Below are positions 1 to 64,000 of a stretch of 64,000 nucleotides of DNA, one piece after another. The position numbers were made by a program, and so were the translations under genes. Where the stretch lies: assembly GCA_007693595.1 (NCBI GenBank), contig REDI01000049.1:26299-90298 (forward strand), in the 5' to 3' direction. The stretch is from Deltaproteobacteria bacterium (GTDB lineage: Bacteria > Myxococcota_A > UBA796 > GCA-2862545). Each line of letters opens with the position of its first letter. Positions within the stretch are counted from its first letter, which is position 1. The notes beneath the pieces are model-generated. The model saw only the letters and a list, made by a program, of their open reading frames with translations, was not told the DNA's origin and did not search any database.

Positions 1-847
1 TGCACGGGACCTTCGGGCCGCGCTCGTCGCAGAAGAGGCGCGGCTTGCCCAGGCCGATCTCGAGCTCGCCCTCGAGCGGGAGCGGCAGCGCACCTCGGCG
101 CGGGAGTGGGAGCTCTTGGGAGATGTCGCCCGATCCGAGAGCCTCGCGCTTCGCCGACCGCACCTGGCGGTGGCTGAGGCCAACCAGCGCTCCGCGGCTG
201 CAGCGGTCGATCGCGCTCGGCTGAACCTCGCCCGAACGCGCCTGAAGGCTCCCTTCCGTGCGGTCGTCGTCAGCCAGAACGTCGAGGTGGGTCAGGTGGT
301 TGGGAGCCAGGGGGCGGTGGTGACGCTCGTCGGCACGGACGAGGTGCGGGTGATCGCCAACGTGCCCTCCGATCGCCTCGCGGAGGTGGATGTGCCCGGC
401 CTCAACGCCCAGGAGGGCGCCGTGGCGCGGGTCTCCTTCGGGCGTGGCGCGCCCGCTTCCTACGAAGGGGTGGTCACCGGAGTGGTCGGCCAGCTCGATC
501 CGCAGACCCGCACGGCGCAGCTCGTCGTCTCGGTTCAAGAGCCGTTCTCGGGGGAGCGACCCCTTCTGCCTGGCACCTTTGTCGAGGTCGAGATCTTGGG
601 TCGCCCCATCGACGACGCGGTCAAGGTGCCTCGCGAGGCCGTGGTCGACGGTGAGGCGGTGTGGGTGGTGGTCGAGGGCAGGCTGGAGCGCCGTCCGGTT
701 CGCATCGGCTGGAGGGTGGCGCAGGATGTCGTGATCATCGAAGGGCTACATCGAGACGACCAAGTGGTCACCTCACCGCTGGCCCTGCCGGTGGAAGGTC
801 AGCGCGTGTCGGTGCGCCCCTCGGTCGCTGCGCGCGGGCAGGAGTGA
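1..847 (+). CDS. RND efflux periplasmic adaptor (MFP/HlyD family), 5' end outside window
   Basis: The reading frame is open from base 2 of the window to the TGA at 845-847, so the true start lies upstream. The visible 281 residues begin in an Ala/Glu/Arg-rich alpha-helical hairpin, followed by the second half of the lipoyl-like barrel-sandwich domain (LKAPFRAVVV, then VEVGQVVG), a beta-barrel domain and a membrane-proximal domain. This is the usual order of adaptors that link an inner-membrane RND pump to an outer-membrane channel. The permease gene starts 3 bases downstream, which fixes the role by context. The substrate cannot be read from the sequence. The TTG at 116 is internal and should not be taken as the start. 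Confidence 0.9.
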   Translation, partial: ARDLRAALVAEEARLAQADLELALERERQRTSAREWELLGDVARSESLALRRPHLAVAEANQRSAAAAVDRARLNLARTRLKAPFRAVVVSQNVEVGQVVGSQGAVVTLVGTDEVRVIANVPSDRLAEVDVPGLNAQEGAVARVSFGRGAPASYEGVVTGVVGQLDPQTRTAQLVVSVQEPFSGERPLLPGTFVEVEILGRPIDDAVKVPREAVVDGEAVWVVVEGRLERRPVRIGWRVAQDVVIIEGLHRDDQVVTSPLALPVEGQRVSVRPSVAARGQE

Positions 848-850
848 TCC

Positions 851-3800
851 ATGCAGGGCACCCCCCGCGGCGGGCTCATCGCGCTGATGGCCAAGAACTC
901 GGTCGCCGCCAACCTGCTGATGGTGTTCATCATGCTGGCCGGGGTCTTCTTGGGGATCCTCCAGCTCAGGCAAGAGGTCTTTCCCGAGTTCGATCTCGAC
1001 ATCATCTCGGTTCAGGTCGTGTACCCTGGCGCGAGCCCCGATGAGGTCGAGCAGGGCATCGTTCTCGCTGTCGAAGAGGAGGTGCGTAGCCTCGATGGGG
1101 TGAAGTCGGTCCGTTCCACCGCCAGCGAGGGCGTCGGCGCCATCCAGGTCGAGCTCCTCCTCGGCGCCAACCCAGACAAGGTCCTGGCGGACGTCAAGAA
1201 CGCGGTCGATCGGATCACGAGCTTTCCCGAAGAGGCGGAGCAGCCTTCGGTCAGCCTGCTCACCTCGCGTCGTCAGGTGATCGGGATGGTCATCTCTGGC
1301 GATCAGTCCCTGCGGACCCTGCATAATCTCGCCGAGAAGGCCCGTGTGGACCTCCTCGCAGGCGGCGGGGTGACGGTTGTGGAGCTCGACGGCGTCCCTC
1401 CGCTCGAGGTGGCGGTCGAGATCTCGCGCGAGGATCTGGAGCGCTACGATCTGAGCCTCGATGAGGTGGCTCAGCGCATCCGCCTGTCTTCGCTGGAGTT
1501 GCCCGCAGGGGGCGTCGAGACCCGACGTGGTCAGGTCCTCGTCAAGGTCGATGACCGGCGACGGTCCGGCTTCGCCTTCGCTGACGTGGTGCTCCGGGGA
1601 ACGCCGGGCGGGGGCGTGCTCCGCCTCGCAGACATCGCGACGATCCGCGATACCTACGCCGAGACGGATCAAGCGGCCTACCTCGACGGAGAGCGCGCCG
1701 TCCGGATCGACGCGTACCGGGTGGGTAGCGAGTCGCCGCAGCAGGTCGCCGACACCGTTCGGGCATACGCCCAGACGCTCCAGGACGCCTACCCTGACGG
1801 GATCCGGGTCACCCTGCTCAAGGACCAGTCCATCCTGCTGCGGGAGCGGATCGATCTCTTGGTGCGAAACGGTGTTCAGGGCCTATTCTTGGTGCTGGTG
1901 GTGCTGTACCTCTTCTTGAACGCCCGGCTGGCCTTCTGGGTCGCGGTCGGGATCCCGATCAGCTTTCTGGGTGCCTTTGCGCTCCTGCCAGGCTTCGACA
2001 TCACCATCAACATGATCAGCCTCTTCGGGTTCATCATCACTCTCGGGCTGGTGGTCGACGACGCGATCATCGTGGGCGAGAACATCTTCGAGAAGATGGA
2101 GCAGGGCCTCGCGCCCATGGAAGCGGCCATCGTCGGCGCACGCGAGATGTCGGTCCCGGTCACCTTTGCGGTCTTGACGACGATCGTCGCCTTCTCGCCC
2201 ATGTTCTTCGTGCCTGGCGTGACGGGGAAGATCTTCTTCATCCTGCCGGGCATCGTGCTCGCGGTGTTGATCTTCAGCCTGATCGAGTCTTTCTTGGTGC
2301 TCCCTGCCCACCTCGGGCACCAGAGTCGTCTTGCACGGTTCGTCCAGCGCAGGCTCCGCTTTATCGACGCGCCGAGTCGGTGGTTCAGCGAGCGGCTCGC
2401 GGCCTTCACCGACCGGGTCTACCGCCCCGTGCTCCGGGGCGTCCTGCGGGGTCGCTACCTGGTGTCCGGGCTGGCGGTCGCCTTGTTCGCGATCTCGGTC
2501 GGCGTGACGGCGAGCGGCATGGTTCCGTTCAGCCCCTTTCCTCGCCTCGAGGGGAACGAAGTCACCGCCGCAGCGCAGCTCCCCTTCGGAGCCCCCATCG
2601 AGGCGACGGAGCGGGTGAGGGCCGCGCTCGAAGAGGGGCTCGCGCAAGCCGTGGAGGAGCTCGACGCGCCCGAGGCAGTGGTGGGGGTGTTCAGCGCGGT
2701 GGGGCGGGGGCCGATCGCCGGTGGGCCGGTCTCAACGCCGACGGCTGGGGGGAGCCACCTCGTCACGGTGGAGCTCGAGCTCGTGGGGAGCGAGCGCCGC
2801 AAGGTCACGGCCGAGCAGATCGCCAAGGCCTGGGAGCGGAGCACCCCTCTCCTGCCTGGGCTCGAGTCCCTTACGTTCAACGCGAATATCGGGCCGGGTG
2901 GTGAGGCGGACGTCGATGTGCAGCTCAGCCATCCCGATCCCGAGGTGTTGGTCACCCTCGCGGCGCAGATGGCCGACACGCTGCGCGGCTACTCCGATCT
3001 CACGGGCGTCAAGAACAGCTATGCCGAAGGCAAGCCTCAGCTCTCGTACCAGATCCTCCCCCGGGCCAGCACCTTGGGGCTGACAGGCTCCGACGTGGCC
3101 CGTCAGCTTAGGGCCTCCTTCTTCGGCAGTGAAGCCCTGAGGGAGCAGCGAGGACGCAACGAGGTCAAGGTGATGGTCCGTCTTCCTCGCGAACAGCGCG
3201 AGACGGAGTTCACGCTCGAGGAGCTTCGGGTGCGCACCCCGACGGGCGGCTACGTGCCTCTTCGCGAGATCGCCGAGGTGCGCCGCGGGCAGTCACCCAC
3301 CGATATCCGCCGGGAAGACGGCCGCCGGGTGGTGGACGTCACCGCCATGCTGGCCGAGGGAGTCGACAGCAACCAACGGGTGGTTCGTTCCCTCTCCGAG
3401 GAGGTCTTCCCGGCCCTCCGTGAACAACACCCGGCGCTCGGACTGAGGTTCGCAGGGTCACAAGCCGATCTCAGCGAGGCGATCTCGACGCTGATGCGAT
3501 ACTACGCCGTCGCGCTGGTCGTGATCTTCGCCTTGTTGGCCATCCCGTTCCGAAGCTACGGTCAGCCGCTCATCATCATGCTCGCCATCCCGATGGGCTA
3601 TGTGGGCGCGGTCGGGGGGCACGTCTTGCTCGGCTACGGCATGTCGATGATCAGCCTCTTCGGCATCGTAGCCCTCTCGGGCGTCGTCGTGAACGACAGC
3701 CTCGTGTTGATCGACGCGGCCAACCAACGACGCCGCCAGGACGACTTCGGTGCGGTCGACGCCATCCTCTACGCGGGAGCCCGCCGCCTGCGCCCCATCC

Positions 3801-4063
3801 TCCTCACGTCGTTCACGACCTTCTTCGGTCTGATGCCGCTCATCTTCGAGACGAGCGTCCAGGCCCGCTTCATCATTCCCATGGCGATCAGCCTGGGCTT
3901 TGGCATTCTCTTTGCCACCTTCGTCATTCTTCTTCTCGTGCCTGCGGGCTATCTGATCCTCGAGGACATCAAGCAGCTCTCGGCCAGGTTCTTCGGGGCG
4001 ATCCTCGGACCCGACGAGGACGTCCCTCCTGTCGCCGCGACCGAGGGCTCGGATCGAGGATAA
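851..4063 (+). CDS. RND family efflux transporter permease (AcrB/HAE1-like)
   Basis: The 1070-residue protein has the typical RND length and layout. There is an N-terminal membrane helix (about residues 17-37), a large periplasmic loop, a bundle of membrane helices from about 335 to 480 and 525 to 560, a second periplasmic loop, and a final bundle from about 880. The proton-relay helix carries GLVVDDAIIVGENIF, with the paired aspartates expected in an AcrB-type proton-driven antiporter. It starts 3 bases after the adaptor gene, so the two form an operon. It probably exports small hydrophobic compounds, but metal export (HME type) cannot be excluded by eye. The gene ends 1 base before the convergent acyltransferase gene. 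Confidence 0.93.
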   Translation: MQGTPRGGLIALMAKNSVAANLLMVFIMLAGVFLGILQLRQEVFPEFDLDIISVQVVYPGASPDEVEQGIVLAVEEEVRSLDGVKSVRSTASEGVGAIQVELLLGANPDKVLADVKNAVDRITSFPEEAEQPSVSLLTSRRQVIGMVISGDQSLRTLHNLAEKARVDLLAGGGVTVVELDGVPPLEVAVEISREDLERYDLSLDEVAQRIRLSSLELPAGGVETRRGQVLVKVDDRRRSGFAFADVVLRGTPGGGVLRLADIATIRDTYAETDQAAYLDGERAVRIDAYRVGSESPQQVADTVRAYAQTLQDAYPDGIRVTLLKDQSILLRERIDLLVRNGVQGLFLVLVVLYLFLNARLAFWVAVGIPISFLGAFALLPGFDITINMISLFGFIITLGLVVDDAIIVGENIFEKMEQGLAPMEAAIVGAREMSVPVTFAVLTTIVAFSPMFFVPGVTGKIFFILPGIVLAVLIFSLIESFLVLPAHLGHQSRLARFVQRRLRFIDAPSRWFSERLAAFTDRVYRPVLRGVLRGRYLVSGLAVALFAISVGVTASGMVPFSPFPRLEGNEVTAAAQLPFGAPIEATERVRAALEEGLAQAVEELDAPEAVVGVFSAVGRGPIAGGPVSTPTAGGSHLVTVELELVGSERRKVTAEQIAKAWERSTPLLPGLESLTFNANIGPGGEADVDVQLSHPDPEVLVTLAAQMADTLRGYSDLTGVKNSYAEGKPQLSYQILPRASTLGLTGSDVARQLRASFFGSEALREQRGRNEVKVMVRLPREQRETEFTLEELRVRTPTGGYVPLREIAEVRRGQSPTDIRREDGRRVVDVTAMLAEGVDSNQRVVRSLSEEVFPALREQHPALGLRFAGSQADLSEAISTLMRYYAVALVVIFALLAIPFRSYGQPLIIMLAIPMGYVGAVGGHVLLGYGMSMISLFGIVALSGVVVNDSLVLIDAANQRRRQDDFGAVDAILYAGARRLRPILLTSFTTFFGLMPLIFETSVQARFIIPMAISLGFGILFATFVILLLVPAGYLILEDIKQLSARFFGAILGPDEDVPPVAATEGSDRG

Positions 4064-4064
4064 G

Positions 4065-5420
4065 TCAGCCTTGCTGTCTGGGGAACAGGAGATCGAGCTC
4101 GTCGGGCTTGTAGGTCTGCACGGTGGCGATGACCCGCTCCGAGAGCTCCGCGCGTTCGGCCCGGAGCTCCCTCAGATGACGTCGAAGGCTCAGCGAGGCC
4201 CACCCGCTCCGCCAGATGCGTCGGAGCGAGACGCCCCGCTCGAGCAGCCGAAGGGTGGCGTAGCCGCTCGCGGGGAGCAGAATCGCCGCGAGGGCGGCCC
4301 AGCCCCAGCCCGCGGTCAGCCCGATGAGCAGGGGTGTGAGCAGGTAGGCGAGCCCGATCCCTACCAGCCCAGAGATCAGCCGCGAGGTTCCGATCACGTC
4401 TTTTCGAGGGGCGAAGAGGAGCCCGAAGTAGCCGATGAGGAGCAGGAGGGGCAGGTGAAGCGGGAGCCCCGGAAGGCTGAGCGGAAGCCAGAGAGCCACC
4501 GCTGCGAGGTTGAACGCGGCCCGGTGGACAAGACTCCGACCGACGAGCCCCCGGACCAGGTCGCGATCCGTCAGCCCTGCATCTTCGAGGCGCTCCTGAA
4601 AGTCGCGGACCTCGGAGAAGAGTTGGGCGACCTCGGGAATGCCTGAGACGGTCGGGTAGTAGTGGGCGAACCGGCGGGCGAGCTCGGTCCGCTCTTTGAG
4701 CGTCACCTTGCCGGGCTGGTAGAGCCGTCGGACGCCATCTAGGACCCGCAGCGTGTCCCAGTCGCTCGCGTTGACCGTGATCGCGACCAGGGACTCTTCG
4801 ATCTGGTTGGTGAGTGCGCGGGCGGCGGAGAAGGGATCTTGAGCGGAGGCCGTAACGTGAGCCTGGTCGACGCAGATCGCCTCGCCGTAGCGCACCATGA
4901 CCCGGCTACGAAAGCGCTTTCGTCGGATATAGGTCAACCCCACCGGCACGATGTGGACCCGCCCACCGGCCGCGCGCCCCGCGGTCTGGAGCGCGATGCG
5001 CGCTGCTCCGGTGCGGAGCTCCATGAGATGGGGACGATCGTGGCTGAGGCCTTCGGGGAAGATGCCCATCGCGCCACCTTCGGCGAGCACATCACACAGC
5101 GCGCGGAGGGAGCTGGAGTTGTCTCGCGGGCCATCGCCGTGGTCCATTCTGCGGGCGAACGGTACCGCACCCACCGCTCTAAGGAAGGTTCCTAGCGGGG
5201 GCTTGAAGAGCGCGTCCTTGGCTGCGAAGCTGACCTGACGACCGCAGGTGGCGATGACCAGGACCGGATCGATCAGAGAGTTCGGGTGGTTGCCGGCGAA
5301 GATGACGGGCCCGGTCTCGGGGATGTTCGAGCGCCCGCTCACGAAGATCTCGCGGAAGAAGGTCGTGACCGCTGCGCGGAGCAGGGTCTGGACAGCGAGG
5401 TAGGGGAGGGGAGGACTCAC
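4065..5420 (-). CDS. PlsC-like phospholipid/glycerol acyltransferase
   Basis: The 451-residue protein starts with an acyltransferase domain. The motif NHPNSLIDP has His and Asp five residues apart rather than the common four, a spacing I recall from the GPAT-like branch of the LPLAT superfamily. FPEG follows in GIFPEGLSHD, the glycerol-phosphate-binding block. The C-terminal third holds two or three hydrophobic segments (about 300-390) and a basic, Leu/Arg-rich tail. It is likely an inner-membrane enzyme that acylates glycerol-3-phosphate or lysophosphatidate; the exact acceptor is unknown. The start is GTG at 5418-5420, with a TATACT box only 7 bases upstream. It is convergent with the RND permease gene. 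Confidence 0.82.
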   Translation of the reverse strand: MSPPLPYLAVQTLLRAAVTTFFREIFVSGRSNIPETGPVIFAGNHPNSLIDPVLVIATCGRQVSFAAKDALFKPPLGTFLRAVGAVPFARRMDHGDGPRDNSSSLRALCDVLAEGGAMGIFPEGLSHDRPHLMELRTGAARIALQTAGRAAGGRVHIVPVGLTYIRRKRFRSRVMVRYGEAICVDQAHVTASAQDPFSAARALTNQIEESLVAITVNASDWDTLRVLDGVRRLYQPGKVTLKERTELARRFAHYYPTVSGIPEVAQLFSEVRDFQERLEDAGLTDRDLVRGLVGRSLVHRAAFNLAAVALWLPLSLPGLPLHLPLLLLIGYFGLLFAPRKDVIGTSRLISGLVGIGLAYLLTPLLIGLTAGWGWAALAAILLPASGYATLRLLERGVSLRRIWRSGWASLSLRRHLRELRAERAELSERVIATVQTYKPDELDLLFPRQQG

Positions 5421-5780
5421 GAAGAAGAGTATACACTCCCTATCCCGCGAGCTGCCCGACGTGGCGCGCGCGAGGTCATCGTCAACAGATGTCAGGAAGC
5501 GCCCGCGGCCAGGGAGAGGGGGCCGGTGGAGTGGCCATCACGAAGTCTTGAGCTATCGGTAGCTTTGCGTTAGCTCCGTGCCCGGAGCGGTGCGCCCTTT
5601 GGGTGTCTCGGAGCAGAGCGTGCTCCGCGTCTGCCTTGTCTTCGCAGACTGAGTGTATATTCTTCGCGGGCGCGGTCTGGAATCCGCTCAGGGTCCGCGC
5701 TCCACCTCCCACCCTCGTCCAGGGTTCGAGCTCAGGCTCGACGATGCTGTGGACGGGCGTTCGATCTGGAGCCATCGCCC
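5421..5780. other. 360-base intergenic region with inverted repeats upstream of the secretion operon
   Basis: No gene is supported here. The stretch separates divergent transcription units and contains three inverted repeats: GCTCCG/CGGAGC at 5573-5588, CGGAGC/GCTCCG at 5609-5627, and GTCTG/CAGAC at 5629-5649. The first two are the same 6-mer in opposite order, so they could pair with each other or bind a regulator. A TATATT box at 5656-5661 may serve the + strand operon, but its best -35 (TTGTCT, 5636-5641) is only 14 bases away. Confidence 0.5.
5428..5433 (-). promoter_or_regulatory. TATACT -10-like box 7 bases before the acyltransferase start
   Basis: On the minus strand TATACT lies exactly 7 bases upstream of the GTG start at 5420. 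Transcription from it would begin close to the start codon and give a (nearly) leaderless mRNA. No good -35 hexamer is visible 16-18 bases further upstream. The same arrangement occurs at 46643-46648. Confidence 0.4.
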
Positions 5781-7949
5781 TTGCCCAGCACTCCGCCAGT
5801 TACGCTCGGTCCAAAGGATCAGGTCGCGATTATGCGCGTTCTGGCTCGCCTTACCTCGTTGGCAGGCATGGAGTGGAGCCCGGTCGCCGCCCGCACGGCC
5901 TACGCGCAGAGCTGCACCGAGCTCAGCCGCGGGTGCGAATGGTATAAGCCGCTCGCCGACGCCGCACAGGCGGTGGGCCTGCGCACGCGCACGTGGGTTG
6001 GCACCCCCCGCGAGGCATGGCAACGCGCTCGCGACGACATGCCCATGGTGGCGCGGCTCGGAGAGCCCACGTCCGAGGCGAACTGGCTCGTGATCGGCGG
6101 GCGCAGCCGGGGCCGGGTCCTCGTGTGGGAGCCCGACATCGACGATGTGCGCCTGCGCATGAGCAAGCGCCGCTTTGCGGGCCGGCTGAACGCAGGCGAG
6201 AATGAGCAGCGAACGTGGCTGATCTTCGAGCCCGTCGCGCCCGCGTCCGACCTGCTCGGTCCCTCGGGGGCGGGGCTCTCGGCGGTCTCGCGGCTCTGGT
6301 ACTTGATGCAGGCTGAGCGGCGCGACATCGGGGTGGTGGTCATCTACTCCCTCGGGGTGGGCGTGCTCGGCCTCGCCACGCCCGTCTTCGTACAGGTCCT
6401 GGTCAATACGGTGGCCTTCGGCTCCTTGGCCCTGCCGATCCTCTTCCTGGTCCTGTCCCTCTTCTTGTGTCTGGCCTTCGCCGCGGTGCTTCGGGCGATG
6501 ACCTGGTACACCGTCGAGATCCTCCAGCGTCGCCTCTTCGTGCGCATGGCGGCCGATCTGTCCTGGCGTCTGCCCCGCGTCAAGGTCTCGGCCTTCGACA
6601 AGAAGAGCGGACCTGAGCTGGTCAACCACTTCTTCGACGTGTTGACCCTGCAGAAGGCCGCCAGCTCCATGCTGCTCGATGCCTTGGCGGCGACCATGCA
6701 GGCGCTCGTGGGCCTGATCCTGCTCGCGATCTACCACCCGGCCTTGCTCGGTTTCGACGTGCTGCTGGTCGGGTCCATCGCCCTGATCTTCTTCGGGTTG
6801 GGGCGTCGCGGTCCCGAGACGGCGATCAAGCTCTCGAAGGCCAAGTACCTGGTAGCAGGTTGGCTCGAACAGCTCTCGATGCGGCCTACGATCTTCAAGC
6901 TGCCCGGTGGCTCTCGGCTTGCGCAGGATCGCAACGACGACCACGCCCACATCTATCTCGACGCGCGCGAGGCCCACTTCCGGATCTTCTTCCGCCAGTA
7001 CGTCGGCACCCTCGGCCTACAGGCCATCGCGGCTGCGAGCCTGCTGGGGCTGGGTGGGATGCTGGTCGTCAACGGCCAGCTCTCTCTCGGCCAGCTCGTC
7101 GCGGCCGAACTCGTCGTCTCGGCCGTGCTGTCCGCCTATGGCAAGTTCGCGGAGAAGCTCGAGACGGTCTACGATCTCATCGCCGGTCTCGACAAGCTCG
7201 GCGTGCTGGTCGACCTCCCCCTCGAGCGCTCGACCGGCGCCACGCCCAGGTCTGGGGTCGGGCCCCTGCCCATTACGCTGCACGGGGTCACCTACACCTT
7301 CCAAGACGGCACCTCGGTACTCAAGGGCGTGGACCTCGAGCTGCAGGCCGGTGAGAAGGCGGTCATCTACGGTGCGGACGGTTCGGGCAAGACGGTGCTC
7401 GCCGACATTCTCTTCGGGCTGCGCTTCCCCAAGTCGGGCCGGGTGAGCCTCGATGGTTCCGACCTCCGCAGCCTGCGCCCCGAGTCGGTCCGCGAGATCG
7501 CCTCGCTCGTCCGCTCTGAAGAAGTCTTCACTGGAACTATTGGCGAGAACCTCTTTTTGGGACGTGCGGGGCTCTCCGCCCAGTGGCAGGAGCGCGTGCT
7601 CGAGTCCGTCGGGCTCATCTCCAAGCTCGAATCCCTCCCGCGAGGCATGGAGACGAAGCTCAACGCCAACGGGGCGCCGCTCTCACAAACCCAGCTCGTC
7701 CGGCTGGTCATCGCGCGGGCCGCGATCAGCCGACCGCGGCTCCTCGTCATCGATCACATCCTCGACGCCCTCTCGGAGCGTGCGCGGGAGCCCATCCTCG
7801 ACCTCTTGCTCGCCAAGGAGGCCCCCTGGACCCTCATCGTGCTCACGCAGGATCCTGAGCTGTTGCGCGACTTCCGCAGCCGGTATCAGCTCCGGGGTGG
7901 TCGGGTCGAGCCGATTGAGCGTCGTCCGCTCCCCTCGGAGGCCTCATGA
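5781..7949 (+). CDS. Type I secretion ABC exporter with degenerate ATPase motifs
   Basis: This 722-residue protein has an N-terminal domain of about 150 residues that resembles the C39-like (non-catalytic) domain of HlyB-type exporters. A membrane domain follows (about 175-450), then a nucleotide-binding domain (about 495-710). Walker A is intact (GADGSGKT, about 530-537). The signature reads LSQTQ instead of LSGGQ (about 634-638), the Walker B is LLVIDH with His in place of the catalytic Glu (about 654-659), and the H-loop His is replaced (VLTQDP). The protein may therefore bind ATP but hydrolyse it poorly, or need a partner. The start is TTG at 5781; ATG at 5832 is an alternative. It overlaps the HlyD gene by 4 bases. 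Confidence 0.82.
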   Translation: MPSTPPVTLGPKDQVAIMRVLARLTSLAGMEWSPVAARTAYAQSCTELSRGCEWYKPLADAAQAVGLRTRTWVGTPREAWQRARDDMPMVARLGEPTSEANWLVIGGRSRGRVLVWEPDIDDVRLRMSKRRFAGRLNAGENEQRTWLIFEPVAPASDLLGPSGAGLSAVSRLWYLMQAERRDIGVVVIYSLGVGVLGLATPVFVQVLVNTVAFGSLALPILFLVLSLFLCLAFAAVLRAMTWYTVEILQRRLFVRMAADLSWRLPRVKVSAFDKKSGPELVNHFFDVLTLQKAASSMLLDALAATMQALVGLILLAIYHPALLGFDVLLVGSIALIFFGLGRRGPETAIKLSKAKYLVAGWLEQLSMRPTIFKLPGGSRLAQDRNDDHAHIYLDAREAHFRIFFRQYVGTLGLQAIAAASLLGLGGMLVVNGQLSLGQLVAAELVVSAVLSAYGKFAEKLETVYDLIAGLDKLGVLVDLPLERSTGATPRSGVGPLPITLHGVTYTFQDGTSVLKGVDLELQAGEKAVIYGADGSGKTVLADILFGLRFPKSGRVSLDGSDLRSLRPESVREIASLVRSEEVFTGTIGENLFLGRAGLSAQWQERVLESVGLISKLESLPRGMETKLNANGAPLSQTQLVRLVIARAAISRPRLLVIDHILDALSERAREPILDLLLAKEAPWTLIVLTQDPELLRDFRSRYQLRGGRVEPIERRPLPSEAS

Positions 7950-9289
7950 ACAAGTTGCTTGAGTCCAGGGTTGTTCGGGGGCCCTCGGCGCTCGGTCGGG
8001 TGCGGCCACCCGGCTACGTCGGGCAGGCGGCTCAGGGCTTGCTTATCGCGCTGGTGGCGCTGGCCCTGGGCCTGGCCGTCATCCCGTGGCAGCAGTCGGC
8101 CTTGGGCACCGGCATGGTCCAAGCGCTGGATCCGGCGGCGCGCCCGCAGGTGGTCGCCTCCCCCGTCACGGGCATGGTGTTGAAGTGGCACGTGCAAGAA
8201 GGCGACCGGGTGCAAGCGGGCGACGTGCTTGTCACGCTGCGCGACAACGACCCTTCCTTTCTTGACCGACTGCAGCGTGAGCTCGACACGGTCGACGACC
8301 AGATCGACGCGGCCGAAGCCAGCCTGGTCGCCTACGAGTCGAAGGTCGATGCGGCCGAGGCCAGCCTCGAGGCGACCGTGGCTTCGGCCATGGCCAAGGT
8401 CAAAGCTGCGGAGCGTCGGGTGGAGTCCGCCGAGCAGCGCCACGCCATGGCCGTCGCCGACGAAGAGACCGCAGAGCTGAACCTCGCTCGGATCGAGCCT
8501 CTCTTTGAAGAGGGCCTGGTCAGCCAGCGTCAGCTCGAGCTCACCGTGCTCAAGAGCCGAGAGACCAAGGCGCGTACCCTCGAGATGCTCGCGGCGCTGG
8601 CCTCGGCCAAGGCGGATCTGGCCTCGGCGCGGGCCGTGCTGGTGAAGGATCGCGAAGAGGGTAGGGCAAAGCTAGAGTCCGCCCGTGCAGATCTCCTCGG
8701 GGCCGATCAGAAGCTCTCGAACTTGCGGGCGCGGCGGCTGGGCGTCGAGACGTCACTGGCGCGGCAGGGTGCGCAGCGGGTCGTCGCCCCCCGCGACGGG
8801 ACGGTCTTGCGGATCTATAAGGGGCAGGGCGGTGAGCAGGCCAAGCAAGGCGATCTCCTCGCGCGTATCGTACCCGATGACACTCGCCACATGGTCGAGC
8901 TGATGGTCCAGGGGATCGACGCGCCGCTCATTCAGCCCGGTCAGCACGTGCGCCTTCAGTTCGAAGGCTGGCCTGCGCTTCAGTTCGCAGGGTGGCCGAG
9001 CGTCGCCATCGGAACCTTCCCTGGCGAGGTGATGTTCATCGACGCGGCCGACGATGGTCAGGGTCGTTTCCGCATCGTCGTGCGCGAGCCCGACGAGGGC
9101 GATGTCGAGTGGCCGGAGAAGACCTACCTTCGCCAAGGGGTCAAGGCCAAAGGCTGGGTCCTTCTCAAGCAGGTACCGCTGGGCTGGGAGCTCTGGCGCC
9201 AGCTCAACGGCTTCCAGCCCACCGTCGACAGTCCCGAGGCCGAGAGTGAACTCAAGGCACCGAAGGTTCTAGTCCCCAAGGATAAGTGA
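7946..9289 (+). CDS. HlyD-family type I secretion periplasmic adaptor
   Basis: The 447-residue protein has a short cytoplasmic N-terminus, one membrane helix (about 35-53), and a first lipoyl half (VVASPVTGMVLKWHVQEGD). A long Ala/Glu/Lys-rich coiled coil spans about 110-265, followed by the second lipoyl half (VVAPRDGTVLRIYKGQGG) and a C-terminal beta domain. This is the HlyD/LapC plan that bridges the ABC exporter and a TolC-type channel. The ATG overlaps the stop of the exporter gene (ATGA), so translation is probably coupled. Confidence 0.9.
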   Translation: MNKLLESRVVRGPSALGRVRPPGYVGQAAQGLLIALVALALGLAVIPWQQSALGTGMVQALDPAARPQVVASPVTGMVLKWHVQEGDRVQAGDVLVTLRDNDPSFLDRLQRELDTVDDQIDAAEASLVAYESKVDAAEASLEATVASAMAKVKAAERRVESAEQRHAMAVADEETAELNLARIEPLFEEGLVSQRQLELTVLKSRETKARTLEMLAALASAKADLASARAVLVKDREEGRAKLESARADLLGADQKLSNLRARRLGVETSLARQGAQRVVAPRDGTVLRIYKGQGGEQAKQGDLLARIVPDDTRHMVELMVQGIDAPLIQPGQHVRLQFEGWPALQFAGWPSVAIGTFPGEVMFIDAADDGQGRFRIVVREPDEGDVEWPEKTYLRQGVKAKGWVLLKQVPLGWELWRQLNGFQPTVDSPEAESELKAPKVLVPKDK

Positions 9290-10779
9290 CGATGCTGATC
9301 TACCTTCTGATGGCTTTGGCGGTGGCTCAACCCGCTCCTGAGTCAGCGATCGAAGATCCGCAGCTCGACACGCCTCGGACCCGCTCGGCAGAGCGCCTGA
9401 GGCGCATGTTGGGGGCCGAGCCGGCCGACCCGCTCCCGTTGCAGTCCGTCACCGAGTCCATCGATCGTCGGCATCCCCGTTTTCGGTCCGCCATGCTCGA
9501 CGTCCAGCGGGCCGAAGGCGCGCTCTTGCAGAGCCAGGGCCCCTTCGACCCGAACCTGATCGCTCGGACTCGAACCCTCGCAGCAGGCTTCTACGGCTAT
9601 AGCTTCGGCAACGCGATGCTCGAGTGGACCCCCGGCCCCTTCTCGGTCTATGGGGGGTGGCGGATCGGCGTCGATACCTGGGACCGCGCGGGGATCCCGG
9701 TCTATTACCAAGACAAGTGGACCCTCCAAGGCGGCGAGGCGCGGGTGGGGCTCTCGATCCCGCTGCTCGAAGGGCTCGTGACCGATCCGGCCAGGACGCA
9801 GCGCACCATCGCGGCCCTCGACATCGACCGGACCGAAGCGATGGCCGACGCGATCGAGATCCAGCTCCGTCAGCAGGCGGCGGTCGCGTGGGTGGGGTGG
9901 GTCGCCTCGGGCCGCATGCTGGCCTTGGAGCGAGCGCTGCTCGACATCGCCCAGATCCGACAGACGGCCATCGAGGCACGGATCACCCTGGGGGATCTTC
10001 CCCAGCTCGAAGAGCTGCGAAATCTCCAGTTTCTCGCCAGGCGTAGGGCATCTCTCGAGAACGCCATCGGATCCTTCGAGGCCGCGTCCCAACACCTCTC
10101 GCTCTTTCTCCGCGATGACCAGGGTGCACGACTCACCGCTGCGGCTGACCGGGTGCCCAAGGCCGAGTCCCCTCCCGCCGCCGCCCTCTCGCGCAACGAA
10201 GACCTGCTCGTGCGCTTCGCCCTCGATCGCCATCCTGAGCTCGAGGCCATGCGCGCCGTGATCGAACAGCGTCAGGCAGCGGCCCGGCTGGCGCGCAACC
10301 GGCTGTTGCCCGATATCCGAGTCTTCGGGGAGGCGAGCCAGGACTTTCTAGGGGGTGGTGATGCGGTCCCCTCCCTCGAACCCTTCAATCTCATGATCGG
10401 CGTCCAGGGCTCCATGCCGGTCCTCAACCGTTCCGCCCGAGGGATGAAGGCCGCGACGGAGGCTCAGGTCGACGGGGCTCGCGCGGATCTGCGCTGGGCC
10501 GAAGATCAGATCGAGGCTCGGGTCCGCCAGGCCGCCGCCCGAGAACGGGCTGCCCTCGAGGGCTGGAGGGCCGCGACCGAGGCCGTCGCGCTGGCGCTCC
10601 GGATCCAAGAGGCCGAGCAGCGAGCCTTCGACTTCGGCAAGGTCGACCTGCTCCGTCTGTGGCAGATCGAGCAAGAGACAGCCGCCGCCATCCACACCGA
10701 GGTCAACGCCTGGGCGCGCTACGAGACGGCGCGGGCCGAGCTCATCGCAGCGGTCGGCGGGCAGATCCCAGGCACCTGA
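9286..10779 (+). CDS. TolC-family outer membrane efflux protein
   Basis: The 497-residue protein has an N-terminal signal peptide (MTMLIYLLMALAVAQPAPESA) and two related halves rich in long amphipathic helices with Ala/Glu/Arg, as in TolC-type trimeric outer-membrane channels. It completes a tripartite system with the two genes before it. It starts with GTG at 9286, overlapping the adaptor stop; ATG at 9292 is equally possible. The secreted substrate is not encoded next to it: the following genes are on the other strand and unrelated. Confidence 0.88.
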   Translation: MTMLIYLLMALAVAQPAPESAIEDPQLDTPRTRSAERLRRMLGAEPADPLPLQSVTESIDRRHPRFRSAMLDVQRAEGALLQSQGPFDPNLIARTRTLAAGFYGYSFGNAMLEWTPGPFSVYGGWRIGVDTWDRAGIPVYYQDKWTLQGGEARVGLSIPLLEGLVTDPARTQRTIAALDIDRTEAMADAIEIQLRQQAAVAWVGWVASGRMLALERALLDIAQIRQTAIEARITLGDLPQLEELRNLQFLARRRASLENAIGSFEAASQHLSLFLRDDQGARLTAAADRVPKAESPPAAALSRNEDLLVRFALDRHPELEAMRAVIEQRQAAARLARNRLLPDIRVFGEASQDFLGGGDAVPSLEPFNLMIGVQGSMPVLNRSARGMKAATEAQVDGARADLRWAEDQIEARVRQAAARERAALEGWRAATEAVALALRIQEAEQRAFDFGKVDLLRLWQIEQETAAAIHTEVNAWARYETARAELIAAVGGQIPGT

Positions 10780-10803
10780 GTCGGGAAGGCCGACGGGATG
10801 GGA

Positions 10804-11229
10804 TCAGCCCTGCTCGCCGTAGCGGGGAGCGATCAGGCGCTCCAACTCGGCGCGCAGCTCATCGGGCAAGGCGGAGCTCTGCCGGGTCTCGAGGTTGAAG
10901 AGGGCGAGAACGACCTTGCCGTCGCACGCGACCTCCCCTCCCTCACGGAGGACGCGCTGACGAAAGTGGAGGCTACGATTCCCGATCTTGACGAGGGCCG
11001 TCTCGATGGTGAGCACATCGTCGAGCACGGCCTCGCGCTTGTAGTCGAGGCTGACGTGGACGACGACCGGCGCGATGCGGGCGTGGGCGAAGCGGTCACG
11101 GGTGAGCGCGGCGTCGCGGATCCATCCGAAGCGACCCCACTCTAGGTACTCTTGGTACTTGGCGTTATTCACATGCCCTAGGAAGTCAACCTCGGTGCTG
11201 CGTACGGTGTGCTGAAGGCGTGAGAGCAT
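10804..11229 (-). CDS. Hotdog-fold acyl-CoA thioesterase (YbgC/FadM-like)
   Basis: The 141-residue protein has the length and N-terminal motif of 4-hydroxybenzoyl-CoA thioesterase-like enzymes. STEVDFLGHVNNAKY carries the catalytic Asp at residue 15, followed by the central helix of the hotdog fold (YLEWGRFGWI). It probably hydrolyses an acyl-CoA in the cytoplasm; chain-length preference is not evident. The start is ATG at 11227-11229. It lies 45 bases downstream of the epimerase fusion gene on the same strand. Confidence 0.86.
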   Translation of the reverse strand: MLSRLQHTVRSTEVDFLGHVNNAKYQEYLEWGRFGWIRDAALTRDRFAHARIAPVVVHVSLDYKREAVLDDVLTIETALVKIGNRSLHFRQRVLREGGEVACDGKVVLALFNLETRQSSALPDELRAELERLIAPRYGEQG

Positions 11230-11274
11230 CGGACTCCTCGGTGGCGGAGGGGGCGGGCGCGCCGGAGGGCAGCG

Positions 11275-12642
11275 CTATCGCAGACCCAGGCTATGCGCTA
11301 CGGCAGCACCGAACTCGACCTCGTCGAAGCGAAAGCCCAGCGCTTGAAGGCGGGCGGGCAAGACGCGCTGCCCCCCCAAGAGGAGCTGTTCCCCCATCTC
11401 CCCGAAGGCGGTCTTGACCGCGATGGATGGCGTGGGGGTGAAGGCCGGGCGGCCGAGGACTTCGCCGAGGATCTGCGCCTGGTCTCGCTGCTGGATGGGG
11501 CGAGGCGCGACGGCGTTGATGGGCCCGCTCCAGTCCTGTTCGTAGAGGGCGCAGTGGAGCATGGCCACCAGATCATCGAGGGCGATCCACGAGACCCACT
11601 GCTCTCCAGAGCCGACGGGGCCACCGGCGCCACCCTGAAAGATGGGCAGCAGGCGGCCCAAGACCCCACCCGCTGCGGTGGTGACGATGCCGATCCGGGC
11701 GAGCACCCGGCGCACGCCCAGCTCTTCGACGGGCTCCGATGCGGCCTCCCAAGCCTTGCCCACCTCGGCGAGGAAGCCTTCGCCTGATCCGCTCTGCTCA
11801 GTGAGCTCCTCGTCTTGGCGGTCGCCGTAGAAGCCGATGGCCGAGGCGCTCACCAGGACCCTTGGCCGCTGTTCGAGGCGGCGGATGGCGTCGACCACGA
11901 GGCGGGTCCCTTGGACGCGGCTTTCACGGATCGCTTGCTTGTGGGTGGGGGTCCAGCGCTGGGCGACCGAGGCGCCGGCGAGGTGTACGACGGCGTCGAC
12001 GCCGACGAGGGCTTGATGGTCGATCTGGCCGCGTGCGGGGTCCCAGAGGCAGTCGCCTGGCTCGGGATCGCGCCGTACGACGCGAACGACCTGATGGCCG
12101 CCGCTGGTCAAGAAGGCCGCGAGCGCGCTTCCGACCAGCCCGGTGACTCCGGTGATCGCGACCTTGAGTCGGGGCTTCTCTGCGTAGGCAGCGTGACGGT
12201 CGAGGTCGCGCTCGGTGCGCCGGTGCCGGAAGCGAAACATGCGCTCATTGCCGGTGCGGAGGGTGGGGATCGCCAGTCGGCCGAAGAGGCCTCCCGGGGG
12301 AGACCAGGTCACCTCGTCGGATAGGAGGCAACCCGTGGGCGTAGGCTCGAAGCGATGCTCATGGATCCAAGAGGCGAAGGGGCCCTTGCGCTGCTCGTCG
12401 ACGAAGCGACGCCCCGGCTCACACGCGGTGTGGTGGGCTTCCCACCGAACGCTGAGCGGGCCCTTCTTGATGGTGAAGACGGTCCGGGCTCCCACATCGA
12501 GCCCCCCGCTCCGCTCGAGGAGGGTGAGGCTCTCCCAGGGGGGGGCGAGGCGGAGGAAGGCCCCTGGGCGTTCGTGCCACCCCCAGACGGTGTCGACGCC
12601 GTGCGGGAGCTCGGTCTGAAAGAACTGGCTGACTGTGCTCAT
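11275..12642 (-). CDS. SRPBCC domain fused to TIGR01777-type NAD(P)-binding epimerase
   Basis: The 455-residue protein has two parts. Residues 1-150 look like an SRPBCC (START-like) ligand-binding domain with a short Arg-rich end. Residues 158-455 are an extended SDR-type domain with the dinucleotide-binding motif GVTGLVGSAL (Gly165, Gly168, Gly171) and the block SASAIGFYGDR typical of YfcH/TIGR01777 proteins. Fusions of this kind are known in several bacterial groups. The substrate is unknown. It is divergent from the SnoaL-like gene, with 94 bases between. Confidence 0.88.
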   Translation of the reverse strand: MSTVSQFFQTELPHGVDTVWGWHERPGAFLRLAPPWESLTLLERSGGLDVGARTVFTIKKGPLSVRWEAHHTACEPGRRFVDEQRKGPFASWIHEHRFEPTPTGCLLSDEVTWSPPGGLFGRLAIPTLRTGNERMFRFRHRRTERDLDRHAAYAEKPRLKVAITGVTGLVGSALAAFLTSGGHQVVRVVRRDPEPGDCLWDPARGQIDHQALVGVDAVVHLAGASVAQRWTPTHKQAIRESRVQGTRLVVDAIRRLEQRPRVLVSASAIGFYGDRQDEELTEQSGSGEGFLAEVGKAWEAASEPVEELGVRRVLARIGIVTTAAGGVLGRLLPIFQGGAGGPVGSGEQWVSWIALDDLVAMLHCALYEQDWSGPINAVAPRPIQQRDQAQILGEVLGRPAFTPTPSIAVKTAFGEMGEQLLLGGQRVLPARLQALGFRFDEVEFGAAVAHSLGLR

Positions 12643-12736
12643 GGGGCGCGCGTATCTCAGCGAAGGGGCGTCGGCGACCGGGCTCGCGAGGCTCGTCCGG
12701 CGCGATGGGCTGCGCTACGGGGGAGACGGAGGTGGC

Positions 12737-13096
12737 ATGACCGATCCTGCCCACACCGAACGGCTGGCTCAAGCGCAGCTCGACGCGTACAACGCCCACG
12801 ACATCGAGTCCTTTGTCCAGTGCTATGCGCCGGACGTCGAGGTCTACGACCTCGGGGGCCCCATGCGCTATTCGGGCCTCGAGGAGCTTCGACGGATCTA
12901 TGGCGACGTCTTCGCGACCAAGCCCGAGCTGCACGCGCACCTCGTTGGACGGCTGGTCGTCGGTGACACCGCTGTCGATCAGGAGCGAGTCGTGGGTATG
13001 AGGCCTGACGGCCGAGAGGTCCATGCCCTCGCCATCTACAAGGTCGTGGATGGCAAGATCGCGAAGGTTTGGTTCAGAGTAGCCAGTAGAGACTGA
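12737..13096 (+). CDS. SnoaL/NTF2-like protein
   Basis: This 119-residue protein fits the small alpha+beta barrel fold: an N-terminal helix pair (AQLDAYNAHDIESFVQCYAP), then strands with VEVYDLGG and a C-terminal sheet. Relatives include SnoaL-like polyketide cyclases and many steroid-isomerase-like proteins of unknown substrate. ATG at 12737 was chosen because GGAGACGGAGG lies just before it and homology starts here; the open frame upstream is not protein-like. The 3' end overlaps the convergent zinc-ribbon gene by 23 bases. Confidence 0.78.
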   Translation: MTDPAHTERLAQAQLDAYNAHDIESFVQCYAPDVEVYDLGGPMRYSGLEELRRIYGDVFATKPELHAHLVGRLVVGDTAVDQERVVGMRPDGREVHALAIYKVVDGKIAKVWFRVASRD

Positions 13097-13415
13097 AGGC
13101 TACGAAGAAGCCGACGCCGAGCAGGACGGCGATGAGGATCCCGAGTTTCTGCGGATCCCACTCGAGATCAGCGAGCCGTTTGGGACCTTGTTCGAACGGG
13201 ACGAAGGTGAGATCCTCGAAGGGCACCTCGGTGTCGTCGGGGCGCACCGCATGATCGTAGCGGGCTCCGCAGCGGCACCGAACTTGGCCATCGGCCACGA
13301 AGAAGTGATCGGACTTCCCGCAGGCGTTGCAGGTCATCCACAGTGGCGTCTTGGCGGGGCTGGGGACCCGCACGAAGCCGCAGTCATCGAGGGGGGGGAG
13401 CACGGTTTCGGACAT
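13074..13415 (-). CDS. Small zinc-ribbon protein with C-terminal membrane helix
   Basis: This 113-residue protein has Cys29-x2-Cys32 and Cys47-x-Cys49, a likely one-zinc ribbon, then an acidic linker and one C-terminal hydrophobic helix (about 92-111). It should be a tail-anchored membrane protein with the zinc domain in the cytoplasm. I do not recognise a family or function. ATG at 13413-13415 was preferred over the upstream start because the upstream residues look non-coding. It converges with, and overlaps by 23 bases, the SnoaL-like gene. Confidence 0.65.
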   Translation of the reverse strand: MSETVLPPLDDCGFVRVPSPAKTPLWMTCNACGKSDHFFVADGQVRCRCGARYDHAVRPDDTEVPFEDLTFVPFEQGPKRLADLEWDPQKLGILIAVLLGVGFFVAFSLYWLL

Positions 13416-13676
13416 GGAACGCTCAAGGGTTGGTCGAGAGGAGTGTAACCCTTCTGACGGTCCGGGCCGCCTCACGCCGCCATGCGCCTCGGGGCAGTAG
13501 ACCCCTCGATGGCTGGGCGCGGTGGTTCGGGGCGAGCGAACCTGTCACCCGTCGAGGACCCGCCGTCCCGACGCTGGCCCGCTGGCGCGGTCTGCGCTAC
13601 ACGCCCGACCTTGAGCCGGGAGCGTTGCGCGGGGCCTGCCGACGGGCCCGACGGATCCCGGCCTACAGGAGGGGAG

Positions 13677-15284
13677 ATGATCACGGTCTCGGGCGTTTCC
13701 AAAGGTTTTGGTGGGCGTATGCTCTTCGAGGACGTCAACGTCTCGTTCTCGCCGGGCCACAACTATGGTCTCACGGGCCCGAACGGGTGTGGCAAGTCGA
13801 CCTTCATGAAGTTGCTGATCGGAGCAGAGGCCTCGGACGCGGGGTCGGTGAGTTTGCCGGAGCGCACGGCCTGGTTGCGCCAGGATCACACCCACTTCGA
13901 CGAGCATAAGGTTCTCGACACCGTAATCATGGGCAATCACCGCCTCTGGCAGGCCATGGTGCGCAAGGAACACCTCTACGACAAGGACGATGCGGAGGGT
14001 CTGAGCGATGCGGAGGCCGAAGAGCTCGGGGAGCTCGAGATGGTGGTGGCCGAGGAAGATGGCTACACCGCCGAGGCGGACGCCGCGCAGCTCCTCGACG
14101 GACTAGGGGTCGAAGAGGCTCTGCACGACCGGCCCATGGCCGAGCTCCAAGGTGGGATCAAGCTCCGGGTGCTGCTGGCGCAGGCCCTGTTCGGACGTCC
14201 CGACGCCCTCCTGCTCGACGAGCCGACCAACCACCTCGATCTGGACTCGATCCGCTGGCTCGAGGGCTTCTTGATTGACTACAAGGGCGTCTTGGTCGTG
14301 ATCAGCCACGATCGTCGCTTCTTGAACGCCGTCTGCGATCAGATCGCCGACATCGACTACGAGACCATCATCACCTATCCGGGCAACTACGACGATATGG
14401 TCCGACAAAAGGCGGCGATGCGAGGCCGCCTCTCGAAGGATCAGGCCGCCCGCGAGAAGAAGATCGCTCAACTTCAAGACTTCATCTCGCGCTTCGGGGC
14501 TGGGACGCGCGCCTCGCAGACTCGATCCCGAGCGCGTCAGATCGAGAAGCTCAAGCCTGAAGAGATCAAGCGAAGCAACATCCGGCGCCCCTTCATTCGC
14601 TTCCCTGTCGACGACCCCAGCGGTCGGGACGTGCTCGATGTGGCCGACCTCTCGTTCTCTTATCCCGAGCCGGGCACGATCTTCCACAGCTTTCATGCCC
14701 ACGTTCAGCGGGGCGACAAAGTCGCGATCCTCGGCGCGAACGGCATTGGCAAGACCACGCTTCTCCGGGTGCTCATGGGGGAGTTGGCCTGCGAAGAGGG
14801 CGAGGTGAAGTGGGGGCACAACGCGAAGATCGGCTGGTATAAGCAGGAGCATCGCGACGAGGTCCAAGCCGGAAGCACGGTGTTCGAGTGGCTCTTCGCC
14901 CACCGACCCGAGGTCGGGCAGGAGCAGGTGCGGGCGGTGCTGGGCCGTATGCTCTTCAGTGGCGAGGATGGCGGCAAGCCCACGGGGACCCTCTCGGGAG
15001 GCGAGGCGGCGCGGCTCATGATGAGCCAAATGATCCTGATGGGCTACAACGTGCTGATCCTCGATGAGCCGACGAACCACCTCGATCTCGAGAGCATCAG
15101 CGCGCTTGGCGAGGCCATCGAGTCTTATGAAGGCACGATCTTCTACGTCACTCACGACCGCGATCTCGCGAGCCATGCCACCCGGATCTGGGCCTTCGAC
15201 AAGCCGGGGCACCTGATCGACTACGCTGGCACGATCGATGAGTATCTCGACTGGCTGGACCGCACGCGCAAGCAGTCGGCCTAA
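13677..15284 (+). CDS. ybiT: ABC-F family ATPase, YbiT-like
   Basis: The 535-residue protein contains two ABC ATPase domains and no membrane domain. Walker A motifs are GPNGCGKS and GANGIGKT; signature and Walker B blocks end in LLLDEPTNHLDLDS and LILDEPTNHLDLES. Between them lies the charged linker typical of ABC-F proteins, with SRFGAGTRASQTRSRARQIE. The sequence order matches E. coli YbiT closely, including LDTVIMG and PFIRF. ABC-F proteins act on the ribosome E site to rescue or regulate translation. The start is ATG at 13677, preceded by AGGAGGGGAG. Confidence 0.93.
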   Translation: MITVSGVSKGFGGRMLFEDVNVSFSPGHNYGLTGPNGCGKSTFMKLLIGAEASDAGSVSLPERTAWLRQDHTHFDEHKVLDTVIMGNHRLWQAMVRKEHLYDKDDAEGLSDAEAEELGELEMVVAEEDGYTAEADAAQLLDGLGVEEALHDRPMAELQGGIKLRVLLAQALFGRPDALLLDEPTNHLDLDSIRWLEGFLIDYKGVLVVISHDRRFLNAVCDQIADIDYETIITYPGNYDDMVRQKAAMRGRLSKDQAAREKKIAQLQDFISRFGAGTRASQTRSRARQIEKLKPEEIKRSNIRRPFIRFPVDDPSGRDVLDVADLSFSYPEPGTIFHSFHAHVQRGDKVAILGANGIGKTTLLRVLMGELACEEGEVKWGHNAKIGWYKQEHRDEVQAGSTVFEWLFAHRPEVGQEQVRAVLGRMLFSGEDGGKPTGTLSGGEAARLMMSQMILMGYNVLILDEPTNHLDLESISALGEAIESYEGTIFYVTHDRDLASHATRIWAFDKPGHLIDYAGTIDEYLDWLDRTRKQSA

Positions 15285-15368
15285 CATAGGCCTCTCGGTC
15301 GCCCGCGGCCCGGACGCGGCGCGTTCGGTGAGCACAGGTTACCCTCCGCGACCACTTCAGGAGGTCTC

Positions 15369-16313
15369 ATGCGTTCCACTCTGCTCGCCCTCTCCGCCGC
15401 GCTCTTGCTCACTGTGGGCTGCGATTCGTCCGAATCGAGCTCGTCAGGCGAGCAGCAAGCGACCCAGACCGAGAAGAAGTCCGGCAAGATGGTCGACCTA
15501 AAAGACGGTAAGATCCACCCGCGCCCACCTCCGAGCAAGGAATCCATCGAGAATCGGCGCAAGATCGCCGCGGAGGCCTACAAGGCTCGCAGCAAGAAAG
15601 AGCTCAAGGGTTCGGTTGCCGACGATGGCTGGGTGGCCCCCCCCTCCACGGCCAATCGCGACGCCTGTGCAGGGGCAGAGGGGCCGAAGTCCGTCGATCC
15701 CGGCTCGCTCCAGCCGCTCCCGCTGCCCAAGGGAGCCCACGCGGCCCTGACCGATCCCTCCAAGGCCACCGAGACCGCTCCTGACGTCTTCAAGGTCCGA
15801 TTCGAGACCACAGCGGGCGACTTCGTGATCGAAGCCCACCGGGACTGGGCACCCATCGGGGTCGATCGCTTCTACAACCTGGTCAAGATCGGCTACTTCG
15901 ACCAAGCTCGCTTCTTTCGGAACGTCGCGGGATTCATGGTCCAGTTCGGGATCAGCGACTTCGCGGAGGTGAACGCGGTCTGGAAGGACGCCCGCATCAA
16001 GGATGAGCGCGTCAAGATGGGCAACCGCCGAGGGGTGGTGACCTTCGCCAAGTGTGGTGCTCCCGACTGCCGCAGCACGCAGATCTTCATCAACCATCGC
16101 GACAACATCAACCTCGACGGCATGGGCTTCGCCGGGTTCGGTCGAGTGGTCGAGGGCATGGATGTCGTCGACAAGCTCCACACCTGCTACGGCGAGGGCC
16201 AACCGAACGGTCGAGGGCCTCGGCAGGATCTTGTCCAGCGCCTCGGTGGCGCCTACCTCGAGGCCGGCTACCCCAACCTCGATCAGGTCAAGCGCGCCAC
16301 GATCGTCGACTGA
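15369..16313 (+). CDS. Cyclophilin-type peptidyl-prolyl isomerase lipoprotein
   Basis: The 314-residue protein starts with a lipoprotein signal peptide (lipobox LTVGC, Cys at 18) and a Ser/Glu/Lys-rich linker. After about residue 140 comes a cyclophilin domain (VRFETTAGDFVIEAHRDWAP, RFFRNVAGFMVQFG, STQIFINHRDN, LDGMGFAGFGRVVEGMDVV). It would catalyse cis-trans isomerisation of proline bonds in the periplasm, anchored to a membrane. The start ATG follows AGGAGGTCTC. The next gene begins 19 bases downstream, so a two-gene operon is possible. Confidence 0.92.
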   Translation: MRSTLLALSAALLLTVGCDSSESSSSGEQQATQTEKKSGKMVDLKDGKIHPRPPPSKESIENRRKIAAEAYKARSKKELKGSVADDGWVAPPSTANRDACAGAEGPKSVDPGSLQPLPLPKGAHAALTDPSKATETAPDVFKVRFETTAGDFVIEAHRDWAPIGVDRFYNLVKIGYFDQARFFRNVAGFMVQFGISDFAEVNAVWKDARIKDERVKMGNRRGVVTFAKCGAPDCRSTQIFINHRDNINLDGMGFAGFGRVVEGMDVVDKLHTCYGEGQPNGRGPRQDLVQRLGGAYLEAGYPNLDQVKRATIVD

Positions 16314-16332
16314 TCTCGCGGAGTCCGGTGAC

Positions 16333-16797
16333 ATGGTCTTCTTCTTGCTTGCGACGCACTCCATACTCCGATGGCTCGTGATCTTGCTGGGGCTCGCGGC
16401 CATCGGCCAAGCGGGGGCTAGCCTCGCGACGGGCCAGAGCTTCCAGAAGCGACACCGCTACACCAACCTGGCCTTCGTGCTGGTGCTCCACCTACAGGTG
16501 GTCCTCGGGATCGCGCTCTACGCGGGCTTGGGCCCGACCATGCCGGCGGTCTTCGGGGACTTCGGGGCGGCGATGAAGTCGCCTGTGCTGCGCTTTTGGG
16601 CGGTGGAGCATATCTCGGGAATGGTGCTCGGGGTCGTCATTGCGACCGTGGGCAACGCGGTGTCCAAGCGCGCCAAGCAAGACAAGCGGCGGCACCTCGC
16701 GGCCCTCGTGGGCTTTACGATCGGCCTGCTGCTCATCCTCGCGAGCATCCCCTGGCCGTTCATGGCCGCCGGGCGGCCCTTGCTTCCGGGAATGTAG
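16333..16797 (+). CDS. Four-helix membrane protein with conserved-looking histidines
   Basis: This 154-residue protein is almost entirely hydrophobic, with four predicted membrane helices (about 3-23, 40-62, 87-107, 120-142). It carries histidines within or beside helices (THSILRW, HRYTN, VLHLQ, EHISG), a pattern compatible with haem b ligation, and resembles proteins annotated as cytochrome b-like. Function is not established. ATG at 16333 was chosen because upstream codons overlap the cyclophilin gene. It is convergent with the M61 peptidase gene, 1 base away. Confidence 0.65.
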   Translation: MVFFLLATHSILRWLVILLGLAAIGQAGASLATGQSFQKRHRYTNLAFVLVLHLQVVLGIALYAGLGPTMPAVFGDFGAAMKSPVLRFWAVEHISGMVLGVVIATVGNAVSKRAKQDKRRHLAALVGFTIGLLLILASIPWPFMAAGRPLLPGM

Positions 16798-16798
16798 C

Positions 16799-18670
16799 CT
16801 ACTCGCTGCTCTTCGCTCGGGCGGCAGCCCGTGACTCGGGGCTTCCGGGGCGGGGCTGTCCGAGCAGACGGGTGCGGTGGGTTCGGGCCTCGAGGGACGC
16901 ATCGGGGCGGGGCTCGAGGGTGAAGCTCTGATCTGTAGGAGCGGCGAGGCCGAGGCGAACCTTGCGCAGCCGATCCCGCCGAGAGAGGAGCAGCTCGACC
17001 TGCTGGCCCGGAGGTTTGCCACGCAGGAGGTCACGAACCGAGCCCTTCAGTCGGTGACCATCGATGGCGATGAGCTCGTCTCCTACGATCACGTCGGCGC
17101 CCCAGGCGGGGCTGCCTCGGGTGATACGGGTGATCTGCCCGCCCGAGACCTGGATCCCGATCTGACCGATCTCGGGGTCGTTGGGCTCGCTGTGGGCGAA
17201 GCGCAGGCCGTAGAGCTCCAGGGCAGGAGCATAGTCGAGCTCGGCGGTGCCACGCACGAAGCGCTCGAAGAAGTCTTCGAGGGGTGAACCGGCGACCTCT
17301 TCGCAGACTTCCTGGAAGGCGGCGGCGGTGTAGCCTCGCTCGCCGCTATAGCGCTTGTAGGCCAGTCTCATCGCATCATCGAGGCTCGCCCATCCCCCGC
17401 TCTTCTTCCGGATCTCGGCGTCGAGCAGGAAGCCCACGACCGCCCCCTTGCTGTAGTAGTCGGTGCTCACGTTGTCGTGGTTCGCATCGGGCTGATAGTA
17501 CTTGATCCAGGCATCCTCGCTGGCTTGCTCCAGGCTTCGGACCTTTCGGCCTTTCATGGCCTGCGTGCGCTCGATGCGCCGGCTGAGACGTGACAGCCAC
17601 TCTTCTTCGGTGAACAGCTCGGCGCGGACGAGCAAGAGATCGGCGTAGTAGCTGGTCAGCCCTTCGGCGACCCAGAGGTTGGGAGTGAGGACCGGCTGCT
17701 CATAGTTGAAGGGGCCGAGGCCTTCGGGGCGGAGCCGCTTGACGTTCCAGGTATGGAAGAACTCGTGCGAGGCCAGACCGAGCCACTTCTTGTAGGCGTC
17801 GTCGTCGTGCATGATGTCGGGATGGGCGAACATCAGGCTGGAGGTCTTGTGCTCCAGTCCGCCTCCCCGCCCATTGAGCACGTTGAGATAGATGTAGTCG
17901 CGGTAGGGCATGCCTCCCCAAAAGGCGACGGTGGCACGGCTGATCGCCTCGACGTCGGCGGCGGTTCGCTCTCCGGGGAAGTCGGGGGGAGCGTGAAGGT
18001 GGGCGAGGCGGTGCGGGGTTCCGTCGAGGGTCCACTCGAGGATCGAGAGCTTCCCAGCCAGGATGGGGCTGTCCACCAGCACGTCGAAGTCGGGGGCGCG
18101 GAAGCGGCTCGGCTCGCCCGAGGGGTGGGGGGGAAGCCCCGTGGCGAGATCGGCCCAGGCGTCGGGAAGGATGAAGCGCACGTCGTGCGGGCGGTCGAGG
18201 CGATCGATGGCGGTCAGGAAGGTGGGGGCACCGTTGAGCACGGCGGCGTCGGCCTCGACGCGGCTCTCGCGAACCGAGGTGCCGTCCGCGAAGACCTTGT
18301 AGCGCACGACGACATCGGCCGTGTCTGCCGCGTCGATGACCCAGCGGTTGACCGCCGACTTTCGAACGGGGAGTCGGTCGCCGTCGGGGGTTGAGGCGAC
18401 CAGGGCCTCGACGTGGCGGGCGTAGTCGCGGATCCGGTAGGAGCCGGGGGTCCATCCCGCCATGAAGAGCTCGAGCTCGTCGCCGGTAGCCGGGAAGACG
18501 GCCTCGACCTCGAGGTATTGGGCGGCGGCCTCGGGGAAGGTGAGGGTGTAGCTCGAACCCACACCGTCGGCGGTCGGGTGTGGACGAGGCTCCGGATCGA
18601 GCCCGATCGGCGGGACCGCGGGGCCTGAGGTGCACGCCGCGAGGACCAGGATTGAGGGTAGGGTTCGCAT
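16799..18670 (-). CDS. M61 family metallopeptidase lipoprotein with PDZ domain
   Basis: The 623-residue protein has a lipobox (VLAAC, Cys about 13) and the M61 N-terminal beta domain (PGSYRIRDYARHV). The zinc motif HEFFHTWNVKRL has HExxH at about 302-306, with the third ligand Glu in VAEGLTSYY. A PDZ-like domain follows (about 490-590). M61 enzymes are glycyl aminopeptidase-like zinc proteases. Its lipid anchor places it in the periplasm or at the outer membrane, unlike the second M61 protein in this window. The C-terminal 35 residues are Arg/Ser-rich and low in structure. Confidence 0.9.
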   Translation of the reverse strand: MRTLPSILVLAACTSGPAVPPIGLDPEPRPHPTADGVGSSYTLTFPEAAAQYLEVEAVFPATGDELELFMAGWTPGSYRIRDYARHVEALVASTPDGDRLPVRKSAVNRWVIDAADTADVVVRYKVFADGTSVRESRVEADAAVLNGAPTFLTAIDRLDRPHDVRFILPDAWADLATGLPPHPSGEPSRFRAPDFDVLVDSPILAGKLSILEWTLDGTPHRLAHLHAPPDFPGERTAADVEAISRATVAFWGGMPYRDYIYLNVLNGRGGGLEHKTSSLMFAHPDIMHDDDAYKKWLGLASHEFFHTWNVKRLRPEGLGPFNYEQPVLTPNLWVAEGLTSYYADLLLVRAELFTEEEWLSRLSRRIERTQAMKGRKVRSLEQASEDAWIKYYQPDANHDNVSTDYYSKGAVVGFLLDAEIRKKSGGWASLDDAMRLAYKRYSGERGYTAAAFQEVCEEVAGSPLEDFFERFVRGTAELDYAPALELYGLRFAHSEPNDPEIGQIGIQVSGGQITRITRGSPAWGADVIVGDELIAIDGHRLKGSVRDLLRGKPPGQQVELLLSRRDRLRKVRLGLAAPTDQSFTLEPRPDASLEARTHRTRLLGQPRPGSPESRAAARAKSSE

Positions 18671-18781
18671 GGGGGGAGCCTACCGCGGCGCGGCGTAGCA
18701 GGCAGCGCCAAAACCCTCCCGAGGTGCGGTGAAGGTTGCGCCCGACGGAAGAATGGTGCACCAAGAGAGGGAGGAGATCTG

Positions 18782-19531
18782 ATGCGATACCCTTTGTTGC
18801 TGGTCGCGCTCGCGGCATGCCCTGAGCCCGAACCTCTGATTCCGACCGAAGCGCCTGTGCTTCGGCCGGTCATGGAGCTTCAGCCGGAGGCCCTCGACTT
18901 CGGGGAGCAGCGGGTCGGGACCTCGACTGTGGGGCGCGATGTCCAGATCCGAAATACCGGAGAGGACAACCTGGACGTCTATGAGATCCGGGTGGGTGAT
19001 CCGGCTGAGGCCTTCTCGGTCGGCACGGTCGGCCAGGCCTTTCGGATCCCGCCGGGCTCGGCGCGTAGCTTCGTCGTGCGCTTCGAGCCCCCCGTCGCGG
19101 GCCCCTTCTCGTCGTCGATCCTCATCGTCTCGAATATCACGCCCCGGGGCAGTGAAGCGGCGGTTCCGGTCGAGGGGGTGGGCGTGGCGGCCGAGCTTGA
19201 GGTTGTCGATCAGATCACCGTCGCCGATCCCACCGAAGATCAGGAGATCCCCGTAGAGATCCGCAACATCGGTGACGTCACCCTCATCCTCGAGTCTTTC
19301 GAGATCGACGGCAACCCCGGGCTCGGTTTGGATCTCGACCCCGACCGCAACGGCGTCCTCCCCTTCGAGCTCGAACCCCTCAACCCTCAGACCAACCGAC
19401 CGCTACGCACGATCTTCGTCACCTGGGACCCTTCCGTCGACGATGGCTCCGAAGAAGGCACCCTCACCATCGCCTCGAACGACCGCACGCGCGCAACGGT
19501 CACCATTCCCATCCGGGTTGGCGAGCCCTGA
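18782..19531 (+). CDS. Lipoprotein with two ASH/choice-of-anchor-D-like beta domains
   Basis: The 249-residue protein begins with a lipoprotein signal (LVALAAC, Cys at 13). It then has two immunoglobulin-like repeats; the first opens with LQPEALDFGEQRVGTST and contains IRNTGEDNL, the second has VEIRNIGDVTLIL. This pattern is typical of the ASPM-SPD2-Hydin/choice-of-anchor D group of extracellular beta domains. It is likely surface-located with a structural or adhesion role, which is inference. The start ATG is preceded by GGGAGGAGATCTG. Confidence 0.75.
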   Translation: MRYPLLLVALAACPEPEPLIPTEAPVLRPVMELQPEALDFGEQRVGTSTVGRDVQIRNTGEDNLDVYEIRVGDPAEAFSVGTVGQAFRIPPGSARSFVVRFEPPVAGPFSSSILIVSNITPRGSEAAVPVEGVGVAAELEVVDQITVADPTEDQEIPVEIRNIGDVTLILESFEIDGNPGLGLDLDPDRNGVLPFELEPLNPQTNRPLRTIFVTWDPSVDDGSEEGTLTIASNDRTRATVTIPIRVGEP

Positions 19532-19557
19532 CCACCCGCGCCAGCGGGTCCAGGGAT

Positions 19558-20250
19558 TCAGCGCCAGTCGAGGCGCAGGTATTCGCGAGCGCAGGCCGCC
19601 TGGCTCCAGCGGTCAGCCCCAGGGGGGCACAGCCAGGCCTGATAGGTGGCGCTGTGCCCCGAGGTCGAAGGCTCGAAGGTCACGCGATGCGGGCCATCCT
19701 GAGCATCTGCGCCATGAAGGAGCACCCTGGTGCTGTCGTAGCCCCAGCGCTCCACGATGAAGAGCTGCCCCGAGCCGGTCGCGGCGACCGAGAGCTCGAC
19801 CTTGGCGTCGGCAGGTAGGAGACTTCCGTTGCCGACGGCACGCCGCACGCCTTGGCTCGTCGCCCGAGCCTCGAGCTGGAGCGTGCCGGGATCCCAGGTG
19901 GGTCCTGGCCAGACCAATAGGGCGGTGATCACCCCCGCGACGAGGAACAAGCCGACCCCGGCGCGAAGGCGCCACCGCTGGACCAGGCGGGCCTGTTCGC
20001 GCTCCTTGAGCAAAGAGAGCACGTCGGCCGGGTGGAGTTCGGTGGTGGGAGGGGGCAGGTCGGAGACAGCTTGAGCGAGGGCGAGGGCCCTAGAGCGCTC
20101 TTCGCTCCCGTTCTTGCTGGTAATGACGCGCAACAAGGCGCGGCGTTCCTGGTGGTTGAGGTCGTCCGGGCGAAGGCCAGCGAGGGTACCGTCGGAGGCG
20201 AGGGGCACCATGCGGCCCTCGACCTTGGGATCCGGCCCTGACTGCTTCAC
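19558..20250 (-). CDS. Membrane-anchored putative anti-sigma partner
   Basis: This 230-residue protein has a charged cytoplasmic N-terminal part (1-92), one membrane helix (about 95-114) and a periplasmic beta-rich domain. It starts with GTG inside the stop of the ECF sigma gene (GTGA overlap), the usual layout of sigma/anti-sigma pairs. It lacks the zinc-binding HxxxCxxC motif, so the anti-sigma call rests on position and topology only. The periplasmic part (LFIVERWG, TYQAWLC) may sense an envelope signal. Confidence 0.6.
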   Translation of the reverse strand: MKQSGPDPKVEGRMVPLASDGTLAGLRPDDLNHQERRALLRVITSKNGSEERSRALALAQAVSDLPPPTTELHPADVLSLLKEREQARLVQRWRLRAGVGLFLVAGVITALLVWPGPTWDPGTLQLEARATSQGVRRAVGNGSLLPADAKVELSVAATGSGQLFIVERWGYDSTRVLLHGADAQDGPHRVTFEPSTSGHSATYQAWLCPPGADRWSQAACAREYLRLDWR

Positions 20251-20846
20251 GACTCCCCCTCCGAGAGCTCGTCGGGTAGGAGCTGTCGAAGCTGCTTGCG
20301 AGCATAAGAGAGGCGTGAGCGGACTTGCTGGTCGCTACACCCCATGATCTCGGCTACCTCCCGGCTCTTCAGCTCTTGACCGTAGTAGAGCAGCACCGTG
20401 GCGCGGTGGAGCTCCGGGAGGCGGGCGAGGGCCAGCTCCAGGGCCCGATGGGTCTCGTCCGCCACCACCGACTGCTCCGGGGAGCGAGATGGGGAGGCGG
20501 CAGCCTTCCATAGCCGCTGAAACCGAGCGGTTCGTTGGCGTCTTCGGAGCCGGTCGATGCTCAGTCTGTGCGCGACCGTAAAGAGGAAGGCGCGGAAGGA
20601 ACCGCCTGGCTTCCAGGCGCCTTCGAGCACGCGACAGAAGGTCTCGAGGGCGACCTCCTCGGCCTCTTCTTGGTTGCGGAGCATGCGCCACACATAGCCG
20701 ACGATCCGGTCGCGATACCGCTCGAAGAGAAGGTTGAAGGCGGGGTGGTCGCCGTTCCGATAGGCCTGGAGAAGCTGCTCATCGCTCGGTCCTCCGTGGG
20801 GTCCATGGTGCGCGAAGGGCTTGGGGATCGGCAAGCTGTACGACAA
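20247..20846 (-). CDS. ECF-type RNA polymerase sigma factor
   Basis: The 199-residue protein has region 2 (LFERYRDRIVGYVWRMLRN, then FRAFLFTVAHRLSIDRLRRR) and region 4 (LPELHRATVLLYYGQELKSREVAEIMGCS, with a helix-turn-helix). It directs RNA polymerase to a regulon that cannot be defined here. The start assigned is TTG at 20844-20846; no ATG precedes region 2 in frame. It overlaps the membrane partner by 4 bases, so the two are probably co-translated and the partner likely holds the sigma factor inactive. Confidence 0.88.
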   Translation of the reverse strand: MSYSLPIPKPFAHHGPHGGPSDEQLLQAYRNGDHPAFNLLFERYRDRIVGYVWRMLRNQEEAEEVALETFCRVLEGAWKPGGSFRAFLFTVAHRLSIDRLRRRQRTARFQRLWKAAASPSRSPEQSVVADETHRALELALARLPELHRATVLLYYGQELKSREVAEIMGCSDQQVRSRLSYARKQLRQLLPDELSEGES

Positions 20847-20965
20847 CGAAGCTCCTCAGTGTGGGTCGAGTGTAGATCAGCGTGGCCGCCTCCCGCACTC
20901 CGCCCCCCTTTCTCGCCTCCTTACAGGCGCGCGGCCAGGGGCCTTCTTAGCTAGCTACCGCGCAC

Positions 20966-22765
20966 TCAGCCCTCGTAGAGCCCATCGAGGAGTTCGAGGT
21001 GGCGCGCTTCGAGGACCCTGCGCTTGACCTTGAGGGAGGGGGTGAGCTCTCCGCCCTCGACCGAGAGATCGTAGTCCAGGATGGCGAACCGCTTGATCGT
21101 CTCGAAAGACGGCAGGGTCTTGTTCACCGCATCGATGGCGGACTGGATCTCGGCGCGGACGAGCGGCTCTTTGGACCAGGCGGCGGCGTCGGTTCCATCG
21201 ATCCCCCGCTCCGACGCGAGCAGGGTCACGGCCTCGACGTCGAGGGTGAGCAGGGCGACGCAGTATCGTCGCTTATCGCCATGAACGATGACCTGGCTGA
21301 CGTAGGGGCAGGCCGCCTTGATCTTGTTCTCGATCTTCGAAGGGGCGATGTTCTTGCCGCCTGCGGTGATGATCAGCTCCTTCTTGCGCCCGGTGATGTA
21401 GAGGAAGCCGTCCTCATCGATGCGACCCAGGTCGCCGGTGTGCAGCCAGCCCTCCTCGTCGAGCGCCTCGGCCGTGGCCTCGGGTCGGTTGTAGTAGCCC
21501 TTCATGATCCCGCGCCCCCTCAAGAGCACTTCTTCGTCCGGCGCGATGCGGAGCTCGACGCCAGGGTAGGCCTTGCCCACGCTCCCGAACCGAAGATCGT
21601 CCAGCCGGTTGCTCACGGATCCGGCCGAGGACTCGGTCAAGCCATAGCCCTCGAGCACGGGGAGCCCGGCGGCGTAGAAGAAGATCGCGATCTCGGGGGC
21701 CAAGGGGGCGCCCCCTGAGATGAAGCAGCGCATCCGTCCGCCGAAGCCATCGCGGATCTTCCGAAAGACCAGGCGCTGAGCGATCGAGAGCTGGAGTCGC
21801 TCCAAGAGGTTCAGGGGTAGGCCTTGTTGCTGCGCACGAACCCCGCGCTCCCCGATCCGGCTGGCCCAGGCCAAGAGCTTGGTGGCGAACGGGCCGCGCT
21901 CCTTGGCCTTGCGGTGTATCCCGGCGTAGACCTTCTCGAAGACGCGGGGGACGGCTCCGCAGAAGGTGGGGCGGACCTCCTTGAGGCCGGTCACGAGGTA
22001 GGGGATGTCGCCGTCGACCGCCGTGGGCAGACCGATGCGGATCGCGATCATCTCGCAGATCTTTCCGAAGCTGTGAGAGAGGGGCAAGAAGAGGTACTGG
22101 GCGTCCTCGCCGGTCAGGCTCGGACGGATCACCTCTTCGGCGCTCGCGGTCGTCGCGACCCAGTTGTCGTGGGTGAGCATGACACCCTTGGGGACTCCGG
22201 TGGTGCCCGAGGTGTAGATCAGCGTCGCAAGATCGTCGGGACCGATCTGCTCCAGGTTCGCGTCGAAGGCGCCGGGAACGTCTCGGTCCGCCGCCTGGCC
22301 GCGACGGGCCAGCTCCGAGAAGGTCACCACCCTGTCGTGGGCTGACGATCCTTCGATGAGGACGACCTCGCGTAGATCGGGGAGCGCATCCCAGATCTGG
22401 ATGATCTTCTGGAGTTGGTCTACGCTCTCAACGAAGCAGACGGTCGCGCCGGAGTCGCTGAGGATGAATCCACACTCCTCTGCGGTGCTCGACGGGTAGA
22501 TCGTCGAGACCGCGCCGCCGGCGCACAGCGCAGCCAGATCGGCTTCGATCCACTCGAGTCGGGTGCTGCAGAGGATGGCGACCCGCTCCCCGTGCCGCAG
22601 GCCTCCCGCCCGCAATCCACAGGACAAGGCGCGCACTCGCTCTCCGAACTCGCGCCAGCTCACTTTGGCCCAATCTCCCCCGATCCGGTGCTGCCAAGCC
22701 GTCCTATCGGGGGTCTGTTCGATACGCCATCGGAGCATCGCGGGTACGGTCTTGGCATCGGTCAT
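20966..22765 (-). CDS. Long-chain acyl-CoA synthetase (AMP-forming)
   Basis: The 599-residue protein shows the AMP-binding motif YTSGTTGVPKGV (about 184-195), the downstream block GYGLTESSAG, and the LHTGDLGRIDEDGFLYITGRKKELIITAGGKN hinge region read in two parts (HTGDLG and GRKKELI). It closely follows the FAA1/FadD15-like long-chain fatty acyl-CoA ligase plan. It activates fatty acids with ATP and CoA in the cytoplasm, for beta-oxidation or lipid synthesis. The start is ATG at 22763-22765. It sits 37 bases downstream of the second M61 peptidase gene on the same strand. Confidence 0.93.
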   Translation of the reverse strand: MTDAKTVPAMLRWRIEQTPDRTAWQHRIGGDWAKVSWREFGERVRALSCGLRAGGLRHGERVAILCSTRLEWIEADLAALCAGGAVSTIYPSSTAEECGFILSDSGATVCFVESVDQLQKIIQIWDALPDLREVVLIEGSSAHDRVVTFSELARRGQAADRDVPGAFDANLEQIGPDDLATLIYTSGTTGVPKGVMLTHDNWVATTASAEEVIRPSLTGEDAQYLFLPLSHSFGKICEMIAIRIGLPTAVDGDIPYLVTGLKEVRPTFCGAVPRVFEKVYAGIHRKAKERGPFATKLLAWASRIGERGVRAQQQGLPLNLLERLQLSIAQRLVFRKIRDGFGGRMRCFISGGAPLAPEIAIFFYAAGLPVLEGYGLTESSAGSVSNRLDDLRFGSVGKAYPGVELRIAPDEEVLLRGRGIMKGYYNRPEATAEALDEEGWLHTGDLGRIDEDGFLYITGRKKELIITAGGKNIAPSKIENKIKAACPYVSQVIVHGDKRRYCVALLTLDVEAVTLLASERGIDGTDAAAWSKEPLVRAEIQSAIDAVNKTLPSFETIKRFAILDYDLSVEGGELTPSLKVKRRVLEARHLELLDGLYEG

Positions 22766-22802
22766 GAGGCCTCCAGGCGAGGCCCCAGTCTATCAGGCGA
22801 CG

Positions 22803-24626
22803 CTAGCTCCCCTCGGATGGCTGGAGCCACGCGCGCCGCCGAGCGGCCCCAGGCTCATCGTCGAGGATCTCTATCCACGCGGTGTCGAGGGGTGGACGGG
22901 CGACGATCGCCTCGAGGGTGTGCAGCTCATCGCGACGGAAGACGTGCAGCGTCACGACCTCGCCAGGCGCCCGCGCGGCGATCTCGTCCGGTAGGCTCGA
23001 GGTGGCCTTGAGGCCGTCGAAGGCCACGATGGTGTCTCCTGCGGAGAGGCCGGCGACCATGGCGGGGCTGCCCTCGCGCACCCAGACCACCTTGGTCGAG
23101 GTGCCTCGAAGTCCGAAGCCCAGGTCGCCCCGCGTCTCCCAGCGCGACGGTGGCACCTTGCCTTCCTTTCCGCCGCGATCCTTCATCCCTTCTCGCGGAC
23201 GGAGGTGAGCCCTGAGTCCGACGTAGCGCAAGAGCTCGACCAGCTCTTCCCAGAGGGCATCGCCGGTCCCATGGAGCGCCATCTCGAAAAAACCAGAGAG
23301 GTCGAGACCCGAGACCTCGCTCGCGACCCGCTGCACGCCATCTTCGGGGACCCCGACCCCCGTCTCGCCGTGCCGCTCGTACAGGGCGCGCATCACGTCG
23401 TCGAGACAGGTGCTGCCGTCGGTGCCTCGGCGAAGGGTCAGATCCAGCGCCAACGCGACCATCGCGCCCTTCGTGTAGTAGCTGACGATCGCGTTCGTCG
23501 CGTTCTCGTCCTGCTGGTAGAACTTGGTCCAGGCGTCGAAGCTGCTCTGCGCTACGCTCTGCTTGAACCGCCCAGCTCGCCGCATGACATCGGTGAGCTT
23601 GCGGCCTATGAGCTCCAAGAAGCTCTGGGGACGGATCAGGCCGGTTCGAACCAGGCCAAGGGGCTCGTAGTATGCGGTGATCCCTTCGAAAGCCCAAAGC
23701 AGGGTCGTGTGGCACTCGCGCGAGAGGTCGAAGGGGGTGAAGGCCGCTGGCTTGATGCGCTTGACGTTCCAGTTGTGCACGTATTCGTGCGAGGCGAGAG
23801 CCAGCAGGGTGCGGTAGCCATCGCTGATCTTGGCCTCATCGAGCTGAGGGAGGTCCCCTCGCGAGCAGATCAGGCTGGTGGAGCTGCGGTGCTCGAGCCC
23901 GCCATAGCCCGAGCCCACGACCATGATCTGAAAGAGGTAGCGATCGAGGTCCGTGGGGATACCGAAGGTACGAAGGTGTCCCTCGCAGATGGCCTTGAGA
24001 TCGCGGCAGAGCCGTTGTGTGTCGCAGCGGTAGCGGCCCGTGATCGCGATCTCGTGAGGGATCCCTGACGCGTCGAAGGTCGCGTGTTCGAAGAGGCCCA
24101 TCTCGACTGGGTGATCGATGAGCTCGTCATAGTCCTTGGCGAGGAACCGTCCGAAGCCGAGAGGGTCCCCGGTCCTTCGGGGAAGGGTGGTGGCGACCTG
24201 CCAGCCCTCGCAGGAGGGATCGAGGGGAGGCTGGAGGCAGAGTTCTTGGGGACGTCGCTCTCGACCCCGAGCCGCCAGAAAGAGGCTGGTGCCGTTGAAG
24301 TAACCGTGGGTGCGATCGAGGTGGGCCTTTCGTACCGAGAGGTCCCAGGCGTAGACCTCGTAGGTGAGTCGGAGGCTCCCCGAGCAGGGGGCTGCCTGCC
24401 AGGTCTGTTTATCGAGCTTTCGGATAGCGCAGGGTGTGCCATCGCACTCGGCGCGCACCGGCCCGAGGTGTTTCGCGAAGTCGCGGACGAGGTAGGATCC
24501 TGGGATCCATGCGGGAAGGGTGAAGATCTGTCCGCTGGGATCCGGGTCTTCGACGGTGACCGTCACGGTGAAGACGTGACCAGCAGGGTTGCTCGGGACG
24601 ACGGTGTATTGGATGGCTTCGGACAT
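22803..24626 (-). CDS. M61 family metallopeptidase with PDZ domain, no signal peptide
   Basis: The 607-residue protein has the M61 beta domain (PAWIPGSYLVRDFAKHL), the zinc motif HEYVHNWNVKRI (HExxH at about 280-284) with Glu in AFEGITAYY, and a C-terminal PDZ domain (about 495-585). No signal peptide or lipobox is seen, so it should be cytoplasmic. ATG at 24624-24626 was chosen because the M61 fold begins immediately after it and the longer frame runs into the next gene. It is a distant paralogue of the lipoprotein at 16799-18670. Confidence 0.9.
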   Translation of the reverse strand: MSEAIQYTVVPSNPAGHVFTVTVTVEDPDPSGQIFTLPAWIPGSYLVRDFAKHLGPVRAECDGTPCAIRKLDKQTWQAAPCSGSLRLTYEVYAWDLSVRKAHLDRTHGYFNGTSLFLAARGRERRPQELCLQPPLDPSCEGWQVATTLPRRTGDPLGFGRFLAKDYDELIDHPVEMGLFEHATFDASGIPHEIAITGRYRCDTQRLCRDLKAICEGHLRTFGIPTDLDRYLFQIMVVGSGYGGLEHRSSTSLICSRGDLPQLDEAKISDGYRTLLALASHEYVHNWNVKRIKPAAFTPFDLSRECHTTLLWAFEGITAYYEPLGLVRTGLIRPQSFLELIGRKLTDVMRRAGRFKQSVAQSSFDAWTKFYQQDENATNAIVSYYTKGAMVALALDLTLRRGTDGSTCLDDVMRALYERHGETGVGVPEDGVQRVASEVSGLDLSGFFEMALHGTGDALWEELVELLRYVGLRAHLRPREGMKDRGGKEGKVPPSRWETRGDLGFGLRGTSTKVVWVREGSPAMVAGLSAGDTIVAFDGLKATSSLPDEIAARAPGEVVTLHVFRRDELHTLEAIVARPPLDTAWIEILDDEPGAARRRAWLQPSEGS

Positions 24627-24683
24627 CGGGGCTCCGGGTCGAGCGCGAGGGTTAACCTGCGGGAGGGCTCCGCTCCGGGAGGT

Positions 24684-24724
24684 CCAAAGAAGCGACCCCG
24701 CCGCCGCGTGCGCGGGGCGGGGTC
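24684..24724 (-). terminator. Intrinsic terminator after the lipoprotein gene
   Basis: On the minus strand GACCCCGCC and GGCGGGGTC form a 9-bp perfect stem (arms 24716-24724 and 24694-24702) with a 13-base GC-rich loop. GCTTCTTT follows. It lies 20 bases after the stop of the lipoprotein gene at 24745. Confidence 0.6.
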
Positions 24725-24744
24725 GGGGAAGAGCTCGCGAGATC

Positions 24745-25578
24745 TCAGTCGGTGGCTTCGGCCGGGGTGCCGCTGAAGGCGGTGAAGGCCGCGATGCCCT
24801 CGATCGAGCCGAAGAGGCCCGGCTCGAAGGTGAAGCCTTCGGCGCTCGCCTGGTAGGCTCCAACCGGGCCCTCGGGGATAAAGGCCAGCCCGACTCCGGG
24901 GATCGTGGCGTCGTTGATGTCTTCGTCGCTGCTGCCCAGGACGCCGTCGGCCGCCATGGGGTTGACGTAGTAGGTGTCGCCGCACTGGGCGCAGGTGAGG
25001 GTGGCGCCACCGAGGGGGTCGCCCTCGTCATCTTGGATGAAGGCCATGACCGAGCCGTCCTCGAGACGGGCATCGCTCCCGATGGTCTCGAGACCGCTGT
25101 CGATCAGCGCGGCGGTGCCGGCCGAGAGGTAGAGGATCGGGCTGGTGAGCTCATCGCCAGCCTGGGCGTTCGAGTAGGACTCTGCGGCGAAGCCGGTGGC
25201 CGACGGGAAGACGGTGGGCTCGCCGGTGTCGGTGTCGCAGTCCTGCAGGATCAGGAAGATCGCCAGCGGCGCCAAGGCGACGTTGACCTCGGTGATGGCG
25301 TAGCTGCCGTCGGCGTTCACCGTCGCTTGACCCAAGATGTTCAGGTCGCCACCCTCGATGGCGGCCGATGGGTCGACGGCCAGCACGCAGTGGGTGTCGT
25401 CGGCCGGATCTTGGCTGAGCACTTCGAGGGTTTGTCCGCTGATCGTGACGAGGGGGGGTTGAACCTCGGTCTCGGAATCGGAATCGGACTCAGAGCTGAG
25501 CTCGGTCTCTTCATCGTCGCCGTTACAGGCACCAAAGGTAAGGGCCGCCGCGAGGGCAAGCAGTAGGCTGCGGTTCAT
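24745..25578 (-). CDS. Hypothetical lipoprotein with acidic Ser/Asp linker
   Basis: The 277-residue protein has a lipobox (LTFGAC, Cys at 18), then an acidic Ser/Asp/Glu tract (about 21-38). A beta-rich domain follows that looks like a carboxypeptidase-regulatory-like or big-Ig fold (ISGQTLEVLS, VNADGSYAITEV). A CAQC pair near residue 190 could form a disulfide. The function is unknown. The acidic linker after the lipid anchor recurs in the lipoprotein at 51649-52443 and may mark surface export. The ATG start is at 25576-25578, and a GC-rich terminator follows. Confidence 0.72.
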   Translation of the reverse strand: MNRSLLLALAAALTFGACNGDDEETELSSESDSDSETEVQPPLVTISGQTLEVLSQDPADDTHCVLAVDPSAAIEGGDLNILGQATVNADGSYAITEVNVALAPLAIFLILQDCDTDTGEPTVFPSATGFAAESYSNAQAGDELTSPILYLSAGTAALIDSGLETIGSDARLEDGSVMAFIQDDEGDPLGGATLTCAQCGDTYYVNPMAADGVLGSSDEDINDATIPGVGLAFIPEGPVGAYQASAEGFTFEPGLFGSIEGIAAFTAFSGTPAEATD

Positions 25579-25703
25579 GTCTCCTCCATGCTGGGGTCAG
25601 GTGAGATAGATCGACCTCCAGCGCGATCGCACCGTAGCACGGTATCTCGCCCCTGGCACTTCAAGCACGCATCGTCCCGGCGGGGCGTGCTGCCCCTGCA
25701 TAC

Positions 25704-26102
25704 TCAGGGATCGCGGGTGCGCTCGGTTTCGCTCTTGCAGTCGATGCACTGGGTTGCGACCAAGCGGGCGGAGAGTCGGCCGAACGTGATCTCTTCGCCA
25801 CAGAGTTCGCAGGCCCCATACTCCCCTTCGGCGATCCTCCGCAGGGCTGTCTTGACCTTGTGGAGGAGCTGACGCTCCCGATCGGCTTTGCGCATCACGA
25901 GGTCCCGATCCGACGAGGTGCTGGCCTGGTCCAGGTGGTCGGCGGCAGTCTGCTCCTCGCGGGTCAGCTCCGAGACGGCGGCGGTGCCGAGGTCCAGCAG
26001 TTCGGCGAGCTGGGCTTGAAGGCGCCCGTGGAGCTCAACGAGCTGCTCGTGACTCAGGTACTCGTCTTCGGGGAGGGCAGGGGGGATGGCTTGAGTGGAC
26101 AT
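25704..26102 (-). CDS. dksA: DksA/TraR-family zinc-finger transcription factor
   Basis: The 132-residue protein has a long coiled coil with the tip motif DHLDQA (residues 55-60, matching DxxDxA, the residues that enter the RNA polymerase secondary channel). A four-Cys zinc finger follows (Cys98, Cys101, Cys119, Cys122). It should act on RNA polymerase, possibly with ppGpp. It may be a paralogue rather than the housekeeping DksA, since it is a little shorter than E. coli DksA. The start is ATG at 26100-26102. Confidence 0.85.
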   Translation of the reverse strand: MSTQAIPPALPEDEYLSHEQLVELHGRLQAQLAELLDLGTAAVSELTREEQTAADHLDQASTSSDRDLVMRKADRERQLLHKVKTALRRIAEGEYGACELCGEEITFGRLSARLVATQCIDCKSETERTRDP

Positions 26103-26208
26103 GCGGCCTCCTAGGGCTGGGCGGCCGCGCTAGTCACCCATCGGTGCGGGGTGTGCAACCTCCCCCGGCCTGCTCGGATGGGATAACCACGCCGCCGGTG
26201 GAGCGATC

Positions 26209-28164
26209 GTGTCCCCTCGCCTCGTCTTGATGGTCTCCCTTCCCGCGTTCTTGCCGGTGCCTGCTGCGCACGGCGCGGACGAGCCCGAGGAGCTCATCGT
26301 GGAGGGGGAGCGTCGGCGCGCGGCCGATCCGGCGGAGGCCCGCATGGCCGTGACGACGATCGCCGTCGACGAGCGCCTGCCCGAGGGCGCGGATCTGGCC
26401 GACGCCATCGCCCGATCGCCTGGCACGACGGTCCAGCGGCTTGGAGGACTCGGGGACTTCAGCGCCGTCTCGCTGCGGGGCGCGGCGCTCCGGCAGGTTC
26501 AGGTCCACCTCGACGGCCTCCCGCTCAACCCCGACGGCAGCGCGGCCTTCAACCTCTCAGAGCTACCCCTGCGGGCCTTCGAGCGGGTCGAGATCTGGCG
26601 CGGCGCGGGTCCGGCGGCGCTCGCAGCCGCGCCGCTCGGCGGTGTGATCGATCTGCGAACCGCGGCGGATGCCCGAGCGCCCCTCACGGTCGAAGGCACC
26701 TTCGGATCCTGGTCTACGGGGAGGGGAGCCGTCCGCGGCGCCACCACGATCGGAGGGACCGAGATCTTGGGCGCAGCCGAGGTGCTCACCACGCAGTCGG
26801 ACTTTCGGTACTTCGATGACAATGGAACGGACGGCTACTGGCTGGATGACCGGATCCGGCGTCGAGCGAGCAACGACAAGCGCCAGGCGTCGGGTCTCCT
26901 GCGTCTTCGGAGCACCAAGGGGGCGGTGCGGCGGACGGGGCTGATCCTCCTCAACGCCCGCGACGAAGGCCTGCCTGGTCCCATCGGCGCGCCAGCGGAT
27001 GGGCGGCTCCGTACCCTCTGGGCGCTGGGTAGCGGGGGGCTCGAAGGAGCGCAGGGCCAGACCGCGCTCTCGGCGCGCGCGTGGGGCCAGCTCCGCGATG
27101 AACGCCTCACGCTGCCCTCAGGCGAGGCCATCCCGGAGCAGCAAGGTCACCTCGGCCTCTCTTTGGGAGCGGTACGACCCTGGGCACGCGGCGAGGTGGG
27201 CCTCACCCTTCAGGGCCGCTTCGATGGGCGGGCCAGGGTCCTGGAGCAGCCGGGCGCCGCCCGACTGACCTTGACCGGCGTCGGACACGGAACCCTCTCC
27301 TTGGCGAACGACCGCTTGCTTCTCGAGGCGGTGGCCCAGGGGCAGGGCTGGTGGGAGCAGCGTGAAGGGGTGCGGATCCTGCGCTTCGCGCCGCTTCCTC
27401 GCGTGGGTGCGCGCGCGCGGGCCTCGGACTCGGTCACCCTCCGCACGGCTGCGGGGCGGGCGGTCCGGCCCCCCGACTTTCTGGAGCTCTTCGGCGATCG
27501 CGGCCCGATGCGTGGGCGGTCCGATCTGCGTCCAGAGCGCGGCACCTGGGCGGACGCTGGCCTGCGCCTGCACGGCGAAGGCCAAGGTGCGGAGCTCGGC
27601 CTCTTCATCCACCACGCCCTCGATCGGATCGTTTACGTTCAGAACGCTCAGCGCGATCTGGTGCCCATCAACCTCGGTGAGAGCGTGGTCGGTGGGGTTG
27701 AGCTTGGTGGAGATGTGCAGCGTTCGTGGTTCGACGCACGAGCCAGCCTGAACCTCAGCCCGAGCTTCGTGGTGAGCGAGGTCTCGGGGCTCCACGGGCG
27801 ACGGCTTCCGCGCATCCCGCCCGTTGGTGGCTTCGTCGAGGTCGCGCTTCGACACAAGCGAATCGCCAGGGTGAGCTACGACCTCGCCTACGATGGCGGC
27901 AATGCGTGGGACGAGGCAGGGCTCTTCGTCGCGCCGCCCCGTGCGCTTCACGGCGCCTCCGTCCGACTTCAGCCGCGAAGTGGGCTTCCAGCGATCGGGA
28001 TCACGGTTCGAAACCTGACCGATACGCTCGTTGCCCCCATGTCCCGTGATCCCCGAAACCCAGCCTCGGGGGACGTGCTCCGCCCGCTGACCGACTTCGC
28101 GGGATATCCCCTGCCTGGACGGACGGCCTTGATCACCCTGACGTGGAGTCCATCATCCTCCTGA
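26209..28164 (+). CDS. TonB-dependent outer membrane receptor (BtuB-like)
   Basis: The 651-residue protein has a signal peptide (about 1-22), then the plug domain: LADAIARSPGTTVQRLGG, VSLRGAALRQVQVHLDGLPL and FERVEIWRGAGPAAL, a close match to BtuB/colicin I receptor plugs. The rest is a beta-barrel with alternating aromatic/polar strands. The last residue is not aromatic (it ends WSPSSS), which is unusual for an outer-membrane barrel. The start is GTG at 26209; few alternatives fit a signal peptide. It overlaps the next gene by 22 bases. It imports a scarce ligand using TonB energy; cobalamin is possible, but no riboswitch is seen upstream. Confidence 0.87.
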   Translation: MSPRLVLMVSLPAFLPVPAAHGADEPEELIVEGERRRAADPAEARMAVTTIAVDERLPEGADLADAIARSPGTTVQRLGGLGDFSAVSLRGAALRQVQVHLDGLPLNPDGSAAFNLSELPLRAFERVEIWRGAGPAALAAAPLGGVIDLRTAADARAPLTVEGTFGSWSTGRGAVRGATTIGGTEILGAAEVLTTQSDFRYFDDNGTDGYWLDDRIRRRASNDKRQASGLLRLRSTKGAVRRTGLILLNARDEGLPGPIGAPADGRLRTLWALGSGGLEGAQGQTALSARAWGQLRDERLTLPSGEAIPEQQGHLGLSLGAVRPWARGEVGLTLQGRFDGRARVLEQPGAARLTLTGVGHGTLSLANDRLLLEAVAQGQGWWEQREGVRILRFAPLPRVGARARASDSVTLRTAAGRAVRPPDFLELFGDRGPMRGRSDLRPERGTWADAGLRLHGEGQGAELGLFIHHALDRIVYVQNAQRDLVPINLGESVVGGVELGGDVQRSWFDARASLNLSPSFVVSEVSGLHGRRLPRIPPVGGFVEVALRHKRIARVSYDLAYDGGNAWDEAGLFVAPPRALHGASVRLQPRSGLPAIGITVRNLTDTLVAPMSRDPRNPASGDVLRPLTDFAGYPLPGRTALITLTWSPSSS

Positions 28165-29237
28165 GATCTGCGATGATCGTGCTCTGCGCCGCCTGTGTAG
28201 GGAGTGTCGAACCGGCGTGCCTGGGTCCCGAGCCCGCGGATCCGCCGCAGGCGGCGGTCCTCAGCACGCTGACGGAGCGCTTCGATGCCGGTACCTTGTC
28301 GGTGATCGAGCTCTCGGACCTTACGGTCTGCGATGGGGTCACCGCCGCCACAGGCGACAGCGTGGTGAGGACGCAGGACGAGGCCGTGATCCAGCTCGAT
28401 CGCTTTCGCTACGATCGGGTGCGGATCTTCCATCCTCCGCGCTGGCACGAGCCGGTCACGGAGTTCTCCGTGGGGCGGGGCGCCAACCCTCATGACGTCG
28501 CCCGCTGCGGTGGAGCGTGGCTGATCAGCCTGTACGAAGAGGACGCCCTCGGTCTGTTCGACGACGAGGGGCATCGGATCGGCGAGATCGGGCTGAGTGA
28601 ACACGCCGATGGCGATGGTCTCCCAGAGGCGAGCGGGATCGTCGGCCTGGGCGACACCGCCTGGGTGGCCCTCGAGCGTCTTTCGCGGACCTCCACGGGC
28701 TTCTTCCCGGAGGGCCCAGGGCGGCTGGTCGAGATCTCGTGCGATGTCCACCGCGTGAGCGGCTGGGTCGAAGCCCCGCCCAACGTGCAAGTCGACGTCG
28801 GGGCGGATGGCGTGATCCGGGCCTTCGGAGCGGATGGGCGGCTGATGCGCTTGGATCCAGAGCAGGCGGTGCTCCAGCCTGAGCTCACCTTTGAGAAACC
28901 GATCGCACAGGTGGCCTTCGACGCCGACGGGTACGGGGTGGTGATCACCCGCGGCGCGCGGTTGTGGCACGAGCTGTGGTGCGTCGATCCGCAGGGTGAG
29001 GTCGAGCCCTTTTTTGCGACAGACGCCTTCTTGCCCACCCTCGTACCCGCCCCGGACGGCACGATCTGGGCCGCGGTGCGTCGGGGGTGGGCCTCTGCCG
29101 ACAGCGCACCTGAGGGCTTTGTTGTCCACAAGGAACCCACAACCGGCATCTGGCGCTTCGAGCCCAAGACCTGTCGCCTGATCGACGACGCTCCGATCCC
29201 GACCGCGCTGCCGCCCTTCAGTATCGACTTCTACTGA
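28143..29237 (+). CDS. Putative beta-propeller surface lipoprotein coupled to the TonB receptor
   Basis: The 364-residue protein starts at GTG 28143, giving a plausible lipoprotein signal (lipobox LCAAC). ATG at 28173 would leave too short a signal. The body is built of repeated beta blades with motifs such as GLFDDEGHRIGEIGL, VGADGVIRAFGADGRLMRLD and AFDADGYGVVI, as in six- or seven-bladed propellers. It overlaps the TonB receptor gene by 22 bases, so the two are co-expressed. A surface lipoprotein capping a TonB receptor, as BtuG does for BtuB in Bacteroides, is a reasonable but untested model. Confidence 0.65.
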   Translation: MESIILLRSAMIVLCAACVGSVEPACLGPEPADPPQAAVLSTLTERFDAGTLSVIELSDLTVCDGVTAATGDSVVRTQDEAVIQLDRFRYDRVRIFHPPRWHEPVTEFSVGRGANPHDVARCGGAWLISLYEEDALGLFDDEGHRIGEIGLSEHADGDGLPEASGIVGLGDTAWVALERLSRTSTGFFPEGPGRLVEISCDVHRVSGWVEAPPNVQVDVGADGVIRAFGADGRLMRLDPEQAVLQPELTFEKPIAQVAFDADGYGVVITRGARLWHELWCVDPQGEVEPFFATDAFLPTLVPAPDGTIWAAVRRGWASADSAPEGFVVHKEPTTGIWRFEPKTCRLIDDAPIPTALPPFSIDFY

Positions 29238-29334
29238 ACGTGATCGGGCTGTGACACACCCGACGACGAGCCGCGCGGTCGGGAGTAGGGTGGGGCGACG
29301 GTCCGGCGATCTGAGTTGCGGGGTGTGCACTGAG

Positions 29335-29362
29335 TTGCTCAATCGCGACCTGACGGTATAAG
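29335..29362 (+). promoter_or_regulatory. Sigma-70-type promoter of the large RNA
   Basis: TTGCTC at 29335-29340 and TATAAG at 29357-29362 are separated by 16 bases. Each hexamer is close to the TTGACA/TATAAT consensus (four and five matches). Transcription would start near 29369. The box sits in a locally AT-richer patch just downstream of the preceding gene and 5' of the structured region. Confidence 0.6.
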
Positions 29363-29598
29363 CATGATTATGTGTCAGTATCGGACCTGCACAGCGGTCG
29401 CCACCGACCCTGTCGAGCGCATGAATGGGAAATTATTTGCCGATTCAAGCAAAGGAAAGAGGACGATCTACCGTGGGGTTCATGTTGGCACGGCGTCTGC
29501 ACAGAGTAGGGGTGCAGCCGGTAAGGCCGGTGAGCGACCGAAGGGAACACCCCGAAGCGCTCACCCGCTCGCCGGGTGGGGGCCTCCGGGCAGCCACG

Positions 29599-29609
29599 TG
29601 TTCTTTGAC
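29599..29609 (+). promoter_or_regulatory. boxA-like antitermination element in the large RNA
   Basis: TGTTCTTTGAC fits the boxA consensus of rRNA leaders (TGYTCTTTRA), which binds NusB/NusE and protects long untranslated transcripts from Rho. It lies about 230 bases after the predicted transcription start, and a stretch of AAAAACT follows as in several rRNA leaders. The match is by eye. Confidence 0.55.
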
Positions 29610-32130
29610 GTCAAAAACTCCATGGAGGGTGGTGACCCTGCCTCCGTTCGCGCTCCGAAACCTTCGGGTCGAGGAACACGGATCGCACTCACCTACTCGG
29701 ACATCGGACAGACCTGCTCGAACCGCCCAAGCGTCGCTCGCGACGCGCAAGCGGCCCCACCGCCTCGGCGGCGGGTGCGCGAGCCCTTCGGGGGGAGCGT
29801 CGGGTGGGGGATCGCGCCCTCGTGGCGTGGCGATGTGCCGGGGAAAACCTCGAAGGAGACCAAAGCCCATGGAAGGACAGGAACTCGAGGGTGGAGACAC
29901 CCGAGAGATCACGGACTCGTCGACGGAGCAAGGCCTCGAAGGTGACTGCTCCCTCCTCTCTCTCGCAGGGAGGTGGTCGACTCAACACCTATCGGCCTCG
30001 TTCGCGGGGAAGGTAGCGAAGAGTCGTAGCGGTATGGCGCTCACCCCGGTGAGCCTGTGTCGCTCGTGAGACGAGCTGGCATCGCAGCATGACCTCGGTC
30101 AGAGACGCGCGTAACGTCTCGCTGTCGGTGTCGAGCGCGGCCTACGGGTCGCCCCTTGAGTTCTCCCGCCGACGCGGGGGAGCACGAGGAAGCTCAGGGC
30201 GCGCGGCAGGCACCGCGGTCTTGGGTAGGGTTGGGAACCACCTCATGCTCCCAGCTCAGCCGGCAGGAGTCGGCGCGCGGACGAAGCTCCCCAGCTCTCG
30301 GCCGTAGGACCTGCGGATGACGCAGGTGGCTCGACGCGTACCCAGCGCGTCGGTCCTGCAGGTGGCGTGACGGCGTCACCCAAGCTCCCTCTCGGAGGGA
30401 GACCGTCCCGCGCACTGTGGTGGGTCGGAACGGGGGCTGCTCTCCTCGGAGCGCAGCCGATGGCTCTTTGGGGTCATCCTTGGCATCGAACCTGAGCGAT
30501 GCCAAGACGGGATCGCAAGATCCCATCGGCACAGATTCGTCGGTGCCGGTGCCGTCGAGCTGCGAGGCTCGGTCGGTGCGGCTCCCTTCGCGGGGAGCGC
30601 TCAGGCAGCGAACCATTACGCGTGGTTCGTCCGATGGACACGGTGCGACGGCCCGTGACCGCCGACACTTCGGTCGTCGGCAGGAGCTCTTCGGAGTCTC
30701 CGAGCCAGCCTGCCCCGGTCCCGGCGGCGCAGGGCGGTACGCTACGTCAGTAGCAGCAGTAGAGCGCGTCTCTCGCCTGAGAGGGAGGTGACTTGAGCTC
30801 GGCCTCGGTCGAGGGTGTCCTTCGGGGACACGACAGCGCACGACGCGCTCCGGGCGTCGGCGTCCCAGCCTCGGCTGGGTCCCGCGTGAGCGGGTGTGGG
30901 TGGCTTCGGCCCCTACGGATCACCGCGTGGCTGTGGTGGGTGCGACCCTTCGCGGGTTGGCACAAGTCAGCGCTTCGGCGCTGGCGGACGTCTGAGTTCT
31001 AGCGACGGACTCAGCGGGTGGGGACACCACTTCGGAGGTGTCGAGCGGTTTCGCTCATGGGGCTGCCTCTCGCAGTCAGGGGTGCCGACCCGACTCGGCG
31101 AACCGGGCTTCCGGCCGACCCTCTACGGCCGGGGCGTGTACCACGTCGGATAGGGTACACACTCGCCAGCGATGGTGGGGCCGAGGAGCGGGACCTTCGG
31201 GTAGCGCTCAGCAGCTCGCCCGGGCTGCACAGCGGTACGGCGCTCGCACCGTGCCGGGCCATCAACGCGTGCTCTTCGGGGCGCGCAAGGGTGGACAGAG
31301 GGTAGGGAACGGGTCTTCCCGTACCGAGGGATCCCGACGGCTCTTCGGAGCCGAGCCGCTCCCCGTCAAACGGGATGTGGTGTCTCACAGCAGGGTAGAA
31401 ACGCCAAGGAGGCAACGGCCGCGGTGACGCGGTGCGGCTGTCGACAAGGAATACCCTTCGAAGGGTCCGACATGCATCGCGAGGGCAGCTCCTCGCGAGC
31501 CCAGAGGTTCGCCTCGACGCTCGCAGGAAGCAGAAACGCGATGAACCCCAGAGCCGGCAGCAGGATGCAACAAGCCTGCAGAGCTGGTGCGGAGCAAGCC
31601 GGCGAGGTGGTGCGAAACCACGAGGTCGGAACGCGATGGAGTCGCATGGCCGCGGCTCCCCAAAGCCGCCTTCGGGTGGTGGGAGTAGACGCATCGGTCG
31701 TGGAGCGTGCTCGCAGCGAGTGCTCAGGCTTCGGTCTGAACTCGTCGTGAATCAGGCACGTGACGCGCGAACGGCAGAGGGGAACCGAGAACGGACGGAC
31801 TGCGCCAAGCGGCTCATCAGAAGTGGTGAGGGCGCGAGCGCGAGGGGCCTGGGTGGTGCGGTGGCGTGCCCCAAGGTCATGCAGGGCAGCGAGAGGCTTT
31901 GGTCTTGAGCGGCTGCGTCGAACGTCCTCAAAGAGAGGCGCCGGAGACGGCGTAAGCTCACAGAGGGCTGCGGGAGAGGCCAACGACCCGCATCGTCGCA
32001 AGTGCAGGCAGGTTTACACTAGCGTTTGTTGGTGTCTGCCCGCTCCCTGGTAGTCCACGGTCGCGCACTCGCGAGTGCGCGCTCAGCTCAGGTCCCGTTC
32101 GTCCTGTCCTCCATCGGCTTTACCGGCTGC

Positions 32131-32169
32131 TCGCCCCGATCAAGTTCGCTTGGTCGGGGCGATTTTTTT
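32131..32169 (+). terminator. Intrinsic terminator of the large RNA
   Basis: A 14-bp stem (arms 32131-32144 and 32149-32162, one G-U pair) is closed by a TTCG tetraloop (32145-32148) and followed by seven T (32163-32169). This is the clearest intrinsic terminator in the window and sets the 3' end of the non-coding transcript. Confidence 0.93.
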
Positions 32170-32285
32170 GTGGGGCGGGCCGAGCGTCGGCTGTTGGGCG
32201 TGGGCGCGTCGCCGGTCTGCGCTGCCGCGGTTGGGATCGAGGGTCGGTTCCCACCGCTGTCGAGACTCAGCGTCGGCATCCGCGC

Positions 32286-33065
32286 CTATTTCTTTGGAGG
32301 GGGCTTGGGGCGGCGGTAGACCCAGCGGGTCTCGGTGCTGGCCTGTTCGTCGTAGCGGTAGTCCATCACGACCGCCTCGCGGACCTCGATGGGTCGCGTG
32401 ATGCGGTGCTCGACGATCCAGCGGGCCAGGGCGCCTCGGGCTTGCTTGGCGTAGAAGCTGATCGTTCGGGCCTTCCCTTTGCTGACGTCTTGAAAGACCG
32501 GCGTGATGACGGGCAGGTCGAGAGCGTTCTGGTCGACCGCTCGGAAGTATTCTTGGGAAGCGAGGTTCAGGACCGTCGGCTCGGGGTGGGATGTGGCGAT
32601 CTCGTGGATCCTTCGTGCGATCTTGTCGCCCCAGAATGCGTAGAGGTTCCTTCCTCGGTCCGTGTGGAGCGAGGTGCCCATCTCGAGGCGGTAGGGATGG
32701 ATCCGGTCGAGGGGGCGGAGCAGGCCGTAGAGCCCCGAGAGGATTCCGACGTGGTCCTGGGCCCACCTCAGATCGGCCTCGGACAGCTGGTGGGCGTCGA
32801 GGCCTTGGTAGACGTCGCCTGCGAAGGTCAAGACGGCGGGGGTGCCCTCGCTGTGATCGGGGCTCCAGCTTGCGAAACGCTCGACGTTGAGCGTGGCGAG
32901 GTTGTCGGAGAGGTTCATCAGGGCCTTGAGGTCCCCGACATCAAGCCCCTTGGCGCGCTCGGCGAGCTCGATGGAGTCCTGGGTGAAGTAAGGTTCCGTC
33001 GAAGAGATCGATCGAGGCGCCGGGTCGAGCTGGAGCTTCTTGGCGGGGGAGAGCAGGACGAACAC
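32286..33065 (-). CDS. yaaA: YaaA-family peroxide stress protein (DUF328/UPF0246)
   Basis: The 259-residue protein matches the YaaA family along its length: MFVLLSPAKKL at the N-terminus, LMNLSDNLATLNVERF, AVLTFAGDVYQGLDA, LSGLYGLLRPLDRIHPYRLEMG and VLNLASQEYF. E. coli YaaA limits free intracellular iron and protects DNA from peroxide damage. The start is GTG at 33063-33065. The C-terminus is Lys/Pro-rich. It converges on the terminator of the large RNA, with about 115 bases between. Confidence 0.93.
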   Translation of the reverse strand: MFVLLSPAKKLQLDPAPRSISSTEPYFTQDSIELAERAKGLDVGDLKALMNLSDNLATLNVERFASWSPDHSEGTPAVLTFAGDVYQGLDAHQLSEADLRWAQDHVGILSGLYGLLRPLDRIHPYRLEMGTSLHTDRGRNLYAFWGDKIARRIHEIATSHPEPTVLNLASQEYFRAVDQNALDLPVITPVFQDVSKGKARTISFYAKQARGALARWIVEHRITRPIEVREAVVMDYRYDEQASTETRWVYRRPKPPPKK

Positions 33066-33225
33066 GATCGCCTCCAGTGCAAGGAGGGGCGCTAACCCAA
33101 TCGGAGCTCGAAGGGGGCGTGGGCGAGGCTACCGCGTGGAGGTTCCGGGTCGCGGTAGCGGGGCTCGGTGCCTGGCCGCAGCCTCCGGGGTGATCGATTC
33201 GGTTAGGCCTGCGGCTGGAGGCACG

Positions 33226-34503
33226 ATGTCCGAGACCCTGCGTTGGCTGGAGCGCGCCCGAATCTCTCCAGAAGCGGTGAGAGACGCCCTGTGGACCTTA
33301 CGAGATCCGGAACAGGCTCGCATGGCGGCCCTCGCGCTGCGCGCGGTCGGGCCTGCGGGGGCTGGGGCCCTCGCCGAGGCGCTGGAGGTGCCCGAGGCGC
33401 GGGTGAGGGCGGTGGTGATCGAGACGGCGGCGCTGCTCCCGAGCCTCACGGCCGCGCTGGCCGACAGGGTGGACCAGGAACCACTCCCTTGGCTCCGTCG
33501 GGCCTTGGTTCGGGCCGTCGCGCCTCGATCTCCAGCGCGGGCCAGGGCTTGGAGCTGCGCCCCCGATCTCACCGTGCGCGCGGAGGCGCTACGAGCCTGT
33601 CCCAAGGATGAGGCGTCGGCGTCGCTCGCGGCCGCTGCCTTGCGCGAGCTCGATCCAGGCGGCCGCGCTGACCCTGCCGACCGCGTCGTGCGCGTCGTGC
33701 GCGTCGAGGTCGCCTGGCATGCCTGTACGATCCTCGCCGTGTACCCGGTGGCCGATACCGCGGAGATCCTGCGCTCTCTCAGCCGCTCCCCCAACCCCTT
33801 TCTGGCGAGCCAGGCCGCCCTTGCCCTCGTCGCGGGGGGCGGCCGCGCTGCGCCTTCCATGGGTCGGCTCTTCGACCCTGCGGTGCCCTCAGACCTTCAG
33901 GGAATGACTAAGCTGCGCGACGAGGACCCCCGCGACCTCGAGCTCGCCGAGATCGGACTCCTCCGGGGAGCCGAGCCTCTCCTTCTCCGCGCCGCGCTGG
34001 GACGGCTTTCGTCCTCGCCGGCGACGAGCGCGGCGATCGCTGCCGCCCTGTCCCACCCCCTGCCCGAGGTGCGTAAGCTGGCGCTCACGGCGCTCGATCG
34101 CCGTAGGGATGACCCGGTCTGGGAGGCTTACGAGCGCATGGAGGCCGAAGAGCCCGAGCCGGAGCTCCGCGAGGCCTTGCTGTGGACCCTGGGCCGGCGC
34201 TCGGAGCCGCCGAGCCTTCGGCCTTTGATCCGCGCGGCCTGCCGGGAGCGCTCACCTAGCCGGGAGGTGGCGATCCAAGCTCTCTTGGCACGGGTCAAGC
34301 GCACGGCGCGTGCCCGTACCCAAGAAGCAGGGGAGGCCTTGGTCTCGAGACTTCGCGACGGCAGTCTGCGAGAGCGAGGGCTGGCGGCGGAAGCGCTGGG
34401 GCGTTTCTCGGATCCCCAGACGGCTCAGGCGCTTCGATCGGCGCTCCCACAGGCTCCGCGCGAGCTCCGCGCCCGGATCGAAGAGAGCCTCCAGCGGCGC
34501 TGA
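33226..34503 (+). CDS. HEAT-repeat protein
   Basis: The 425-residue protein is an almost continuous array of short helical pairs rich in Ala, Leu and Arg (for example LAEALEVPEARVRAVVIETAALL, LSHPLPEVRKLALTALDRRRDD, LRERGLAAEALGRFSD). These are HEAT/PBS-lyase-like repeats that form a curved scaffold for protein binding. There is no signal peptide, so it is cytoplasmic. Its partner is unknown. ATG at 33226 follows CTGGAGGC; the upstream open frame overlaps the divergent yaaA start and is not convincing. Confidence 0.78.
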   Translation: MSETLRWLERARISPEAVRDALWTLRDPEQARMAALALRAVGPAGAGALAEALEVPEARVRAVVIETAALLPSLTAALADRVDQEPLPWLRRALVRAVAPRSPARARAWSCAPDLTVRAEALRACPKDEASASLAAAALRELDPGGRADPADRVVRVVRVEVAWHACTILAVYPVADTAEILRSLSRSPNPFLASQAALALVAGGGRAAPSMGRLFDPAVPSDLQGMTKLRDEDPRDLELAEIGLLRGAEPLLLRAALGRLSSSPATSAAIAAALSHPLPEVRKLALTALDRRRDDPVWEAYERMEAEEPEPELREALLWTLGRRSEPPSLRPLIRAACRERSPSREVAIQALLARVKRTARARTQEAGEALVSRLRDGSLRERGLAAEALGRFSDPQTAQALRSALPQAPRELRARIEESLQRR

Positions 34504-34542
34504 GGCCGGGAGGCTCTCTACCCTACGTCGCGCGAGCTCTGG

Positions 34543-35004
34543 CTACTCGCCCCATTCGCTGCGGATGTAGGCGACCGCCGCCTTGGCGTCTTGCTCGTTC
34601 ACCACCGAGCCCCAGGGCGGCATAATGCCGACATCGCCGCTCACGCCTTCGCGGATCGACTTGACCAGCGCCGCGTCGGACTTTGCGAGACGAGCAGGAT
34701 CATCGGGGAAGCTTGCGGCTTGGCCATTGTTCCCCTTGCCGTCGGCCCCATGGCAGGCGACACAGTAGGTGTTGTAGACCTCTTTGCCGCGGGCGACCGG
34801 ATCGGGCGCAGCTTCTTCGGCGTCGGGATCGATGCTGCCGCCGACCTCGGTCGCGGTCGCCTGGGTGTCCTTGACGTCTTCGGCGTGGTGATGATCCAGA
34901 CCGAGCTCTTCGCGGACTTCCGCCCGAACACGGTCGTAGTTGGCCTGGTTGGGGTTGGTCGCTCCGCAAGCGGTGAGCGCGAGAGAGAGCAGGATGAGGC
35001 GCAT
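34543..35004 (-). CDS. Mono-haem cytochrome c lipoprotein
   Basis: The 153-residue protein has a lipobox (LALTAC, Cys at 13), a His/Asp-rich linker (LDHHHAED), and a class I cytochrome c domain. CVACH is at residues 81-85 and the distal Met is probably in IMPPWGSVV. Such lipid-anchored cytochromes carry electrons between periplasmic redox partners. The partner is not encoded nearby. The ATG start is at 35002-35004; the gene converges with the HEAT gene. Confidence 0.9.
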   Translation of the reverse strand: MRLILLSLALTACGATNPNQANYDRVRAEVREELGLDHHHAEDVKDTQATATEVGGSIDPDAEEAAPDPVARGKEVYNTYCVACHGADGKGNNGQAASFPDDPARLAKSDAALVKSIREGVSGDVGIMPPWGSVVNEQDAKAAVAYIRSEWGE

Positions 35005-35041
35005 CGGAGGGCTCCGGGTTCGGTTCGCGTCTGGGCCGGTC

Positions 35042-35962
35042 CTATCCGCCCTGTCTCATCCTGCCACTGCCACGCGTTGTGGCAAGGGAGGGAGATGTCT
35101 TCGGTCCTGGCTCCCCGGGGTCGCGCCAGAAGTAGATCAAGGCCGCTCCCACGACGAGCAGCCCGATGGTCGCCCAGAGCAGGGCCCAAAAGATGGCGGG
35201 GACCCCGGTATAGTTTGCCATGTTCACGGCGTCGGAGTGGCCGACGCCCTGGGTCGTTCGCGAGATCAAGGTCCGCACGCTGCGCAGGCCGTCGAGCGAG
35301 ATTTGAACGCCGAGAAAGACCACGACGAACTGACGGAGGCTTGGCGTGGCGGCGATCGCTGCGGTTAGGAGCAAGGCGCCGGCGCCCACCCCGACGGCCC
35401 AGGTGACCATCGCGCCGCTGAGGAACAGCCCCACCAAGGCGCCGAGGACGAAGAGGCCGCCGAAGGCGCTGAGGAGCGCGGTGGCGATCCACCGCTTCTT
35501 CCGCGCGCGCTCCACGGCGAACCCCAGGCAGCCCAGGCCTGCTCCCGCCCCTGCCGCCGCCGCGAAGACGGTCAGGTTGCTTGCGAAGACGACGGTCGAG
35601 AGGAGGGTGGCGGCTCCCAGGGCGATTAGGGTGGGGCGTGCCCAGCGCTGGCGCCGTCCAGCGAGCAGGAGTAGGGCTCCGGTGAGGGTGGTGCTCAGGT
35701 ACCCAGCCGAGCTCGTGAGGATCCTGCCGCTGCCACGCGAGGTCACGCGCCCGCTGGTATCGAGGTTGACGCGCAAATCGAGGACCTCACCCCCGGTGAG
35801 CACCGCCATCACGGCGTGACCTGTCTCGTGGATGAAGGTGTTGAAGAGCCGCGCGGGGTAGGTGAGTAGGAAGCCGAAGGGGAGAACCATCCCCAAGATC
35901 ACGAGCGCGGCTGCTATGAGCAGCATGGACCGGGCTCTCCAGGGCGACGAGGCTCGACTCAT
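35042..35962 (-). CDS. M50-like membrane metallopeptidase
   Basis: The 306-residue protein has about seven membrane helices. In the second segment it carries FIHETGHAVMAVLTGG, the HExxH zinc motif set in a helix as in site-2-protease-like (M50B) peptidases. The second catalytic Asp motif is not obvious by eye. It may cleave a membrane substrate inside the bilayer, or be one of the less-studied M50B-like proteins. The start overlaps the stop of the EEP lipoprotein gene by 4 bases, so the two form an operon. Confidence 0.75.
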   Translation of the reverse strand: MSRASSPWRARSMLLIAAALVILGMVLPFGFLLTYPARLFNTFIHETGHAVMAVLTGGEVLDLRVNLDTSGRVTSRGSGRILTSSAGYLSTTLTGALLLLAGRRQRWARPTLIALGAATLLSTVVFASNLTVFAAAAGAGAGLGCLGFAVERARKKRWIATALLSAFGGLFVLGALVGLFLSGAMVTWAVGVGAGALLLTAAIAATPSLRQFVVVFLGVQISLDGLRSVRTLISRTTQGVGHSDAVNMANYTGVPAIFWALLWATIGLLVVGAALIYFWRDPGEPGPKTSPSLATTRGSGRMRQGG

Positions 35963-37206
35963 CGGGCGATCTGCAGCTCGACGGCGACGGCGTAGTGGTC
36001 GGAGAGCTCGTAGTCTACCCCCTCCAGGGGCTCGGTGTAGGCGAGCCAGGCCTTGTTCACGCGGACGTAGCGGTTGGGGTCGCGCAGCAAGACGTGATCG
36101 ATGCGCGCAGGCGGCTCATCGCCGGCGTAGCTCTGGAAGAAGGTGTAGTTGCAGTCCGTGACCGTGTGGACCCGTCGCGCGGACTCGCGCTCACAGAAGG
36201 CGCCGTCGCCGTAGGGGGCCTCGCGGTAGAGCTCGCCGAGGCCGGTTGGAACGTGCAGACCCGCCTCGACATCGCCGGGGGGACCGTGCAGGGCGAAGGT
36301 GTCGACCATGCCGCCATAGTAGGCGAGCAAGGGAAAGGCGGAGGCGTTGCGTAAGTAGCCGGTGTGGCGCTTTCCGTCGGCGTCGACCCAGGCATCGTTG
36401 GCGTAGTAGGGCCCCGCGTTGATGTCGCCACCCAGGATCACGATCCCTGGCTCCTCGCCCAGCACCAGGCCGAGCTCACGGGCTTGCCGGTCCCGGAGGT
36501 GCCAGAAGTCGTAAAAGGCCGACATATGGGTGGTGGCCAGGGTGATGGTGTGGCTCGTGTTGAGCAGACGGAAGGAGTAGGTGAGGTAGCCGCGCTTGAT
36601 GTTCGGCCCAGGCCAGCGCTCCACCCTGCGCTGGGCATCGAAGAAGGCCTCGGTGCGGTCGACGCTCATGCCCGCGACCTCGTCTCGCACGAAGATCGCG
36701 GTGCCGTGGCGCTCGGAGTCGCGTCGGCTGCCGACCCAGGCCGTATAGCCGTTCTGCTCTGCGACCTCGACGAAGCGCTCGGTGTGGTCCCACTCGAAGA
36801 GCTCTTGGATCAACAAGATGTCCCAGTCATCGGTGAAGAGGACCTGGAGCTGCGCTTCGAGGCGCTCTTCGACGTGGGGCATCTGGACGCGGGTGAAGAG
36901 GTAGGGACGATCCAGCAGAGCCACGTTGTAGTTCAGGATCCGCAGGGTCACGGGGTCGACGAGGTCGGGGAGGGCTTGGTGAGCCTCGGTCATGGCCTGC
37001 TGCCAGGTGGTGGGGTTGGGGGGCCGCGTGGGTCGGACCCGTCGGTTGAGGAGGTCATCGACCGAGGCGTCGAGGCCGTAGGCGGGGGCTAGGTGGGCGA
37101 GCGCCTCGGTCTCGTCGAGCAGGGCTAAGTCTTTTTCGAGGTCGCCGATCTTGGGGGCGCTGCTTCCGGAACAGGCCACGAGGAGAAGGGAAGCGAGAAT
37201 GCGCAT
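35959..37206 (-). CDS. Endonuclease/exonuclease/phosphatase-fold lipoprotein
   Basis: The 415-residue protein has a lipobox (LLLVAC, Cys at 12) and the EEP-fold motifs in order: LRILNYNVA, LLIQEL (metal-binding Glu), ATTHMSA, ILGGDINAGP (Asp/Asn), ARIDHVLL and ELSDHYAVA (catalytic His). This set fits neutral-sphingomyelinase-like or related metal-dependent phosphodiesterases more than DNA nucleases, given the extracytoplasmic location; the substrate is inference. The start is ATG at 37204-37206 with AGGAG just upstream. It is divergent from the mutA operon. Confidence 0.85.
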   Translation of the reverse strand: MRILASLLLVACSGSSAPKIGDLEKDLALLDETEALAHLAPAYGLDASVDDLLNRRVRPTRPPNPTTWQQAMTEAHQALPDLVDPVTLRILNYNVALLDRPYLFTRVQMPHVEERLEAQLQVLFTDDWDILLIQELFEWDHTERFVEVAEQNGYTAWVGSRRDSERHGTAIFVRDEVAGMSVDRTEAFFDAQRRVERWPGPNIKRGYLTYSFRLLNTSHTITLATTHMSAFYDFWHLRDRQARELGLVLGEEPGIVILGGDINAGPYYANDAWVDADGKRHTGYLRNASAFPLLAYYGGMVDTFALHGPPGDVEAGLHVPTGLGELYREAPYGDGAFCERESARRVHTVTDCNYTFFQSYAGDEPPARIDHVLLRDPNRYVRVNKAWLAYTEPLEGVDYELSDHYAVAVELQIAR

Positions 37207-37306
37207 GGGGTACTCCTATTTCGGAGTGAGTCTATCCTATGTGGACCGAGCGACGCGGAGAGAAGGATCTCGTTAAGGCGGAGGGCTCGATGCAAGGAGT
37301 CGCTGG

Positions 37307-39094
37307 ATGACTACTTTTTCCAACCCTGCCCCGCCTCTTATCGAGCGCTGGCGCGCCATGGCAACCAAGGCGAGCGGCGGGAAAGATCCAGAGGCGCTGA
37401 CGGCGCGGCTGGGGGCGCTCTCGCTTCCTGCCTTGTGTTGGGAACGGCCCGAACCAAGCTTGCCCTCGGGTCGGGTGGGGCCCTGGGAGCCCCGGCAGCC
37501 CCTCGCCTCACCCGATCGGTCCGAGATCGCTGAGCTCTACGAGCGCTTCGTGGCACCTCTGCTCCTCGCGGAGCCTTCGTGCCTCGCGGGGGATCCCAGC
37601 GCGGTCCCCGACCCTGCCTGGCTCGAGGCGATCCTGCCCGAGGGGGCCCTGGGGATGCCTGTCGCGATCCAGGCGGGGGCCTCCGCGGGTGCGGTCCTCG
37701 GCGCGGCCCTCGCGGTCGCCGAGCAGCGAGGCCTCGCTCGGTCCGAGGTCTGGCTCACCGTCCAGGGCGATCCACTCGGAGCCCTCGCGGAGCTGGGTGG
37801 CCTCTCGGTCCCTGCCGAGCGCGCGCTCGCGGATCTGGCAGAGCCGGCCCGCGTCGCGAGCGAGCTGCCTCATGTGCACGTTCTGGCACCCTCGGGGGCG
37901 TGGGCCGGCCGAGCCGGAGCGGAGCCTGCGGTCCAGATCGCGGTCGCGCTCTGTGGCTTCCTGGACATGGTGCGGGCGCTGGAGCCCGAGGGCCTCTCGG
38001 TCGGGCAAGTGGCCGCTGCCACGGAGTTGGAGCTGGCGCTCCGCGGCGATGTGTTGCTCGACCTCGCGGCGGTGCGCGCCCTTCGCCACCTGATGGTGCG
38101 GGTGCTTATCGCGTCGGGAGCCGCGGAGTCTTCCGTACGGATCTACGCCTCCCTGCCCTCGACGGAGCTCTCGAGCGTCGACACCACCACCAACCTCCTG
38201 CGCTTGTCGGCCGCGGGTTTCGCCGGGGCTGCCAGCGGTGCTGACGCGCTGGGTCTGCCGCCGCACGATCTGGCCACGGCCGCTCCCCAGGCTGCGGCAC
38301 GGCGCTTGTCCGCCAACCTGCACTTGCTGCTCGCTCGCGAGTCGCGGCTGGGCCGGGTGCAGGATCCTGCTTCGGGCAGCTACGCCGTCGAGTCCCTCAC
38401 CCGAACCTTGGCCCAGGCGGCCTGGACGGAGCTGCGCCTCATCGAGTCCGAAGGCGGGCTGCTCGCTTCCTTGCGGGCTGGATTCCTCCAAGAGCGCATC
38501 GCCGAGGCCCGGCGCGAGCGCCAGTCGCGGGTCGCACGCCGCGGGGAGCCTTGGGTCGGGGTGAGTCAGTTCGTCGACCCCACAGCGCCCCTCCCCGAGC
38601 CCGCCTCGGCGCCCCCAGCCGCGCGCCAGCTGGTCGAGCGCGTCCGAGCCGCCCCACCGTGGCGACCTGCCGGCGGCTGGGAGGCCCTTCAGCGTCGGCT
38701 TCGGCCACGACAGATCTCCGTCATGCTCCTTCAGCTCGGCCCTCTCGCCCGCCATAAGGCGCGCTCCGACTTCGCCCGCGATGTGCTCACGGCCGCTGGC
38801 TTTGGCGTGCACGACAGCGGTCCGATCATCGATCCCGACGCCGGAGCGGTCGCCTTCGCGACCCACGGCGCGCCTATCGCGTGTATCTGCGGGAGTGACG
38901 ACGACTACGAGCGACTCGCCCCCACCCTCGCGACCCACCTGGTCGCGGCGGGGGCGCGGGCAGTGGTCCTCGCCGGTCGGGTGCCCGAGCCACCTGAGCC
39001 CTTCACCTCTGCGGGCATCCGCCACGCGGTGTACCGTGGGGCGGACGTGCTCTCGGTGCTCCGTGAACTCGCCGATCTCTTGGAGTCTCCATGA
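37307..39094 (+). CDS. mutA: Methylmalonyl-CoA mutase small (alpha) subunit
   Basis: The 595-residue protein is the non-catalytic partner of MutB. It has the mutase TIM-barrel-like domain ([42 protein letters not shown]) and a C-terminal Rossmann-like domain that has lost the cobalamin-binding DxHxxG. Together with MutB it interconverts (R)-methylmalonyl-CoA and succinyl-CoA in propionate metabolism. The start ATG has AAGGAG upstream. It overlaps mutB by 4 bases. Confidence 0.93.
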
Positions 39095-41256
39095 GCTTGC
39101 CAGACTTCGCCAACCTCTCACTTCGGGATCTGCCCGAACTCCCTGTGGGTCAGCGCCCCCAGCTCGCGCCGGAGCGAACCCCCGAGGGGATCGAGGTCGC
39201 CCCCGTCTACGGGCCGGCCGATCTCGCGGAGGTCGGTCACCTCGACTCGGTCCCTGGCGTCTCACCGTACGTCCGAGGCCCCTACGCCACGATGTATGTG
39301 ACCCGCCCCTGGACGGTTCGGCAGTATGCGGGGTTCTCCACCGCCGAGGAATCGAATGCCTTCTACCGACGAAACCTGGCGGCGGGTCAGAAGGGGCTCT
39401 CGATCGCGTTCGATCTGGCGACCCACCGCGGCTACGACTCCGACCACCCTCGGGTCGCGGGGGACGTCGGCATGGCCGGCGTGGCGATCGACTCCCTCGA
39501 CGACATGCGCATCCTCTTCGATGGCATCCCGCTCGACAAGATGAGCGTCTCGATGACCATGAACGGCGCCGTCCTGCCGATTCTCGCGCTATATATCGTC
39601 GCCGCCGAGGAGCAGGGCGTGCCTCCAGCGCAGCTCACGGGCACCATCCAGAACGACATCCTCAAGGAATACCTGGTCCGCAATACCTACATCTACCCAC
39701 CGGCCCCGTCCATGCGGGTCATCGCTGATATTTTCAGGTACACCGCCGAACACATGCCACGCTTCAACAGCATCAGCGTGAGCGGCTACCACATGCAGGA
39801 GGCGGGGGCGCCCGCCGATCTCGAGCTGGCCTACACCCTGGCAGACGGGGTGCAGTATGTCCGCACCGGCGTCGACTCAGGGCTCGATGTCGACGCCTTT
39901 GCACCTCGGATCAGCTTCTTCTTCGCGATCGGTATGGACGTCTTCATGGAGGTCGCGAAGCTGCGGGCCGCTCGGCTGATCTGGGCGCAGGAGCTGGAGC
40001 GTCTCGGGGCGTCCAACCCCAAGTCGATGGCCCTTCGCACCCACTGCCAGACCTCGGGCTGGTCCCTCACGGCACAAGATGTGTTCAATAACGTCGGAAG
40101 GACCGCGCTGGAGGCCTTGGCGGCAGGGCTCGGGGGCACCCAGTCCCTCCACACCAACGCGCTCGATGAGGCGCTGGCCTTGCCGACGGACTTCAGCGCG
40201 CGCATCGCACGCAATACCCAGCTCCACCTTCAGCTCGAAGCGGGGCTGACCCATACGGTCGATCCCTTTGGAGGGAGCTACTACGTCGAGCGGTTGACCC
40301 ACGACCTCGCCACTCGGGCGCGCGCTCACATGGACGAGATCGAGGGACTGGGCGGCATGGCGCGCGCGATCGAGTCGGGGATCCCAAAGCTTCGCATCGA
40401 GGAGGCGGCGGCCCGCGCACAGGCCCGGATCGACAGCGGGCAGCGAACCATCGTCGGGGTCAACCTGCTTCCTCCGCAGCATGAGGAGCGCATCCCGCTC
40501 CTTCAGGTCGACAACCAAGCGGTCCGAGAGCGTCAGGTCGCCCGGCTCCAGGCCTTGCGGGAGCGGCGTGATCCCGAGCGGGTCGACCGGGCGCTCCAGG
40601 CCCTCACGCGAGCGGCGTCCTCGGGCGAGGGAAACTTGCTCGCGCTCTCGGTCGATGCGGCGCGGGCCCTCGCTACGGTCGGCGAGATCAGTCTCGCCCT
40701 CGAGCGGGCTTGGGGGCGTCATCAAGCCAGGGTGCAGACCGTCAGCGGGGTCTACCGCGGGGAGGGAGGTGTGGATCAGCGAGAACTGGGCGCGATCGAG
40801 CGTCGGATCACCGTATTTGAGCAGGCCGAGGGGCGCCGACCGCGCCTGCTCGTGGCCAAGATGGGCCAGGATGGGCACGATCGGGGACAGAAGGTGATCG
40901 CGACCGCCTTCGCCGATCTGGGCTTCGACGTCGACGTCGGGCCGCTCTTCCAGACGCCGGACGAGACGGCCCGACAAGCCATCGAGAACGACGTGCACGT
41001 GGTCGGGGTCTCGTCCCTGGCGGCTGGGCACCTGACCTTGGTGCCAGCCCTGCGCGAGGCCCTCGCTGCGCACGGGCGAGACGACATCCTCATCGTCGTC
41101 GGCGGCGTCGTACCTCCCGACGACGTACCGACCTTGCTCTCGATGGGGGTGACGGCGGTCTATGGTCCGGGCACTGTCATCGGAAAGGCCGCGTGCGATC
41201 TGCTCGACAAGCTCGCCGGAGCGCTTCGGATCTCCCCGTGGCCGGAGCAGGGCTGA
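39091..41256 (+). CDS. mutB: Methylmalonyl-CoA mutase large (beta) subunit, adenosylcobalamin-dependent
   Basis: The 721-residue protein has the catalytic barrel ([39 protein letters not shown]) and a C-terminal cobalamin-binding domain with DGHDRG (Asp and His at about 594 and 596), the lower-ligand motif. It catalyses the radical rearrangement of methylmalonyl-CoA. It is followed within 1 base by meaB, the G-protein chaperone that protects the cofactor. The presence of this pathway implies cobalamin uptake or synthesis by the cell. Confidence 0.96.
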
Positions 41257-41257
41257 G

Positions 41258-42226
41258 GTGGCGCGCCGGCAGCTCACGACCCAGGACTATGTACGAGGCG
41301 TGCTCGACAGCGATCGCGCCGTGCTCGCCCGTGCGATCACCCTGGTCGAGAGCCATCGTGCGGAGCATCGCGCCATGGCCCGTGAGGTGGTCGAGCGCCT
41401 GCTACCGCACACCGGCGCCGCCCACCGCGTCGGGCTCTCTGGGGTGCCCGGCGCAGGCAAGAGCACCTTCCTCGAGGCGATGGGGCTCGCGCGCATCGCC
41501 GAGGGCCAACGGGTCGCGGTCCTCGCGGTCGATCCCAGCAGCGATGTGTCGGGGGGCTCGATCCTCGGCGACAAAACGCGGATGGGACAGCTCGCCGCTC
41601 ACCCTGACGCCTTCGTGCGTCCCTCTCCGAGCCGGGGGGCGCTTGGAGGGGTACATCGGGCGACCCAGCAGGCGATGGTGCTCTGTGAGGCGGCCGGCTT
41701 TCGGTTGATCTTCGTCGAGACCGTCGGCGTGGGCCAATCCGAGACGCGGGTCGCCGAGATGGTCGACACCTACCTCGTGCTGCTCCTCGCGGGAGCCGGG
41801 GATGATCTGCAAGGCATCAAGCGCGGCATCCTTGAGCTCGCCGATCTGTTGGCGGTGAACAAGGCCGACGGGCCGAACGTCGCTGCGGCAGCGGTTGCCC
41901 AGCGGGAGCTGCAGGGTGCGCTGCGACTGCTTCGGGGGACTCAAGCGCCCGAGGTGCTCACCTGCTCGGCGAGGACCGGGGCTGGGCTCGACGAGCTATG
42001 GCAGGCCATGCACCAGCGCTTCGTGCGAGAAGGGGCGAGCGGGCGCCTCGAGGCGCGCCGCGCCGAACAGCGGGTTCGCTGGTTGCGTCGCCTTGTCGAG
42101 GATGAGGTCTTGCGTCGATTCTGGTCTGATTCAAGGCTTCAGGAGCGCATGGCGGCAGCGGAGCTGAGGGTGCGTGAGGGGAGGGCAACGGCCGGGTCTG
42201 CGGCGGAAGAGGTCTTGAAGAGCTGA
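41258..42226 (+). CDS. meaB: MeaB/ArgK-family GTPase, mutase chaperone
   Basis: The 322-residue protein has Walker A GVPGAGKST (about 62-70), the AVDPSS block, SPSRGALGG, ETVGVGQSE and NKADG, all typical of MeaB/MMAA G3E-type GTPases. It guards methylmalonyl-CoA mutase against cofactor inactivation. GTG at 41258 is one base after the mutB stop and leaves the conserved N-terminus intact; the longer frame starts inside mutB and was rejected. The operon order mutA-mutB-meaB is common. Confidence 0.94.
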   Translation: MARRQLTTQDYVRGVLDSDRAVLARAITLVESHRAEHRAMAREVVERLLPHTGAAHRVGLSGVPGAGKSTFLEAMGLARIAEGQRVAVLAVDPSSDVSGGSILGDKTRMGQLAAHPDAFVRPSPSRGALGGVHRATQQAMVLCEAAGFRLIFVETVGVGQSETRVAEMVDTYLVLLLAGAGDDLQGIKRGILELADLLAVNKADGPNVAAAAVAQRELQGALRLLRGTQAPEVLTCSARTGAGLDELWQAMHQRFVREGASGRLEARRAEQRVRWLRRLVEDEVLRRFWSDSRLQERMAAAELRVREGRATAGSAAEEVLKS

Positions 42227-42287
42227 GCCGCGAGGTGGTCCACTCTCGTGAGGTGTCGTGGGGCGAGATCGAGCGCCTTAACGGAAG

Positions 42288-42324
42288 AACCCTCAGCCGA
42301 GGCTGAGGGTTCGGAGCTCCGAAG
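42288..42324. terminator. Inverted repeats between meaB and the RRM gene
   Basis: AACCCTCAGCC (42288-42298) and GGCTGAGGGTT (42301-42311) form a perfect 11-bp stem. An adjacent palindrome TTCGGAGCTCCGAA follows at 42311-42324. Read on the minus strand the large stem is followed by CTTCCGTT, so it may end the RRM transcript; it may also protect the convergent meaB mRNA. Confidence 0.6.
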
Positions 42325-42342
42325 AGCTAGAAACTGGCGAGA

Positions 42343-42639
42343 CTACCAGCGGGAGTTGCGGTCGCGCCCGCCACCACCGCCACGGTTGTCGGAGCGCTGT
42401 TGGGCCTCGTTGACCCGAATGGTGCGCCCGTGCAGATCGGTGCCTTCCATGAGGCGCATGGCCTCGTTGGCATCGCTGTCGTTCGCGAAGGTCACGAAGC
42501 CAAAGCCGCGGGAGCGGCCGGTGTCGCGATCGGTGATCACCTTACAGTCGGTCACGTCACCGTGGGCCTCGAAGGCCTCGCGCAGCCCGTGGTCGTCGGT
42601 AGCCCAGGCGAGTCCGCCTACAAAGAGCTTCTTGCTCAT
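42343..42639 (-). CDS. Glycine-tailed RNA-recognition-motif (RRM) protein
   Basis: The 98-residue protein is a single RRM with RNP2 LFVGGL (5-10) and RNP1 RGFGFVTF (44-51), then a short Gly/Arg tail. Similar small RRM proteins exist in cyanobacteria, myxobacteria and other bacteria, where they bind single-stranded RNA and are often cold- or stress-linked. The start ATG at 42637-42639 has an A/G-rich stretch (GAGAAAAAAGA) upstream. A bidirectional stem-loop follows its stop. Confidence 0.93.
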   Translation of the reverse strand: MSKKLFVGGLAWATDDHGLREAFEAHGDVTDCKVITDRDTGRSRGFGFVTFANDSDANEAMRLMEGTDLHGRTIRVNEAQQRSDNRGGGGGRDRNSRW

Positions 42640-42855
42640 TCTTTTTTCTCGTTGTCATTGTCGCTTCGGGGGATTCCCGGGGTTTGCGACGGGTCGGACA
42701 GGAGGTCCGATTCTCACGGCGTCAGAAGGACGCCACGCTCGGTCGAAAGACCCACACGTTCACGCAGGGGTGTGTCGGGACGAGCGCAGCAGTAGTAACA
42801 GCTCCCCGACCAGGGGCACGAAAAATCCTTGAATTTCTTTTGGTTCCGGGAGCGC

Positions 42856-45372
42856 TCAGGTGCCGTCTCGAGCTCGGCCGATCCGGAGCAGGAGCAGCGC
42901 CACGATCCCGAACAGCGTCGCGCCCGCCCCCCCTGCGAGCCAGCGCCAGCCCCACGAGGTCCGTGGCTCCCTAAGCGCCCGATGCCCATCGCCCATGACA
43001 ACCATCCCCGCCCAGACCTCGGGAGTGTGCCCTGCCGCCAGGTGGTGACGCCGGGCGAGGGCGACGGCCTCGCTGACCGTCGCGCCTCGATCGATGTGTT
43101 CGTACATCGAGGTGATGAAGTCGGCAGCGGCCTCGTCGGGTAAGGGCCAGCGCGTGCCGATCACCGTCGTGGCTCCGGCTTGGAGCAGCGCCCTCGCGAG
43201 CCCTAGCGGGCCCTCGCCAGCGACGGTGGGTCCGTCGGCGGAGCGGCAGGCCGAGAGGATAACGATCTTGCCTTCGAGCGGTAGCTCGACCAGCGCTGCG
43301 GCGTCGAGATCGCCGGCGCCGGGCTCGTCCCCCGCCAAGAGGACCGCGCTGCGCTCGGGGAAGGTGGCGTCGACGATGGCGTGGGCTCCGATATGTATGA
43401 TGGTCTCCGTAGCTTCTCGGAGGGCCGCCGGGGTGGCCTGGGCGTCCTGGACCCGACGCCCCCCGAGAGCGCGGACCGCAGCTTGGGCCTCGCGACGCGC
43501 TCCGGGCAGGCGTGGGAGCGAGGCGCCTGTGGTCGGGTCGAGGGAGGGGGTCTGGGGGTCGGCCAGCGCGAAGACACCGGCGCTGGAGTCGGGGACCTCC
43601 ACGGCTCGAAGGGTGACGAGCAGGCTCCCAGAGGGGAGGACGGAGGTCGCGAAGCGGCTGAGGAGCCGTTGATCCGAGGGCAGGATCAGCGCGTCGAAGG
43701 GTAGGGCGTTGAGCGGGCCATCCGGGATGATCGTGAGGGCGCGGATCGACGGCGGCAGGCCATCGAGCCCGGGGGCGAGCAAGGCCTGTCCCAAGGCCTT
43801 GGCCGCGCGGGGCTCGTCGGGCGAGGCATCAGAGATCAAGCCCTCGTAGAGCTCGATCTGCTGACTCAGATCATCGACGTGGGGGAGTTCCCAGCGGTGC
43901 AGCCGATCGCGGGTGAGGAGCCAGCCCGTACCGACGCGGTAGACCGCCCCGCGGGGTGGGACCTGATAGGCGATCACCGCCTCGTCGGGGAGGAGCACTC
44001 CCTGCAGCTCAGCGAGGGTGTTGATCTCTGCCTCGGCCAGGGTCGAGTCAGGGATGGCGGCGGCCGACGAGAGCCGATCTCGCAGGACGCGCCCTCGGAG
44101 CAGCTCCATCACCTCCCAGGCTTCGGCGTCTTGGCCCAAGTTCGAGTGGAGGGTAGAGACCTCGTGGTACAGGCCCTTCCAGTGCGCGAGGAAGCCAACC
44201 CGGCCCAAGTCATCGTGTTGGTCTTGGAGCCCGAGCTCAAGGCGGGCGAGGCCCGCTCGGGCGGCCTTCAGGGCGCGCTCGGGCTCCCCCGCCCGGTCCA
44301 GCACGATCGCCTCATGCCATTTGAGGTTGGCCATGTCGTAGCCCTTGTCCTCAGCGACGGCGAGCCGGGCTTCTTCGAGGAGCCTGAGGGCGGCTTTGGG
44401 GTCGTCCAGCGAGCGATGGAGCGCCCACTGCTGGAGCGCTTCTCGGACCTCGATAGGGTAGTTCAGGGACCGAAGTTGCTCCAGACAGGAGGTGTAGCGC
44501 TCGTCTCGGATCGTCGCCTGCGTCGCGAGCTCCCCGAGCAAGCACTGGGCGCTCGCCTGGGCGAAGGGATTTCGCCCGTTCTCGGCCAGGCGAGAAGACT
44601 CTTCGATCCACGCCTCACGCTCGCCTTCGGGCACCAGGTAGCGGTTGCTCGGGTGCCGCATCGACCAGCGGGCCAGCTCGACCCGCGAGGTCGCTTCGAC
44701 GTAGGCATCGTTGTTCTCGTGGGCCAGCTCGACCAAGGTGCGCTGCCAGCGTGCCGCTTCGTCGAGGCGCTCCACCCCCTCGGAGAGGCGGGCCAGGGTG
44801 TGTATCAGCACTAGACGTTCTTGATAGCCCAGGCCCTCGAATCGGGTCTCGTACAGATCTCGCAGCTCGCGCCAGGCCTCGCCCAGCCCCCTTCCACTCC
44901 ACCATCGTAGGCGAGCGCGCTGGATCCGGACGGTGGTCAGAAAGTCCTCGGCGCCAGCGGCCTCGGCCGAGGCCGCCGCGAGATCGAGCTGAGCTTCTCC
45001 CTCCGCGTTTTCTCCTTTGTGAGAGAGCGCACTCGCGAGGTTCAGGCGGGCGTAGACCTCGCCCTCGATCTGGTTGGCCTGGGCGAACCCTTCGGCGGCT
45101 GACAAGAAGTGCTCGTCAGCCTCGGCATCGCCCTGATCGGAGAGCAGGCTGCCCAGGGTGAGCTGGGCGGCAGGGTGCTCCAGGTGGCGTCGCGCTAGCT
45201 CTATCGCCTGGGGGTAGGTACCTGATCTCCGAGCCGCCATATAGATACAACGCCAACCTTCGCGTGCGGCCGGATCGTCATCGATCGGTCTGGCGCACGC
45301 GGCGAGAGGGTCGACCCCGGAGGGGGCCGAGGCGAGAGCGAGGCCGAGGAGGAGCCCTGTCAGTCCGATCAC
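42856..45372 (-). CDS. TPR/CHAT-domain protein with C-terminal membrane anchor
   Basis: The 838-residue protein begins with a likely signal peptide (1-17), then about 400 residues of TPR-like helical pairs. From about 520 to 800 it has a CHAT (caspase HetF associated with TPRs) protease domain. The catalytic pair is His664 in IHIGAHA and Cys709 in VILSACRS, followed by GATTVIGTRWPL. One membrane helix lies near the C-terminus (about 810-828). The protease should face the periplasm if the N-terminal signal is used. The start GTG overlaps the stop of the membrane partner gene, in an operon led by an ECF sigma factor. Confidence 0.87.
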   Translation of the reverse strand: MIGLTGLLLGLALASAPSGVDPLAACARPIDDDPAAREGWRCIYMAARRSGTYPQAIELARRHLEHPAAQLTLGSLLSDQGDAEADEHFLSAAEGFAQANQIEGEVYARLNLASALSHKGENAEGEAQLDLAAASAEAAGAEDFLTTVRIQRARLRWWSGRGLGEAWRELRDLYETRFEGLGYQERLVLIHTLARLSEGVERLDEAARWQRTLVELAHENNDAYVEATSRVELARWSMRHPSNRYLVPEGEREAWIEESSRLAENGRNPFAQASAQCLLGELATQATIRDERYTSCLEQLRSLNYPIEVREALQQWALHRSLDDPKAALRLLEEARLAVAEDKGYDMANLKWHEAIVLDRAGEPERALKAARAGLARLELGLQDQHDDLGRVGFLAHWKGLYHEVSTLHSNLGQDAEAWEVMELLRGRVLRDRLSSAAAIPDSTLAEAEINTLAELQGVLLPDEAVIAYQVPPRGAVYRVGTGWLLTRDRLHRWELPHVDDLSQQIELYEGLISDASPDEPRAAKALGQALLAPGLDGLPPSIRALTIIPDGPLNALPFDALILPSDQRLLSRFATSVLPSGSLLVTLRAVEVPDSSAGVFALADPQTPSLDPTTGASLPRLPGARREAQAAVRALGGRRVQDAQATPAALREATETIIHIGAHAIVDATFPERSAVLLAGDEPGAGDLDAAALVELPLEGKIVILSACRSADGPTVAGEGPLGLARALLQAGATTVIGTRWPLPDEAAADFITSMYEHIDRGATVSEAVALARRHHLAAGHTPEVWAGMVVMGDGHRALREPRTSWGWRWLAGGAGATLFGIVALLLLRIGRARDGT

Positions 45373-46121
45373 CGCACCACCACCGCCCCCGACCCGGAGC
45401 CGACCTTGTCGCCCGAGACGTCGCGTGCGGTCACTCGCCAGAGGAGCCGCGTCCCAGGATTGAGATCGGAGAGGGCGGCTGGGGGGACGCGGAGGCGGTC
45501 GGCCTGGAGATCTCGCGCGGAGTGGATGACGCCTAGGTCTTCGTCCGTGATCACGACATCGAAGCTGAGCTCGTCGCCGTTCGGGATGGACCAGATGAGC
45601 TCGAAGGCATCGCGAGGGAGCGCTTGGTCCGCCGGGGTCAAGAGTTCGATCGGGGTGCCCTTGGTGGCGCGGTAGAGGGTGGGCGCGTCGGGGGCGTGGG
45701 GCTGGAGCGCGGGCAGGATCGCCAGCAAGGCCAGCGCTGCGACCGCCAGACCCGCCGCCCCGACCCAGGTGCTCGGCCGGCGGAGGAGGGGGATCACCTC
45801 GGCGTCGGGAGCGTCAGATCGGACTCCCAGCTCCGCGTGGTCGACCGAAGTCGCGTCGTCGTCTTCGTCGTGGCTTGTCTCTTCACTGGGGGGCTCGGCT
45901 CCGATCGGCATGCCCAGGTCGCGCCGCATCTCGACCGCCAGCCGCCAAGCTTCGGCCCACTCTGGGCTCTGCTGCGTCAGGTCGATGAGCTCGCCGACCT
46001 CCTCGGGCGAGAGCTCCCCATCGAGGGCATCCCAGATGCGCTCCGGGTCGGGATCTGGACGGTCGGAGAGGGGGGAGACTTCTGCCTTCCAGGCACGGCG
46101 GAGGGGATCCTCATCGCTCAA
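45369..46121 (-). CDS. Single-pass membrane protein, putative anti-sigma partner
   Basis: The 250-residue protein has an acidic cytoplasmic N-terminus with the block DGELSPEEVGELIDLTQQS, as in many zinc-less anti-sigma factors. One membrane helix follows (about 127-147), then a periplasmic fibronectin-type-III-like domain (ELIWSIPNGDELSFDVVI). The start is assigned to TTG 46119-46121, which overlaps the sigma gene by 11 bases; a longer frame running into the sigma gene is not credible. Position between a sigma factor and the CHAT gene suggests signal transduction across the inner membrane. Confidence 0.65.
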   Translation of the reverse strand: MSDEDPLRRAWKAEVSPLSDRPDPDPERIWDALDGELSPEEVGELIDLTQQSPEWAEAWRLAVEMRRDLGMPIGAEPPSEETSHDEDDDATSVDHAELGVRSDAPDAEVIPLLRRPSTWVGAAGLAVAALALLAILPALQPHAPDAPTLYRATKGTPIELLTPADQALPRDAFELIWSIPNGDELSFDVVITDEDLGVIHSARDLQADRLRVPPAALSDLNPGTRLLWRVTARDVSGDKVGSGSGAVVVR

Positions 46122-46635
46122 CGTGGACCCCCAAGCGTCGGAGTCGCTCTCGCAGATCGGCAAGTCCCCGGTACACGTTGTTCTCGGCCCGCTTGCGGGT
46201 CCAAGAGAGCAGTCCCGCGATCTCGGGCACGGAGTGTCCTTGCAGGTGGAGGAGCACCGCGCGGCGGCGGGGCTCATGGAGTGCCTCGAGGCAGGTCGAG
46301 ATGGCTTCGCGGAGCTGGCTGCTCGAAGCCTCTCGCTCCGGGTCGATGCCTGGTGAGGCGAGCGTTCCTTCGAAGGGCGTGATCGACTCTTCGGGCCGCC
46401 TGGACTGTCTGCGTAGCTCGTCGATGATGACGGAGTAGGCCACGCGCCAGTGGTAAGCGGCCGCGAGCTCGCCCAGGGCGTCGCCCTTGCGCTTGATCAG
46501 CTTGAGCAGCGCTTGCTGGACGAGATCTTCGCGCCGATCGGAGAGCGACTGGGGGCAGTGGCGAGCGATTGCCCGCTCCAAGATCTGCTTGGAGCGTATG
46601 ATTTCGGGGTCCTGATGCTGCGCGAGCGTCGTCAT
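46111..46635 (-). CDS. ECF-type RNA polymerase sigma factor
   Basis: The 174-residue protein has region 2 (REDLVQQALLKLIKRKG, YHWRVAYSVIIDELRRQSRR) and region 4 (LHEPRRRAVLLHLQGHSVPEIAGLLSWTRKRAENNVYRGLADLRERL). ATG at 46633-46635 was chosen because it is 7 bases after a TATACT box and keeps the normal ECF length. It heads an operon with a membrane protein and a CHAT protease. Its likely role is to control envelope or cell-death responses, which is inference. Confidence 0.82.
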   Translation of the reverse strand: MTTLAQHQDPEIIRSKQILERAIARHCPQSLSDRREDLVQQALLKLIKRKGDALGELAAAYHWRVAYSVIIDELRRQSRRPEESITPFEGTLASPGIDPEREASSSQLREAISTCLEALHEPRRRAVLLHLQGHSVPEIAGLLSWTRKRAENNVYRGLADLRERLRRLGVHVER

Positions 46636-46642
46636 CGTTCGT

Positions 46643-46651
46643 AGTATACCA
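46643..46651 (-). promoter_or_regulatory. Extended -10 promoter 7 bases before the sigma gene
   Basis: On the minus strand TGGTATACT gives an extended -10 (TGn plus TATACT). It ends 7 bases before the ATG at 46635, so the transcript would be leaderless or nearly so. No strong -35 is visible. Confidence 0.5.
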
Positions 46652-46758
46652 GACAAAGCGCACAGCAGGCTCCATGAGTGAGGGGACCACTCTGCCTCAG
46701 GAACGTCCCGCAGCGCGGGGTCCCTCACCCTCGACACGCAAGGGGTCGAGGTCGCGCT

Positions 46759-47322
46759 CTACCTTGCGGAAATCCGGCCGCGGAGGCGGTAGGAGTCTTG
46801 GAGTTCTTCGCGGAGCGCCCCCGTGTCAGGGTCGAGCATCCAAGCCGGGGCCCGTCGCGCGGGGACCACGATCTGGCGGGGACGCTCGTAGGTCCCGAAC
46901 ACCAGATCCCACACCGGGGTGGTGACTCCGTGATTCTTGCTGGCGTTGCCGAAGTGGTGCCAGAAGTGGTGACGACGTGCCCAGCGCCCGTAAGCCCCCA
47001 GACCCGCGCAGGTGTGCTCACGACGATGGAGCAGCTCATAGACGAGGTAGGTGCCCATCAGACCCGACGTATAGGCCAGCCCGAGCAAGGGGCCGGCTAT
47101 CCAGGCTCCGAGGGCCCAGGTGAGCGCCGCGACCGGCAGGGCCGCGAGCGCCTTCTTGGTGGCAGGACCGAAGTAGCCCTCGATGGCGTGGTGACGAAGG
47201 TGCTCCACCCCGAAGGGGTTGCCACGGAACCATCGGTGATGCCCCAAGAAGCGGTGGATCACATACTCGAGCAAGGTCCAGCAGAGGGCTCCGAGCAGCA
47301 CAGCGACGAAGAGCGAGATCAT
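46759..47322 (-). CDS. Fatty-acid hydroxylase/sterol desaturase-like protein
   Basis: The 187-residue membrane protein carries the His-box set of this superfamily: EYVIHRFLGHH, EHLRHH, HRREHT and RRHHFWHH. Four hydrophobic segments place the boxes on the cytoplasmic side around a di-iron site. It would hydroxylate a fatty acyl chain or carotenoid ring; the substrate cannot be told. The start ATG overlaps the stop of the TetR gene, so the regulator and enzyme are co-transcribed. Confidence 0.88.
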   Translation of the reverse strand: MISLFVAVLLGALCWTLLEYVIHRFLGHHRWFRGNPFGVEHLRHHAIEGYFGPATKKALAALPVAALTWALGAWIAGPLLGLAYTSGLMGTYLVYELLHRREHTCAGLGAYGRWARRHHFWHHFGNASKNHGVTTPVWDLVFGTYERPRQIVVPARRAPAWMLDPDTGALREELQDSYRLRGRISAR

Positions 47323-47993
47323 GGCTTCTCCGGGTGGGAGGTGGTTGGGCGGGACGCGAGTCGGTCCGGGTCAGCGCCCCAGCCACGCAGGAGGCCGTTG
47401 AGGGTGAGGTCGAGCAGTCGATCGACGTCGAGCACGCCGGGCAAGCGGCGCTCCTGCTTGCGTAGCTGAAGAACACCCTGGGTCGAGGCGAACAGGGCGA
47501 TCGCTCGGTCGGAGGCGCTCCCGGGCTCGAGGGCTCCTTCTTGGACGGCTCGTTCGAGGGCGCGCTGGATGTGACCTTGGACCATAAGGCTCGCCTGGAG
47601 GATCTCGGCGAGGCTCGATGGGTGCTCGACCAGGGTGCGCGGATCGGTCAGGAGCTGGGAGATCAGGGTGAAGTGGTGGGGCTGCTCAAGCGAGAGATCT
47701 CGGTAGAGCTCGAACTGTGCCAGAACGAGTCGGAGGGGATCAGGCTCAGGTAGGTCCGCGATCGCGCCGGCGATCTGGGTGAGGGTTTGTCCGACGACCG
47801 CCGCGAGTAGCGCGTCCTTCGAAGGGTAGTAGCGATAGATCGCACCAGGACTGTAGCCAGCGCGCGCCGCGACCCCCTTGACCGAGAGGGCGTGCAACCC
47901 GGCTTCGGCCACTTCGAGCGCGGCAGCGCGCAGGATCCGGTCCCGGTTCTTGTTGTGACGACGGGCGCGTTTAGGGCTGGTCAGGGTGCTCAT
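47319..47993 (-). CDS. TetR-family transcriptional regulator
   Basis: The 224-residue protein has the TetR N-terminal helix-turn-helix (AALEVAEAGLHALSVKGVAARAGYSPGAIYRYYPSKDALL), and a helical ligand-binding C-terminal domain. ATG at 47991-47993 was preferred over a start 27 bases upstream because it precedes the usual TetR N-terminus. It probably controls its own operon with the hydroxylase, responding to a lipid-like ligand. Confidence 0.88.
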   Translation of the reverse strand: MSTLTSPKRARRHNKNRDRILRAAALEVAEAGLHALSVKGVAARAGYSPGAIYRYYPSKDALLAAVVGQTLTQIAGAIADLPEPDPLRLVLAQFELYRDLSLEQPHHFTLISQLLTDPRTLVEHPSSLAEILQASLMVQGHIQRALERAVQEGALEPGSASDRAIALFASTQGVLQLRKQERRLPGVLDVDRLLDLTLNGLLRGWGADPDRLASRPTTSHPEKP

Positions 47994-48003
47994 GGATGAA
48001 AGA

Positions 48004-48016
48004 TAAACGCGATTTA
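48004..48016. promoter_or_regulatory. Possible TetR operator
   Basis: TAAACGCGATTTA, with TAAA/TTTA arms, lies 11 bases upstream of the TetR start in an AT-richer patch between divergent genes. The arms are only 4 bases, so this is a weak candidate. Confidence 0.25.
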
Positions 48017-48100
48017 CCATTTTTGCAAGAGCGATCCGAGGCCTCGATGCAATACTCGTTGAGTGGGTCCGTCTATAGGGCTAGGACGGAGTCTTCTGCC

Positions 48101-48628
48101 ATGCAGGATCCCTTGACCTCTCTCGACACCCGCATCGCGAGCTACCACGATCAGCTCATCGCCTTTCTGCGTAAGAGGGTGGCGAGCGATCCCGAGGAGC
48201 TGGCGCAAGAGGTTTGGCTCCGCATTCATCGTGCCGCGCCGGATCTACCTGATGAAGCGGCTTTTCGCGCGTACATGTATACGGTCGCGCGGCGCCTGGT
48301 GATCGATCGGCACCGGCGACAGGCGGCGCGGCTGGAGCTGGTCTCGGTGGACGGTCAGACCCTCGAGCGCCTGAGCCAGTGGACCGGCGGACCGGATCGG
48401 GACCTGGAAGCCCGCGAAGTCCTCGTAGTCGTGACCTCGACCCTCGAACAGATGAGCCCCGAGATGGCACAGGTCTTCCGGTGGCGGGTCCTCGAGGACG
48501 TCCCCTTCAAGGTCATCGCCCAGCGGCAGGGCTGTCCAGTGAACACGGCGCTCGCACGCATGCACCGAGCCGTCAAGAAGCTCTCGGTCGCCCTCGCCGA
48601 CGCCGGCCTTGTCAGGGAGGATCCATGA
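48101..48628 (+). CDS. ECF-type RNA polymerase sigma factor
   Basis: The 175-residue protein has region 2 (RVASDPEELAQEVWLRIHRAAP, FRAYMYTVARRLVIDRHRRQ) and region 4 (LEQMSPEMAQVFRWRVLEDVPFKVIAQRQGC). The start is set at ATG 48101, in keeping with normal ECF length; ATG at 48047 is an alternative. It overlaps the zinc anti-sigma gene by 4 bases (ATGA). It is divergent from the TetR gene. Confidence 0.82.
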   Translation: MQDPLTSLDTRIASYHDQLIAFLRKRVASDPEELAQEVWLRIHRAAPDLPDEAAFRAYMYTVARRLVIDRHRRQAARLELVSVDGQTLERLSQWTGGPDRDLEAREVLVVVTSTLEQMSPEMAQVFRWRVLEDVPFKVIAQRQGCPVNTALARMHRAVKKLSVALADAGLVREDP

Positions 48629-49125
48629 CCACGCCCCCGAGCCCCTGTCACCATGCCGAGACGACGACGCTCCTCTGGCTCTATGGTGAGATCGACGACC
48701 AGCACGCCGCTCACGTGGCTTCGTGCCCTGACTGCTCTGAAGTGGCCCGGCTTCACGCCGACGTCTTGTCCCTCGCCGCTCCGAGCTTGCGGGAGACCCC
48801 AGAGCCCCTGGCGGGGAGACCTCTGGTCGAGGTCTCGAAGGGTGGCGAGGGGGTCTCGCTCGGCTGGACGCTCGGGGCGCTGGCCGTGGCAGCGACGGTG
48901 CTCCTCGCGATCGGTGTGGTGTGGATGGGCTCGGTCGAATCGCCGTCTGAGCCTGCGGTCGTCCGGGCGCCGCACCCCTCTGCCTCCGAGGTCGCGCGCC
49001 TGCTCGTCGAGGATGCGCGGGACCTCGAAGCCGCCTCTTTCGATGATCTCGAGGATCTCTCCGATAATCTCGAGGAACTCTCCGATGATCTCGACTGGCT
49101 CGAAGAGAGCCTCGCCAGTCTCTAG
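48625..49125 (+). CDS. Zinc-binding anti-sigma factor (ZAS-like), single-pass membrane protein
   Basis: The 166-residue protein has the ZAS motif His30-x3-Cys34-x2-Cys37 (HVASCPDC), one membrane helix (about 87-107) and an acidic periplasmic tail ending in Asp/Glu/Leu-rich repeats (DDLEDLSDNLEELSDDL). The tail looks like a short coiled coil that could bind the next gene's product. It overlaps the sigma gene by 4 bases, as expected for a sigma/anti-sigma pair. Confidence 0.82.
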   Translation: MTTPPSPCHHAETTTLLWLYGEIDDQHAAHVASCPDCSEVARLHADVLSLAAPSLRETPEPLAGRPLVEVSKGGEGVSLGWTLGALAVAATVLLAIGVVWMGSVESPSEPAVVRAPHPSASEVARLLVEDARDLEAASFDDLEDLSDNLEELSDDLDWLEESLASL

Positions 49126-49162
49126 CCGCTCGGTGGGAACACGCCCTCCGCTAGGAGCTCCA

Positions 49163-49729
49163 ATGTCATCCTCTCGGTCAAGCTATCGTGCCCTCGTGGC
49201 TCTCCTTCTTATCCTGGGTGGACATCCCGCGATCGCGGGCCCAGGGGAGGGGCCTCCTCACGGCGCGCGGTCGATGGAGCATCGAGAGAGCCGCGTGCTC
49301 GATGCACTCGAGCGCCTAGACGAAGATCGCCACCAAAAGGTGATCATCCTTCGCGAGGCCCGGCCGGTTCTCTATCGTCGCTTCGTCCTCACCGAGGTTC
49401 GGGGGATGAGAGGGCGAGGTGAGTCGCCTCCGATCGAGCGGCTGGGCCTCATGATCGATCGCGCCTTTGCCCTTCATCGCGCACTCGAAGCCCACCAGTC
49501 GGCGCCCCCTGCCGAGCAGGGATCCCGGCGCGCAGAGATCGAGGCAGCGGCCAGCGCCCTCTTTGACCTGAGGCAGGAAGGTAGAAAGGAGCAGCTCGTC
49601 CGCCTCGAGGCACGACTCGAGAGAATGAAGGCCGAGATCACCGAGCGAGAGTCCCGCAAGGAAGACCTGATCCGTCGCTTCCTTGAGCATCTCGACAGAG
49701 GGGCAGCGGAGGACGAAGAGGAGCTCTGA
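49163..49729 (+). CDS. Periplasmic helical protein, possible sensor of the sigma system
   Basis: The 188-residue protein has a signal peptide (cleavage probably after AIA-G near 25), then a helical body with long charged segments (LEARLERMKAEITERESRKEDLIRRFLEHL). It resembles the small helical periplasmic sensors and chaperones (Spy/CnrX/ZraP type) found with ECF sigma systems, but key residues for that family are not clear. The start ATG follows TAGGAGCTCCA. It follows the anti-sigma gene by 37 bases. Confidence 0.62.
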   Translation: MSSSRSSYRALVALLLILGGHPAIAGPGEGPPHGARSMEHRESRVLDALERLDEDRHQKVIILREARPVLYRRFVLTEVRGMRGRGESPPIERLGLMIDRAFALHRALEAHQSAPPAEQGSRRAEIEAAASALFDLRQEGRKEQLVRLEARLERMKAEITERESRKEDLIRRFLEHLDRGAAEDEEEL

Positions 49730-49767
49730 GCGGCCGGCGAGCTTCGGTTCCTCAGAGCTCAGGCCGT

Positions 49768-51624
49768 TTACTTCTTCAGGGCGTTCGAGTTGAGGAGGAT
49801 CGAGAGCACCACGCTCGGAGCGGCGTCCTCGTGGCCGTAGAAGGGGTAGCGGCCGGCGAGCCGAAGTCCGAAGGACTCGCTCACCCAGATGTGGTTTGCG
49901 AGCTCAGCTTCGAGAGTGTTCGACACGCCTTCGTCACGGATCCCGTACTGGTAGCTCAGGCCCACCGAAGGGTTCAGAAAGGATCCCCTGGGCTCCGCGG
50001 TGAGGCGCTTCGAGGGTCGAATGGCGAAGGGCATGACCGCCCCGTAGACGTTGAGCATGGTCTGCTGGGCGAAGTTGAAGTTGATGGATGTACCCGCGTG
50101 GACGGGACCGTAGCCGATCTCGGCTCCCACGCCCCCGAAGCCCTGAATCGGATCGCTGAACATCGCCATTCCGTCGGCCTTGTACGCGAGCCAGCGGTGC
50201 TTTCGCACAGCGGGATCCCATCCGGTGAAGAAGCCGCTGCGAGGCGTGGTCTTTCGAGCCCAGTCCGGTGGCGAGTAAAAGGGTGGGAGCGGCGCGCGGC
50301 GACCTTGGGCGGTCCGCGACCGAGCTCGCTCCAGGTGGGCGGTCGTCCAGGGGCTCGCGTCGCCATACGTCGCGATCAAGGCATCGAGCGCCTGAAGCTT
50401 CTGTTCGACGGGCGCTCGACCGATGGAGAGGAGCTGTCGGGTGCTCTCGTAATCGTTGAAGTAGTTGGTCCACATGGTGGCCTGGGCTTCGTGGTACTCC
50501 GTCCACTCCCGACAGGCCTCCTGGGCCTTGTCCGTGTAAGGACCCTCGTTGTGGTTCGCGAGCGCGCACCAGGCCTTCGCGGTGTCCTGGGGAGAGACGG
50601 TGTCGGACTCGGTGGCATCGATCGCCCGCCAGTAGAGAGCTTCGGCTTCGACGTCGACGCCTAGGCCCTGGGGCCGATCGACCGCCACCTCCGGGCGGGA
50701 GGGCATGGTAACCGTCCGACGCGAGGACTCGGACCGCTGATCGACGATCGCGCTCAGGTTCGGGGGACGAGTGCGTCCGGCCGAGCTGAGGGGGCGGTCT
50801 TGGCCGACCTTCTGGGGGGTCTGATCGCGCCCGACGAGCACGGTATCGAGAGTCTGGCGCGTCCAGGTCAGGGCCTCGGCCGAGGAGACGACTCCGTCGC
50901 CATCGAGATCTCCCCAGCCGTGGAGCGCCCCGAGCAAGAGATAGGAGAAAGCGGGGCGATTCTCGCGCGGTAGGGCGCCCGCGACCTGGCTCGCGGTGCC
51001 CGCGGTGAGCTCGATGGTGTTGCGCTCGGTGGCGCTGAAGGTCGGCACGAGGAACTGGAGCCCGGGCGCGAGGGACTCCCCTCGAGCGTCGCGGCCCGAG
51101 AAGCAGGAGTCGAGCACCAGCACGCGCTGACTTGCCCCCTCGGTCACCGTGAGGAGCTCTTGGCGGGTCAGGCCACGAGCGCCTAGGCTCTGCGCGGTGG
51201 GCTGCACGTCGACGCCGAGCAGCGAGGCGTCGCCTGTCTTCAGGTCCGGGGCTCCATGGCCGATGAAGACGATCCACAAGGTGCCTTCCCCGTCCATGTC
51301 TGCGGCGAGGCGCTGGGCCTGCTTGCGGATCTCTTCGGCGGTCGCCTCGGCGTCGAGCAAGAGCCGGGTGCGGTGTGCAGGAATGGCGCGACCCACCGTA
51401 AACCAGGTGTACCAGTCCCTCGCGTTCCGTCGGGCGCCGGGGATCCTGGGGGCGGCCCAGTAGTCCTCGATCCCGATGACCAGCGCCGCGTCGTTCTCGC
51501 CGCCCCCGACGTTCGACGGGCGGTCCAGATCGGGCCAGACGGCCCAGGCGATGGCGAGCAGGAAGAAGAGCACGTCGACTCCGATGACGAGAGGGAGAGG
51601 CCTCGGTGGACGTCGACGGGCCAC
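49768..51624 (-). CDS. Caspase-family (C14) peptidase fused to a long C-terminal region
   Basis: The 618-residue protein has one N-terminal membrane helix (about 11-29), then a caspase-fold domain with catalytic His123 in FIGHGAPD and Cys174 in LDSCFSG. An EF-hand-like block is present (GDLDGDGVVSSAEAL). Residues from about 330 hold helical repeats, and the last 150 residues alternate in a way that suggests a small outer-membrane-type beta domain (GAEIGYGPVHAGTSINFNF). The protease domain should face the periplasm. The start is GTG at 51622-51624. Confidence 0.82.
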   Translation of the reverse strand: MARRRPPRPLPLVIGVDVLFFLLAIAWAVWPDLDRPSNVGGGENDAALVIGIEDYWAAPRIPGARRNARDWYTWFTVGRAIPAHRTRLLLDAEATAEEIRKQAQRLAADMDGEGTLWIVFIGHGAPDLKTGDASLLGVDVQPTAQSLGARGLTRQELLTVTEGASQRVLVLDSCFSGRDARGESLAPGLQFLVPTFSATERNTIELTAGTASQVAGALPRENRPAFSYLLLGALHGWGDLDGDGVVSSAEALTWTRQTLDTVLVGRDQTPQKVGQDRPLSSAGRTRPPNLSAIVDQRSESSRRTVTMPSRPEVAVDRPQGLGVDVEAEALYWRAIDATESDTVSPQDTAKAWCALANHNEGPYTDKAQEACREWTEYHEAQATMWTNYFNDYESTRQLLSIGRAPVEQKLQALDALIATYGDASPWTTAHLERARSRTAQGRRAPLPPFYSPPDWARKTTPRSGFFTGWDPAVRKHRWLAYKADGMAMFSDPIQGFGGVGAEIGYGPVHAGTSINFNFAQQTMLNVYGAVMPFAIRPSKRLTAEPRGSFLNPSVGLSYQYGIRDEGVSNTLEAELANHIWVSESFGLRLAGRYPFYGHEDAAPSVVLSILLNSNALKK

Positions 51625-51648
51625 CAGCCATTCGAGGTTCTCGCGGGA

Positions 51649-52443
51649 TCAGTCTGGCTGGGACACTCGGAGGGCATCGAGGTAGACGCGACGATCTGGG
51701 TCGAGATCGAAGCCGTCGTCGCGTACCCGGACGCTGAAGCGCATGGCGCTCGCGCCGAGGGGGATCCGCGCGGAGGGGATCTGGATGAGGCCGGCGTGAT
51801 CCCCGTGGGTGGCGGCCGACACCTCGAACCAGAGGCCGGGAGCGACCGCGGCGGTGCCGAATCGGGTGTCCCAGTCGTCGTTAAACCAGGCGCCGTCGGT
51901 CCCTTCGAGGCGGTTGTCGGTGCTTCCGGCGGCCACGTCGGCTTCGCAGGCTTCGACGGAGGAGTAGAAGTTAGGGTTGAGCCGGACTCGGAGGCTGTTG
52001 TCGACCTCGTCGGCGACCACGTAGACCGCGTAGCTCATTTGGATGTCGAGTCGGTCGTTGATCGCGAGGCAGCGGTCGAGTCGGTTGCTGCCGAAGCCCC
52101 CGACCGGCTCGCTGAACCAGGCCACGTGATCGCCCCGAAAGGCAGAAATACCCTCACTCGACGCCTCGGCGATGGTCAGGGTGTCGGTCGCCGAGACCAC
52201 CGTCCACGGACCGAAGGCCTCACCCGTCTGGAAGTCTCCAGCGTACTCATCGAAGTCCTCGACGAATCGCGCTCCTTCGCCCGGGGAGTCTGTGTCTGTA
52301 TCGGAGTCGGAGTCGGAGTCGGTGTCTGTATCGGAGTCTGTGTCTGTGTCTGTGTCTGTGTCTGTGTCTGTGTCGGCGGATGGCGAGGAAGGCTCTCCGT
52401 TGCAGGCTGCGAGAGCCAGAGCGAGGAAGGGGGCGTAGCGCAT
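51649..52443 (-). CDS. Lipoprotein with Asp-Thr/Asp-Ser repeat linker and a lectin-like domain
   Basis: The 264-residue protein has a lipobox (LALAAC, Cys at 14), then about 30 residues of alternating Asp with Thr or Ser encoded by a 6-base tandem repeat. The C-terminal 200 residues look like a beta-sandwich (EDFDEYAGDFQTGEAFGPWTVVS, LRVRLNPNFYSSVEACEAD). An extended acidic linker right after the lipid anchor may carry the domain away from the membrane. The function is unknown. ATG at 52441-52443 was chosen to keep the signal peptide. Confidence 0.72.
   Translation of the reverse strand: MRYAPFLALALAACNGEPSSPSADTDTDTDTDTDTDSDTDTDSDSDSDTDTDSPGEGARFVEDFDEYAGDFQTGEAFGPWTVVSATDTLTIAEASSEGISAFRGDHVAWFSEPVGGFGSNRLDRCLAINDRLDIQMSYAVYVVADEVDNSLRVRLNPNFYSSVEACEADVAAGSTDNRLEGTDGAWFNDDWDTRFGTAAVAPGLWFEVSAATHGDHAGLIQIPSARIPLGASAMRFSVRVRDDGFDLDPDRRVYLDALRVSQPD
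52287..52376. repeat. Hexanucleotide tandem repeat encoding the acidic linker
   Basis: About fourteen units of the TGTGTC/TCGGAG type stand in tandem inside the lipoprotein gene. On the minus strand they encode Asp-Thr and Asp-Ser pairs. The unit is 6 bases, so gain or loss changes linker length without shifting the frame. Confidence 0.85.
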
Positions 52444-52783
52444 GGTCGTCTCCAGAGCAGGTGCGGCGGGGTCTAACGGGGATCGTTCCTTATCGGCAAC
52501 CTGCACCCCGTAGGGTCCGCGGCCGACGCTCCTTGAAAGGTCACGCTGGCCCTGGGTCGCATGAAGGGGCCGGAAATGGATCGGGGGTAGTGTCCGGGGC
52601 TCGGAGGGCCAGCCTAGAGAGAGGCATGTCCCGAAGGCATGGCTCCAGCGGCCCCCCCAGCTGCGTTCGAGCACGCTGCGGGCCTCGCGGGACTCCATCC
52701 CGGAGCCGCGGGTGTTGAACCTTAGAGACTATTTGTGGTACGAAAGATAGCGAATCCGATCAAAGAATCTATAATAAAGTAAC
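52444..52783. other. 340-base intergenic region
   Basis: No gene is supported. Most of it is ordinary GC-rich sequence between divergent genes. The last 70 bases are clearly AT-richer and contain the TATAAT box of the downstream operon. Confidence 0.6.
52770..52775 (+). promoter_or_regulatory. TATAAT -10 box of the glycine-rich lipoprotein operon
   Basis: A perfect TATAAT ends 8 bases before ATG 52784 and 20 bases before ATG 52796. The region around it is AT-rich, unlike the rest of the window, but no clear -35 is seen at 16-18 bases. GGAG at 52786-52789 would then serve the second ATG. Confidence 0.55.
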
Positions 52784-52795
52784 ATGGAGCTCCTC

Positions 52796-55090
52796 ATGTT
52801 GGTACGGTATTGGATAGGTATCATGGCTGTCGCCATCGCGGCGTGTGCGGACTCGACCCCCGCGCCCGACGCCGGTGGCTTCAGCGCCTCCATCGTGCAG
52901 CCCGCCCAAGGCTCCGATCTGTCCGATGCGGCGACGATCGCTTTTATCGGGTCTTTCTCGCCGGCGGATGGGCAGCCCGCCGTCGCGTCGATCGCCTGGA
53001 CCTCCAGCATGATCGGCGATCTTCACGTCACCTCCAACTCCGAGTCCCCAGGCGAGAGCCGCTTTCAGCGAAACCTGCCCGCCGGCGAGCATCGGATCGA
53101 CTTCGTCGTGGACTTCGAAGACGGCCATCGGGAGATCGACAGCCTGGAGCTGTCCGTGGCGGCGTCGGGCAACGCGCCTGAGGTCCAGATCCTGGCGCCT
53201 ACCGGCGAACGTCCGTTGCCCGAACAACGCGAGGTGAACCTCATCGGGGAGGCCTCGTCGAACGGCTACGGGACCGCGGATCTCACCGGACGCTGGGTCG
53301 TGCTCCCGGAGAGCGGCGAGGCGCAGCACTATCCACCGAGCTCCCTCGGGCACGACGGGCAGGCTGTGGTGAGCTGGACCCCCCCTGCGGTGGGGAGCTA
53401 CACCCTCGTCTTCGAGGCCGAAGACCCCTTGGGACTCGTCGGGAGGGTGACGCGCTCGATCGACGTCGCAGATCTGAGCGCCATCGACAACGACGGAGAC
53501 GGCTACACCGCCGATGTCGACTGCGACGACGACGACCCCGACATCCACCCTGGCGCGCCCGATGAGCCGGATCTGGACTTCATCGACAGCAACTGCGACG
53601 GGATCGATGGTGACATCGAGCGGAGCGTCTTCGTAGATGTCGCAGACGGAGTTGACGGCGCTTCGGGGCTGAGGCGAAGGTCTCCGCTCCGCGACCTCGG
53701 AGCTGCTGTCGACGTCGCGATCCGCGAGGGTCGGGACTGGATCCTGCTCCGCCACCACGGGGCCGAGGCCTACGAGCTCGACACCCTCGACGCTCCGGTC
53801 TCCATCGCGGGGGGCTACGGAGCGGGCTTCCTGGCCCGTGGATCCTCAAACCATACCTTGGTGGCGCCACAAGCCCCCGAGCGGGGGCTGGTGATCTGGC
53901 GCGTCGACGAGCCGATTACGTTGCAGCAGCTCCAGATCGAGTCTGGTCGGGGCAGCAGTGCGCCGCACATCATCGGGGTGCACGCCTTCGAGTCGGCGCC
54001 GGTACGCTTCGAGCGCGGCGTGATCCGTACCCTCGACGCCTACGACGCCGACCCCCCCAGAGCTCCTGCCAAGGCCGATCGGGGCGGGGCGGGGACGCGC
54101 GGTCGGAGCGTGTCGAGATCTTGCGGGAGCACCCACTCGGACTGCGGCAACTTCGACGGAATCGGTGGGATCGGATCCTTCCTCAACCGCTGTGGGGGGG
54201 CGGGCGCCTCCTACTACGCGGCCGGCGGGAGAGGCGGTCACGGTGGCGAACAGGACGACTGGGACCACGGCCGACCGGGTCAAGCGGGCGGGGGTTCCGA
54301 CGGCGGCTCCGGGGGGGCTGGGGGCAGTTACTCCTTCGTCTCCTTTGGTGGGACGTCCCGGCGGGTCGGGAACGATCCTCGGACCGGATCTCGGGGAGCC
54401 GACAGTCTGGTTTCGGGTGCTGCGGGGGCGCACAGCGGGCTTTACGGAACCATGGGCCTGGGCGAGATCCTCGGGCCTGAGGATCTGGTCTACCTGCCCC
54501 CGCTCGGGACGGAGGGGGGCCCAGGCCAGGAAGGCTCGGGTGGCGGAGGGGGCGGTGGGGGCGTCACAGGGCAGCACCCCTCTTGTCCCTCCCAGTTCGT
54601 CCCGGGTGGCGGGGGTGGCGGAGGCGGTGGTGGCGGCCATGGCGGAGAGGGCGGCAGCCCTGGCCCTGGTGGCGGCGCCTCGATCGCTATGATCGTGACC
54701 GGCACCCAGGTCTCCTTTTACGGCACGACCCTCATCCCAGGAGCTGGGGGTCGGGGTGCGGATGGCGGCCCGGGTGGAGCCGGAGGCGATGGCGGCCCCG
54801 GCGGGGATGGAGGCACGTCTAACGCAAGGATAGACGGTGATTACGCTTCAGCTACCGCCGGCGCGAGGGGCGGCGCGGGCGGTGCTGGGGCCAGGGGCGG
54901 GCCGGGTGGAGCGGGCGCCGGAGGTCCCAGCCTTGGGATCTGGTGCCGCGAAGGGGCCTCGCTGCGGGATCACCATGAGCTGACCTACGAGCTCGACGCG
55001 GATCCTGCGCCCGGCGGCCATCTGCCGGGCCAACCAAGCCACCGCGCACCCGAAGGTGTGGTCCAGTCCACGCTGGGCTGCGGTGGGTGA
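52796..55090 (+). CDS. Glycine-rich surface lipoprotein, paralogue 1 of 3
   Basis: The 764-residue protein has a lipoprotein signal (MAVAIAAC), two Ig-like domains (about 20-225), and one MopE-type calcium- or metal-binding motif (DNDGDGYTADVDCDDDDPD, about 230-265). A beta-helix-like domain follows (about 270-430), then a long region of Gly-Gly-X and polyglycine (about 435-735). It ends in a conserved block GGPSLGIWC and a final Cys. The polyglycine is likely to pack as polyglycine-II helices. ATG at 52796 was chosen for the GGAG upstream; ATG at 52784 is an alternative. The next paralogue starts 28 bases later. Confidence 0.75.
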   Translation: MLVRYWIGIMAVAIAACADSTPAPDAGGFSASIVQPAQGSDLSDAATIAFIGSFSPADGQPAVASIAWTSSMIGDLHVTSNSESPGESRFQRNLPAGEHRIDFVVDFEDGHREIDSLELSVAASGNAPEVQILAPTGERPLPEQREVNLIGEASSNGYGTADLTGRWVVLPESGEAQHYPPSSLGHDGQAVVSWTPPAVGSYTLVFEAEDPLGLVGRVTRSIDVADLSAIDNDGDGYTADVDCDDDDPDIHPGAPDEPDLDFIDSNCDGIDGDIERSVFVDVADGVDGASGLRRRSPLRDLGAAVDVAIREGRDWILLRHHGAEAYELDTLDAPVSIAGGYGAGFLARGSSNHTLVAPQAPERGLVIWRVDEPITLQQLQIESGRGSSAPHIIGVHAFESAPVRFERGVIRTLDAYDADPPRAPAKADRGGAGTRGRSVSRSCGSTHSDCGNFDGIGGIGSFLNRCGGAGASYYAAGGRGGHGGEQDDWDHGRPGQAGGGSDGGSGGAGGSYSFVSFGGTSRRVGNDPRTGSRGADSLVSGAAGAHSGLYGTMGLGEILGPEDLVYLPPLGTEGGPGQEGSGGGGGGGGVTGQHPSCPSQFVPGGGGGGGGGGGHGGEGGSPGPGGGASIAMIVTGTQVSFYGTTLIPGAGGRGADGGPGGAGGDGGPGGDGGTSNARIDGDYASATAGARGGAGGAGARGGPGGAGAGGPSLGIWCREGASLRDHHELTYELDADPAPGGHLPGQPSHRAPEGVVQSTLGCGG

Positions 55091-55118
55091 GCGGATGCAA
55101 CCAAGGGGGCACGAAGAC

Positions 55119-57392
<2,274 letters not shown>

Positions 57393-57436
57393 ACTCGATG
57401 TGTTCGAGACTCCACTCCTATTCATGGAAGGTTCCT

Positions 57437-59731
57437 ATGAAGCGCGCTCCAGTTTTCTACCTGACGACCCTCGCGACGATCGCGCTCGCCGGATGCGGCG
57501 AGGGGGTCGAGCCCCAGAGCGAACCGCTCCTGGTCTCCGCCTTGATCCAGGCCCCGAGCTCAGGGCTCGAGGTCGACGACACGGAGACGCTTTCCTTTTA
57601 CGGTACCTACAGCCCGGCGACCGGCGAGCCATCGGTCACGGGCTTGATCTGGACCTCGAGCCTCACCGGGGATCTCCACGTCGCGGGAGGGGCCGCCGTT
57701 CCGGGCGAGAGCCGCTTCGAGAGCCTCTTGCCCGCGGGCGAGCACGAGATCCGCTTCACCGTCACCTTCTCCGATGGCCAGAGCGCGACCGACGCGGTCC
57801 AGCTCTCGGTTGCGGCCTCGGGCACCGCGCCGGAGGTCTCCGTGCTGTGGCCGGGGCCGGAGGATCAGCTCGCCGAGCAGCATCAAGCCGTCCTCCAGGG
57901 TCAGGTGAGCTCCGAGGAGCACGAGGCCTTCGCGCTGGTGGCGAGCTGGACCGTGGTCACGCCCGAAGGGGACTCGACCTCCTTGACCTCCGAGCCGGTC
58001 GATGCCGATGGCACGACCTCGGTAGAGTGGACCCCCACCCTGGGCGGGACGCACACGATCCGGCTCCAGGTCGAAGACCCCGACGGCCTGACGGCCCACG
58101 CGAGCGTCGCCGTCCAAGTCGCTGAGCTGAGCGAGATCGACAACGACGGAGACGGGTTCACGGCCGACGTGGACTGCGATGACACGGATCCGACCATCCA
58201 TCCGGGGGCTCCCGACGCTCCCGATCTAGACTATATCGATAGCAACTGCGATGGCATCGACGGCGACATCGGGAGGAGCGTCTTCGTCGATCAGCTCGAC
58301 GGCAACGACTTCGCGAGCGGCCTCGAGCCCGGCGCTCCCGTGAGCTCCCTCGAGCGAGCGGTCACCATCGCCGAGCAGGAAGGACGCGAGTGGGTCCTGT
58401 TGCGCGTCGCCTCAACCTCGCCCTACCGCCTCGAGGCCCTCGATGTGCCGGTCTCGCTCGCCGGCGGCTATGAAGCGGGCTTCCAGGAGCGCGGCGCGGA
58501 GCGGACCTTGGTCAGTCCCCTCGAGGCTCGTCACGGCCTCGTCCTCTGGCGCCTCGACGAGCCCGTTCGCCTCCAACACCTGCGCGTGGAAGCGGGGGGC
58601 CCGCGGGGCGGCGACTCGCCGCACAACATCGCCCTGCACGTCTTCGAGTCCGAAGAGGTGCGGCTCGAGTCGATGTTCATCCAGACCTTCGAGGCGGAGC
58701 GCGGCCGCTCCGCCGAGCCTCCCGACAAGGCCAGGCAGGGGGAGCCCGGCAGCGATGGGGGCTCCATTCACCGGGCCTGTGGCGGGTCGTTCCCGGACTG
58801 TGCTCGGCTCGCTCACGCGGTAGAGCCGGGGAACTACTGCGGTGGCAGCGCGGCGCACGACTACGAGCCCGGCGGCCGGGGGGGCGATGGTGGCTACCTC
58901 GGGTGGGGCGTCGAGCCGACCCGAGGCGCCGCTGGAGCTGACGCGCCGGGCCCGCTCGGTGGGGAGGGCGGGGCTGGAGGCTATGGATGGAGGTCGGCCC
59001 ACGGTCCTTACGGTGAATTCGCCGAGCCGGGTCAGCCTGGCGCCGTCGGGCAGGATCGTCATCCCCGCTTCGAGGCAGGTGAGCCGAGTGAGCTCATGGG
59101 AACGCTCGAGCTTTCCCCTCTCGGGCCGGGGGACCTCGGCTACATCCCTCCTGTCGGCTCCGTGGGGCCTGAGGGGGGGCCCGGTGGCGGTGGCGGTGGC
59201 GGTGGCGGGGGCGTCACCGGACTCATCCCGGAGTGCACCGATCGCCAGGCTCCGGGCGGCGGTGGCGGCGGCGGAGGCGGTGGCGGCGAAGCCGGCGCAG
59301 GCGGGCTGCCGGGCGGAGGGGGCGGCGCCTCGATCGGCCTGATCGTGACCGACAGCGCTGTCTCTCTGGCCGGTACCGAGATCCGGGTCGGGCCGGCGGG
59401 CGAGGGCGGCGACGGCAGCGTCGGTGGCGAAGGGGGGGATGGTGGCCCCGGGGGGGCCGGCGGAACGTCGAACGGCGAGCCTCACTACCATCCAGACCTC
59501 AGTGATGGTGCGCCCGGCGGTGTGGGCGGCCGAGGCGGACGCGGCGGCCCCGGTGGAGCCGGCTCGGGGGGACCCGCCCTCGGGGTGTGGTGCCGGGGCG
59601 AGGTCTCGATCGGTGGTCGCGAAGACCTGTCGTTTGTCCTACCTTCTGAGGCAGCTATGGGAGGTCGGATCGGCGACCATCTCGCGTTCGGCCCCCCAGG
59701 TCTTCTCGAGACGATGTATGATTGCCCCTAG
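57437..59731 (+). CDS. Glycine-rich surface lipoprotein, paralogue 3 of 3
   Basis: The 764-residue protein has a lipobox (ALAGC), the two Ig-like domains, the MopE-type motif (DNDGDGFTADVDCDDTDPT, about 234-270), the beta-helix-like domain and the polyglycine region (about 470-720), ending in GGPALGVWC and a terminal Cys-Pro. It is preceded by GGAAGG at its ATG (57437). The kinase gene begins inside its last 14 bases, so translation of the two is coupled. Confidence 0.75.
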   Translation: MKRAPVFYLTTLATIALAGCGEGVEPQSEPLLVSALIQAPSSGLEVDDTETLSFYGTYSPATGEPSVTGLIWTSSLTGDLHVAGGAAVPGESRFESLLPAGEHEIRFTVTFSDGQSATDAVQLSVAASGTAPEVSVLWPGPEDQLAEQHQAVLQGQVSSEEHEAFALVASWTVVTPEGDSTSLTSEPVDADGTTSVEWTPTLGGTHTIRLQVEDPDGLTAHASVAVQVAELSEIDNDGDGFTADVDCDDTDPTIHPGAPDAPDLDYIDSNCDGIDGDIGRSVFVDQLDGNDFASGLEPGAPVSSLERAVTIAEQEGREWVLLRVASTSPYRLEALDVPVSLAGGYEAGFQERGAERTLVSPLEARHGLVLWRLDEPVRLQHLRVEAGGPRGGDSPHNIALHVFESEEVRLESMFIQTFEAERGRSAEPPDKARQGEPGSDGGSIHRACGGSFPDCARLAHAVEPGNYCGGSAAHDYEPGGRGGDGGYLGWGVEPTRGAAGADAPGPLGGEGGAGGYGWRSAHGPYGEFAEPGQPGAVGQDRHPRFEAGEPSELMGTLELSPLGPGDLGYIPPVGSVGPEGGPGGGGGGGGGGVTGLIPECTDRQAPGGGGGGGGGGGEAGAGGLPGGGGGASIGLIVTDSAVSLAGTEIRVGPAGEGGDGSVGGEGGDGGPGGAGGTSNGEPHYHPDLSDGAPGGVGGRGGRGGPGGAGSGGPALGVWCRGEVSIGGREDLSFVLPSEAAMGGRIGDHLAFGPPGLLETMYDCP

Positions 59732-61487
59732 CTCTCACGAGTTCGCCACGGTGCAGACCCTGACCGACCATCATGGCCGTCGCCTCATTCTCCAGCGCAT
59801 CGTCGGGCGCGGGGGCTTCGGCGAGGTCTACGAGGCCTCGGTCCACACGAGCACCGGGCTGTCGCGCAGGGTTGCGGTCAAGCTGCTCCGTGCGGACCTC
59901 AACGACAGCGACGACGCCTTGCTTCGGCTGAACGACGAGGCGCAGCTCCTCACCCACCTGCGGCACCCCGTGGTCGTCGGGGTCGAAGATCTCGTGAAGC
60001 TGGGGGAGCGAACGGCCCTCATCAGCGAGTACATCGACGGCTGCGATCTCTCGGCGGCCATGCCCATGCCCCCTCGGGCCGCCCTCCAGGTGGTGAGCAA
60101 GGTCGCCGAGGCGCTGGCTGCGGCCTGGGATCAGAGGGGCCCTGATGGGCAGCCCCTCCGCATCGTCCACCGAGACATCAAGCCGGGCAACATCCGGCTG
60201 GGTCCGCACGGGGTGGTCAAGCTGCTGGACTTCGGCATCGCCCGGTCCGAGACCATGGTCCGAGCAGCCAAGACAGGCACGGGCATGATGATTGGGAGCA
60301 TGGGCTACATGGCGCCGGAGCGCTGGCTCGGCCGGCCCGACAGTCATCCGGGCGACGTCTTCGCCCTGGGGTGCGTGCTCTATGCGGCGCTGGCGGGGCA
60401 GCCCCTCTACCGCGACATGGCGCCCGCTGCGCAGGTGGGCACCTGCATCGACGCCGAGCGCCTCGAGTCCTTCGTCGAGGGCAGGCTGTCGGATCTGCCT
60501 CGCGAAGCCTCGCGGGGGCTCTCGCTCCTGCGCGACATGCTCGCCCACGATCCAGACGCCCGCCCTACCGCCTCGCAGGTCGCCTCCCGAGCCCTCTCGC
60601 TCGCAGGTCGCTGTCGGGGGCAGAGCCTGCTCGAGTGGTCCGTGCGCCTCGAAGGGGTCAATCAGGCTTCCCCGTCCGATCGCATCGACTCGTCTTGGAT
60701 CGAGGGGCCCGATGGCTTTCGGCAGGTCGGGCAGGCGCACGACAGCTCGGCGCAGACCCTCGAAGCCCCACGGGTGCTTGCGTCATCCGAAGCCCCGACG
60801 GAACGCTCACCGGCCTCTCGTCGGCGCGTGGGCGCTCTGCTTGCCCTGGTCGGCGGCGGGGGGCTCTTGCTCGCGCTGTTCCTCGCCTTGATCGGCGTGG
60901 CGGGGGGCGCGCTCTTCGCCTTCGGTGGGGCGGAGCTCGGCGGGGTGGTGTGGCCCGAGCCCGAGCCCGAGGCGCCATCCTCCAGCGCGGTGATCGAGCC
61001 CGCGGCCGGGGTTGAGGTCCGGCCCCTGGACTCCCCGGTCGACGAGGCTCGGCAGCCCCAGCCCCAGCCCCAGGCGGCCCCCCCCCAGCCGGACCCGCAG
61101 CCTGATCCGCCCGCAACAACTCCGTCGCCGTCCGCCCCTGGCGCGGCGACCCCTGACTCGTCCGGCGCACCCCGCCGCACCTCTCCTGCATTCGACGATC
61201 CGACGGGATCGCCGGGTGCGCCGGCCTTGTCAGAGCCCGAGCCGCCCGCCATCGAGCAGGTCGCGGCCCCGGCCGGCGAGGTGCAGGTCGACTCCGCCGT
61301 GCCCGTTCGCCTGAAGGGCCCCGACGGCCTCGCGGAGCCCGGCCGAGTGCCCGAGGGGCGCTACTCGGTGCAGGCCAGCTTCGCCCATGGGGCTTGGACC
61401 GACACGGTCACGATCCGGGTCGCCGAAGGCGAGACGGTGCGCGTTCGGTGTGATCAGCGCTTTCGTCGCTGTCGGGAGCTCCCATGA
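59718..61487 (+). CDS. Hanks-type serine/threonine protein kinase with periplasmic PEGA-like tail
   Basis: The 589-residue protein has a full kinase domain: glycine loop GRGGFGEV (about 30-37), lysine in VAVKLL, HRDIKPGN with catalytic Asp153, DFG at about 172-174, and APE in MAPERW. A membrane helix lies at about 372-405. The outer part is Pro/Glu/Ala-rich (PQPQPQ repeats) and ends in a small PEGA-like beta domain (VPVRLKGPDGLAEPGRVPEGRYSV). This is a membrane sensor kinase typical of myxobacteria. The start overlaps the previous gene by 14 bases and the stop overlaps the next ATG. Confidence 0.9.
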   Translation: MIAPSSHEFATVQTLTDHHGRRLILQRIVGRGGFGEVYEASVHTSTGLSRRVAVKLLRADLNDSDDALLRLNDEAQLLTHLRHPVVVGVEDLVKLGERTALISEYIDGCDLSAAMPMPPRAALQVVSKVAEALAAAWDQRGPDGQPLRIVHRDIKPGNIRLGPHGVVKLLDFGIARSETMVRAAKTGTGMMIGSMGYMAPERWLGRPDSHPGDVFALGCVLYAALAGQPLYRDMAPAAQVGTCIDAERLESFVEGRLSDLPREASRGLSLLRDMLAHDPDARPTASQVASRALSLAGRCRGQSLLEWSVRLEGVNQASPSDRIDSSWIEGPDGFRQVGQAHDSSAQTLEAPRVLASSEAPTERSPASRRRVGALLALVGGGGLLLALFLALIGVAGGALFAFGGAELGGVVWPEPEPEAPSSSAVIEPAAGVEVRPLDSPVDEARQPQPQPQAAPPQPDPQPDPPATTPSPSAPGAATPDSSGAPRRTSPAFDDPTGSPGAPALSEPEPPAIEQVAAPAGEVQVDSAVPVRLKGPDGLAEPGRVPEGRYSVQASFAHGAWTDTVTIRVAEGETVRVRCDQRFRRCRELP

Positions 61488-62251
61488 TCGGGATCCTCCT
61501 CAGCCTGCTCACCCATGCCTGCGAGCCCGGTGCCCTGGACGCGCTCCAGAGCTCTCTTGGGGCGATCGATCGGGCCTGGGTCGAGATGGACGGCGAGGCC
61601 CTCGATCGAGGCTTCGAGAAGGTCAAGGCGGCGCTCCATGACCAGTGTACGCCGCTCACCCCTGCGCTCTCGCTCCGGGTCCACCAGGCCTACGCGCGGC
61701 ACGCCTACACCGTCTTCGACACCCAGACCAGCGTGAGGGCCTGGCTGGCCGTCCGCGATCTGGCCCCGGAGTGGACCGAGAACCTCGACGAAGACGTGCC
61801 CCCCGACCATCCCGTGCGCGAGGCCTGGTCGAGCCGGCCTGGCTGGAAGAGCCGCATCGACGAGGCGCCGCCAGGCGGCTGGGTGGTCGACGGTACCCCG
61901 GGCGACCAGGTACCGAAGGATCGCGCCTTCGTTCTACAGGCGCTCGGGCGCGACGGGCAGGTCACCTGGTCGAGCTGGCTCAGTCACACCAACGAGGTCC
62001 CCACCTCGCCTTGGCGAAGCCAGCGGATCAAGCGCCTGCGGGGGCGGGGGTCGGTTGTCAGTCTCGGAGTGGGGGTCGCGGGGGCCTCTTTATTGGGGGC
62101 GGGCCTGATCACGCGCGGACAGCTGTCGACAGCCGATCCGTCCGAGCTCCGTCGGATCCAGACCCGCGCCAACACGCTCGGGGGGCTCGGGATCGGCGGA
62201 CTCGTGCTATCCGGCGTGAGCATGGGGATCCTTTGGGGGGTGAAGTGGTGA
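61484..62251 (+). CDS. Small membrane protein associated with the kinase
   Basis: The 255-residue protein has a hydrophobic start that may be a signal peptide, a helical domain (ALDALQSSLGAIDRAWVEMDGEAL) and a central beta part (GGWVVDGTPGDQVPKDRAFVLQALG). Two hydrophobic helices lie near the C-terminus (about 190-210 and 230-252). I do not recognise a family. It overlaps the kinase stop (ATGA) and the next start (GTGA), so it belongs to the same translational unit and may act with the kinase. Confidence 0.6.
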   Translation: MIGILLSLLTHACEPGALDALQSSLGAIDRAWVEMDGEALDRGFEKVKAALHDQCTPLTPALSLRVHQAYARHAYTVFDTQTSVRAWLAVRDLAPEWTENLDEDVPPDHPVREAWSSRPGWKSRIDEAPPGGWVVDGTPGDQVPKDRAFVLQALGRDGQVTWSSWLSHTNEVPTSPWRSQRIKRLRGRGSVVSLGVGVAGASLLGAGLITRGQLSTADPSELRRIQTRANTLGGLGIGGLVLSGVSMGILWGVKW

Positions 62252-63822
62252 AGAGAACGCGTGTCCTGATGCTCTTCTTGGCGGGCTGTCTGGTGTCGGA
62301 CGCCGCGCTCGATCGAGACGGTGACGGCTTCATCGCGATCGAGGCGGGGGGCGACGACTGCGACGACAACGATCCGAACGTCTACCCGGGCGCCCCCGAA
62401 GACTGCAGCAATGGGGTCGACGACAACTGCAGTGGCTACGTCGATCGGGTGCACGCCGATCCCGCCGATGACGGGGAGCGGGTGCTCACCCCGACGGTCG
62501 GGGTGCCTCAGCCCCAGCCCGTCGAAGGGGGAAACTACGTCTTCCTCGATGAGGACGGCGACGACTACGGGGTGACGGGCGAGCGGGTCTGGGAGTGTCG
62601 CCAGCACCAGAGCACGCTCGTGGGCTCGCGCACCTACGTCCCCCGACCCGATGACTGCGATGACACGAACCCCCAGATCAACCCTGGCATCATCGACGAT
62701 CAGTGCAATGGGGTCGACAACAACTGCGACGGCACCCCCGACAGCGACGCCAACCCCCAGACCTTCTGGTTCCCCGATCGTGACCGCGATGGCTGGGGCG
62801 ACCGGAGCGATCCCGGCCAGAGCCGTCAGATGGCTTGCCCCCATCACGCCAGCGAGGCCGGGCACGCCTGGTCGCGTCGTCTGCAGCACGACTGCGACGA
62901 CACCGACCCCACCGTCTACCCTGGCGCTCCCGAGGTCTGCGACGGTCGCGACAACAGCTGCAGCGGCATCATCGACGATGGGGTGCTCGGCGATGGCCCG
63001 GAGTGCCCCGCCGAGTCTTGCATGCACTTCCACGACATGCGGCCCGAGGTCGATACGGCCCAGGCCTGGATCCTCGATCCCCAGGGGGGCGAGAACCGGC
63101 TAACCTGCGTCGACCGTGGCACCCTGGGCCGTGGATGGTGGCACCTCGACATGGACTGGATCTATGGCGATGGGGTGGACCGGGTCGCGCTGCTCAATAT
63201 CGAGGGCGATGGGATCGCGCGGTGGGGAAGCCGGATGGATGAGCAGTATTTCAGGCTGGAGCCCAAGGTGCAGACCTCGGGGTCGGGCCATGGGCGACGC
63301 GTTGGGGTGCACCTGGAGCTGCCGGTCGAGGTCCACGAGATCGATGGCCGCTGGCGATTGCGGGCCACCGCGCCGGTCACGGGGAGGCACTGGGGGGCCG
63401 ACCTTCCGCTGCCCAGCGACGCGCCGTTGTCCTTTCACCCGGAGTCCCACTGGCCGGAGTGCAACCATGGTGGTCTCACCTTCGTCGCGGGGTCGAGGCT
63501 GTATAACGGCGTGGCCTACCTCAAGGAGCGGGGCTTTGGGGCTGACGGGTCGCAGGTGGGGCGGTGGGGGCAGACCGAGAGCGGGGAGCTACGCACCTAC
63601 ACCTTTCAGTTCATCGATCCCGTCTCGATCGAGATCGACGATCTCTACTACCGGGACCCTGTGAGCTGGCCGCCGGAGCTCCGGCGACAACCCCACGAGC
63701 TTCGCTGGTTCATCAACGACTGCGCCTTTCGCGACGGGCCTGACCCGAACTCTTCCACCTCCGATCCGCTCCCGGCTGATACTGGCGGCGAGCTCTTCGA
63801 TATCTCCCTCTACCTTCGCTAA
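62248..63822 (+). CDS. MopE-type repeat lipoprotein
   Basis: The 524-residue protein starts at GTG 62248 with a lipobox (LFLAGC, Cys at 14). It carries several MopE-like motifs of the form DDCDDNDPNVYPGAPEDC, followed by NGVDDNCSG, a Cys-paired, Asp-rich metal-binding repeat first described for the copper-binding protein MopE. The C-terminal half is a beta-rich domain without recognised family. It shares the metal-binding theme with the three glycine-rich lipoproteins upstream and is the sixth gene in their operon. Confidence 0.8.
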   Translation: MKRTRVLMLFLAGCLVSDAALDRDGDGFIAIEAGGDDCDDNDPNVYPGAPEDCSNGVDDNCSGYVDRVHADPADDGERVLTPTVGVPQPQPVEGGNYVFLDEDGDDYGVTGERVWECRQHQSTLVGSRTYVPRPDDCDDTNPQINPGIIDDQCNGVDNNCDGTPDSDANPQTFWFPDRDRDGWGDRSDPGQSRQMACPHHASEAGHAWSRRLQHDCDDTDPTVYPGAPEVCDGRDNSCSGIIDDGVLGDGPECPAESCMHFHDMRPEVDTAQAWILDPQGGENRLTCVDRGTLGRGWWHLDMDWIYGDGVDRVALLNIEGDGIARWGSRMDEQYFRLEPKVQTSGSGHGRRVGVHLELPVEVHEIDGRWRLRATAPVTGRHWGADLPLPSDAPLSFHPESHWPECNHGGLTFVAGSRLYNGVAYLKERGFGADGSQVGRWGQTESGELRTYTFQFIDPVSIEIDDLYYRDPVSWPPELRRQPHELRWFINDCAFRDGPDPNSSTSDPLPADTGGELFDISLYLR

Positions 63823-63831
63823 GGAGTCCCC

Positions 63832-64000
63832 ATGCTGCAACGATTCCTCCTCCTCTCGCTGGCCTTGGCCTGCAACCCCTCGGGCCCGGACGTGAGCAGC
63901 GACTCTCTTCCGGGCACGGACTGCCCCGAAGAGCAGTTGGTGCTCTTCTGGCTCGACGGCGACGGCGACGGGTACGGTCATGCGGACGAGAGCGTGCGCG
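63832..64000 (+). CDS. Start of a further lipoprotein with MopE-like motif (cut by window end)
   Basis: From ATG 63832, with AAGGAG upstream, the visible 56 residues show a lipobox (LALAC, Cys at 14), a Ser/Gly/Pro/Asp linker and LDGDGDGYGHADES, the start of a MopE-type motif. It lies 9 bases after the previous gene. The rest is outside the window. Confidence 0.7.
   Translation, partial: MLQRFLLLSLALACNPSGPDVSSDSLPGTDCPEEQLVLFWLDGDGDGYGHADESVR

What the first reader, a model, noticed from the sequence alone, without database searches (positions are those of the whole stretch)
29369..32169. A 2.8-kb, highly structured, protein-free transcription unit: candidate giant non-coding RNA
Between a promoter and a perfect terminator lie 2.8 kb with no credible gene, in a window otherwise packed with genes. 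The sequence shows at least thirteen perfect or near-perfect short hairpins, many closed by UUCG or GNRA loops, which are marks of a folded RNA. Known large bacterial RNAs (OLE, GOLLD, ROOL, HEARO) are under about 1 kb, so this would be one of the largest non-rRNA structured RNAs. I cannot match it to any of them. The role is unknown.
Basis: partly seen in the sequence, partly recalled or inferred. Interest (0 to 1): 0.95.

Follow-up and report, generated by a model that had tools for sequence, protein, structure and literature searches.

The report
Giant sigma-54-driven structured noncoding RNA
This stretch is one of three copies in the genome of a conserved, protein-free RNA gene, predicted to make a folded RNA about 2.66 kilobases long from a sigma-54-type promoter; it matches no RNA family in Rfam, which would make it one of the largest structured bacterial RNAs outside the ribosome, and it likely acts as a scaffold.

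Summary
Window ~29512-32169 has no conserved protein gene and no Rfam match, a strong excess of capped hairpins on the + strand, and a fold far more stable than shuffles. Two diverged copies lie elsewhere in the genome. A 98-nt core (31538-31635), made into a covariance model, finds relatives in 34 of 63 genomes of the order and 62 of 377 of the phylum (own included), with strong covariation. A second helix (29916-29924 with 31440-31448) covaries across a 1.45-kb fast-evolving expansion segment, so the whole stretch is one RNA. Where both ends could be placed (16 loci), predicted lengths are 0.96-2.66 kb. Many relatives add a palindrome TGGGAA-N6-TTCCCA upstream; in 60 genomes promoter plus palindrome occurs 10 times, each time at this RNA. 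No neighbour gene recurs in more than 4 of 61 loci. RtcR, CsrA and Ro60 partners, phage origin and decayed-gene readings were tested and not supported. The function is not shown; my best reading is a trans-acting scaffold or particle RNA working like OLE, ROOL and GOLLD, but unrelated to them by sequence.

The parts
29426..29441 (+). palindrome-like upstream site TGGGAAATTATTTGCC, 60 bp before the -24 element (degenerate copy of TGGGAA-N6-TTCCCA)
   Evidence: exact palindromes at -58 to -61 in many relatives; all 10 places of the combined exact pattern in 60 genomes are at this RNA (the exact pattern is absent from the window's own genome)
29486..29501 (+). predicted sigma-54 promoter TGGCACGGCGTCTGCA (-24/-12)
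   Evidence: the consensus TTGGCACG-N4-YTGCA occurs once in the whole genome, here
29512..32169 (+). predicted giant structured RNA, 2658 nt
29603..29628 (+). 5' conserved block CUUUGACGUCAAAAACUCCAUGGAGG
   Evidence: its pattern found in 7 loci of 5 MAG assemblies titled Deltaproteobacteria or Proteobacteria, at least four of them contigs also reached as G genomes
29848..29878 (+). conserved block CCUCGAAGGAGACCAAAGCCCAUGGAAGG
29916..29924 (+). 5' arm of long-range helix P1 (8 of 9 pairs in the window copy)
   Evidence: covariation over 15 loci, 0 of 10000 permutations
29947..31394 (+). expansion segment inserted in helix P2, about 1.45 kb, fast-evolving but structured
   Evidence: short (about 50-180 nt between anchors) in many relatives; 160 compensated pairs among three paralogues against 93-122 in 7 shuffles
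31402..31413 (+). 3' arm of helix P2 (CGCCAAGGAGGC)
   Evidence: pairing read by eye
31416..31439 (+). helix P3
   Evidence: conserved in relatives; pairing read by eye
31440..31448 (+). 3' arm of long-range helix P1
31538..31635 (+). 98-nt conserved core (model R1), three covarying helices
32131..32169 (+). intrinsic terminator

Best explanation
Window 29512-32169 is one of three diverged copies of a conserved structured-RNA gene with no protein, predicted to be transcribed from a sigma-54 promoter as a folded RNA of about 2.66 kb that likely acts in trans as a structural scaffold. Shown from sequence: RNA-type covariation, no conserved reading frame, a long-range helix tying both ends of the expansion segment together, a phylum-wide family, no widely shared neighbour gene. 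Inferred: a dedicated enhancer-binding protein activates RNA polymerase with sigma-54 under some unidentified signal, the RNA accumulates, folds on its conserved core and builds a large particle, either with itself (as ROOL, GOLLD and OLE do) or with proteins encoded elsewhere, the lineage-specific expansion segments forming its outer parts. Confidence is about 0.95 for the RNA family, 0.85 for sigma-54 control and 0.35 for the scaffold role.
For: Family: 3 copies in the genome; DNA matches in 22 of 58 genomes searched, own included; model R1 hits 34 of 63 and 62 of 377 genomes. Covariation: 9 of 14 pairs in the 21-sequence seed; in 63 rows 98.9% of cells paired (71.3% shuffled) and 198 double-changed cells against 46.9 shuffled, 0 of 500 shuffles reaching either. 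Long-range helix P1: 8.53 of 9 paired, 6.75 for swapped partners, 0 of 10000 permutations. Recurrent GAR/RNG internal-loop module: 87 over 61 loci against 13.9 shuffled and 10 on the other strand. Promoter: 31 of 61 loci have a strict sigma-54 element, 17 of those 31 an upstream palindrome-like site (background 0.02 per 260 bp); all 10 places of the combined pattern in 60 genomes are RNA loci; palindrome alone: 20 of 28 sites at RNA loci, 8 elsewhere with no sigma-54 element recognised, 10 for the reversed-pattern control. Sigma-54 gene in 56 of 60 genomes, own included. Scaffold: no neighbour gene family in more than 4 of 61 loci, large conserved core with variable expansions, like other large ornate RNAs that form homo-oligomers (PMC12286853, passages read).
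Against: No transcript data were available; start and length are predicted. 30 of 61 loci have no strict sigma-54 match, some because the contig ends or the element differs by a base, but more distant lineages (for example L093, L097) seem to use another promoter. The exact palindrome pattern is absent from the window's own genome and degenerate in the window copy; the activator is not identified. The number of pairs with any double change (13 of 14) is not by itself decisive: 37 of 500 shuffles reach it. The recurrent module is scarce in the window copy (2, against 0.9 shuffled). In the paralogue fold 250 of 837 pairs fail in at least one copy, though fewer than in shuffles (294-326). Four genomes lack a sigma-54 gene match, two of them RNA-bearing but incomplete (G018, G055). 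Nothing here tests particle formation; the scaffold role is by analogy only. Patchy presence (62 of 377) means it is dispensable in many lineages.
Confidence: 0.5

Rival explanations
1. A sequestering RNA (sponge): many repeated loop and internal-loop modules would bind and titrate a regulatory or ribosomal protein, as CsrB-type RNAs titrate CsrA; sigma-54 control would switch it on under a stress.
For: A repeated module (87 occurrences over 61 loci) and invariant nucleotides outside helices in the core could be protein sites; sigma-54-driven regulatory RNAs exist (GlmY, abstract of PMC6075780 in the listing). CsrA is present in some RNA-bearing genomes of other families.
Against: CsrA itself is absent from all 20 genomes of the window's family that were searched, own included. 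The size and the single large core exceed what a sponge needs (inference).
Confidence: 0.2
2. A ribozyme or other RNA enzyme: the conserved core is a catalytic centre and the expansions are peripheral.
For: Invariant bases outside the helices of the core; covarying helices; conserved-core-plus-variable-periphery architecture.
Against: No match to any known ribozyme family in Rfam; no activity testable here.
Confidence: 0.15
3. A selfish or mobile RNA element (intron-like or phage-derived, as GOLLD and ROOL often are).
For: Up to 6 model hits in one genome and 3 copies here; patchy presence.
Against: The window RNA has no match in phage or plasmid records, and two exact core patterns none in viral contigs (diverged phage copies could be missed); neighbours looked at are ordinary or unassigned chromosomal genes and some positions are shared between species; no Rfam intron match.
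Confidence: 0.08
4. An RNA of the RtcR / Ro60-Y RNA repair regulon, which is also sigma-54 controlled in other bacteria.
For: Sigma-54 promoter with upstream palindrome.
Against: RtcR (PF06956) is not found in the window's genome nor in 19 of 34 RNA-bearing genomes of the order; Ro60/TROVE in only 4 of 60, not the own genome.
Confidence: 0.02
5. A decayed protein gene or chance GC-rich hairpins.
For: ORFs over 100 aa exist on both strands.
Against: Of ten tested none stays open in both paralogues; no Pfam or PHROGs match; compensatory changes.
Confidence: 0.01

Closest known systems
GOLLD RNA
   Same: Giant ornate bacterial RNA of unknown function; many members exceed 800 nt (PMC12286853, passages).
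   Different: No Rfam match here; no tie to phages or tRNA islands found; chromosomal with ordinary neighbours; predicted 0.96-2.66 kb in 16 measured loci; sigma-54 promoter.
ROOL RNA
   Same: Large ornate RNA with no known protein partner; forms an RNA-only cage (PMC12286853, passages).
   Different: 659 nt for the solved example; phage or prophage associated; no sequence match here.
OLE RNA
   Same: Large, conserved, complex RNA, about 600 nt (abstract of PMC12054373); studied as a ribonucleoprotein particle.
   Different: Mostly Bacillota; no sequence match; the window RNA is predicted to be about four times longer and has no recurring protein neighbour.
GlmY and other sigma-54-dependent small RNAs
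   Same: Non-coding RNA read from a sigma-54 promoter with upstream activator sites (abstract of PMC6075780).
   Different: A small regulatory RNA; no large conserved architecture (recalled).

Membership tests
GOLLD | match to the Rfam covariance model | tested here: not met
   no match at gathering score in the window or in 19 other loci; none at E up to 5 in 29250-32250
GOLLD | encoded in phages or prophages, often near tRNA islands | tested here: not met
   0 tRNAs in the 64-kb window; no phage-record match of the window RNA; 0 viral contigs for two exact conserved patterns; one relative locus (L093) has a tRNA about 4 kb from its core
ROOL | match to the Rfam covariance model | tested here: not met
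ROOL | homo-oligomeric RNA cage | not testable with these tools
   needs purified RNA and cryo-EM
OLE | match to the Rfam covariance model | tested here: not met
OLE | linked partner protein gene (recalled) | tested here: not met
   no neighbour gene family recurs in more than 4 of the 61 loci (flanks of some loci are short); nine recurring neighbours scanned are ordinary or unassigned
group I / group II intron, rRNA | match to the Rfam covariance models | tested here: not met
Csr/Rsm-type sponge RNA | CsrA present in the genome | tested here: not met
   0 of 20 genomes of the window's family, own included
RtcR / Ro60-Y RNA regulon | RtcR or TROVE gene present with the RNA | tested here: not met
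   RtcR not found in own genome; TROVE in 4 of 60, not own
sigma-54-dependent ncRNA gene | -24/-12 promoter with upstream activator site | tested here: met
   31 of 61 loci strict promoter, 17 of 31 palindrome-like site; the site is degenerate in the window copy
sigma-54-dependent ncRNA gene | transcription depends on sigma-54 | not testable with these tools
   needs RNA-seq or a sigma-54 gene removal

The most novel reading that the evidence does not exclude
A previously undescribed class of giant bacterial RNA, 1 to 2.7 kb, found across a phylum of delta-type bacteria (probably Myxococcota), with an rRNA-like plan of conserved core plus lineage-specific expansion segments, several paralogues per cell, and its own sigma-54 activator whose exact palindromic site, in the genomes searched, is tied to sigma-54 promoters only at these RNAs. 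It builds an RNA-based particle, which would make it the largest natural RNA assembly known outside the ribosome.
Probability: 0.35. Interest if true: 0.97.

Novelty: categorically new. Interest (0 to 1): 0.9.

Why it matters
Large structured bacterial RNAs are rare, and those studied have turned out to be ribozymes, machines or RNA cages. This family is predicted to reach about three to four times the size of GOLLD, ROOL or OLE, is found across a phylum, and appears to have its own sigma-54 control circuit, which makes its function directly testable by finding the inducing signal. The three core helices and the long-range helix give a ready covariance model for annotating it. The expansion-segment pattern offers another natural case, besides rRNA, of a large RNA growing by additions to a conserved core.

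Tried and rejected
Rfam at gathering score and E up to 5 (two sub-threshold matches, Ms_AS-1 on the minus strand at E 0.48 and a 15-nt PhotoRC-I piece at E 3.1, both read as chance). Protein readings. Partner-gene search by clustering neighbour ORFs: no family in more than 4 of 61 loci. RtcR, CsrA, TROVE as partners. Phage or plasmid origin. Literature: seven searches listed, by title and start of abstract, no paper describing such an RNA; the library lacks most subscription papers. I read passages of one paper only (PMC12286853); the others named were seen as abstracts in listings. An exact pattern for promoter plus palindrome misses the window's own copies, because the palindrome is degenerate there (searches show 0 in G000). 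No phylum outside the window's own was searched with the model.

Weak points told: the P1 test used 15 of 61 loci, those whose two arms I could recognise by eye in the output, and left out others with shifted or unclear arms; three of the 15 right arms (L032, L035, L104) lay outside the 400-nt position check, and the window's own helix has one mismatch. The 63 rows include two second hits within L030 and L037, and that alignment was fitted to the model's structure; the seed count was not. In one search the count of pairs with any double change (13) is reached by 37 of 500 shuffles; the other measures by none, or in the slid controls by none. Terminators were recognised in only 16 of the 31 loci with a strict promoter, and two of those picks (L037, L094) are doubtful. 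What I say of OLE, GOLLD and ROOL beyond the cited passages and abstracts, including OLE's linked protein gene, is recalled.

Full report
What was checked. The stretch 29369-32169 was read, its ORFs listed and compared with Rfam (0 matches at gathering score in the whole window, only two sub-threshold chance-like matches at E up to 5). There is no tRNA in the window. Twelve ORFs of 100 aa or more overlap it; ten were compared with the two paralogous copies, and all ten have an internal stop in L024 and nine of ten in L025. Six have no Pfam match and eight no PHROGs match. Hairpins with YUCG loops and at least 4 bp number 14 (1.1 expected from 100 dinucleotide shuffles), GNRA 10 (2.2 expected), both 0 on the other strand. 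The MFE is -1413 kcal/mol, 6.8 standard deviations below 15 shuffles, while a neighbouring gene stretch lies 1.2 above its own 12.

The family. The genome (4.9 Mb, 97 contigs) holds three copies: the window's, one at 72% identity over nearly its whole length, and one matching at about 70% at both ends with a diverged middle of similar length. In relatives, 22 of 58 genomes searched (own included) show DNA matches, concentrated in conserved blocks near window 29840-29952 and 31395-31640; in several the 1.45-kb middle is missing. An alignment of 21 cores (window 31538-31635 and equivalents) gave a consensus structure in which 9 of 14 pairs have at least one sequence changed on both sides with pairing kept. 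The covariance model R1 built from it finds matches in 34 of 63 genomes of the order and 62 of 377 of the phylum, own included, with 1 to 6 hits per positive genome. Aligned over 63 hits in 61 sources, 98.9% of cells form standard pairs (71.3% when shuffled), 198 double-changed cells stand against 46.9 shuffled (0 of 500 shuffles), and sliding the partner by 1 to 3 columns drops pairing to 28-48%. Thirteen of 14 pairs have double changes, a measure that 37 of 500 shuffles also reach.

One RNA, not two. In compact relatives a helix P1 closes a junction holding helix P2 and helix P3. In the window its arms are 29916-29924 and 31440-31448, 1.5 kb apart, with 8 of 9 pairs. In 15 loci whose arms I could recognise, 8.53 of 9 positions pair on average, against 6.75 when arms are swapped between loci; 0 of 10000 permutations reach the real total. 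The expansion sits inside P2; the distance between the anchors of the two arms is 1500-1515 in the window's genome, 859-873 in L040 and L043, 485 in L111 and often about 50-180 elsewhere. Across the three paralogues the expansion evolves fast but keeps structure: 160 compensated pairs there against 93-122 in seven column-shuffled controls, and 247 against 146-168 over the whole RNA; 250 of 837 pairs fail in at least one copy (294-326 in the controls). A recurrent two-helix module with a GAR/RNG internal loop occurs 87 times over the 61 loci, 13.9 expected, 10 on the other strand, but only twice in the window copy (0.9 expected).

Promoter and ends. A sigma-54 element TGGCACGGCGTCTGCA lies at 29486-29501; the strict form TTGGCACG-N4-YTGCA occurs once in the whole genome, here. 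Of 61 loci, 31 have a strict sigma-54 element upstream of the core. Of those 31, 17 carry a palindrome-like site within 260 bp, most often at -58 to -61 from the -24 element, sometimes also near -135 or -183 (background 0.02 per 260 bp; one of the 31 had only 17 bp of upstream sequence). In 60 genomes of the order the combined exact pattern TGGGAA-N6-TTCCCA, spacer, TGGCACG-N4-YTGC occurs 10 times, in 7 genomes. Nine of the ten have a core hit of R1 on the same contig just downstream; the tenth (G058:C453) is cut by its contig end but its downstream sequence matches other copies. The palindrome alone occurs at 28 sites in 20 genomes: 20 at RNA loci, of which one is inside an RNA body and three are promoters cut by contig ends (G058:C453, G050:C657, G046:C9; the last known only from its promoter and the first bases of the RNA), and 8 elsewhere with no sigma-54 element recognised within 260 bp, close to the 10 sites of the reversed-pattern control. 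The sigma-54 gene is in 56 of 60 genomes including the window's; of the four without a match, two (G018, G055) bear the RNA and are incomplete. I infer an activator whose recognised sites are dedicated to these RNAs; it is not identified, and the exact site is not in the window's own genome. In 16 of the 31 loci both ends could be placed: lengths 963 to 2664 nt, median 1453, the window's 2658.

Context. No neighbour gene family recurs in more than 4 of the 61 loci. Neighbours include YaaA and a TonB receptor in the window, Mfd near the C46 copy, and Rho, an E1 dehydrogenase, a histidine kinase, a Band-7 protein and TPR proteins near relatives. Some sites are shared between species, as expected for chromosomal genes. 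The window RNA has no match in phage or plasmid records, and two exact conserved patterns hit no viral contig.

What it is not. RtcR is not found in the own genome nor in 19 of 34 RNA-bearing genomes of the order. CsrA is not found in any of the 20 genomes of the window's family that were searched, though seven RNA-bearing genomes of other families have it. TROVE is in 4 of 60 genomes, not the own one. Rfam finds nothing in the window or in 19 other loci except one tRNA about 4 kb from the core in L093. OLE, ROOL and GOLLD are therefore analogues, not detectable relatives; the passages of PMC12286853 read give 659 nt for ROOL, over 800 nt for many GOLLDs, phage association for both, and homo-oligomers for all three. 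Seven literature searches listed no paper describing this RNA; the library lacks most subscription papers.

Mechanism. Shown from sequence: conserved RNA structure, no protein, long-range pairing, promoter-like and terminator-like elements, a family with expansions. Inferred: sigma-54-dependent transcription on an unknown signal, accumulation, and a scaffold or particle role in trans. I put 0.35 on the scaffold, 0.2 on protein sequestration, 0.15 on a ribozyme; the rest is open.

Novelty. By sequence the RNA matches none of 4227 Rfam families, and I found no described RNA combining this size, core-plus-expansion plan and sigma-54 control. I rate it categorically new as a family, while noting that the descriptive kind 'large ornate RNA' exists.

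Noticed in passing
L082-L085 and L087, about 83 bp upstream of the sigma-54 element: A more distant group lacks the TGGGAA palindrome but has a DnaA-box-like element (TTATCCACA and close variants, by eye) at a near-constant distance; it may mark a different activator.
   Followed up: partly
L093, L095, L097, L118, L092: Members with a clear core hit but no recognisable sigma-54 promoter, so the promoter type seems to have changed between lineages.
   Followed up: partly
G065: Six model hits in one genome, the most among the genomes listed, all of them weaker than those of the window's order.
   Followed up: no
L030:2834-2948, L037:8086-8207, L158:459-601: The core model also hits weakly upstream in the same RNA, around the P1-P2 junction, which suggests an internal duplication of the module.
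   Followed up: partly
G049:C7:3983-4000: A second perfect TGGGAA-N6-TTCCCA palindrome lies inside the RNA body.
   Followed up: partly
window 28143-29237: A 364-aa ORF with no Pfam match lies between a TonB-dependent receptor gene and the RNA promoter.
   Followed up: no
window 32286-33065: A YaaA family gene (peroxide stress) converges on the RNA terminator; it did not turn up as a recurring neighbour.
   Followed up: partly
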